This document shows, in pieces, positions 1 through 34,584 of a DNA stretch of 34,584 nucleotides (positions are counted from its first letter, which is position 1; each line of letters opens with the position of its first letter). The notes under the pieces are model-generated. The model did not search any database. It worked only from the letters and a program-made list of their open reading frames with translations, and was not told the DNA's origin. The position numbers and the translations under genes were made by a program. This stretch comes from Clostridia bacterium (lineage in GTDB: Bacteria; Bacillota; Clostridia; Oscillospirales; CAG-272), in the NCBI GenBank assembly GCA_017625065.1, contig JAGALS010000077.1, forward strand, positions 1 to 34,584, given 5' to 3'.

Positions 1-2
1 CG

Positions 3-587
3 CCCGACGATCCCGACAGCTTCATTGAAGCACCCGCCGACGGCGCCGGAGATCAGGACCCCGAGGTGTACGGCGTTTACGAGGCGCTTTGCGATACGCT
101 GGCAAGCGCGACGGTCTATACGATGGATCTGTATATGAATGATCTGCCCTATTTGGTTTATGAGACCGACGGAGAGGGACAGTATGCCGCAATGTACGAG
201 GAGGATGCTTTTTATGAGGTGTGGAGCGTAAACGGTCAAGGATACAAGTGTCAGGATGAGGGAGAGGTGACACAGATCGAGATCGACGAAGGGGTGCTGC
301 AAGCCTTTGAAACGATGCAAATGATGGTATTGGTCATTTCCGACCCGATCTCGGGCGATCTGATGACCGATCTTGTGCTGACAGAGGAGGAAGACGGGCT
401 TGTGTTGACCTTTACCGCCGGATATGAGGATGTGACCAATTATTATACGATCGCGTTTGATGCACAAATGACAAGCGTTTATTTCTGCATTTGCACCGCA
501 ACAGACACAGAGGTGGATACGGTTGTTGAATATTTCCTTGATCACATAGGCGACACCGACTTTACGGTGGAAGTGCCGGGCGTGTGA
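3..587 (+). CDS. C-terminal part of an acidic, probably secreted protein (5' end outside window)
   Basis: The frame is open from the first full codon of the window to the TGA at 585-587, so the true start lies upstream; about 194 residues are visible. The protein is very rich in Asp and Glu, begins with a Pro/Asp/Ala-rich low-complexity stretch that resembles the linker after a lipoprotein signal peptide, and continues with alternating hydrophobic and acidic segments typical of a beta-rich extracellular domain. No catalytic motif or known family is recognised. It is followed by a palindromic repeat element and a convergent AraC regulator, so it ends its transcription unit. The coding frame is confident; the function is unknown. 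Confidence 0.75.
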   Translation, partial: PDDPDSFIEAPADGAGDQDPEVYGVYEALCDTLASATVYTMDLYMNDLPYLVYETDGEGQYAAMYEEDAFYEVWSVNGQGYKCQDEGEVTQIEIDEGVLQAFETMQMMVLVISDPISGDLMTDLVLTEEEDGLVLTFTAGYEDVTNYYTIAFDAQMTSVYFCICTATDTEVDTVVEYFLDHIGDTDFTVEVPGV

Positions 588-622
588 TCCCGCACGTGAT
601 GAAATTTTAGCAAAACGCATAT

Positions 623-742
623 AAAAAGCCTTCCCCAGTGGGGGAAGGTGGCACGCGAAGCGTGACGAATGAGGTGTTTTAACAGAGAACTCCTCATCCA
701 CCACTTCGTGGTCCCCCTTCTCCCACAGGAGAAGGCGTTTTT
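623..742. repeat. Imperfect palindromic (MITE-like) intergenic repeat, copy A
   Basis: A 120-bp element begins AAAAAGCCTTCCCC and ends GAAGGCGTTTTT. Its two halves are imperfect inverted complements over about 50 bp, and each arm holds its own small hairpin (CCCCAGTGGGG, CACGCGAAGCGTG, CCACTTCGTGG). It fills the gap between two convergent genes and could act as a bidirectional terminator. The same design, with different arm sequences, recurs at 10071-10230 and 19661-19811. It has no coding potential. Confidence 0.7.
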
Positions 743-754
743 GTTTAAAATCAA

Positions 755-1630
755 TTACAATTGCGTCTTGAGCTGCTGCAGATGCTTGTAGGGCGTCACG
801 CCTACGATGCTGCGGTAGGTGTAAATAAAATAGGAAATGCTGTTATAGCCGCACCGTGTGGCGACCTCGCTGATGCTGAACCCGCCCTTTGCCAGCATCT
901 TTTGTGCGTGGTCGATGCGCAGCTTATTCAGATATTTTTTGAACGGCATACCCGTCACTTCCTTGAAGGTCCTTGAAAAATAGCTGTAGCTCAACCCCAT
1001 ACTGCGGGCAAGCTCGGTCTCATTGATATCTTCCGCGTAATGCACGCGCATATATACGATCACGCGGTAGATCAGCTCCGTGACACTGTTGCTGATCTGG
1101 GGGAGAGCGCTTGTATCGCCTTTGCACAGCAGCACAAGTAAAAGCTCCATTGCCTTCAGCTTGAGTGTAAGATCTGATGCAAAGGTATCGCTTTCCAGCT
1201 CCCGGATCATCGAATCAAGAAGCCGTGAGACGTCGCTGTTTTCAAGCTCCTCGCGCGTGTACAGGAGCTTTTGCTCCAGCCTGCCGAGCGAAAAGAGCAG
1301 CATATATTTGGCGCCCTCGTTCATTTTTGTGAAATTGAGGTATGCGGTTGGCGGCACCTTGATCACGTAATAGGCGCTTTCCTCGTCGCTTTGCGAGAAC
1401 ACGTAATGCACCGCGTTTGACGGAAAAAGGATCAGGTCTCCCTGTTGCAGGGTGTGCTCCTTGCCGTCAACGATCGCTGTGAAAGTGCCGCTTTTGATAA
1501 GCAAAAGCTCCACCGTGTTGTGAATGTGCGCTCTGCAAGCGACGGCGTGGGGCTTGTTTTTTTGCAAAAAGAATTCGATCTCGTTGCCCATAGCGCGCGG
1601 GCGCTCGACCGTGAAATCTGCCGTTTGCAT
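755..1630 (-). CDS. AraC-family transcriptional regulator with N-terminal cupin sensor
   Basis: The 291-aa protein has the standard two-domain AraC layout. Residues about 10-100 form a cupin-type ligand-binding domain (HNTVELLLIKSG and ALHYVF-like motifs). Residues about 185-285 carry two helix-turn-helix units: ETELARSMGLSYSYFSRTFK, then SISEVATRCGYNSISYFI and the typical VGVTPYKH end. A GAAAGGAACC ribosome site precedes the ATG. It is divergent from the Gfo/Idh/MocA pair, so it most likely controls those genes in response to a sugar or sugar derivative (inference). A perfect 7-bp inverted repeat overlaps its own -10 box. Family assignment is firm; the ligand is unknown. Confidence 0.93.
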   Translation of the reverse strand: MQTADFTVERPRAMGNEIEFFLQKNKPHAVACRAHIHNTVELLLIKSGTFTAIVDGKEHTLQQGDLILFPSNAVHYVFSQSDEESAYYVIKVPPTAYLNFTKMNEGAKYMLLFSLGRLEQKLLYTREELENSDVSRLLDSMIRELESDTFASDLTLKLKAMELLLVLLCKGDTSALPQISNSVTELIYRVIVYMRVHYAEDINETELARSMGLSYSYFSRTFKEVTGMPFKKYLNKLRIDHAQKMLAKGGFSISEVATRCGYNSISYFIYTYRSIVGVTPYKHLQQLKTQL

Positions 1631-1668
1631 AGATGGTTCCTTTCAAAATCGCAAATTTTTGATATTTT

Positions 1669-1689
1669 TTGCTATTTTTATTATAGCAA
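1669..1689. promoter_or_regulatory. Candidate operator palindrome between the AraC regulator and the oxidoreductases
   Basis: TTGCTAT-N7-ATAGCAA is a perfect 7-bp inverted repeat that overlaps the -10 box of the leftward regulator gene and lies upstream of the rightward operon. The position suits autoregulation or joint control, but AraC proteins usually bind direct repeats, so another regulator is possible. Confidence 0.45.
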
Positions 1690-1708
1690 ATCGTTTTGAA
1701 TTTGTCTA
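1680..1708 (-). promoter_or_regulatory. Promoter of the AraC regulator gene
   Basis: On the minus strand TAGACA and TATAAT are separated by 17 bp, and TGC before the -10 gives an extended -10. Transcription would start about 50 bp upstream of the regulator's ATG. Confidence 0.6.
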
Positions 1709-1772
1709 CAATAAAATTGAAGCTGTTTTGGCTTTTATTTTACCCGTGTGCGGGGATTTTAAGGAGGATGTT

Positions 1773-2858
1773 ATGGAAAGAATCGTAAAAATCGGTATTA
1801 TCGGCTGCGGCGGAATCGCAAACGGCAAGCATATGCCTTCTCTTGCAAAGCTGAAGAACGTACAGATGGTGGCGTTTTGTGATATTGTGTTAGAGCGCGC
1901 GCAAAAGGCAAAGGAAAAGTACGGCACGCCCGATGCGAAGGTGTATGAGGATTACCGTGAGCTTCTGAAGGACAAAGAGATCGAGGTCGTTCACGTCCTG
2001 ACGCCCAATTTGGAGCACGCGCAGATCTCGGTCGACGCGCTTTACGCAGGCAAGCACGTGATGTGCGAAAAGCCTATGGCAAAGACCGCCGCTGACGCGA
2101 AAAGAATGCTTGACGCGGCAAAGGCAACGGGCAAGAGATTGACCATCGGCTATCAGCACCGTCACAAGGCGGAAAGCACCTATGCAAAGCAGTACATCGA
2201 AGCGGGCGAGCTTGGCGAGATCTATTACGCGAACTGCCTTGCCATCCGCAGACGCGGCACGCCCAACTGGGGCGTGTTCCTGAACGAAGAGGAGCAGGGA
2301 GGCGGCCCGATCATCGATATCGCCACGCACTCTCTGGATCTCACGCTCTACCTGATGAACAACTACGAGCCCGAAATGGTCGTTGGTAAGACGCACAAAA
2401 AGATGGAGCATCCCGAAGCGGGCAACCCGTGGGGCGACAACGGTGTCAGTACCACGCCGCTTGAGGAGGCCGCCTGCGCCTTCATTCGTATGAAGAACGG
2501 CGCAACCATCCTGCTTGAGACCAGCTGGGCGCTCAACACCGCCGAGCCCGTGCAGGAGGGTAGCTGCGTTCTGTGCGGCAGCCGCGCGGGCTTGCAGATC
2601 AAGAATAATCAGCTGAAGATCAATAAGGTCGAATTCGACCGCCCCGTCAACATTGACGTGGATACCAAGGCAGGGGGCGTTGCGTTCTATGAGGGAGCAA
2701 AGGGCTCGGCCGCCGAGATCGAGGCGGCAAGATGGATCCGCTCGATCATTGATGACACCGACCCCGTCGTGCTGCCCGAGCAGGCATACGTCGTGTCTCA
2801 GATCCTGGAGGCCATTTACGAATCCTCTAAGACGGGAAAGGCGGTGTACTTCGATTGA
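1773..2858 (+). CDS. Gfo/Idh/MocA-family NAD(P)-dependent oxidoreductase
   Basis: This 361-aa protein belongs to the family that oxidises or reduces sugars, inositols and related polyols with NAD(P). The N-terminal Rossmann motif GIIGCGGIANGKH lies at residues 8-20, and the family signature CEKP, with its conserved Lys100, follows the cofactor domain. The alpha/beta C-terminal domain includes GGGPIIDIATHSLDL, the conserved His-containing helix. The start is fixed by AAGGAGG seven bases before the ATG at 1773; an upstream extension of the frame has no ribosome site. It overlaps the next gene by 4 bp (TTGA), so the two are translationally coupled. The substrate is unknown; the nearby rhamnosidase-like enzyme suggests a plant sugar derivative. 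Confidence 0.92.
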   Translation: MERIVKIGIIGCGGIANGKHMPSLAKLKNVQMVAFCDIVLERAQKAKEKYGTPDAKVYEDYRELLKDKEIEVVHVLTPNLEHAQISVDALYAGKHVMCEKPMAKTAADAKRMLDAAKATGKRLTIGYQHRHKAESTYAKQYIEAGELGEIYYANCLAIRRRGTPNWGVFLNEEEQGGGPIIDIATHSLDLTLYLMNNYEPEMVVGKTHKKMEHPEAGNPWGDNGVSTTPLEEAACAFIRMKNGATILLETSWALNTAEPVQEGSCVLCGSRAGLQIKNNQLKINKVEFDRPVNIDVDTKAGGVAFYEGAKGSAAEIEAARWIRSIIDDTDPVVLPEQAYVVSQILEAIYESSKTGKAVYFD

Positions 2859-3814
2859 AGGTAGCGATCTGCGGTGTCTGGCACGTTCACGCGGCGGACT
2901 ACACCAAAAAGGCGATGGAGCTTGGCGAGGTCGTCGGCTTTTATGAAAGAGAGGACGGCATTGCCGCGGACTTTGCCGAAAAATTTGACCTTCCGCGTTT
3001 TGAAACACTTGACGCGCTTTTAAAGAGCGACGCCGAGGGCGTTATCGTTTGCAGCGCTACGAGTGATCACGCCGAGGATATGGTGCGGATCGCCAAGGCA
3101 AAAAAGCACATCTTCACCGAAAAGGTGCTGGCGCTCAGCGACGAGGACTGCGCAAAGGTGGAACAGGCAGTGCGAGAAAACGGTGTCACCTTTACGATCT
3201 CACTGTTCCAGAAATATCAGGGTCCGCAAATGACGATCAAGGAGATCGTTGATAGCGGCGAGCTTGGAAAGATCAATTACGTGCGCTTTCGCAACTGCCA
3301 TTCGGGCAGCATCCGCAATTGGCTCCCCGCGCATTTTTACAATGCCGAGCAATGCGGGGGCGGCGCGATGATCGATCTTGGCGCGCACGGTATGTACCTG
3401 ATCCATTGGCTGCTCGGTATGCCGTGCTCGGCAAGCTCTGCGCTGACGCTCAGCTGCGAAAATGCGGATACGTTAGCTAAAAATGTTGACCGCGTAGAGG
3501 ATAATGCCGTTACCGTAATGGGCTTTGAAAACGGTGCGATCGCCGTCAACGAAACGGGCTTTGTATCTGCCATTTCTCCAAAGATTTTCGAGGTCCACGG
3601 CGAAGCGGGATACGTCCGTATGGAGGGCGCTTCGGTGGTCAAATGCACCAAAGCCACGGGCAAGGAGCAGCTCACGGTCACGGTGAGGGAATCCCTTCCC
3701 CCACCGATCGAGCAGTTCCTGACGGGAAAGATCCTTGACGGATGCTCGCTGGACGAAGCGAAGGCGCTCACGCATATGATGGTTATGACGTACAGGAGTG
3801 CCAATTGCCGATGA
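2855..3814 (+). CDS. Second Gfo/Idh/MocA-family oxidoreductase, with unusual cofactor motif
   Basis: This 319-aa protein is coupled to the gene before it: its TTG start overlaps that gene's TGA stop. It has the family fold, including the helix CGGGAMIDLGAHGMYLIHWL and the long C-terminal sheet domain. It departs from the consensus at two key places. The nucleotide loop reads AICGVWHVHAAD rather than GxGxxG, and the signature EKP reads TEKVLA (Lys90 kept, Pro lost). The protein may therefore bind cofactor differently, act on an already bound sugar acid, or pair with its neighbour. No internal start has a better ribosome site, and the reading begins directly with the first beta strand, which supports TTG. 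Confidence 0.85.
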   Translation: MKVAICGVWHVHAADYTKKAMELGEVVGFYEREDGIAADFAEKFDLPRFETLDALLKSDAEGVIVCSATSDHAEDMVRIAKAKKHIFTEKVLALSDEDCAKVEQAVRENGVTFTISLFQKYQGPQMTIKEIVDSGELGKINYVRFRNCHSGSIRNWLPAHFYNAEQCGGGAMIDLGAHGMYLIHWLLGMPCSASSALTLSCENADTLAKNVDRVEDNAVTVMGFENGAIAVNETGFVSAISPKIFEVHGEAGYVRMEGASVVKCTKATGKEQLTVTVRESLPPPIEQFLTGKILDGCSLDEAKALTHMMVMTYRSANCR

Positions 3815-3822
3815 TAAGATTT

Positions 3823-3863
3823 AAGCCCCTTGGCTACTTAAAAGTAGCCAAGGGGCTTTTTTG
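3823..3863 (+). terminator. Rho-independent terminator of the oxidoreductase operon
   Basis: AAGCCCCTTGGCTACTT pairs with its exact reverse complement across a short loop and is followed by TTTTTT. It starts nine bases after the stop codon of the second oxidoreductase. Confidence 0.9.
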
Positions 3864-3875
3864 TGCTTGCTTTAT

Positions 3876-3904
3876 TGACTTTGCGCGGCGGATGTGTTAC
3901 GATA
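3876..3904 (+). promoter_or_regulatory. Promoter of the YbaK-HtrA-esterase operon
   Basis: TTGACT and TACGAT with 17-bp spacing lie just after the preceding terminator and about 95 bp before the first start codon. No regulator site is visible. Confidence 0.65.
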
Positions 3905-3999
3905 ATAGCAAGAAAACAATTGAAAGCACAAAGCAATGGGCAAATCATCCTTGAAGCCTACGGTTGCTTTGAGGAATAAGTAGATAAAGGAGATCAAAA

Positions 4000-4473
4000 A
4001 TGTCGGTAGAAAGTGTAAGAAAGCTGTTTTCTGATGCGGGGCTTGAGGACCTTGTTTTGTATAGTGAGATCGTTTCGGATACGGTCGAAAACGCGGCGGC
4101 GATGATCGGCTGCGAGCCGCGGCAGATCGCCAAAACGATGTCCTTTCTGCAGGGCGATGCGGCGGTCGTGATCGTCGCAAGCGGCGACGCGAAGATCGAT
4201 AACGGCAAATACAAGGCGGAGTTCGGGACAAAGGCAAGGATGATCCCACACGATGAGGCAGAGCACTACACGGGGCATCTGCCGGGCGGCATCTGCCCGT
4301 TTGCGCTGAGGGAAAACGTCAGCGTTTTTCTGGACGAGTCGCTGAAAAGATTTGACGTTGTTTACACGGGCGGCGGCGATGAGCACAACACCGTCAAGGT
4401 GACGATCCCACAGCTTGAGCAATACTCGTGTTATCAAAAATGGATAGACGTATGCAAAAATTGGAACGATTGA
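4000..4473 (+). CDS. YbaK/EbsC-family aminoacyl-tRNA deacylase
   Basis: The 157-aa protein is full length for the YbaK/ProX family, whose members hydrolyse mischarged tRNA such as Cys-tRNA(Pro) in the cytoplasm. The conserved catalytic-site lysine is in RQIAKTMSF at Lys45. GGICPFAL (near residue 95) and [13 protein letters not shown] (near 125) match the family's substrate-pocket loops. The start has the ribosome site AAAGGAG ten bases upstream. It leads an operon whose second gene begins 12 bp after its stop. The precise tRNA and amino acid edited cannot be told from sequence alone. Confidence 0.88.
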
Positions 4474-4485
4474 GGGAGTTTTGAT

Positions 4486-5955
4486 ATGAAAAAGATACGG
4501 TTTTTGGCGCTTGCGCTGTGCCTTGTACTGCTCTTTTGCTCCTGCGCCGCGCTGCAGGGACCGCAGGGCCTGCAGGGCATCCAAGGTGAGAAGGGTGAGC
4601 AAGGCGAGCAGGGCATCCAGGGTGAGCAGGGTATACAGGGCGAGCAAGGCCCCAAGGGCGAACAAGGTGAGCAAGGCTTGCAAGGCCCACAAGGCGAGCA
4701 GGGCATCCAGGGCGAGCAAGGCGTGCAAGGTGAGCAAGGCGTGCAAGGCCCGCAGGGCGTCCAGGGTCCCCAAGGTGAGCAGGGCGAACAGGGCGAGCAG
4801 GGCGAGACGGGAAAATCCGCCTATCAATTGTATTGCGAAAAATACAATTACACCGGCACCGAGGAGCAGTGGCTCGCAGAGGTCCACGAGAAGCTGAACC
4901 GCCTTGATTCCGAGGATATCTACAACATCGCAAAGGAAGCGACCGTCACCGTGCGTGTGTACAATTACAGCGGCGAGCTACGCGGCTCGGGCAGCGGATT
5001 TTTCATCGACGGAGAGGGAACGCTTGCAACGGCGCATCACGTGATCGACGGCGCGCATTCGATGAAGATCGAGACCTTTTACGGCAAAAGCTACGACGTT
5101 GAGACCGTAATCGGCTTTGACAAGGTGCGCGATATCGCGCTCTTGCGCGTAAAGGATGTTAAGGACAATGCGTTTTTGAAGACGACCGACAGCGTGACCC
5201 CGGGCGAAACGGCGTATTCGTTCGGCTGCTCGCTCGGTATCTTAAGCGGGTCGTTTGCATCGGGCGTGATCGCGGCACCCTTGCGCGAAAAGGCGGTCGG
5301 TGAAGGTACGACCGAAGTTTTCAAGGAGCTGCAATACACCGCGCCCGTGTCGCAGGGCAACAGCGGCGGCCCCATTCTCAACGCGAAGGGCGAGGTCATG
5401 GGCATCGTGACCTGGGGCTATACCGTTGGCAACAGTCTGAGCTTTGCCACGCACATTTCCGAGCTCGACACCTTAGACCGTACTTATATGAAGTCCGTGG
5501 CGGATTTTTTTGACGAGACCGAATACTATCGGATCAAATTGCTTGAGGTCCTCAAGGACGAGGCTGAAGCAAACGACACGCAAAGCGCCGCCAACACCGT
5601 CACGTGCGGTGACAGCATCAAGGGCACGAGCCAAAACGATGACGTTGATTTTTATAAGCTCGTGATCGGCGAGGACAGCCATTTCAGCATTGCGTTCGTG
5701 GTCAGCGAGGACACGCTTTTTGCTCCCGCGCTGATCGGCACAGGCGGCGCCATTGAGCTGGAGTGGACGGGCTACGCCGATGAGGAGCTGGTCGTTTGCT
5801 GCGCGACGGTCAGGCTTGCGGCAGGCACGTATTACGTAGGCGTTAACGCGCAAGGAGCAGAGGAGTCCGTGCCGTACGTGCTTTATACCTATTGGGATGC
5901 GTGGGCTGATTACGAGGGCTTTGGCGACGTTACAAACGAGGATATGATTTCTTAA
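4486..5955 (+). CDS. Lipoprotein with collagen-like repeats, HtrA-type serine protease and PPC domain
   Basis: The 489-aa protein is a chimera. Residues 1-20 are a lipoprotein signal (Cys18 or Cys20). Residues 25-109 are about 28 uninterrupted Gly-X-Y triplets, mostly GEQ, GIQ, GVQ and GPQ. Residues 110-135 carry a spacer ending EEQWL, a module often seen after such repeats in Firmicutes. Residues about 140-340 form a trypsin-like HtrA/DegP domain with a complete triad: His185 in ATAHHVI, Asp216 in RDIALL and Ser293 in QGNSGGP. Residues about 360-470 resemble a bacterial pre-peptidase C-terminal (PPC) domain ([10 protein letters not shown]). No PDZ domain is seen. It is probably a surface protease held on a collagen-like stalk. 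It is co-transcribed with the YbaK gene and the esterase. Confidence 0.9.
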
Positions 5956-5970
5956 AGGAGATGTAATAGG

Positions 5971-6636
5971 ATGGAACTGACATTGGACGGACTGCGGTAT
6001 CTGATCAGATACCCAAAGGATTACAAGGAAGGGGAAAGATATCCCGTTTTGTTCTTTTTCCACGGCGCGGGAACGCGCGGGAAGGATATGAACAAGCTTT
6101 TGAGTAACCCCTTCTTTACACACATCGAAGCGCACGAGGATTTTCCCTTTATCGTGGTCGCGCCTCTGTGCACCGAGAATACCTGGTTTGATCTGTTCGA
6201 GCGCTTGGAAAAGCTTGTAAAAGAGACCGTCGCCGCCGATTTTGCCGATAGCTCGCGCGTTTACGCGATCGGTGCCAGCATGGGCGGTTACGCCACGTGG
6301 CAGCTTGGTATGAGTCTGCCCGAGATCTTCGCCGCGATCGTGCCCATTTGCGGCGGCGGTATGTATTGGAACGCGCCGCGCCTGAAGAGCGTGCCGGTGT
6401 GGGCATTCCACGGTGAAAAGGACCACGTGGTCTCGGTCGAAGAGACCAAGAAGATGGTCGCCGCGCTCACGCGGGCGGGCGGTGACATCAAAATGACGCT
6501 TTACCCCGAAAACAAGCACGACGCGTGGTCGGATACCTATAAGAACCCCGCGGTGTTTGCTTGGATGCTCTCCCATCAAAAGGGAAGTGCCTCGGCGGAA
6601 AAGGATGCTTTTTCGGACAGCAAGATTTACGGGTGA
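5971..6636 (+). CDS. Alpha/beta-hydrolase esterase (carboxylesterase / PHB-depolymerase-like)
   Basis: The 221-aa protein has the fold's full set of motifs: the oxyanion HGAG segment (residues 31-34), the nucleophile elbow GASMGGYATW with Ser103, an acid in HGEKDHVV (Asp151) and the catalytic His183 in NKHDAW. The closest family resemblance is to small esterases that remove acetyl or feruloyl groups from plant polysaccharides. There is no signal peptide, so it acts in the cytoplasm. AAAGGAG precedes the ATG, and the gap to the upstream protease gene is 15 bp, so they share a transcript. Position next to a rhamnosidase-like gene supports a glycan de-esterification role, which is inference. Confidence 0.87.
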   Translation: MELTLDGLRYLIRYPKDYKEGERYPVLFFFHGAGTRGKDMNKLLSNPFFTHIEAHEDFPFIVVAPLCTENTWFDLFERLEKLVKETVAADFADSSRVYAIGASMGGYATWQLGMSLPEIFAAIVPICGGGMYWNAPRLKSVPVWAFHGEKDHVVSVEETKKMVAALTRAGGDIKMTLYPENKHDAWSDTYKNPAVFAWMLSHQKGSASAEKDAFSDSKIYG

Positions 6637-6656
6637 AGGACGTAGGACTGCTTGCG

Positions 6657-6684
6657 AAGGCTCCCTTTGCACAAGGGAGGCTTT
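6657..6684 (+). repeat. Short palindrome related to the outer arms of the intergenic repeats
   Basis: AAGGCTCCCTT and AAGGGAGGCTT form a hairpin with one mismatch between the esterase and glycosidase genes. It resembles one outer arm of the element at 10071-10230 (CTCCCTTTACACAAGGGAG) and may be a remnant or a solo terminator-like hairpin. Confidence 0.5.
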
Positions 6685-6786
6685 AAAGAAAAGGAAAAGT
6701 GTAGTTTTTCCTCTGTACAGTATAATTGTGGAGGGCATACTGTTGATGAAAACGGTCTGTTGGGATGCCTGAAAAAAGGAGAAAAA

Positions 6787-9700
6787 ATGATGAAGAGAAG
6801 TGATGAGATGGCAAAATTCGATTTTCAAAACCCGCCGCATATCTACGGCGAGGTGGCGTTCTTTTGGTGGCACGGCGACGATATCACAAAAGAAAAGCTT
6901 TCTTGGATATTGGATCAGTTAAAGGATAAGCACATCTGCGGTCTGCAGATCAACTACTGCCACGGCAACAGCGGCGGCAGACAGTGGGGACTGACGATGA
7001 AAAGCAATCCCAAGCCCTTCTCGGATGCTTGGTGGGAGCTTGTCAAATGGTTTGTCGGCGAGTGCAAGCAGTACGGCATTTCGGTGTCACTGAGCGACTA
7101 TACACTTGCTGCGCCCGGGCAGGAATACTTTATGGATTGGGTGCTTGAAAAGCACCCCGAAATGATCGGTCAGCGCCTTGTGAAAAACGATGCGGGCGAG
7201 ATCGTGATCGAAAAGGTGCCCTATTCGATCAGCCCGATGGCGAAGGGCTTTGGCGAGGTCTACGCCGACGAGTTTTACGGCGCGTTTGAGCGCCATTTGC
7301 CAGGCGAGTGCGGCAAGGGGATCAACTTTTTCTTCTCGGACGAGCTGCAGTTCAACGTGCGCGGCAACCTTTGGTGCGACGATTTCAAAGAGGAGTTTTT
7401 GAAGCGCAAGGGATATGACATCACCGAAAAATGGGACGCGATCTTTGAGGACGTCGGCCCCGAAACGCCCAAGATCAGGCTGGATTATTACGACGTGATC
7501 GTGCAGCTTTCCGAGGAGCGCTACTTCAAGCCCGTTTACGATTGGCACGAGCAGCGCGGGATGATCTTTGGCTGCGACCACGGCGGCAGAGGCAAGGACA
7601 TCACCGAATTCGGCGATTATTTCAGAACGATGCGCTGGAACCAAGGCCCCGGAAACGATCAGCCGCGTCTTAGATCGCACATCGTCAGATCCAAGGTCGG
7701 CGTGTCGATCGCGCATATGTACAAGCGCCCCAGAACCTGGCTGGAGGGCTTTTACAGCAGCGGCTGGGATACGGGCTGTGCCGACGTGGCGGATGCCATT
7801 TTCAGAAACTTTGCCCTTGGACACAATCTTTTGTCGCTTCACGGGCTTTACTATTCGACACACGGCAGTATGTGGGAGTGGGCACCGCCCTGCAACCACC
7901 ACCATATGCCCTATTGGGGGCAGATGGGCGATCTGCTTGGATGCACGAAGCGACTTGGTCATCTGATCGCAAACGGTGTGCATTGCTGCGACGTGGCGGT
8001 GCTGTATCCCGTTGCCGCCGCTGAGGCGGACGTTGAAAACGGCAAGGAGGCATCGCAGACCGCCTTTGCCACGGCAACCTTCCTTTACCAGCACGGTGTC
8101 GATTTTGACTTCATTGATTTTGAAAGCATTGAGCGTGCCGAGGTTGAAGACGGCAAGCTTCTTGTTTCGGGCGAGGCATTCCAAACCGTTGTGATCCCGA
8201 ATATGAAGGCGATCCGCTTTGCGATGATGGAAAAGCTGCGCTTGTTTGCCGAGTGCGGCGGACAGGTGATCTTCGTCGGTGATTTGCCTTCGGCAAGTGA
8301 CCGCATCGGCAGAGAGGATGCCGAGCTTGACGCGATCGTGAACAGTATTTTGCAAACGGGCTGCAGGGTCGGCACCGTTGAAGAGGTATTGGAGAAGGTG
8401 CGGCAGCATCACGTAGCCGACTTTGCCTGCGGCTCTCCCGATCCCTACTTCCAGCACCGCCGCATAGAGGGAAAGGATTATTACATCGTTTATCGCGTGC
8501 CGCAGGGCACGATGCTGCGTCTTCGTGCCAAGGGGTATCCCGTTTTGCTTGACCCGTGGAGCGGCAAGCGTATGCGGCTTGGCGAGTACCTTTTCTGTAC
8601 CGAAAGTGCCAAGCGCGGCAAGGCGGACGTTACCGTAATGCCAATGCCCCTTACCGAGCGGGAGCTGCTGATCGTGATGCTGGAGCAGGATAAGGACGAG
8701 TGGGCATCGCTGCCCTTGTACGCGCCTTATACAGAGCAGGACGCGCTCATTACGATGGACGGCGAGTGGGAATGCCGTTTGCAGCCCACGATGGACAACA
8801 CCTACGGCGATTGGCGCTTGCCCGTCGACGGGCAATGGATTGGGGCTGAGGCGCGAGAAATGGAATACGTATGCTCAAATTCTTGCCAAAATGCGCCGAC
8901 CGATGCGGATTGGCAGCGCTCGCTTTACGGAAACGGCACTTATTTCTGGCAGGCACAGGGCGTTCAAGATGAGGCGGCATTGATCGCTGCAAAAGCACCC
9001 GTTGAGGGGATGACGCCCTACCGCTTTTCGATGAGAACGGGCGTGCAGGGCGATGCGGGCTCGCAAAATAGCTACCACGGTCTTAAGGGACTCATTTCGG
9101 ACGAATTCCTTGTGATGGGCGAGAAGAAGGTGAAAAACGCGGGCAGCTCCAGCGCGTACAGTGGGGAAGGACCTTTCTATTTTCTCACCACCGTGACTGT
9201 CGATCAGCCGACGGCGGTCGTTGCCGAGGCAGGGAATTACAAGCCCGACAAAATTTGGATCGACCACCGCGAAACAGAGCTTGGCAAGTGGCAGCTGGAA
9301 CAGGGCAGACACACGGTTTTGCTACGATTCCCAGAGGGTGGCAGAAGCTATTTTGTGCTGAAAAAAGCAAACGGGTACGCGCAAACCGTACCGCTTGCGA
9401 TGCAATGGTATCAAAATCCCGACCTGCTTTTGTTTGACGCGATGCCCGAGCGTTGCGGTCATTATTGCTGGTATCGCTTCAATACACCCCCTGGCGCGGT
9501 GCGTATGAAGGTGCATACAACTCACCCCGTCAAGGCATATATGGACGGAAAAGCCCTGAATGAGATCGGGGAAAATCTGTTTGAGCTGACGGCTGCCGCT
9601 TCGGCGCAGGTACTGCTTTGTGCAAAGCAGACGGCGGGGCAGTACGACACGGCGATCTTTAACGACCCCGTGCAGTTTGAAACGGGAGAGGGCATTTACG

Positions 9701-10014
9701 ATTGCGAAAAGCCTTTTGATGAGCAGGGACTTGAATTTTATTCGGGCGGCATCTGCCTGAAAAAGAAAATTTCTGTCAAAAAGGATGATAAGCGTCAATT
9801 TTTCGTGGCAGATCCCGCGATCGGCTGCGCCGCCTCGGTGCTGGTGAACGGCGAGCCCGTCGCCACCTTGCTGACACCGCCCTACCGCGTTGAGATCACA
9901 TCCTATTTGCGTGATGGAGAAAACGAGATCGAGGTCCGCGCCTTCAACACGATGCACAACCATATGAAGACCATCCCGACCAACTTTAATCAAAAAATCG
10001 AGAGAACGTATTGA
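6787..10014 (+). CDS. Glycoside hydrolase, GH106-like (alpha-L-rhamnosidase type)
   Basis: The 1075-aa protein resembles GH106 enzymes, which cleave alpha-L-rhamnose from rhamnogalacturonans and related glycans. Its N-terminus (VAFFWWHGDDITKEKL, then an ICGLQINY strand) matches the opening of the family's TIM barrel. Candidate catalytic acids are Glu186 in FFSDELQF and Glu320 in TWLEGFYSSGW; these are inferred by position only. A Rossmann-like segment follows at residues about 420-560, then several beta-sandwich segments, and residues about 978-1075 form a jelly-roll sugar-binding type domain (VLVNGEPVA, SYLRDGENEIEVRAFN). There is no signal peptide, suggesting it acts on imported oligosaccharides. 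AAAGGAG before the ATG at 6787 fixes the start; the frame upstream of it is not supported. Confidence 0.78.
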   Translation: MMKRSDEMAKFDFQNPPHIYGEVAFFWWHGDDITKEKLSWILDQLKDKHICGLQINYCHGNSGGRQWGLTMKSNPKPFSDAWWELVKWFVGECKQYGISVSLSDYTLAAPGQEYFMDWVLEKHPEMIGQRLVKNDAGEIVIEKVPYSISPMAKGFGEVYADEFYGAFERHLPGECGKGINFFFSDELQFNVRGNLWCDDFKEEFLKRKGYDITEKWDAIFEDVGPETPKIRLDYYDVIVQLSEERYFKPVYDWHEQRGMIFGCDHGGRGKDITEFGDYFRTMRWNQGPGNDQPRLRSHIVRSKVGVSIAHMYKRPRTWLEGFYSSGWDTGCADVADAIFRNFALGHNLLSLHGLYYSTHGSMWEWAPPCNHHHMPYWGQMGDLLGCTKRLGHLIANGVHCCDVAVLYPVAAAEADVENGKEASQTAFATATFLYQHGVDFDFIDFESIERAEVEDGKLLVSGEAFQTVVIPNMKAIRFAMMEKLRLFAECGGQVIFVGDLPSASDRIGREDAELDAIVNSILQTGCRVGTVEEVLEKVRQHHVADFACGSPDPYFQHRRIEGKDYYIVYRVPQGTMLRLRAKGYPVLLDPWSGKRMRLGEYLFCTESAKRGKADVTVMPMPLTERELLIVMLEQDKDEWASLPLYAPYTEQDALITMDGEWECRLQPTMDNTYGDWRLPVDGQWIGAEAREMEYVCSNSCQNAPTDADWQRSLYGNGTYFWQAQGVQDEAALIAAKAPVEGMTPYRFSMRTGVQGDAGSQNSYHGLKGLISDEFLVMGEKKVKNAGSSSAYSGEGPFYFLTTVTVDQPTAVVAEAGNYKPDKIWIDHRETELGKWQLEQGRHTVLLRFPEGGRSYFVLKKANGYAQTVPLAMQWYQNPDLLLFDAMPERCGHYCWYRFNTPPGAVRMKVHTTHPVKAYMDGKALNEIGENLFELTAAASAQVLLCAKQTAGQYDTAIFNDPVQFETGEGIYDCEKPFDEQGLEFYSGGICLKKKISVKKDDKRQFFVADPAIGCAASVLVNGEPVATLLTPPYRVEITSYLRDGENEIEVRAFNTMHNHMKTIPTNFNQKIERTY

Positions 10015-10070
10015 GTTTTTTGATCGTTACGGCACAAAAAACGGGGCTACCGTATTCAAGTAAAATTGCA

Positions 10071-10230
10071 TAAAAAGGCTCTCTTGTGCAAATGGGAACT
10101 GTGCCGCATAACGGCATATGGAGTTTGCTAAGCAAACTCACGGAGGGATTGTAAAAGGTTAGATTTTCACTCGAAACAATCCCTCAGCCGCCTGCGGCGT
10201 CAGCTCCCTTTACACAAGGGAGCCTTTTTA
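10071..10230. repeat. Imperfect palindromic (MITE-like) intergenic repeat, copy B
   Basis: The 160-bp element has terminal inverted arms of about 35 bp (AAAAAGGCTCTCTTGTG against TAAAAAGGCTCCCTTGTG read from the other end). Internal inverted pairs are GAGGGATTGT/ACAATCCCTC and GAGTTTGCTAAGCAAACTC. It takes up most of the 400-bp gap 10015-10414, which otherwise holds only the promoter of the next gene. It does not encode a protein. Confidence 0.75.
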
Positions 10231-10342
10231 TACATTGCTCCTAGTGCGACTGCCCCTTCGTTTTGGTGCGGTATGGCTTTGTTTAATTCGCTGATTTTTT
10301 GTCTGCCTTTTTGTGCATTATTACAATTTAAATAAATGGGTA

Positions 10343-10371
10343 TTGTTAAATATATTTATTTCTGTTAAAAT
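10343..10371 (+). promoter_or_regulatory. Promoter of the large surface-protein gene
   Basis: TTGTTA and TAAAAT with 17-bp spacing lie in an AT-rich segment, with the start codon about 44 bp after the -10 box and AAAGGAG in between. Confidence 0.6.
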
Positions 10372-10414
10372 AGACATATCCTACAATTTCATTCATCGAA
10401 AAGGAGAAAAAACG

Positions 10415-13400
10415 ATGAAAAAACAGATGCAACGTATGATGAAAACGGTGATCGCTCTTGTGCTGGTCGCCATGATGCTGTGCATGGGCGTTGTGGATGC
10501 ATTTGCGACCACGGCGCAAGAGCATAGTGACGACCACGCTCTGGACGATCACTTGATCCTGTATTCCAGCTTCAATGACTCCAACGCGAATGACGAGAGT
10601 GGAAAGGGCCATAACGGCGCCGCCGTGGGCAACGTGCAGTATGCCGATGGCATTGACGGCAAAGCCATCTCCATTACGGGGCAGGCGAACGCCGGAAATG
10701 ATGCCGCCGCCAGCATTTACGTCGATTATGGAAGAAGCAACACGATCATTCCCGATACGGAAGATTTCACGGTCTCTTTGTTCTTCCGTTCTACGGGCGA
10801 AATGCATAGTGAAATGGTCCTTTTGAGCAATAAGGACTACACAAGAGGAGTATATAAGGGCTTTGCTTTGGTTGGAAAAGAGGCAAGAAATCCCAGCTAT
10901 CCGCGACTGAACATCTCGAACGGAAGCAACAATAAGAATGTATACACCTCGCTTGTGGCAGATGACGGGAAATGGCATTTGCTGACGGGTACATATGACC
11001 GTGACGGCTATATGGTGTTTTACATCGACGGTGTCAGCGTGGGTATGGATGATATTTCCGGGTATCCCGGAACGATCGACGCGGGCTATAACCTTATCCT
11101 TGGTGCGGACGGTACCGGTATGTACGGTGCAAACAACTGTCTTTTGGATGAGCTTCGTGTCTACGACAAGGCCTTGACGGCAGACGAGGTGGCGCAGCTG
11201 TATGAAAGCACTGCGGCACCCAAGATCTTGGCTGAAACGAGACTGAAGCATATGCTGACATCTGTTCAATCAGTCATTCCCAGCATTCTGTATCCGCAGG
11301 AAAGCATCAATGAAATGATCACGATGATCAGCAGCGCGTTGAATCAGCTTGACACTGTCAGTGACGATGAATGCCTTGTTCTTTTATCGAATTGCCAAGC
11401 CGCGTATGACAGATTTTTGAAGGGTGCCGCGCCGCTTGCGAGCTTCCACTGGGTCTCGGACGTGCACGTTCCGTATTACAACGACGGCTATGTCACAGCG
11501 CTGCAGAATATGGCATCCATCAATGCGGCAAGCAATATCGGCCTGATCATTACAGGAGACATCACAAATGGCGGATCGGCAGCACAGTTTGAGACGTTTT
11601 ATCAGTTGACCAAGGAAAACAGCCCCGTTTCCGCGGCAAATACTGCGATCATTCTGGGTAATCACGACGTTCGTAAAAGCAACTCGCCCAGCACCCCCGA
11701 TCAGTACGATCCAAGCACAAGCAACTGGGCAACGGCAAAGGGGCTGTATTTGCAACATAACGCGGAATATATGCCGAGCACCGATACCGTTTATCACGTG
11801 AAAGAAATCGGCGGTTACACCTTTATTATGCTCAATACTGAGATGGATCTGCGGGATGCTTCCTATATGTCAAGAGAGCAGCTTGCGTGGTTGGAAGAAA
11901 CATTGGCGGCGGCATATGAGAAGGACCCGAACAAGCCCATCTTTATCGTTCACCATCAGCCACTGTACGATACGCATTATGACAGCAACCGCCAACGAAC
12001 CTTCTTGATGGAAGGCATGACGGAGGAGGAGTCCAACAACAAGATCAAGGAGGTCCTTGCAAAGTATCCCACCTCGATCTTTATGTCAGGCCACCTTCAC
12101 AACGGCTATGCAAGCATCAGAGGTATCGTTCGTCCCTTCGGTGCCGCGGTTGAGATCCCCGCCTTTGACGACGGCGGCAACAGCTACGAGGTGCAGATCT
12201 ATTCCGACTGTGTCGTGTTCCGCGCCATCAACTACGTCACGGGCGAATACGCCCCCGCGTACGATATGACCATTCAGATCGGTGAGAACAACGTCAGCCA
12301 GGTCTATCAGAAGGCGCAGAAGGTGCTTGCCGAGTCGGGTAAGTACGATGCATCGGCGATCGCCAACATCCAAACGCTTTCCAATACGTTGCATGGCTTG
12401 ATCACCGTCAGCTATACGACCGTAGATTCTTTGAACAATTTCTATAAGGCTCCGCAGCACGCCGAGATCAATGCTACGGCACAGCGCCTGAAGGCTGCTT
12501 TGAACAATTTGAGAGGCAGCGTTTCCGCAGGCGGGACCGTCAAGCTGTTTGCGGGTGAAATCCTTCAACTGACCGTTGCCGGCGCGACCGCGTGGAGATC
12601 GGGCAACGAGAGCATCGTTACGGTTGATGCAAGCGGCAAGCTGACCGCGCTGAAGAAGGGCGAGACGACGGTCACGGTCACCACGGCGAGCGGTGAGATC
12701 ACCTGCAACGTCACGGTGACGGTCGATACCTCTGCCATCGCTGATGCGATCTATACCGCCAATACACTTAAGACCAACGTCACGGCACAGTCAACCGTTT
12801 GCGGCGCGGGCGAGGGCAAGCTTTACGTATCGCCTGCCGAGCTGCAGGCGCTGGACACTGCCATTACCGCGGCACAAGCAGAGCTGACCGCCGTTACGAC
12901 AGCGGCAGAGGCTGCAAACGCCGCCAAGGCAATGAATGATGCGCTCGATGCCTTCAGAGACGTGATCAAGGTCGCTGTGGCGCACGAGGGACTGTATGCT
13001 TGCTCGACCAAGTGTAAGTATAACTGCGGCACGGACGTTGATCACGTTGCATGTGTGGGTGTGATCGCGTGCCAAGATAGAATCTGTAAATATTGCGAAG
13101 AGACGGTTGAGCCGGTTGTGTGTAAGGGCAAGTTTGAATGCTCGGATATCTGTCAGTATGGCTGCGGCAGATCCGTCGAGCCAAAGCCGCACGAGATTGA
13201 AGAAGATGGCGTGATGTGTAAGTACGGTTGCGGCAAGTTGATGGGCGATCCTACGGCATCGCTTGTGGATGCTGACGGCGTGACGACCTATTATGCTTCT
13301 CTTGAGGAGGCTGTCACGGCTGCCACAAGTGGCAGCACTGTGACGCTGCTTCAAAACATCGGCTCCGAGCAAGATCCCTTGCAGTTGACCGGTATTTGGC

Positions 13401-16066
13401 TTGCGGTCAATGCAACCGACGTGACACTGGACGGTGGCGATCACACCGTTATCGCAAACTCGACGGCTGTTCATTTTAATGATGCTATGATCAAGGCACG
13501 CGACGCAAGCGGCGGCTTTGTTCTGAAAAACATCACCATTGATGTCACCTATCCCGAGGATGCATATGCTGAAACGCCGATCATCAATAGCGGCGGTCCT
13601 GCCACGATCACCGTAGAGAACTGCAAGCTGACCACCAACAAAATAGGCTTTTACAGCAGAAATCAGCGCGCGGATGTGACCATCACCAACACGGAGATCC
13701 ACGCGGGCAACAACGCCTATATGTCGCACGATAAAAATCAGTACACTTACACGGCGACCCTTACCAATTGTAAGCTGTATTCTACGACCGCACCCGCCAT
13801 TCAGGCACGTATGGAAACCAAATTGATCCTGAATGACACGGTCGTTCAGGGCGGCAACGGTGTGGATATTGACTGCTCGTACGGCTCTTATGCAAACGCA
13901 GTCGAAATCAACGGCGATACTGTTCTTACCAATGGTATTATTGCGATCAAGGCTCCCACAAGCGTTTCCTTTGGCACCGCCGAGAAGCCTTTCACGGGCA
14001 AGCAGATCATCCGCGAAAGCGGCAATAACTACTATCTCTACGAAACGTTGGCAGAGGCACTTGCGGCAGGCGCGACAAAAGAGGAGCTGTGCACTTACAG
14101 CAAGGAGACCGCCGATGCGATCAAGGCAGAGGGCTACTTCGTTATAGCCAACGGCACACGTTATACCATCGGCGAACCGGGGGCATCCCTCACGGTCGAT
14201 GGAACAACGACTCCATACGCAACCTTGCAGGATGCCATTTATGCCGCCAACACGGGTAACGGTGGTACGATCACAATGCTTGCCAATGCGGATTATGGCA
14301 TCACAGGCGCTGTAGAGATCAAACATAATACAACGATCGACGGTCAGGGCAAATATACGATCACAGCGAAGATCACCACGGACTTCTATCGCCCTGTTGC
14401 CGGTATAACATTTACGTTGCGGAATCTGAATATGACCGCAACGTCGGTCAATGGCAGCGGTCAGCCTGCTCCCGATGATTTGGGTATCGTATGGTTGCCT
14501 GATGTGGACGGAACCATTGTCAATGTTGAAACGTGTAATATTACGTCCACGAACGACGTAGCACTTCAGGCATATGTAAACGACAACGGTGGATACATCA
14601 TCAAAAACTCTACTATTTTTGGCGGCAGAGTCGCGATCCGCTTCAATAACAGTGACCACCGTGTAGAAGCCACGAACTCTCAAATTCACGGCGGCGAATA
14701 TGCGGTCTGGACAAAGAAAGGTGCCGCAATGAACGCGACCTTCACGGATTGCACCATTACCTCGGGTATTTATGTAACGGGTACGGCGAAGGTCACTCTG
14801 GCGGGCAAGACGGTTCTTGATCCTACATTGATCAAAACACTTTACCCCAACGCGGGATACAATGGTTTTGAATATGCTATGCAGCTCACCAACGGTTCCA
14901 ATGTACTCACCGTAACGGGCAATGCAAAGATCATGGGAAAGGTGAAGGTGGATGCAGGCACCGTGAATATTGGCGCAGAAGGTGCCGCTTACACGGGTAC
15001 ACAGATCATCCGCAAGAGCGGTAATGACTACTACTTCTATGATCTTGGCAACGACCTTGAGCTGCAGGTGGGTGACTGCACCTACAGCGCGGCAACGGCT
15101 GATGCCATCAAGGCACGCTACTATACCGTTTCCGAGGCAAGCGGCGTTTACACCGTAACGGGTAAGATCGACGTTTCTCCTCTTGTGAATGCGATCAATG
15201 CCGCTAAAAATGCAAAAGCAAATATTGTGACTGCTGAAAAGGCTTGTATGGCAGGGGCAGGCAACCGCTACGTTTCTGCCGCCCAGATGCAGGCGCTGGA
15301 CGCCGCGATCGCCACCGCCGAGGAAAGATTGGCTGCCATTCGGGACAGCGCGCAGGTCGCACCTGCCGCGAATGCGCTGAACACCGCGGTTGCGACCTTT
15401 GAAGCTGCCATTAAGACAGGCGTTGCGCACGAAGGTTGGTTTGATTGCTCCGCGACCTGTAAGGCATGTGGTACGACGATCACACCCAAAAAGTCTCACG
15501 ATGGTCAGTACGCTTGCTCGACCACTTGTATTTTCTGTAACGTAGCGAACACCGTGACTGATGCGGTCGAACACGACGGTCAGTATGACTGCTCCACGAC
15601 CTGTAAGTACGGCTGCGGCACCGAGATGACCGATGCCAAGACCTGTGTTGGCACAGTGCCTTGTGTCGATACGACCTGTAAATGGTGCGGCGAGGCGGTC
15701 ACGCCCATCGCGCACGATATGGTGACCGACGCCGCGAAAGCGCCCACTTGTACCGAAACGGGACTGACCGAAGGTGCGCACTGCTCGCGCTGCGACACGG
15801 CGACCACCGCGCAGCAGACCGTTGCAGCGACAGGGCACAAGTACGATAACGACTCCGATGCGAGCTGTAACGTTTGCGGCGCTGAGCGAGTGGTGAATAG
15901 CAACGCGAATACAAACGAGAATAATGCAAGCAACAACGGCGAAGCTCCCGAAAAGCAGGGGCTTTCGGGCGGTGCCATCGCGGGCATCGTGATCGGTGCT
16001 GTCGTCGTGCTTGGCGGCGGCGGATTTGCGCTGTTCTGGTTTGTCATCAGAAAGAAAAAAGCGTGA
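10415..16066 (+). CDS. Giant mosaic surface protein: LamG, metallophosphoesterase, Big2, beta-helix, C-terminal anchor
   Basis: The 1883-aa protein starts at the ATG after AAAGGAG. Domains in order: signal peptide 1-31; LamG/concanavalin-like domain about 42-267; calcineurin-like metallophosphoesterase about 340-620 with its metal motifs (WVSDVH, GDITNGG, GNHD, VHHQP, GHLHNG); Big2 immunoglobulin-like domain about 706-772; helical FIVAR-like unit about 772-854; Cys-rich repeats (CSTKCKYNCG type) about 854-942; two right-handed beta-helix regions about 947-1252 and 1257-1584; a second FIVAR-like unit 1585-1669; more Cys-rich repeats to about 1826; and a transmembrane helix near 1850-1877 ending in RKKKA. 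There is no LPXTG motif. It is probably an exported phosphodiesterase or phosphatase that binds glycans; the substrate is unknown. Confidence 0.88.
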   Translation: MKKQMQRMMKTVIALVLVAMMLCMGVVDAFATTAQEHSDDHALDDHLILYSSFNDSNANDESGKGHNGAAVGNVQYADGIDGKAISITGQANAGNDAAASIYVDYGRSNTIIPDTEDFTVSLFFRSTGEMHSEMVLLSNKDYTRGVYKGFALVGKEARNPSYPRLNISNGSNNKNVYTSLVADDGKWHLLTGTYDRDGYMVFYIDGVSVGMDDISGYPGTIDAGYNLILGADGTGMYGANNCLLDELRVYDKALTADEVAQLYESTAAPKILAETRLKHMLTSVQSVIPSILYPQESINEMITMISSALNQLDTVSDDECLVLLSNCQAAYDRFLKGAAPLASFHWVSDVHVPYYNDGYVTALQNMASINAASNIGLIITGDITNGGSAAQFETFYQLTKENSPVSAANTAIILGNHDVRKSNSPSTPDQYDPSTSNWATAKGLYLQHNAEYMPSTDTVYHVKEIGGYTFIMLNTEMDLRDASYMSREQLAWLEETLAAAYEKDPNKPIFIVHHQPLYDTHYDSNRQRTFLMEGMTEEESNNKIKEVLAKYPTSIFMSGHLHNGYASIRGIVRPFGAAVEIPAFDDGGNSYEVQIYSDCVVFRAINYVTGEYAPAYDMTIQIGENNVSQVYQKAQKVLAESGKYDASAIANIQTLSNTLHGLITVSYTTVDSLNNFYKAPQHAEINATAQRLKAALNNLRGSVSAGGTVKLFAGEILQLTVAGATAWRSGNESIVTVDASGKLTALKKGETTVTVTTASGEITCNVTVTVDTSAIADAIYTANTLKTNVTAQSTVCGAGEGKLYVSPAELQALDTAITAAQAELTAVTTAAEAANAAKAMNDALDAFRDVIKVAVAHEGLYACSTKCKYNCGTDVDHVACVGVIACQDRICKYCEETVEPVVCKGKFECSDICQYGCGRSVEPKPHEIEEDGVMCKYGCGKLMGDPTASLVDADGVTTYYASLEEAVTAATSGSTVTLLQNIGSEQDPLQLTGIWLAVNATDVTLDGGDHTVIANSTAVHFNDAMIKARDASGGFVLKNITIDVTYPEDAYAETPIINSGGPATITVENCKLTTNKIGFYSRNQRADVTITNTEIHAGNNAYMSHDKNQYTYTATLTNCKLYSTTAPAIQARMETKLILNDTVVQGGNGVDIDCSYGSYANAVEINGDTVLTNGIIAIKAPTSVSFGTAEKPFTGKQIIRESGNNYYLYETLAEALAAGATKEELCTYSKETADAIKAEGYFVIANGTRYTIGEPGASLTVDGTTTPYATLQDAIYAANTGNGGTITMLANADYGITGAVEIKHNTTIDGQGKYTITAKITTDFYRPVAGITFTLRNLNMTATSVNGSGQPAPDDLGIVWLPDVDGTIVNVETCNITSTNDVALQAYVNDNGGYIIKNSTIFGGRVAIRFNNSDHRVEATNSQIHGGEYAVWTKKGAAMNATFTDCTITSGIYVTGTAKVTLAGKTVLDPTLIKTLYPNAGYNGFEYAMQLTNGSNVLTVTGNAKIMGKVKVDAGTVNIGAEGAAYTGTQIIRKSGNDYYFYDLGNDLELQVGDCTYSAATADAIKARYYTVSEASGVYTVTGKIDVSPLVNAINAAKNAKANIVTAEKACMAGAGNRYVSAAQMQALDAAIATAEERLAAIRDSAQVAPAANALNTAVATFEAAIKTGVAHEGWFDCSATCKACGTTITPKKSHDGQYACSTTCIFCNVANTVTDAVEHDGQYDCSTTCKYGCGTEMTDAKTCVGTVPCVDTTCKWCGEAVTPIAHDMVTDAAKAPTCTETGLTEGAHCSRCDTATTAQQTVAATGHKYDNDSDASCNVCGAERVVNSNANTNENNASNNGEAPEKQGLSGGAIAGIVIGAVVVLGGGGFALFWFVIRKKKA

Positions 16067-16092
16067 ACGTATTACAAAAATTAAAGCAAAAA

Positions 16093-16123
16093 GGGAAGGC
16101 TCAAATGAAAATTGAGCCTTCCC
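16093..16123. terminator. Hairpin between convergent genes (mainly serves the minus strand)
   Basis: GGGAAGGCTCAA pairs with TTGAGCCTTCCC. Read on the minus strand it is followed by TTTTTGC, so it can end leftward transcripts from gpmI; on the plus strand the U-run is missing. Confidence 0.6.
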
Positions 16124-16136
16124 CCACAAACTAAAA

Positions 16137-16171
16137 TCAGGGCGGACCCACGGTCCGCCCTGATCGTTTTT
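16137..16171. terminator. Bidirectional terminator after the surface-protein and gpmI genes
   Basis: TCAGGGCGGACC pairs exactly with GGTCCGCCCTGA over a 3-base loop, followed by TCGTTTTTT on the plus strand and TTTT on the minus strand. It stands eight bases from the gpmI stop. Confidence 0.85.
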
Positions 16172-16178
16172 TGAGATT

Positions 16179-17837
16179 TTATTTTACCTCGATGATACTC
16201 TCATCCCACATATCGGGTGCGGCATAGCCCATCAGGTTGACCATCGTGGCTGCCACGTTGGAAAGTCCGAACTTGCCCTCGTCTGCCTTCACGGTGTAGC
16301 TCTTTGCGGCGGGGGTGTTGTCGTAAATGATGCAGGGAACGCGGTTGAGCGTATGGCTGGTCTTAGCCTTGTAGTTGCCGTTCTTGTCCTGCTTGGGCGC
16401 GCCCTTCTTGTCGACCTCGTACATCTCGTCGGCGTTGCCGTGGTCAGCGGTGATCAGCGCGACACCGCCAAGGCGGTCGATGACGGGCAGAAGTCTGCCA
16501 AGCTGGATATCAAGCGCTTCCATTGAGCAACGGGTGGCGGCAAGCGAGCCGGTGTGACCGACCATATCGCCGTTGGGGAAGTTGACACGCAGATACTTGT
16601 ACGCGCCGCTCTCCAGGCACTCAATGAGCTTGTCGGTGATCTCAGCGCACTTCATCCAGGGGCGCTGCTCGAAGGGCACCACGTCGGAGGGAACCTCAAT
16701 ATAGGTCTCCAGCTCCTCGGAGAACTTGCCCGACTTGTTGCCGTTCCAGAAGTAGGTAACGTGGCCGTATTTTTGCGTCTCGGAAATGGCAAGCTGGGCA
16801 ACGCCCGTGTTTGCCAGATACTCGCTCATGGTGTTGGTGATCTCGGGGGGAGCGACCAGATACTTGTTGGGGATATGCAGGTCGCCGTCGTACTCCAGCA
16901 TACCCGCGTAGATCACGGCGGGCTTGCGGACGCGGTCGAACTTGTCAAACTCGTCGCCGCCGTCGAACGCCTTGGAGATCTCGATCGAACGGTCGCCGCG
17001 GAAGTTGTAGAAGATCACGCTGTCGCCGTCCTGCACGGTGCCAAGGGGCTTGCCGTCCTTCGCGATGACGAAGGGGGGCAGATCCTGGTCGATCACGCCA
17101 AGCTCGGCGCGGTATGCCTTCACGGCATCAGCGGCAGAAGCGAACTGTCTGCCCTCGCCTAAGACGTGGGTCTTCCAGCCAAGCTCGACCATGCTCCAAT
17201 CCGCCTCATAGCGGTCCATGGTGATCTTCATACGGCCGCCGCCGCTTGCGATCGCCGCGTCAAAGCCGTCGCCGTTCAGCTCGGCGAGGAATGCCTCGAA
17301 GGGCTCGATATAATCCAGCGCGGAGGTCTCGCCAACGTCACGTCCGTCGATCAGGGTGTGAACGCGGACCGTCGCAACGCCTTCCTTTTTGGTTTGCACC
17401 AGCATCGCCTTGAGGTGGTCGATGTGGGAGTGGACGTTACCGTCGGAGAAGAGCCCCAGGAAGTGCAACGTGCCGCCCGACGCCTTTACGCCGCCGATCA
17501 GCTCGCGCCAGGTGGCGCTTTCAAACATTTTGCCCGACTCGATGGAGTTGGAGACCAGCTTTGCGCCCTGCGCAAAGACCTGTCCTGCGCCAAGCGCGTT
17601 GTGTCCGACCTCGGAGTTGCCCATATCGTCGTCGGAGGGCAGTCCCACGGCGGTGCCGTGTGCGCGCAAGGATACCATGGGGTAGCTTGCCATCAGGCGG
17701 TCAAGGTTGGGGGTGTAGGCAGCTTTGACCGCGTTGCCGGGTCCGTCGGGCGCAATGCCGACGCCGTCCATCACGATGGTCACAACGGGGCCCTGAACGC
17801 CCCCAAACTCATTTAGCTTTTGAAGTTGCTTGCTCAT
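16179..17837 (-). CDS. gpmI: 2,3-bisphosphoglycerate-independent phosphoglycerate mutase
   Basis: The 552-aa enzyme interconverts 3- and 2-phosphoglycerate in glycolysis, using two Mn ions and a phosphoserine. The alkaline-phosphatase-superfamily metal motif MDGVG (Asp24) and the catalytic Ser75 in MGNSEVGHN are present. The second metal site is seen in ITADHGNADEM near the C-terminus. It is about 40 residues longer than the usual 510, with extra sequence around the DHGN region (KKGAPKQDKNGNYKAKTSH). AAAGGAG lies before the ATG, and a promoter with 17-bp spacing is found at 17949-17977. It is alone in its transcription unit and not clustered with other glycolytic genes. Confidence 0.95.
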   Translation of the reverse strand: MSKQLQKLNEFGGVQGPVVTIVMDGVGIAPDGPGNAVKAAYTPNLDRLMASYPMVSLRAHGTAVGLPSDDDMGNSEVGHNALGAGQVFAQGAKLVSNSIESGKMFESATWRELIGGVKASGGTLHFLGLFSDGNVHSHIDHLKAMLVQTKKEGVATVRVHTLIDGRDVGETSALDYIEPFEAFLAELNGDGFDAAIASGGGRMKITMDRYEADWSMVELGWKTHVLGEGRQFASAADAVKAYRAELGVIDQDLPPFVIAKDGKPLGTVQDGDSVIFYNFRGDRSIEISKAFDGGDEFDKFDRVRKPAVIYAGMLEYDGDLHIPNKYLVAPPEITNTMSEYLANTGVAQLAISETQKYGHVTYFWNGNKSGKFSEELETYIEVPSDVVPFEQRPWMKCAEITDKLIECLESGAYKYLRVNFPNGDMVGHTGSLAATRCSMEALDIQLGRLLPVIDRLGGVALITADHGNADEMYEVDKKGAPKQDKNGNYKAKTSHTLNRVPCIIYDNTPAAKSYTVKADEGKFGLSNVAATMVNLMGYAAPDMWDESIIEVK

Positions 17838-17866
17838 AAAAACTCTCCTTTACTTCAAGTGTGGGC

Positions 17867-17895
17867 TTGCGAAAATCGCCACACTGTGGTATACT
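17867..17895 (+). promoter_or_regulatory. Promoter of tmcAL
   Basis: TTGCGA and TATACT with 17-bp spacing point rightward and give a leader of about 115 nt before tmcAL. The leader contains the hairpin 17898-17945 and crosses the oppositely directed gpmI promoter. Confidence 0.6.
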
Positions 17896-17897
17896 TG

Positions 17898-17945
17898 ATT
17901 TGGGCTTTCTGCCTTCTTGCGCTTGCGCCGTTGGCAGAACCAAAT
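17898..17945. other. Hairpin lying inside both divergent leaders
   Basis: ATTTGG and TTCTGCC on the left pair with GGCAGAA and CCAAAT on the right around GCGCTTGCGC. Because the two divergent promoters face each other across it, the structure is present in the 5' leader of both gpmI and tmcAL transcripts. Confidence 0.6.
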
Positions 17946-17948
17946 AAC

Positions 17949-17977
17949 AGTATACCATATTATGGCTTATTTTTCAA
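17949..17977 (-). promoter_or_regulatory. Promoter of gpmI
   Basis: On the minus strand TTGAAA and TATACT are spaced by 17 bp. The transcript would have a leader of about 105 nt that begins with the shared hairpin. Confidence 0.65.
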
Positions 17978-18016
17978 TATAAAATAAAGGTTTTTATTTG
18001 AAAAGGGGAAAAAAGA

Positions 18017-19174
18017 ATGAAGCACGTCGGCATCATTTGTGAATATAACCCGTTTCACGGCGGGCACGCGCATCTGCTGCGCGAGGTCCGCGAAGCGCAG
18101 ACCGTGATCTGCCTGATGAGCGGCAATTTTACACAACGGGGCGAGGCGGCGGTCCTGCCGCCGAGAGCGCGAGCCACGATGGCGGTGGCGGCGGGCGCCG
18201 ATCTTGTGCTGGAGCTGCCCTTTCCCTATGCCGCGGGCTCGGCGCGCTACTTTGCGACAGCAGGTGTGCGCGCGCTGCAGGCGCTTGGCGCGGACAGCCT
18301 TGCCTTTGGCAGCGAGAGCGCCGACCTTGATGCCTTGCTTGCCGCCGCAAGGCGCACTACGGAGCAGGTTTTTGACGAAAAGGTGGCAAACGGTATGAGA
18401 AATCGCGGTAGCGCGGCGCTTTATTTTGACGCGCTTGGCGATGAGCGTGTGCCGCCGAACGACATTCTTGCCACCGAATACGTCAGAGCCATTCTTGAGG
18501 GTGGAGAGAACATAGCGCCCCACCCGATCCTGCGCGTTGGCGCGGGCTATCACGATCTGGATACGAAGGATATTTACCCCTCGGCGACCGCCTTGCGTGC
18601 GGCGCTTCGGGAAGGGAAGGACATCACCGCGCTTTTGCCCCCGACGGTGCGTGAGATCTGGCAAGATGAAGTAAAACGGTGGGGTATTGCCGAGACCGAG
18701 CGCCTCGGCGCACCGATGCTGGCGCGCCTGCGCGCGATGGATGCGACAGAAAAGCCCGAAACCGAGATCGCCGATTGCGGCGGGGGGCTGATGGAGCGCT
18801 TGATCCGTGCTGCCGCGGATGCCACCGACTATCAAAGCCTGTGCCGCGCCGGCGCGACCAAGAAATATACGGACGGGCGTATCCGCCGTGCGCTGCTGTA
18901 TCTGATGGCGGGTGTCACGCGCGAGGATCTCCTCGCGCCCCCTGCCTATCTGCGCTTGCTTGCCGCTAATGAAAAGGGTCGCGAATTTCTCTCGGAAACG
19001 CGAAAAACGCGTACCGTTCCCGTGGTAACCAAGCCTTGCGACATCGCAGAGCTTGGCGAGCGCGCCGCACGTGCGCGCCGTCTTGCGGCGATCTCGGATG
19101 GGCTTTACGCGCTCTGCTTGCCAAAGGCGATTACTCCTGCGGTGCTTGCGACCGAGCCGCCGTTTATGGCGTAA
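18017..19174 (+). CDS. tmcAL: tRNA(Met) cytidine acetate ligase (YlbM family)
   Basis: The 385-aa protein matches TmcAL, which makes N4-acetylcytidine at the wobble position of elongator tRNA(Met) from acetate and ATP. The nucleotidyltransferase start (GIICEYNPFHGGHAHL) contains the HxGH motif at residues 14-17. MSGNFTQRGEAAV and PSATALRAALREG are further family hallmarks, and the C-terminal helical domain binds tRNA. The length is slightly below the roughly 415 of Bacillus subtilis. The ribosome site GAAAAGGGG lies before the ATG. It faces gpmI, with overlapping promoters. The assignment is firm from motif order. Confidence 0.92.
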   Translation: MKHVGIICEYNPFHGGHAHLLREVREAQTVICLMSGNFTQRGEAAVLPPRARATMAVAAGADLVLELPFPYAAGSARYFATAGVRALQALGADSLAFGSESADLDALLAAARRTTEQVFDEKVANGMRNRGSAALYFDALGDERVPPNDILATEYVRAILEGGENIAPHPILRVGAGYHDLDTKDIYPSATALRAALREGKDITALLPPTVREIWQDEVKRWGIAETERLGAPMLARLRAMDATEKPETEIADCGGGLMERLIRAAADATDYQSLCRAGATKKYTDGRIRRALLYLMAGVTREDLLAPPAYLRLLAANEKGREFLSETRKTRTVPVVTKPCDIAELGERAARARRLAAISDGLYALCLPKAITPAVLATEPPFMA

Positions 19175-19207
19175 ATTCGGTTCGGTTGAAAGTTCGCGCG
19201 AAAGGCA

Positions 19208-19236
19208 TTGACTTTTTGTGCCTCACGTGTTATACT
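19208..19236 (+). promoter_or_regulatory. Promoter of the 102-aa protein gene
   Basis: TTGACT and TATACT spaced by 17 bp lie 33 bp before the start codon, a strong near-consensus pair. Confidence 0.75.
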
Positions 19237-19268
19237 ATATAAGATGATTTTGAAATGGAGGCGATACC

Positions 19269-19577
19269 ATGGCTGAAGATAAAAAAAAGGTTGAGGGCGA
19301 ATATCTGACCTATCAGGGCAAGCCCCTTGTGCGTGAAGGCAACACGATCATTTACGGTGATCTGAACCACGACCCCTGTGTGCTGGTTCTGGAGATCATG
19401 GCGTATAAAGAAGAAGGCGGCGAGCAGGTTCCCGCAAAGGTGATCATCGATATTGTGGATTCCAAGGATCCCAACAAAATTCTGCAGCACGGTCAAAAGG
19501 AAAGCCTGCACGATGCGTTCTCTTTGGGGTTGACTTGGCTCGACCTGAAATTAAAGAAGAGCGAAATGCAAGAATAA
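19269..19577 (+). CDS. Small conserved-looking cytoplasmic protein of unknown function
   Basis: The 102-aa protein has no signal peptide or membrane segment. Its layout is a charged N-terminus (MAEDKKKVEG), a run of predicted beta strands (YLTYQGKPLVREGNTIIYGD, then VLVLEIMAYKE and AKVIIDIVD) and an amphipathic C-terminal helix with HDAFSLGLTWLDLKL. TGGAGGCGATACC gives a good ribosome site. It has its own strong promoter and terminator, so it is probably well expressed as a single gene. I do not recognise the family with certainty; proteins of this size and pattern occur in many Clostridia genomes, but I cannot name a role. Confidence 0.85.
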   Translation: MAEDKKKVEGEYLTYQGKPLVREGNTIIYGDLNHDPCVLVLEIMAYKEEGGEQVPAKVIIDIVDSKDPNKILQHGQKESLHDAFSLGLTWLDLKLKKSEMQE

Positions 19578-19616
19578 GGGCTGAACCGTTTGGCGCAAAA
19601 AACACAAAACGATACG

Positions 19617-19653
19617 AAAAAACCGAGATGTCATCTGACATCTCGGTTTTTGT
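19617..19653 (+). terminator. Terminator of the 102-aa protein gene
   Basis: AAAAACCGAGATGTCA pairs perfectly with TGACATCTCGGTTTTT around TC, giving a U-rich tail 40 bp after the stop; with A-runs on the other side it could work both ways. Confidence 0.88.
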
Positions 19654-19660
19654 GTAGTTC

Positions 19661-19811
19661 GAGGCTCCCTCCGGGAGGGAGCTGTCACGAAGTGACTGAA
19701 GGAGCACGCGCAACAATGGAATTTTGCTTGAATACGACGAGCGAAAAATTCAAAGTGCCGTTGGCTCCTTCCGTCGCGCTTCGCGCGACATCTCCCTCAC
19801 GGAGGGAGGCT
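19661..19811. repeat. Imperfect palindromic (MITE-like) intergenic repeat, copy C
   Basis: The 151-bp element begins GAGGCTCCCTCCGGGAGGGAG and ends CTCCCTCACGGAGGGAGGCT. Matching inner pairs are GTCACGAAGTGAC, CTGAAGGAG/CTCCTTC and, near the centre, GCAACAATGG against CCGTTG with TTGAAT/ATTCAA. It lies between the convergent 102-aa gene and potD and may end transcription of the pot operon. Confidence 0.72.
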
Positions 19812-19834
19812 GGATGATTGGATTTCTGTAATGA

Positions 19835-21079
19835 TCACTCGCTCCAAAGTCCGTCCACAAAGCGACGGCGACGGCGGTTTCTTACATAGAAGAACACGCC
19901 CGCCCCGACTCCGCCGCAGACGATCACAAGCGCCATCACGATGATCGAGGTGCTGACCGAGCTTTCGATCTTCAGATCCTCCCAAAGCTCGTTGAGCAGC
20001 ATCAGCTGATCGTTTGGCAGATTTTCATAGAATTGCAGCTCAAGCTCGTCGGTGCCGTAAAGGATTTCCATCGCATCGGGGTGGATCTCCTCCATCGCGG
20101 CTCTGTAATCGGCATTTTGCGTTACCAGCTTGTTGGGCGAAGCGTAGCAGATATACTCGGCATTGGCGATCGCCGCCTCCTCGCTAAGCATAAAATCGAT
20201 ATACCGTTCCGCGATTTCGGGGTTTTGAGAGCTTGCGGGGATGCACATCGCGTCCACGAAAACGTTGGTGCCTTCCTTCGGATAGAAGAAGGCAAGATCC
20301 TCGTTATCCTCATACATCGTGAAGAAATCGCCCGCATAGTAGGGCGCGATGGCGGCAGAGCCGTTTTCCATCTTGTTGTAGATCTCGTCCATCACGTAGC
20401 CCTGCACGATCGGTTTTTGCGTCATCAGCAGCGCCAGCGCCTCGCGCCACTCGGCTTCGCTTTTGGTGTTCACGTCATATCCGAGCTTGAACAGCGCCGT
20501 GGCAAACGCGTCGCGGGAGTTGTTGAATTGCAGAATGTTGCCCTCGTATTTTTCGTTCCACATGATATCCCAGGAGCCAAGGTCAGCCTCATCCACCATC
20601 GTGGTGTTATAGATGATGCCCACCGTGCCGTAGGTGTAGGGAACCGAATAGGCGTTTTCGGGGTCGTAAAAGGGAGCCTCGCTGCCAAACAGCATCTCCA
20701 TATCGATGTATTGCAGATTGGGGATGTTGTCCTTGTTGAGCTTGCGTAGCATACCCTCCTCGATCATACGCGCGATCATATATTCGGAGGGCACCACGAT
20801 GTCGTAGCTCGAAGCGCCGCTGCTCATTTTCGCGTACATATCCTCGTTGGAGGAGAAGGTGGAATAATTGACCTCGACCTTGACGCCGAATTCTTCTTCA
20901 TACCATTCCTCAAAGGCGGCGTTCACGTCAAGTGAGCCCTCCGAGCCGTCGGAGATATATTCGCCCCAGTTGTAAACATAAAGCGTGACCGTATCGCCAC
21001 TTTTCTTACAGGAAGCAAGGAAAGGCAGGCAAAGTGCGAGTAGGGAAAGCGCCAAAAGAATAGTTATAAAACGCTTCAT
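19835..21079 (-). CDS. potD: Spermidine/putrescine-binding lipoprotein with extra C-terminal membrane anchor
   Basis: The 414-aa protein is the substrate-binding part of a polyamine ABC importer. It has a lipoprotein signal with lipobox LASC (Cys24), then the PotD fold starting at LYVYNWGEYI, with SSYDIVVPSEYMIARM and PYTYGTVGIIYN as family motifs. Unusually, residues 378-399 form a transmembrane helix followed by RNRRRRR, so the protein would be tied to the membrane at both ends. Typical PotD proteins are about 350 aa and lack this tail. It overlaps potC by 4 bp and is the last gene of potABCD. The exact polyamine preference cannot be read from the sequence. Confidence 0.93.
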   Translation of the reverse strand: MKRFITILLALSLLALCLPFLASCKKSGDTVTLYVYNWGEYISDGSEGSLDVNAAFEEWYEEEFGVKVEVNYSTFSSNEDMYAKMSSGASSYDIVVPSEYMIARMIEEGMLRKLNKDNIPNLQYIDMEMLFGSEAPFYDPENAYSVPYTYGTVGIIYNTTMVDEADLGSWDIMWNEKYEGNILQFNNSRDAFATALFKLGYDVNTKSEAEWREALALLMTQKPIVQGYVMDEIYNKMENGSAAIAPYYAGDFFTMYEDNEDLAFFYPKEGTNVFVDAMCIPASSQNPEIAERYIDFMLSEEAAIANAEYICYASPNKLVTQNADYRAAMEEIHPDAMEILYGTDELELQFYENLPNDQLMLLNELWEDLKIESSVSTSIIVMALVIVCGGVGAGVFFYVRNRRRRRFVDGLWSE

Positions 21080-21891
21080 TTGGTTGCCTCCTTCCGCCGC
21101 TTGCTACGATCACCGATGCCACCCGCGAAGTTCACAAGCAGCAAAAGTGCCAGAATGGTCACGATGATCAAGGTGCACAGCGCGTACATACTGTACTTGA
21201 CGTTGTGCGCGGTCTGGTTGTAGATGTAAAGGGGCAGGGTCTGAAAATCGGGGGAGCTGACGAAGTGGCTGATGACGAAGTCGTCAAGCGAGAGGGTGAA
21301 GCCCATGATAAAGCCCGAGATCACGCCGGGCAGTACGTGGGGCAGCTCCACCTTGAAAAAGGCGCCCGCAGGGGTACAGCCAAGGTCCATCGCCGCCTCG
21401 CGCAGCGAGGGGTCGAACTGACGGAATTTCGGCAGCACCGACAGGATCACGTAAGGCAGGCTGAAGGTGGTGTGCGCGATCAGCATCGTCCAGCGGCCAA
21501 GAATGTCGGAGATCCCCAAGATCCCGGCGACCGCGACGAACAGCAGCATCATCGAAACGCCCGTCACGATATCGGGGTTCATCATCGGGATGTTGGTCAC
21601 GGAGTTGACCGTGCCCTTCAGATATTGATTGCGCATACGGTCAAGCCCGAGCGCTGCGAACGTGCCGATCAGGGTGGCAAGCGCCGCCGAGCTGACGGCA
21701 AGAAAGAGTGAGTTTTTGAGCGATTGCAGCGCGACGCTGTCGCGGAAGAGCTCGCCGTACCAACGGAAGGAAAAGCCCGTATACGAGGACAGCGACCCGC
21801 CCTCGTTGAAGGAAAAGATCACCAGAACAAGGATCGGTGCGTACAAAAGGGCGAAGATCACCCACATATAAACACGGGAAAGCGTTTTCAT
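21076..21891 (-). CDS. potC: Polyamine ABC transporter permease
   Basis: The 271-aa inner-membrane permease has about six transmembrane helices and the cytoplasmic EAA coupling loop (DPSLREAAMDLGCTPAGAFF) that docks on PotA. The family features VYMWVIFALLYAPILVLVIFSFN at the N-terminus and the SLDDFVISHFVS segment are typical of PotC. Its ATG overlaps the stop of potB and its own stop overlaps the potD start, each by 4 bp, so translation is coupled through the operon. Length is normal for the family. Confidence 0.94.
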   Translation of the reverse strand: MKTLSRVYMWVIFALLYAPILVLVIFSFNEGGSLSSYTGFSFRWYGELFRDSVALQSLKNSLFLAVSSAALATLIGTFAALGLDRMRNQYLKGTVNSVTNIPMMNPDIVTGVSMMLLFVAVAGILGISDILGRWTMLIAHTTFSLPYVILSVLPKFRQFDPSLREAAMDLGCTPAGAFFKVELPHVLPGVISGFIMGFTLSLDDFVISHFVSSPDFQTLPLYIYNQTAHNVKYSMYALCTLIIVTILALLLLVNFAGGIGDRSKRRKEATK

Positions 21892-22712
21892 ACGATCATC
21901 TCTCCTTTCTCATCGGAGAAGCGGTTCATCACCGCGACCGAGATCAGGATCAGGATCATCATCACAAGCGAGATCGCCGCGCCCACGTGGTAAGTCGAGG
22001 GGTATTTGAACTGTCGCTCGATGGTATCGCCGATCAGGTCAAAGTTACCGCCACCGAGCTTCTGGGAAATGTAGAAGGTCGAGATCGAGGGAACGAACAC
22101 CATCGTCACACCCGAAATGATACCGGGCACCGTCAACGGCAGTACCACACGCAGCATGGTCTGCAAGGGGGTGCAGCCAAGGTCTGCCGCCGCCTCCAGG
22201 TAGCGGTTGTCCAGCTTTTGCATCGAGGTGTAGATCGGCAGCACCATATAGGGCAGAAAGTCGTAGATCATACCAAGGATCACGGCGCCGCCCGTGCCGA
22301 CCATAGCGATGGGGTCAAAGCCAAGCTTTCCAAGCAGGGAATTCACCAGACCGCCGTTGTCGAGCAAGGTCATCAGCGAATAGGTGCGGATGAGCAGGCT
22401 GATCCACATCGGCAGCATCAAAAGCACCGTCAGCAGCTTTTGTGTTGAGGGCTTTGCTCTTGACATAAAAAACGCAAGAGGGTAGCCGATCAGCAAGCAG
22501 AAGAAGGTCGCCACCAGCGAAAAGCAGATCGACACAAGAAAGATGTGAGAATAAGAGGAAAGCAGCTGGATGTTGGAAAAGGTGAAGCCGCCGCCAACGT
22601 CGGTGAAGGCAAAGTACGCCACGAACAGAAGCGGCGCCACGATGAACATCACCACCCACACCATATGCGGTACGGCGGCAGCGCGCTCAAGAAAGGATAG
22701 CTTCTTCTTCAT
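21888..22712 (-). CDS. potB: Polyamine ABC transporter permease
   Basis: The 274-aa permease forms the channel with PotC. It has about six transmembrane helices and the EAA loop NRYLEAAADLGCTPLQTML facing the ATPase. The N-terminal MVWVVMFIVAPLLFVAYFAF segment and PMWISLLIRTYSLMTLL are characteristic of PotB. The start lies 26 bp inside the end of potA, so its ribosome site is within the potA coding sequence. A 4-bp overlap links it to potC. Confidence 0.94.
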   Translation of the reverse strand: MKKKLSFLERAAAVPHMVWVVMFIVAPLLFVAYFAFTDVGGGFTFSNIQLLSSYSHIFLVSICFSLVATFFCLLIGYPLAFFMSRAKPSTQKLLTVLLMLPMWISLLIRTYSLMTLLDNGGLVNSLLGKLGFDPIAMVGTGGAVILGMIYDFLPYMVLPIYTSMQKLDNRYLEAAADLGCTPLQTMLRVVLPLTVPGIISGVTMVFVPSISTFYISQKLGGGNFDLIGDTIERQFKYPSTYHVGAAISLVMMILILISVAVMNRFSDEKGEMIV

Positions 22713-23832
22713 TTTCGCTTACCTCCGCATCGGGGTCAGAGAGATGATCCATCTCGTCCGAGAAGGTGGAATAGTCACCGAACTTGCCCGAATATTCGGA
22801 TTTTTTCATCACGTGAATGGCATCGGGCTCGATATAAAGACCGATCTTTTCGTCGGGAGCAACGTAATCCGAGGTCTCGATCATCCACTTGAAGCCCTTG
22901 ACATCCACGATGATCTCATAGTAATCGCCCTTGAAGGTCACGCCCGAAACCACGCCCGACAGCATGCCCTTTTCCACGGGCACAACGTCCACGTCCTCGG
23001 GGCGGATGACGATATCCACAGCCTCGTTTTTCGCAAAGCCGCCGTCCACGCAGTCGAAGGTATGGCCCGCAAAGCGCGCCTTGTTATCCTCGGGCATCAC
23101 GCCGTCGATGATGTTCGATTCGCCAATGAAGTCGGCGACGAAGGCGTTGACGGGCTCGTTGTAAATATCGGTGGGTGTGCCGATCTGCTGAATGCGGCCG
23201 TTCGCCATGACCACCACGGTGTCGGACATCGAAAGCGCCTCCTCCTGATCGTGCGTGACGTAGATGAAGGTGATGCCCGTCTCGCGCTGGATGCGCTTGA
23301 GCTCGTTTTGCATATCCTTGCGCAGCTTGAGGTCAAGCGCGCCGAGGGGCTCGTCCAAAAGCAGCACGCGCGGACGGTTGATCAGCGCGCGCGCAATGGC
23401 AACGCGCTGCTGCTGACCGCCCGAAAGGGTCGCGGGGCGGCGGGCCTCAAAGCCGCGCAGTCCCGTCATTTCCAGCATTTCGCGAACGCGCACTTGAATT
23501 TCGTCCTCCTTCAGCTTTTGCACGCGCAGGCCGAAGGCGACGTTGTCGTAAACGTTCAGATGAGGGAAAAGAGCATAGCGCTGAAACACGGTGTTGACCT
23601 GGCGCTGGTGCGCGGGGAGCTCGTTGATGCGCTCGCCGTCAAAAAAGACGTCACCCGTGTCGGCATTTTCAAAGCCGCCGATGATACGCAGTGTTGTGGT
23701 CTTGCCGCAGCCCGAGGGGCCGAGCAACGTCACAAATTCCTTGTCGTGAATGTCAAGGTCGATGCCGCAAAGCACACGCTCGCCATCGAAGGATTTTTCA
23801 ATTGATCTGAGTTTGATCAAGGTGTTATTCAT
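22687..23832 (-). CDS. potA: Polyamine ABC transporter ATP-binding protein
   Basis: The 381-aa ATPase powers polyamine import. It shows Walker A GPSGCGKT (residues 38-45), the ABC signature LSGGQQQ (136-142), Walker B VLLLDE (156-161) and the switch histidine in YVTHDQEEAL. The C-terminal 130 residues are the TOBE regulatory region, ending in an acidic tail (DAEVSENEEEA). I place the start at the ATG complementary to 23830-23832, 11 bases from AAAGGAG; a TTG three codons upstream is too close to that site. It is the first gene of potABCD and is preceded by a promoter and a GC-rich leader hairpin. Confidence 0.94.
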   Translation of the reverse strand: MNNTLIKLRSIEKSFDGERVLCGIDLDIHDKEFVTLLGPSGCGKTTTLRIIGGFENADTGDVFFDGERINELPAHQRQVNTVFQRYALFPHLNVYDNVAFGLRVQKLKEDEIQVRVREMLEMTGLRGFEARRPATLSGGQQQRVAIARALINRPRVLLLDEPLGALDLKLRKDMQNELKRIQRETGITFIYVTHDQEEALSMSDTVVVMANGRIQQIGTPTDIYNEPVNAFVADFIGESNIIDGVMPEDNKARFAGHTFDCVDGGFAKNEAVDIVIRPEDVDVVPVEKGMLSGVVSGVTFKGDYYEIIVDVKGFKWMIETSDYVAPDEKIGLYIEPDAIHVMKKSEYSGKFGDYSTFSDEMDHLSDPDAEVSENEEEAILS

Positions 23833-23912
23833 TCCACGCAAATCTCCTTTTAAATAAAAAGATAATGCGCAAAGGGGACGAAATCACGTCCCCCTTCAGC
23901 GTTTATAGCGCT

Positions 23913-23941
23913 ATTGTAACAGAAAGCGCGTAAAAATGCAA
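23913..23941 (-). promoter_or_regulatory. Promoter of the potABCD operon
   Basis: TTGCAT and TACAAT spaced by 17 bp read leftward. The roughly 75-nt leader contains GGGGGACG/CGTCCCC, a stem that could attenuate transcription, although no clear U-run follows it. Confidence 0.6.
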
Positions 23942-24053
23942 TAGGTTTTTCAAAAAAAACCCGAATAAACCGCATTTTTCCGCAAAAAATCGTAAAATGT
24001 TGGATTTTTGATGGGTTTTTAGCAAAAAAACTCTGCTTTTCTTCCATATCCTC

Positions 24054-24674
24054 TCAAATCCTCTCAAATCCTCGCTTTTTTCTGCGGCTTCTCTTTGTGC
24101 CCTTTGCGGGCGTGTCCAGCGAGAGGAAAAGCCTTGCGAAAAGCGAGGCGGAAAGCACCGCAAGCGTGGCATCCTCACCGTAGCGCAACAGCAGGCACGC
24201 GGCAAGCGCAAAAAGGAAGAGAAGGGATAGATAAGAGCTTGCAAACAGCACACGCCGCGCGATGCCCTCGCCCAATCGACAGGCACACAAGGAAAACAGC
24301 ACGCGACCGCCGTCAAACTCCTCAATGGGTAGGAGATTGAACAGCGCAAAGGAAAGGGTTGCGGTGCGAAGCGCAACAAAAAAGGGGAGACGTGTGCCAA
24401 AAAACGGCACCGCCAGCAGAATCGAGCAAAGCGGCCCCGCCGCCGCAAGCAGCGCCTCGGCGCGATAGGACGGAATGGCGTTTGCGGGGTAAAGCTTGGC
24501 GCCCATTAAGTCAAGCTCCAACAGCCGCAACGGGATATGAAGCAAGCGCGCCGCAAGCAGATGCCCGCATTCGTGCAAGGCGGCGGCGAGCACCGATGCC
24601 GCAAAGACGGTGCTTTTATCAAAAGAAAGCACGGCGAGTAACAGCACCGCGCCGGGTGTGATCCGAATTTTCAT
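24054..24674 (-). CDS. Site-2-protease-type intramembrane metalloprotease (peptidase M50)
   Basis: The 206-aa membrane protein carries the zinc motif HECGH (residues 34-38) in its second hydrophobic helix and the distal metal-binding aspartate in FNLLPIEEFDGGR (Asp121). These define the SpoIVFB/M50 branch of proteases that cut within membranes. About five to six hydrophobic helices are present, with no PDZ or CBS domain. GGGGGAGG lies before the ATG. The C-terminus is strongly basic (TKRSRRKKRGF). A tandem copy of a GAGGATTT unit covers the stop codon, so the end may have been altered by slippage. It is divergent from the metallo-beta-lactamase gene; its substrate is unknown. Confidence 0.87.
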   Translation of the reverse strand: MKIRITPGAVLLLAVLSFDKSTVFAASVLAAALHECGHLLAARLLHIPLRLLELDLMGAKLYPANAIPSYRAEALLAAAGPLCSILLAVPFFGTRLPFFVALRTATLSFALFNLLPIEEFDGGRVLFSLCACRLGEGIARRVLFASSYLSLLFLFALAACLLLRYGEDATLAVLSASLFARLFLSLDTPAKGTKRSRRKKRGFERI

Positions 24675-24749
24675 TTTGCACCTCCCCCAAAAATGGTATG
24701 CGGCGGCAGGTCGTCCTTTTCACCGTCGGCAAAATTTTGTCATCCCCTC

Positions 24750-24777
24750 TTGCAATATTTTTCAAGTATGGTACAAT
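24750..24777 (+). promoter_or_regulatory. Promoter of the metallo-beta-lactamase lipoprotein and gluQ pair
   Basis: TTGCAA and TACAAT with 16-bp spacing lie about 20 bp before the GTG start, leaving a very short leader. Confidence 0.55.
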
Positions 24778-24795
24778 ATAAACGAGGTGAGTGAC

Positions 24796-25644
24796 GTGTC
24801 GAAACATATCATATGGCGGCTCTGCGCTGTTATGCTGGCGCTTTGCTGCGCGCTGTGCTTTGTCGGCTGTCGAAAAAGCGAAGCCGTGACGGGGCTTGCG
24901 GTCGAGGTGCTGGACGTGGGGCAAAGCGATTGTACCCTGCTTCGACAGGGCAATGCCGTATGGATGATCGATACGGGTACAACGACCGAGCGCGGCGCGG
25001 TGATCGGCGCGCTCTACGACCGCGGGATCGAGCGCATCGACTGCCTGGTGCTGACCCATCCGCACGAGGACCATATCGGCAATGCACGAATACTTCTTGA
25101 AAAATATGAGGTCGGCACCTTGATCGTGTCGCCCTATTCGACCGACGATCTGACCTACCGCCTAGTGCTGGAGACGGCAGAAAAGCAAGGTGTTACGTGC
25201 CGCGTGGCAAGCGCCGGGGAAACCTATACCATAGGCGACGCGACGGTCGAGATCCTGCTTGCCGATGAGAGCGCCGCGGAGCCAAACGATGCAAGTGTGA
25301 TCCTGCGCGTGGCGTATGGCAAGACCGCGTTTCTTTTTACGGGCGATGCCGAGCTGGATGGAGAAACGGCACTTTTGGCGACGGTCGCCGCCGAAAAGCT
25401 GGACTGCGATTTTCTCAAAGCGGGGCATCACGGCTCCGATACGTCCTCTTGCGAGGCGCTTTTGCAGGCAGTCACGCCGACACACGTGGCGATCTCCTGC
25501 GGCAAGAATAACGATTACGGCTTCCCCCATCAAGCGCTGTTAGAGCGCCTTGATGCCGTTGGCGCGACCTATCACCGTACCGATACGGAAGGCACGCTTT
25601 GCTATGTCAGCGACGGGGAAGAGATACACTTTATCAATGATTAA
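24796..25644 (+). CDS. ComEC/Rec2-like metallo-beta-lactamase-fold lipoprotein
   Basis: The 282-aa protein has a lipoprotein signal (residues 1-25, Cys25 in CFVGC) followed by a metallo-beta-lactamase domain of the ComEC C-terminal type. Visible motifs are VEVLDVGQSDC, DTG, the metal-binding HPHEDH at 88-93, LFTGDAE and GHHGSDTSS. Stand-alone secreted forms of this domain are common in Clostridia and are thought to be nucleases or phosphodiesterases; the ComEC channel part is absent. I take the GTG at 24796, spaced suitably from GAGGTG; the open frame upstream has no ribosome site. The gluQ gene follows after 15 bp. Confidence 0.87.
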   Translation: MSKHIIWRLCAVMLALCCALCFVGCRKSEAVTGLAVEVLDVGQSDCTLLRQGNAVWMIDTGTTTERGAVIGALYDRGIERIDCLVLTHPHEDHIGNARILLEKYEVGTLIVSPYSTDDLTYRLVLETAEKQGVTCRVASAGETYTIGDATVEILLADESAAEPNDASVILRVAYGKTAFLFTGDAELDGETALLATVAAEKLDCDFLKAGHHGSDTSSCEALLQAVTPTHVAISCGKNNDYGFPHQALLERLDAVGATYHRTDTEGTLCYVSDGEEIHFIND

Positions 25645-25659
25645 AAGGGAGTGAGCAAA

Positions 25660-26601
25660 ATGCCAAATAACGAGAAAACAATACCCGTTGTGGGGCGTTT
25701 TGCCCCTACGCCAAGTGGGAGATTGCACCTTGGCAACCTGATGTGCGCGATGCTGTCGTGGCTTTCGGCAAAGTCGACGGGCGGCAAGGTGCTGCTTCGC
25801 ATTGAGGATCTGGATGCCGCGCGCTGCCCCTTCATGGGGGAGAACACCAAATATATGCTGGACGACCTTGCTTGGCTTGGGCTGACCTTTGACGGCGAGG
25901 TGCTGTGGCAGTCGAAACGTACCGTAATTTATGATACGTATTTTGAAAAATTGAACAAAAAGGGGCTCATTTACCCCTGTTATTGCTCGCGCGCAGAGCT
26001 GCACGCCGCCACCGCGCCCCATCGCGCAGACGGCGCGCCGAAGTACGACCGCAAGTGCTTTTACCGTATGCAAGCGGGCGATCCACCGCCTGCAGGAAAG
26101 AAGCCTGCCTATCGGGTGCAGGTACCAAATGAGGTCTTTGCGTTTACCGATCGCTTGCAGGGCGTGTACCGTGAGAATTTGGCAGAGGATTGCTCGGATT
26201 TTGTGGTGCGGCGCTCGGATGGCGTGTATGCCTATCAGCTTGCCGTCGTGGTGGATGACGCGCTGTCGGGCGTTACGGAGATCGTGCGCGGAAACGACCT
26301 GCTGGATAGCACGCCACGGCAGATGTTTTTGCAGCGCGAGCTTGGGTTTTCTCACCCCGTTTACTACCATATTCCGCTGTTGACCGATGCCGAGGGGCGG
26401 CGACTCTCCAAGCGTGACGGCGACGGATGTATGGAGCGCGTGCGCGAGGTCTACCCCGACTCCGCCCCCGTGATCGGCGCATTGGCAGCGGCTCTCAATT
26501 TGATTCCCTCGCCCGAAAGTATGACCTTGGAGCAGCTGATACCGCTGTTTGATTGGAGCAAGATCCCGCGTGACGCGGTCAAGCTCCCCGACGGTTTTTG
26601 A
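25660..26601 (+). CDS. gluQ: Glutamyl-Q tRNA(Asp) synthetase
   Basis: The 313-aa protein is a shortened glutamyl-tRNA synthetase that activates glutamate and attaches it to queuosine 34 of tRNA(Asp). It has the HIGH-equivalent HLGN (residues 23-26, in FAPTPSGRLHLGN), the KMSK-equivalent RLSKR (248-252) and the zinc site Cys107-x-Cys109 with Tyr129 and Cys133, which marks GluQ. It lacks the anticodon-binding domain of GluRS, as expected. The start is the ATG eight bases after AGGGAG rather than the GTG three codons before. It is co-transcribed with the upstream lipoprotein gene. Confidence 0.92.
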   Translation: MPNNEKTIPVVGRFAPTPSGRLHLGNLMCAMLSWLSAKSTGGKVLLRIEDLDAARCPFMGENTKYMLDDLAWLGLTFDGEVLWQSKRTVIYDTYFEKLNKKGLIYPCYCSRAELHAATAPHRADGAPKYDRKCFYRMQAGDPPPAGKKPAYRVQVPNEVFAFTDRLQGVYRENLAEDCSDFVVRRSDGVYAYQLAVVVDDALSGVTEIVRGNDLLDSTPRQMFLQRELGFSHPVYYHIPLLTDAEGRRLSKRDGDGCMERVREVYPDSAPVIGALAAALNLIPSPESMTLEQLIPLFDWSKIPRDAVKLPDGF

Positions 26602-26650
26602 GCTGGGAAGCGTTCCAAAAAAACTTTTTTAAAAACTTTTCTAAAAGCTC

Positions 26651-26679
26651 TTGACATTTGCCGTTGTAACGAGTATAAT
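26651..26679 (+). promoter_or_regulatory. Consensus promoter of the repeat array and tRNA-Leu
   Basis: TTGACA and TATAAT, both perfect, are spaced by 17 bp. Transcription would start near 26686, so the three 46-bp repeats form the 5' leader of the tRNA precursor. Confidence 0.9.
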
Positions 26680-26702
26680 GTTAACGTTGTCAAATGCAAC
26701 AC

Positions 26703-26840
26703 GCGGGCGTGATGCGGACCCGTTCCGCCACACCCACAAATTAAATATGCGGGCGTGATGCGGATCCATTCCGCCACACCCACAAATTAAATATGCGGGC
26801 GTGACGCGGACCCATTCCGCCACACCCACAAATTAAATAT
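26703..26840. repeat. Three tandem 46-bp palindromic repeats derived from the tRNA-Leu 5' end
   Basis: Units start at 26703, 26749 and 26795, and the tRNA starts exactly one period later at 26841. Each unit opens with the tRNA's acceptor arm (GCGGGCGTG), then GCGGA, a variable 5-base loop, TCCGC, and an inverted acceptor-like CACACCCAC, then AAATTAAATAT. Read on the minus strand a unit looks like a tRNA with only an acceptor stem (7 bp, two of them G-U) and a D-like stem. The loop differs between copies while the stems are kept. No spacers are present, so this is not a CRISPR array. Confidence 0.88.
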
Positions 26841-26927
26841 GCGGGCGTGGCGGAATTGGCAGACGCGCAAGACTAAGGATCTTGTGGTTGTATTACTGTG
26901 AAGGTTCAAATCCTTTCGCCCGCACCA
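26841..26927 (+). tRNA. tRNA-Leu, anticodon AAG
   Basis: The 87-nt cloverleaf has acceptor GCGGGCG/CGCCCGC, D arm GCG/CGC with the GG of the loop, anticodon stem CAAGA/TCTTG with 7-base loop CTAAGGA, a long variable arm as in leucine tRNAs, T arm GAAGG/CCTTT with loop TTCAAAT, discriminator A and an encoded CCA. The anticodon at 26875-26877 reads AAG, for CUU codons; A34 would be expected to become inosine. It follows directly on the repeat array, sharing its first bases with the repeat unit. Confidence 0.95.
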
Positions 26928-26958
26928 TATTATGTTGCCTTAATAGATGCAGGCAGCG

Positions 26959-26993
26959 AAACCCCAGAAGCCAAGCGGCTTCTGGGGTTTTTT
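26959..26993 (+). terminator. Terminator of the tRNA-Leu transcript
   Basis: AACCCCAGAAGCC pairs with GGCTTCTGGGGTT around AAGC and is followed by TTTT, about 30 bp after the tRNA. Confidence 0.92.
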
Positions 26994-27023
26994 CATGCGA
27001 TTTTTTTGAAGTAAAAATAAAAG

Positions 27024-27123
27024 ATGCATTTCGCATTTTTCGGGGTTTGATAGGGACTTAAACCCCTACCCACCCATTTTGAGGGCAGAGTTTTTACGAT
27101 TTTCGAGAAGGTTCTGCCTTTTT
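27024..27123. repeat. Left copy of a diverged repeat flanking the AT-rich operon
   Basis: This copy starts AGATGCATTTCGC, then TTTTTCGGGG, GATAGGG, CTACCCA and ATTTTGAGGG, in the same order as the segment at 30608-30690. It contains GGGGTTT/AAACCCC and ends in GGCAGA/TCTGCC with TTTTTT, which could terminate transcription. No gene is seen between 26994 and 27178. Confidence 0.55.
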
Positions 27124-27178
27124 TCATTATTTAAATTTGTTAAATAATTGTGTCCTATGAGCAAGGTGTTGAAGATGT

Positions 27179-27207
27179 TTGACTTTTTCATGGTGCCGTG
27201 ATATAAT
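27179..27207 (+). promoter_or_regulatory. Strong promoter of a short transcript
   Basis: TTGACT and TATAAT at 17-bp spacing. The nearest downstream terminator is at 27370, so the unit is only about 195 nt long. Confidence 0.82.
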
Positions 27208-27264
27208 ATCGTTACTAAACTCTAAGGTGCTAAACGTGTTTAGTGCGTTGAGGAGGTGATGTTC

Positions 27265-27324
27265 TTGGAGACTTTCTTTAAGTCTTTGATGATATTATGC
27301 TTGGAGAATGTCAAGATTGAATAA
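27265..27324 (+). CDS. Possible 19-codon peptide inside the short RNA
   Basis: A TTG eight bases after the AGGAGG opens a frame of 19 codons ending TAA, METFFKSLMILCLENVKIE; an in-frame ATG at 27259 is too close to the ribosome site. The middle is hydrophobic (FFKSLMILCL), as in short type I toxins, but the peptide is smaller than most and may be fortuitous. Its ribosome site would be hidden in the closing stem of the RNA. Confidence 0.3.
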   Translation: METFFKSLMILCLENVKIE

Positions 27325-27369
27325 GTTTGGCTCCCCAGCGGCACCAGGGGTCACCTCCTCAAGCTAAAA

Positions 27370-27408
27370 AGAAAGCGTTGGAGCAAATTGCTCCAACGCT
27401 TTCTTTTT
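27370..27408. terminator. Bidirectional terminator between the short RNA and the AT-rich operon
   Basis: AGAAAGCGTTGGAGCA pairs perfectly (16 bp) with TGCTCCAACGCTTTCT around AAT, followed by TTTT on the plus strand and by TTTTTAG on the minus strand. It touches the stop codon of the leftward gene. Confidence 0.92.
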
Positions 27409-28189
27409 AATTACATACAAATCCTTTTCCGTAAATATGCGCCGTGGCGGATTCAATTTTGAAAGAAGTGGGATCGGATTCCAAAATAATATTGTTATCC
27501 TTATCGTATTGCTTTAAAATAAATTTGTATGTTCCATATGCAAGTCCAGTTATGGCTTTGAAGAAGCATTCTTCGTCAACCTTATACTTTGCCAACATTT
27601 GCTCATCACGGTAAAGAATAATTTCTGTGCGTGCATAGTCATCATTACAGGGTTGAAAATAAATATTTACGAGATCGGTGCCCGTAGAGCATTTAATGGC
27701 GGCAGAGGCAAGCAAAGTATCGTTGCGCTCCTGCTCTTTTTGGGCGTAATAAGCTTGCTTGTCGGCTTCTTTGTACCTCAATTCAAGCGTATAATCATCG
27801 GCGAGATTGTTTCTAAAAACCATTTTGATTTTATTCATCTCTTTTTTATCGAAATCAATGGGAATAATATATGCTTGAGGGTTATCAAATCCAAAAGTGC
27901 TTCCAAAAGAATGTTTGGCATCAATACCTACAGGAAGAAATTCTTCCCAAGCCTCATTTTTTGAAACAAGTAATCTACCAAGACATTCAACCACTTGCTT
28001 TCCTAAGATTAAGGCGTAATTTGTAATGGTTATGTCAGCATATTGTTTTAAGATAAGCACGCCTTTATCTTTTTTTAACTCGACACAGTTGTTTTTGCTT
28101 CTTATTGCCTGTGGTATGTCGTCAAGCTCTTTTGTGGAACACATTATAAATCCTAGTTTTTTTAATAGATACTCTTGATATTTATCCAT
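27407..28189 (-). CDS. Unrecognised 260-aa partner of the HTH-HEPN protein
   Basis: I do not recognise this protein. It has no signal peptide or membrane helix. The N-terminal 100 residues mix helices and strands (MDKYQEYLLKKLGFIMCST). A charged linker near residues 150-160 (KQAYYAQKEQERND) leads to a C-terminal part of about 95 residues with an immunoglobulin or fibronectin-like strand pattern (VNIYFQPC, TEIILYRDEQ, YGTYKFILKQYDKDNN). The ATG at 28187-28189 has GGAGA before it; a longer frame overlapping the upstream gene lacks one. The gap to the upstream gene is 11 bp, so both are on one AT-rich transcript and probably work together. Confidence 0.82.
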   Translation of the reverse strand: MDKYQEYLLKKLGFIMCSTKELDDIPQAIRSKNNCVELKKDKGVLILKQYADITITNYALILGKQVVECLGRLLVSKNEAWEEFLPVGIDAKHSFGSTFGFDNPQAYIIPIDFDKKEMNKIKMVFRNNLADDYTLELRYKEADKQAYYAQKEQERNDTLLASAAIKCSTGTDLVNIYFQPCNDDYARTEIILYRDEQMLAKYKVDEECFFKAITGLAYGTYKFILKQYDKDNNIILESDPTSFKIESATAHIYGKGFVCN

Positions 28190-28200
28190 AATCGTTCTCC

Positions 28201-30003
28201 TTATCCCATTTTGCAGATGTGATTGATGCATTCTTGCAGCTCGCTAACACTCAATTTCTCGTTGCATTTTTCGGAATGTACAATGCCGTTTCGCATCATT
28301 CTTAATTTGTGGAGAAGTCGAGGTGTATGCGGATCATAATTATTGTCTTCGTCATCATAGGTGTTAAAAGTAGAACAATATTGATCGATCATTTTTACAA
28401 AATCGCCTTCATAGTGATAATCGCAGCGCAAAATTGCTTCAAGGCGAACGCACAATTTGACAATCAGCATTTCAATATCGCCCTTTGCCAACAATTTTTC
28501 AAAGTACTCGCGAGTCAGCTCTCCTGTAGTCTTTTCTTTATCCATTTTGAGAGCGAGTTCGTCAACAATGCGTTGTCTGCAGCGCTGTAGAGTTTCCGCG
28601 GCATCTAAGCAAGATCTAGGGGTTGCGTAATTAGAAAAATACTTGCTGTTTGCATTTTTTTGTTGCCAATACTTTAATAAGTTGCGGTTTACTTCTTCAT
28701 AACGCTCCTTTACGATGCAATCCGATAATTGGGCGTCATTGTTATCAACGGCAAAACGAAATAGCTCACGCCAATTCTTGTCTTGCAACCATTTTGCAAG
28801 GATTTCAATTTGATGGATGGGGTAGTCAAAGAGAGTTTTTTTAATTGTTTTGAAATTGTTTAACGAAAGCAATTCGTCGATACATAGAATGCCATTGTGT
28901 ATTGTGGCTTGTACTGCAAGTTCTTCTGTGCTGACCTTGCCGCTTGCCTTGAGTTTTGCTAAACGCAAAGTATCATCTTCGACAGACGACAATCTGAATT
29001 GCTTATTAAACAAATGCATACGCTCTGCACGCTCCAAGTCCCCTATTTCCAAAAGAATCTTAATGCTGTTTTTTGAAACAGGAATTAAAGAGTTTTTCTC
29101 TTTTATAATTCGAACATCTTCTCGTCTAGCATCCCCATAATGAAGCAGTTCCTTTTCGGCGGCGGAAATAATAGGGAAGGATTGTTCATTTAATTTTGAA
29201 ATATATGCAAAGCATTGATCAAAATAATCAAGCTTTTTATGGCGAAGAGCAGCTTCCATCAGAAGAATCACACCCGCCTCCCAAACGGGCTTACAATAGC
29301 GAACGGGATAATTGTTTAAAAGAATATCCATTTTGCGTTTGCCAAACAAGACATGGTATGCTTCGTCTTCAATCGCAGAATCACACACTAATAGATCAAA
29401 AATCTTTTGATATTGAGGAGTCGCTAATTCTTTTTCTGTGATAGAAGATATTTTTTTATAAAACTCTTCTTCCTTGTTTCTGCTACGTTCTCCAATAACA
29501 TTTATAAGCTTGGAAAGATTGTTAGTCCATAGAGCATAATACAATGCATCGGCAAACGCTTTGCTCTCCCATGTGGGGCTATACCTTCTTTCCAAAAGAA
29601 CATCAAAACCGTGCTTTTGGATAATAGCGCCAATTACTTTTCTGCTTTGATATTGTTTGGCATAATCAACTATGCTTTTGTTGTATTCATCTTTTATGAC
29701 AATATTGATTGTTTCCAGCATAGAAGGATCATCGTTTTTAGCGCAAAGCTCTGCTTTGGACATGACAACGACTTCTTTTTCGGGAGCTTTGCCTGTCATC
29801 AAATAATCAATACTAACGCCAAATAACTCGGCAAGAGCGGGGAAGAATTCCACGCTAGGAAAAGCGTCATCTTTTTCCCATTTACTAACCGCCTTGTCAC
29901 TAACTTGCAATTTTTCGGCAAGCTCAACTTGGGTCCATCCTTTTTCTTTTCTTAGGGTGGCGATTGTTTTTCCTACACTATGTTTTTTGCTAAAGAGTCC
30001 CAT
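28201..30003 (-). CDS. XRE-type HTH protein with long helical body and C-terminal HEPN-like motif
   Basis: The 600-aa protein begins with a Cro/CI helix-turn-helix (residues about 10-68: KTIATLRKEKGWTQVELAE, VSDKAVSKWEKD, FGVSIDYLMTG). The following 400 residues are almost entirely helical, rather like tandem helical repeats. Near the C-terminus RNGIVH (Arg571, His576) fits the RxxxxH motif of HEPN ribonucleases, placed as usual at the start of a late helix. CTCC-type RBS AGGAGG precedes the ATG. It leads a two-gene AT-rich operon with its own consensus promoter and a palindrome over the -10. A self-regulated defence or toxin role is inference; an ordinary large regulator is the alternative. 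Confidence 0.82.
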   Translation of the reverse strand: MGLFSKKHSVGKTIATLRKEKGWTQVELAEKLQVSDKAVSKWEKDDAFPSVEFFPALAELFGVSIDYLMTGKAPEKEVVVMSKAELCAKNDDPSMLETINIVIKDEYNKSIVDYAKQYQSRKVIGAIIQKHGFDVLLERRYSPTWESKAFADALYYALWTNNLSKLINVIGERSRNKEEEFYKKISSITEKELATPQYQKIFDLLVCDSAIEDEAYHVLFGKRKMDILLNNYPVRYCKPVWEAGVILLMEAALRHKKLDYFDQCFAYISKLNEQSFPIISAAEKELLHYGDARREDVRIIKEKNSLIPVSKNSIKILLEIGDLERAERMHLFNKQFRLSSVEDDTLRLAKLKASGKVSTEELAVQATIHNGILCIDELLSLNNFKTIKKTLFDYPIHQIEILAKWLQDKNWRELFRFAVDNNDAQLSDCIVKERYEEVNRNLLKYWQQKNANSKYFSNYATPRSCLDAAETLQRCRQRIVDELALKMDKEKTTGELTREYFEKLLAKGDIEMLIVKLCVRLEAILRCDYHYEGDFVKMIDQYCSTFNTYDDEDNNYDPHTPRLLHKLRMMRNGIVHSEKCNEKLSVSELQECINHICKMG

Positions 30004-30120
30004 AATAAACCTCCTGCATTTTGTTGAGTTTATTCTACCACAAGTTCAGAAAAATGTACACCTACATTTCGTTGATGCGATTTTCTCGCGGTTACAACGC
30101 AATTTTTAAAATTCTATCTC

Positions 30121-30136
30121 TGGTAGAATTATACCA
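30121..30136. promoter_or_regulatory. Candidate operator over the HTH-HEPN promoter
   Basis: TGGTA-N6-TACCA is a perfect inverted repeat covering the -10 box of the leftward promoter. A half-site (TTCTACCA) recurs at 30033-30040. Position and symmetry suit autorepression by the XRE protein. Confidence 0.5.
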
Positions 30137-30156
30137 CGAATAAGAATCATTGTCAA
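30128..30156 (-). promoter_or_regulatory. Consensus promoter of the AT-rich two-gene operon
   Basis: On the minus strand TTGACA and TATAAT, both perfect, have 17-bp spacing. The leader to the HTH gene is about 118 nt. Confidence 0.85.
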
Positions 30157-30159
30157 TAA

Positions 30160-30307
30160 AAGCGGAATCATGCATCTATTAAGGCCACACTTGAAATCGC
30201 AAAAACGTGGATTTTTGATGAATTTCAAGCATCAAAAAACGCCCAAGCCCTTGAAAACACTGGGTTTTCGCGTTTTGGCAGATGCATCTAAATTGACCAC
30301 ACTAGCC
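30160..30307. repeat. Inverted-repeat-rich non-coding segment with TGCATCTA motifs
   Basis: No gene is seen. The segment holds ACTTGAAAT/ATTTCAAG, TTGATG/CATCAA and an AAAACGC/GCGTTTT pair enclosing CCCA/TGGG. TGCATCTA occurs at its left end (30173) and right end (30283). From 30281 the head GATGCATCTAAATTGACCA matches 31592-31610. Confidence 0.5.
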
Positions 30308-30343
30308 AAAAAATCGACTTGTTTTCAACAAGTCGATTTTTTT
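30308..30343 (+). terminator. Hairpin with U-run at the head of palindrome array 1
   Basis: AAATCGACTTGTT pairs with AACAAGTCGATTT around TTC and is flanked by A and T runs, so it could stop transcription in both directions. Confidence 0.75.
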
Positions 30344-30590
30344 ATCCAAGCCGCAGGCTTGGCATAGACGCTCGCAGGCTCGCTATTCCGTCGCTGCGCT
30401 CCTTACATCCGCCGCAAGGCGGTATATCATCAGCCCTCTGGGCTGTATATCATCACACGCCAGCGTGTATCTTTCCTGCGGCTTGATGATATGCAATGCT
30501 TCGCATTGATGAGATACCGCAACAAGTTGCGGATGAGATACACGCCTTCGGCGTGATGGCAGCTTGCCGCCGACTAAGCGGTTCAACGTC
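30344..30590. repeat. Array 1 of short palindromes joined by TATATCATC
   Basis: About ten different palindromes of 12-18 bp (for example CCGCCGCAAGGCGG, CAATGCTTCGCATTG, CCGCAACAAGTTGCGG, ACGCCTTCGGCGT) are joined by a short linker that reads TATATCATC in the left half and GATGATAT or GATGAGATA in the right half, so the whole array is itself inverted. It ends CCGCCGACTAAGCGGTTC. It is non-coding and contains no constant repeat, so it is not CRISPR. Confidence 0.75.
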
Positions 30591-30607
30591 CCGTTGTTAC
30601 TTTTCAT

Positions 30608-30690
30608 AGTAGATGCATTTCTCGTTTTTCGGGGGATAGGAAATTGAATTTCTACCCAAAATTTTGAAGGTTCTACCCGTTTTTTGTTGC
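30608..30690. repeat. Right copy of the diverged repeat flanking the AT-rich operon
   Basis: AGATGCATTTCTCG, TTTTTCGGGG, GATAGG, CTACCCA and ATTTTGAAGG occur in the same order as at 27024-27123, with small gaps. The two copies are direct repeats on either side of the operon and small RNA. Confidence 0.55.
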
Positions 30691-30715
30691 AGCTCTTGAA
30701 AAAATATGGTATACT
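30687..30715 (+). promoter_or_regulatory. Promoter of the membrane-protein gene
   Basis: TTGCAG and TATACT with 17-bp spacing lie about 72 bp before the likely start codon. Confidence 0.6.
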
Positions 30716-30787
30716 GAAAACAGCTTAAGGACTTTGGAGGGTGGATGGCAAATTCTTAATGCAAAACGTGAGGAGGCAAGCGCAGCA

Positions 30788-31579
30788 ATGAAAGAAAGCA
30801 AAGCGATGGAAAATCAAAAAATATCTATGAGTGTTTATTTCATACATCTGCTTTTTGCGGTTTATTTTATCGTTTTGACCACAGAGCGCGTCCAAAGCAT
30901 CGTGCGATCTGTTCGGGATCCCGCAGTGCTTTTGTTCGGGGACGGATTTAACCGATATGTTTATCTTGTCACGTTTCTGTCTCTTGCGGTATCGCTGATA
31001 TATCTGATCGTTACAAACGGCAATTTATTCGTAGGCGTATTTACACGCAGCGCCCGAGTGCATGGAAGCGTTCGAATGGAACGACTTTGTATTGCGGCGG
31101 GGCTGATCCTTGTTTCGGGGATGGTGCATACCGAATACACCGTTGCCCCGATCCAGTTTGGCGCATACGGTGCTTTGATCGTTGCTATCATCATTCAAAC
31201 GGCGCTCACGCAGAAGCGATCCGACAAGCCGGTGCTGCTTTGGCTGTCCGTTTCCTTTCTGACGGCGTTTTCCATGGCAATTCCCGTTATGTATCGCTCC
31301 AATATAGCATACGCAGGATTGTTTCACGTTTTAGAGGCAATCACGGCATTGGTGCTTGTCGCCATGTTTACGGGCATGCTCTATAAGGTGTTTTGCAAAG
31401 ATGCCACCAATCTGTTTTACTTTGTACCAATGCTGACCGCATTGGTATTGGATACGGTGCTGATCGTGATGCGCTCGCGGGAGGAGATCAATTGGTTCGT
31501 CTTGATATCACTGATCGCCACATGCGTGCTGTTCCTTATCGGACGCCTGTGGGACAGGTTATTTTCGCGCAATCGGTGA
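30788..31579 (+). CDS. Unrecognised integral membrane protein (about eight helices)
   Basis: The 263-aa protein has hydrophobic helices near residues 14-32, 57-78, 99-114, 122-140, 149-168, 177-200, 209-227 and 236-253, short charged loops and a basic C-terminus (RLWDRLFSRNR). No transporter or enzyme motif is recognised. I choose the ATG 11 bases after GAGGAGG; an ATG seven codons later is possible, and an upstream TTG frame has no advantage. Its base composition is like the GC-richer neighbours, not like the AT-rich operon. It stands alone, with its own promoter and a terminator, between two palindrome arrays that carry the same head sequence. Confidence 0.82.
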   Translation: MKESKAMENQKISMSVYFIHLLFAVYFIVLTTERVQSIVRSVRDPAVLLFGDGFNRYVYLVTFLSLAVSLIYLIVTNGNLFVGVFTRSARVHGSVRMERLCIAAGLILVSGMVHTEYTVAPIQFGAYGALIVAIIIQTALTQKRSDKPVLLWLSVSFLTAFSMAIPVMYRSNIAYAGLFHVLEAITALVLVAMFTGMLYKVFCKDATNLFYFVPMLTALVLDTVLIVMRSREEINWFVLISLIATCVLFLIGRLWDRLFSRNR

Positions 31580-31618
31580 GAAGCATCAACGTGCATCTAA
31601 ATTGACCAAACTAGCCAA

Positions 31619-31654
31619 ACAAAAGGGAACGCTTCGGCGCTCCCTTTTGTTTTA
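31619..31654 (+). terminator. Terminator of the membrane-protein gene, at the head of palindrome array 2
   Basis: ACAAAAGGGAACGC pairs with GCGCTCCCTTTTGT (one mismatch) around a TTCG tetraloop and is followed by TTTT. The preceding bases (TGCATCTAAATTGACCA, then ACTAGCCAAA) repeat those at 30283. Confidence 0.85.
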
Positions 31655-31870
31655 TCCATTGCGAAAGCAATGGTATATCATCGCCGCTCGAAGTGCGGCG
31701 TATATCATCAGCCCCCTGGGGGCTGGATATCATCACGCGTTAGCGTGTATCAAAGCTTTCACAATGATGATATACAACACTGCGTGTTGATGATATGCAA
31801 TTCCTGCGGAATGGATGATATACACGCCTTCGGCGTGCTCGGCGCCTCGCCGCCGACTAAGTAGGTTCAT
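31655..31870. repeat. Array 2 of short palindromes joined by TATATCATC
   Basis: Palindromes such as CCATTGCGAAAGCAATGG, AGCCCCCTGGGGGCT, AACACTGCGTGTT and ACGCCTTCGGCGT are joined by TATATCATC on the left and GATGATATAC on the right, ending CCGCCGACTAAGTAGGTTC. Layout, linkers and end match array 1, while most palindromes differ. The stretch 31580-32272 otherwise holds only a promoter and a riboswitch. Confidence 0.75.
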
Positions 31871-31917
31871 AGCCTCACCACGACTTTTGGATTTTTTCTC
31901 ATAATTTTCAAAATCCA

Positions 31918-31946
31918 TTGACAAGAGCAAAAATTGGTGGTATAAT
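31918..31946 (+). promoter_or_regulatory. Consensus promoter of the first cobalamin riboswitch
   Basis: TTGACA and TATAAT, both perfect, at 17-bp spacing; transcription would start near 31953, about 35 nt before the aptamer. Confidence 0.9.
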
Positions 31947-31985
31947 GCAAGGGCATAATGATGAGTTATGCCTCAATTGAATATG

Positions 31986-32103
31986 TTTCGCAGTTTGGTT
32001 CCGCCCGTGCGGATCAGGGGGAAGTTCGGTGCAAGTCCGTCGCAACCATCATTACCGTGATTGAAATGCAGATTTCATAAGTCGGAATACTCACCAAGCG
32101 AAA
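31986..32103 (+). promoter_or_regulatory. Cobalamin riboswitch aptamer 1
   Basis: The closing helix pairs TTTCGC and TTGG with CCAA and GCGAAA. The core follows the cobalamin consensus in order: GGTTCC, GGGGGAAGTTCGGTGCAAGT, CCGTCGC, ACCGTGATT and AGTCGGAATACTCACC. The gene it controls starts at 32273. The switch is upstream of a terminator/antiterminator pair (32160-32256), so high cobalamin should stop transcription. Confidence 0.88.
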
Positions 32104-32159
32104 GCGAAGGTTTGCGTGTTGATCACGCGGCGCATTGCGCGCGAACGTTTTTGGATATG

Positions 32160-32256
32160 AAAAGCGTAGCCATTTTCGTCAACCGTGTGGGCTTTTTGCC
32201 GACACTTTTGGCAGGATAGCTACGCTTTTACTGTTTTTACGGTAAAAGCGTTTTTT
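32160..32256 (+). terminator. Expression platform of riboswitch 1: terminator and competing antiterminator
   Basis: The terminator is CGCTTTTACTG (32223-32233) paired with CGGTAAAAGCG (32240-32250), followed by TTTTTT. Its left arm can instead pair upstream: AAAAGCGTAGC (32160-32170) with GCTACGCTTTT (32219-32229). The two structures share bases and exclude each other, which is how transcriptional riboswitches work. Confidence 0.85.
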
Positions 32257-32272
32257 GTGTTTTGGAGGTCTT

Positions 32273-32581
32273 ATGTCGGATAAAAAATACAGGAAAGAGG
32301 ACTGCATCATCCTTCTTCAAAACAAATATAGGGAGCTGCAAGCAAGCGGGCTTTCCCGTTATCCGCAGCGCTCGGATTTTGAAGATCGTGAGGTCGTAGC
32401 GATCAAGGCGTTCCTTGGGCCGTGGCCTCGCGCTTTGGAGGCGGCAGGCATCAAGCCGCCGAGGGATGACGACCGCGCGCAGAAAAACAAGGAAAAGCGC
32501 ATCAGGGCAAAAAAAGCGAAGATCGCCGCGCTGAAAGCGGTAGAAAAGGCGAAAAAACAAGAAAAAGATACAAGTATTTAG
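32273..32581 (+). CDS. Small basic protein with homing-endonuclease-associated repeat, under cobalamin riboswitch control
   Basis: The 102-aa protein has two parts. Residues about 6-60 match the homing-endonuclease-associated repeat (HNH_repeat), a small DNA-binding helical unit: the segment ends FLGPWPRALEAAGI, the usual pattern FGSWxxALxxAG. Residues 61-102 are a Lys/Arg-rich helical tail (KNKEKRIRAKKAKIAALKAV). No nuclease residues are present, so it is a possible DNA- or RNA-binding protein. GGAGG lies before the ATG at 32273. The riboswitch directly upstream means it should be made when cobalamin is scarce. A second riboswitch starts 37 bp after its stop. Confidence 0.85.
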   Translation: MSDKKYRKEDCIILLQNKYRELQASGLSRYPQRSDFEDREVVAIKAFLGPWPRALEAAGIKPPRDDDRAQKNKEKRIRAKKAKIAALKAVEKAKKQEKDTSI

Positions 32582-32618
32582 GTATTATCGCATGGCTTTG
32601 ACCTGCGTTAAATATCAC

Positions 32619-32732
32619 GTACGGATCGAAAAGTTGTAAACTGAATAGATAAAGGAAATTCGGTACGAATCCGAAACAACCCCCATTTCCGTGTTTGAGT
32701 CAAAAGCTCATCAGTCGGGAGCCTTTCCGTAC
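32619..32732 (+). promoter_or_regulatory. Cobalamin riboswitch aptamer 2 (divergent)
   Basis: GTACGGA pairs with TCCGTAC to close the element. Inside are GGAAATTCGGTACGAATCC, CCCCCATTTCCGTG and AGTCGGGAGCCT, in the order and spacing of the cobalamin core, although GGTGAAA is changed to GGTACGAA. It precedes the secreted protein at 32911. No clear promoter lies between it and the upstream gene, so it may be reached by read-through. Confidence 0.72.
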
Positions 32733-32738
32733 AAAAAA

Positions 32739-32823
32739 GAACACATCCTTTGGAGAGGAGCGTGTGTTCGGAGGCCGCCAAAGCCCTTTGGCGGTACTTT
32801 TCCGGCACGCTCTTTTTGTTTTT
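32739..32823 (+). terminator. Expression platform of riboswitch 2
   Basis: The likely terminator is a branched stem: AGCGTG (32759-32764) pairs with CACGCT (32806-32811) around the inner hairpin CCGCCAAAG/CTTTGGCGG, followed by CTTTTTGTTTTT. The competing antiterminator is GAACACA (32739-32745) with TGTGTTC (32763-32769), which would hide the left arm. The gap 32582-32910 holds only this riboswitch and its platform. Confidence 0.6.
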
Positions 32824-32910
32824 GCCGGACAAAATGAAAGGAGGATCATATCCTAAAAATTTCTCTCCAACAGCATCCCAAAAAACAAACAAAAAGAAAG
32901 GAATTGTGTG

Positions 32911-34584
32911 ATGAAAACAACAAAAAAGACACTGACAATGAAAATTGTCTGCATGGCGCTTTCGATCCTGATGATCGTAAGCATCCTTCCGCTTGCCGTC
33001 TTTGCATCGGAAGGCACGGACACGACCGATTACGTCTATATTTCGGTCAGTTATGATGATAAGTTCAAAGAGGATAAGAACGGAAACCCGATGGCTTTTG
33101 TTCCCGTATCCTTTGATACCTTGTTGGGTGTTGATCTTGCGGCATACGGGCTGGAAAGCATGCTGTATGATGAAGACGGTGACGGCACCAATGAGGTGAC
33201 CGCGCTGCAGCTGATCATTTACGCGCACGAAGAGCTTTACGGCGGAAGCTGGGAGGACGTCACCTTTGAGGCGATCCCCGGCAGTTCTTACTTTTCGGGC
33301 GGACTTTTCGGGCAGGACGAAAACCTCAACTACTATCTGAACGGTCAGTATCCTCTTTCCGGTGAGGGCTGGGGCGCGACCTCAGACCAGATCGTGCTGG
33401 AGCCGGGTGACGTGATCAGTCTTGCCGGCTTTACAAGCTGGGATTTTTATCAGGATTCCGGATACGGTTTCCATTATTTTGCCGATGGCGAAGACAATAT
33501 GACACACACGTATACCGCCACCGCAGGCGAGGCGTGCAGTATCAAGCTGATCAAGGGAACAAAGGACTTTGAATATAACTCCGTTTTTTATGATGTTCCC
33601 GATTACACCGTTTACTACGGAACAGAGCTTTACAGCGAAACAAGCAGCAGTGTAACGACCGATGCCGATGGCTGCGCTTTGATCACATTCCCCACGGCAG
33701 GCACGTGGTATCTGTGGGCTGACGGTGGATACGGTAACGAGTATCCCGACTCTATCGTTTCGGCACCGGGTTATGCTGAGGTCACCGTAACCGAACCGGC
33801 ACCCTCGGATGAGCCCCTTGAAGGCATGGTCTACATCTCCGCAAGCCATGATGAACAGTTTATCAATGACAAAAACGGTTCGCCCTTGGCTTACGTTGGC
33901 GTCGAATTGAATGATCTGACCGGTATCGATCTTGATGATTATAACCTTGGCGATTACAAGTATGATGAAGATGGCGACGGCGAAGATGAAATCACCTTGC
34001 TTCATCTTTACATTTACGTTCACGAAAATATCGTAGGTGGAGATTGGAACAGCGATGTTACTGTTACAGGTAGCCCTGCAAGCATTTATTTTGCCGGCGG
34101 TCTGTTCGGATTTGAGGACGAAAATCTCCGTTACAACTATAACGGCGCGTATCCGGCAGATGAAAACGGTTGGGGCTTTACCGCAGACCGCATCGTTCTG
34201 TCTGACGGCGACTTTATTGAGGTTGCGCATTTTAGCGATTGGTACTTCTTTGGGGACTCGGCTTACGGCTTCCATTACTTTACCGATGCAAACGATGAGA
34301 TCAATATTTCCTATTCCGCAGAAACAGGAACAGCACTTCCTCTTAAGCTGATCCGTGTCGGCGGTGGCATGGGGATGGGAGATACAACAACTGCTGAAGC
34401 AGGCTACACCGTATATTATGGAAGCTCGATCGGAAATGCGATCGATTCTGTTATCACCGATGATGACGGTGTTGCAAGCATTACGTTCTACAACCCCGGC
34501 ACTTACTACGTGTGGTGCAAGGGTGGCTTGGGTAGTGACATGTCACCGGATGCAATCGTTTCCTCTCCTGCCAGTGCCACTGTA
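32911..34584 (+). CDS. Secreted repeat protein with DUF4430-like (transcobalamin-C-like) domains (3' end outside window)
   Basis: At least 558 residues are encoded with no stop before the window ends. Residues 1-33 are a signal peptide (cleavage near VFA). Two copies of a 265-residue unit follow (from 41 and from 306). Each unit has YVYIS or MVYIS, an acidic loop DEDGDG resembling a calcium site, LxLxIYxHE, a FSGGLFG or FAGGLFG segment, NxNGxYP, GWGxTxDxIVL and GDxI. The last four resemble DUF4430, which is related to the C-terminal domain of transcobalamin and intrinsic factor. AAAGGA lies before the ATG. The riboswitch upstream supports a role in capturing cobalamin outside the cell. Confidence 0.78.
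   Translation, partial: MKTTKKTLTMKIVCMALSILMIVSILPLAVFASEGTDTTDYVYISVSYDDKFKEDKNGNPMAFVPVSFDTLLGVDLAAYGLESMLYDEDGDGTNEVTALQLIIYAHEELYGGSWEDVTFEAIPGSSYFSGGLFGQDENLNYYLNGQYPLSGEGWGATSDQIVLEPGDVISLAGFTSWDFYQDSGYGFHYFADGEDNMTHTYTATAGEACSIKLIKGTKDFEYNSVFYDVPDYTVYYGTELYSETSSSVTTDADGCALITFPTAGTWYLWADGGYGNEYPDSIVSAPGYAEVTVTEPAPSDEPLEGMVYISASHDEQFINDKNGSPLAYVGVELNDLTGIDLDDYNLGDYKYDEDGDGEDEITLLHLYIYVHENIVGGDWNSDVTVTGSPASIYFAGGLFGFEDENLRYNYNGAYPADENGWGFTADRIVLSDGDFIEVAHFSDWYFFGDSAYGFHYFTDANDEINISYSAETGTALPLKLIRVGGGMGMGDTTTAEAGYTVYYGSSIGNAIDSVITDDDGVASITFYNPGTYYVWCKGGLGSDMSPDAIVSSPASATV

Follow-up and report, generated by a model that had tools for sequence, protein, structure and literature searches.

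The tRNA-Leu(AAG) gene and its leader

The window, that is, the whole 34,584-nt stretch of DNA analyzed here, encodes a single tRNA gene, tRNA-Leu(AAG), at positions 26841-26927 of the plus strand (ARAGORN). An ORF (25651-26601) with a class I Glu/Gln-tRNA synthetase catalytic domain ends 239 bases before the gene. A plus-strand promoter of the form TTGACA-17-TATAAT (26651-26679), described as perfect in the first-pass annotation, indeed agrees with the consensus at 12 of 12 positions, with a 17-nt spacer. It is followed by a short plus-strand hairpin, GTTG..CAAC (26686-26700), which lies near the presumed transcript start, is paired in the predicted fold and is of a kind also found in AAG orthologues that bear the modules described below. 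Three 46-bp units (26703-26840) then run in register into the tRNA gene, as the first reading of the sequence had it. From the position of the promoter, these units should be transcribed in the leader of tRNA-Leu(AAG). Downstream of the gene, a perfect 14-bp inverted repeat with a following T run (26959-26990, plus strand) is the probable terminator of the tRNA transcript; the terminator scan did not return this inverted repeat.

Each unit, hereafter called a module, is built from the 5′ end of the tRNA (modules 1 to 3 at 26703-26748, 26749-26794 and 26795-26840, all on the plus strand). It opens with an arm M (26703-26711, 26749-26757 and 26795-26803) that has the sequence GCGGGCGTG, identical to tRNA nt 1-9, and that is followed by two extra bases and GCGG (nt 10-13). 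After a short loop comes an arm A (26721-26737, 26767-26783 and 26813-26829), which is antisense to tRNA nt 1-16 apart from misfits at nt 2 and 6. An AT-rich linker of 11 nt, identical in all three copies, closes the module (26738-26748, 26784-26794 and 26830-26840). The A arms are thus directed at nt 1-16 of the tRNA, whose 3′ acceptor strand is able to pair with M. Tandem Repeats Finder reported the array at 26703-26849 with a period of 46, 3.2 copies and 96% matches, so that the first bases of the tRNA do form the start of a fourth copy. With up to 3 mismatches allowed, the window contains three occurrences of a 24-nt core, and 100 shuffles contained none. The differences between the arms at tRNA positions 2 and 6 give C.A on the plus strand and G.U on the minus strand, as had been pointed out. 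The accompanying description of constant stems with varying loops held for the three copies here and more widely among relatives, with the exception that copy 1 reads CGTTCC where copies 2 and 3 read CATTCC; its A arm has one misfit more than theirs.

Both strands of the array folded far better than shuffled sequences, with -57.0 kcal/mol (z -5.4) for the plus strand and -78.6 kcal/mol (z -7.4) for the minus strand, and with 0/200 shuffles as good in either case. In the predicted fold of the window array, the M arm of module 1 pairs with the 3′ end of the tRNA and much of the remainder forms one long hairpin. These and all later folding energies are computed without tertiary contacts, base modification or proteins. 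In a search of 26550-27100 against Rfam, only the tRNA passed its gathering score, with matches to the array far below theirs, and no T-box was matched in the same region at E values up to 5. A CRISPR array was rejected as an explanation because the whole 46-bp period is repeated, linker included. Elsewhere in the window, a 9/18/36-bp tandem repeat (4572-4806) could encode a Gly-X-Y (collagen-like) stretch. The interval 30283-31837 contains two pairs of direct repeats (30283-30313 / 31592-31622, 94%; 30531-30555 / 31813-31837, 96%), and the ORF that lies between them (30734-31579) had no Pfam match.

Modules in related genomes

The source genome is 88% complete, and its 31 tRNA matches gave 29 distinct genes for testing. 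Three of these, Leu AAG, UAG and CAG, had leaders with self-antisense sequence for which 0/200 shuffles were as good. The other 26 genes tested, including Leu CAA and UAA, had no module, the nearest being equaled by 10/200 shuffles. At up to 2 mismatches the unit was found in this genome only at tRNA-Leu loci. A further 110 tRNA genes came from three genomes picked for having modules and from loci L073 and L075. Nine of them reached 0/200 shuffles, all with scores of 24 or more, and all nine were Leu genes (UAG 4/4, CAG 4/4 and GAG 1/3); Leu CAA (0/3) and Leu UAA (0/2) were without a module, and among the rows listed five non-Leu genes stood at 2-4/200 shuffles with scores of 16 to 18.

Within the family, a strict sequence pattern of the module was found in 25 of 395 genomes, representing 7 of 71 genera, and its reversed control found none. 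A covariance model (R1) built from the modules was matched 69 times, in 29 of 295 genomes representing 10 of 71 genera. Every match lay in a tRNA-Leu leader: 67 were upstream of an intact tRNA-Leu with a CUN anticodon, and the remaining two (G125) preceded a 5′-half tRNA-Leu copy at a contig end. With this placement, and with the same restriction in the source genome, a REP/BIME or MITE-like dispersed repeat was rejected. The first-pass annotation had allowed that a repeat absent at this tRNA in all close relatives would be a one-off slippage product. The modules in 10 of the 71 sampled genera speak against such an origin, as does a module at the orthologous AAG locus in four of five aligned species.

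The presence of modules in the family is patchy. In a sample that was not picked for modules, 7 of 110 usable Leu genes scored 3/300 shuffles or better; the sample comprised 111 rows, one of them empty (L286), and was drawn from 30 returned loci and 60 stretches hand-chosen from a list. Fourteen Leu loci of the source genus had no module in the unit survey. The AAG locus was identified next to one and the same gene end in five species; in G005 the module is replaced by a short leader, and the AAG gene of G004 (L022) is likewise without a module.

A scan of named genomes returned 40 stretches, 37 of which were metagenome-assembled genomes labelled Clostridia or Oscillospiraceae bacterium, many of them carrying host names (roe deer, water deer, sheep, horse). 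Three of its loci were set aside: L105, from Tateyamaria, has one partial complement before tRNA-Leu and was judged a chance match, L109 had no tRNA found, and in L130 the match is not at its tRNA. Of 295 genomes of the order, 4 matched a looser pattern. Three of these belong to the source family; in the fourth, from another family (G433, L229), the match overlaps the promoter and was also judged chance. A virus-borne origin was rejected, as the strict pattern found no stretch in viral contigs. In four contigs (G072:C23, G072:C4, G028:C13 and G140:C117) the end lies inside tRNA-Leu(CAG) or within 54 bases upstream of it. The leader repeats may break assemblies at these places, and the true number of modules may be higher.

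Several other elements were observed in tRNA leaders of these genomes. An H-type pseudoknot, CCUCGGAG-loop-CUCCGUGUAAAAAUUAA-, recurs in the tRNA-Leu leaders of L028, L073, L076, L236, L252, L259, L301, L304, L306 and L345; its loop can pair with the bases just before the linker, and the two covary by eye (for example TTCACC/GGTGAA and GTCCTC/GAGGAC). No Rfam family matched it above the gathering score in the eight of ten loci searched. A structured-looking element of about 130 nt occurs in the leaders of tRNA-Leu at L263, L280, L296, L307 and L342 and of tRNA-Ser CGA at L221, and in the Leu loci it is placed after a 20-22 nt copy of the tRNA 5′ end; again there was no match above the gathering score (five of six loci searched). 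Copies of the 5′ half of tRNA-Leu, broken at the D-loop or anticodon loop or with hairpins inserted there, stand before the intact gene at L028, L089, L090, L091, L207, L289, L304, L338, L339 and L345, although at L345 the contig ends before an intact gene. The tRNA-Asn leader of L170 (G204) has a 5′-end copy, hairpin inserts and a partial antisense arm, for which 3/200 shuffles were as good, and it appears to follow the same plan outside tRNA-Leu. Finally, separate 3′ parts of tRNA-Leu(CAG) (nt 34-87) were found at G078:C28:287-340, G088:C42:17072-17125 and G100:C137:9898-9951. They resemble the attachment-site duplicates that integrated elements would leave.

Agreement of the arms with the tRNA

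A first set of modules consisted of 64 units before 43 of 68 distinct Leu genes, most of which were fetched because of a pattern match. At the level of sequence the general module consists of M (tRNA nt 1-8, one or two extra bases, and nt 10-13) and A (the antisense of nt 1-16). M (nt 1-8), an inner GCG and A are conserved, and the loops and linkers vary, some loops containing whole inserted hairpins. The extra bases of M follow nt 8 or 9 and are absent from A. The loop-side part of A varies hardly or not at all. In 46 distinct units of the 64, A was Watson-Crick with the tRNA at nt 9, 10, 12, 14 and 15 in all 46 and at nt 16 in 43, and nt 15 and 16 of A have no partner in M. The alignment of modules (A2) holds 39 of 45 sequences, and the comparison of M with A cell by cell uses the same 46 units.

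M was placed in two ways. It was placed by its best match to its own tRNA in the unit survey, the 46-unit comparison, the within-genome pairs and the comparison of acceptor sites with nt 9. For departure tracking, pairing counts, folding, scrambles and the comparison of single-copy modules with arrays, it was placed by a pattern independent of its own tRNA. The latter placement gives 34 distinct gene-module pairs and misses modules with long inserts and some off-register ones (L341, L348, L351). The register of L019 was set by hand for the pairing counts, folding, scrambles and the single-copy comparison.

Where a tRNA departs from the family consensus within nt 1-9, its M follows it, at 21 of 21 departures. 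A follows less strictly, at 18 of 28 departures; leaving aside nt 7, at which the default A fits the departing tRNA base in any case, the count is 8 of 17. It matches all five departures at nt 5, 11, 13 and 16, two of nine at nt 6, one of two at nt 17 and none of one at nt 15. Within single genomes, M has the base of its own tRNA at 36 of 36 positions that discriminate between genes (24 ordered gene pairs, not independent), and at these positions A has the complement of its own tRNA at 21 and that of the other tRNA at 12. Joint changes of tRNA, M and A were found in the D stem at nt 11 (L346) and nt 13 (L024 and L353, which belong to one genus and perhaps reflect one event), and similar ones were seen by eye in L341 and L348. 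In a GAG gene (L197), A follows a change at nt 16 even though this position has no counterpart in M.

M can pair with the 3′ acceptor strand of the tRNA at 237 of 238 sites. With A it pairs at 178 of 238 sites when no gaps are placed and at 199 of 238 when one indel or any offset is allowed, the latter being the fairer figure since seven modules gain two or more pairs once an indel is allowed. M thus appears to fit the acceptor strand of the tRNA rather than A, its partner in the hairpin. Misfits with A stay unrepaired while M stays with the tRNA, which suggests a role for M beyond that of one side of a hairpin. Covariation across copies, which the first-pass annotation had proposed to look for, was present and was modest for the M:A hairpin itself: 16 cells had changes in both arms (mean after shuffling 9.4; 1/500 shuffles), with only 2 covarying pairs (shuffled 1.9).

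Possible explanations: a two-state switch or a satellite

Two readings of the modules remain in contention. In the first, the modules are a non-adaptive satellite anchored on tRNA genes, which we regard as at least as likely as the second, although we would not give it an even chance. Template switching, which the first reading of the locus had named, is a possible origin of the modules: a fold-back template switch would have copied the 5′ end of the tRNA in inverted orientation behind its duplicate. Slippage would then have multiplied the unit, conversion among tRNA-Leu genes would have carried the core from gene to gene and maintained the identity of M with the tRNA, and only sequences that leave enough tRNA would have been tolerated. 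In line with this, copies within one leader are nearly identical, presence is patchy, and the AAG locus has one copy in G019 and three in the window. Mean core similarity is 0.68 between different Leu genes of one genome (19 pairs) and 0.40 between genomes (477 pairs), or 0.42 between genomes for the same isoacceptor only (186 pairs), and 0/2000 label shuffles reach 0.68. The likeness within genomes suggests that cores spread or were homogenized there while the arms fit the local tRNA. In addition, 4 of the 20 single-copy modules have an M that departs from the tRNA at nt 1-7, compared with 0 of 14 modules in arrays; two further departures occur in L351, which lies outside these 34 modules.

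Other features of the modules fit a satellite less well. The extra base of M is kept while both of its sides follow the tRNA, and a conversion tract spanning it should erase it. Differences between M and the tRNA number 6 in 329 acceptor sites and 6 in 47 sites at nt 9, which has no acceptor partner (Fisher's exact test: p = 0.0014), although a short tract ending before nt 9 could also explain this difference. Besides the near invariance of the loop-side part of A, the AAG locus itself bears on the question. M and A, with both misfits, are the same in modules 2 and 3 of the window (G000) and in three other species (G019, G006 and G016), whereas the loop, the linker and the promoter spacer differ between G000/G019 and G006/G016. 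As G006 and G016 are nearly identical, the module-bearing AAG loci represent three lineages. The misfits of A at nt 2 and 6 are shared across them, which argues against fresh decay, and a one-off template-switch palindrome was rejected on the same conservation of M and A beside a differing spacer and linker.

In the second reading, which is our main, tentative proposal and to which we give roughly one chance in three or somewhat better, the decoy 5′ half and the antisense arm act as a two-state switch on the maturation of pre-tRNA-Leu. The leader would supply a decoy copy of the tRNA 5′ half (M) together with an antisense arm (A). In state 1, M would be paired with A and the tRNA would fold with its own 5′ strand. 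State 2 would begin with an invasion by tRNA nt 12-17, for which the conserved loop-side part of A (ATT), unpaired or only partly paired in M:A, would be the toehold. A would then pair with tRNA nt 1-16, and the freed M would take over the 3′ strands of both the acceptor stem and the D stem, giving a long tRNA-like RNA with an A:tRNA hairpin inserted in its D-loop. The extra base that M has and A lacks would favor the pairing of A with the tRNA. In state 2 the regular cleavage site of RNase P would be masked, so that the yield of mature tRNA-Leu(CUN) would depend on the fraction of transcripts in state 1. No further CUN-reading tRNA-Leu is present among the 29 genes tested in the source genome, and therefore state 1 must form often enough. 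The effect on RNase P processing and the tRNA-like decoys that the first-pass annotation had suggested are both plausible in this light.

The energies of the two states were assessed by folding models. A forced onto the tRNA 5′ end was predicted to be more stable than leader and tRNA folded apart in 42 of 43 genes. In 33 of 34 genes M was predicted in the acceptor stem with the true 5′ end under A, the remaining one (L335) being predicted in state 1 with M:A and a normal tRNA; the mean predicted probability of being in the acceptor stem was 0.93 for M and 0.02 for the tRNA's own 5′ strand. In growing transcripts the predicted optimum switches to A:tRNA by tRNA nt 20, also in 33 of 34. For comparison, the own strand had a predicted probability of 0.80 in 124 CUN Leu genes without a module, from which every locus with a module in any gene was left out, and of 0.96 for those tRNAs alone. 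With A alone scrambled, the values were 0.12 for the own strand and 0.84 for M; with M alone scrambled, they were 0.01 and 0.54. In this energy model either arm alone displaces the own strand, and the model thus depicts the module as disruptive rather than as needing all of its parts.

Several of these results count against a switch. Wholly scrambled leaders already cut the own-strand probability to 0.52, scrambling of a single part leaves the prediction standing, L335 is predicted in state 1, A follows only 18 of the 28 departures, covariation between M and A is modest, the presence of modules is patchy, and the departures of M occur, among the 34, in single-copy modules only, as slippage would give. 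All three CUN-reading tRNA-Leu genes found in the source genome carry modules, and they must nevertheless yield tRNA. The indel-allowed M:A count (199/238) and the one-part scrambles led us to lower the weight of the switch slightly and to raise that of the satellite to the same degree. If the switch is real, both states would form in cells, change RNase P cleavage and be kept by a benefit.

Three further readings are less probable. The modules could be the smallest form of a mobile mini-element that inserts in the loops of tRNA genes and brings a new tRNA 5′ part, M being the remnant of the original gene. By eye, the leaders of L028, L089-L091, L207, L263, L280, L289, L296, L304, L307, L338 and L339 contain tRNA 5′ fragments that end in or next to a D-loop or anticodon loop, with structured inserts between fragment and intact tRNA. 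Such an arrangement would suit a mini-element of this kind, but 69 of 69 model matches are at tRNA-Leu and the source genome has the unit, at up to 2 mismatches, only at tRNA-Leu loci; we consider this reading unlikely. Less likely still, state 2 would be an alternative tRNA in its own right. M would give the 5′ strands of the acceptor and D stems, one gene would have two interchangeable 5′ halves, and a cut in the intron-like D-loop insert would yield a two-piece (split) leucine tRNA in a bacterium. The least credible reading, which we regard as very improbable, is that the minus strand is transcribed into small tRNA-like decoy hairpins in which the G.U pairs matter, a weight the first-pass annotation had put on these pairs. 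The minus-strand array does fold better (-78.6 against -57.0 kcal/mol), in 28 of 43 genes the leader is more stable on the minus strand, and of the 79 M:A cells that are not Watson-Crick, 46 are G.U solely on the minus strand and 8 solely on the plus strand. Column composition explains this pattern, however: the excess of A.C (48) over G.U (8) among 506 plus-strand cells is reached by 814 of 1000 shuffles. Moreover, a promoter scan of 26500-27100 finds none on the minus strand, M follows the tRNA rather than A, and L019 has the opposite polarity by eye.

The modules share features with several known systems. In transcription attenuators and riboswitches, three competing strands form exclusive folds. 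The modules are similar in that one antisense strand may pair with either of two sense strands, and different in having a tRNA as output and a copy of that tRNA as the competitor, with no known ligand. Template-switch quasi-palindromes have an inverted copy beside its source, a short loop and a duplicated flank, a layout that the modules share; the modules differ in their occurrence in 10 sampled genera, in arms that track the tRNA and in cores common within genomes. REP/BIME elements are short imperfect palindromes, sometimes in tandem, and dispersed; the modules are like them in form and unlike them in being placed in tRNA-Leu leaders only. We know of no precedent for control of a tRNA by a copy of its own 5′ half. 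To our knowledge the use of such a copy as a competitor is therefore new, while the logic resembles that of three-strand switches and of inhibitory leaders. Stem-loops in bacterial pre-tRNA leaders are reported to inhibit RNase P, as in E. coli valVW (PMC9433436). The modules are comparable in that structure beside the tRNA might impede cleavage by RNase P and thereby control processing, and the order of promoter, modules and tRNA is in keeping with such a leader; unlike the stem-loop in that one leader, the modules are often in tandem, are made from the 5′ half of their own tRNA and its antisense, and track each tRNA. No description of such modules was found in the literature searched, which consisted partly of listings and the opening lines of abstracts, and their absence from print is not thereby proven.

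If the proposed switch is real, the maturation of essential CUN-reading tRNAs in some uncultured gut Clostridia would be controlled by a competing copy of their own 5′ half in the same transcript. Even if the modules are non-adaptive, they are a natural record of a tRNA gene seeding, tuning and spreading a palindromic satellite. The three-way tracking of sequence among tRNA, M and A provides a means to measure conversion against selection.
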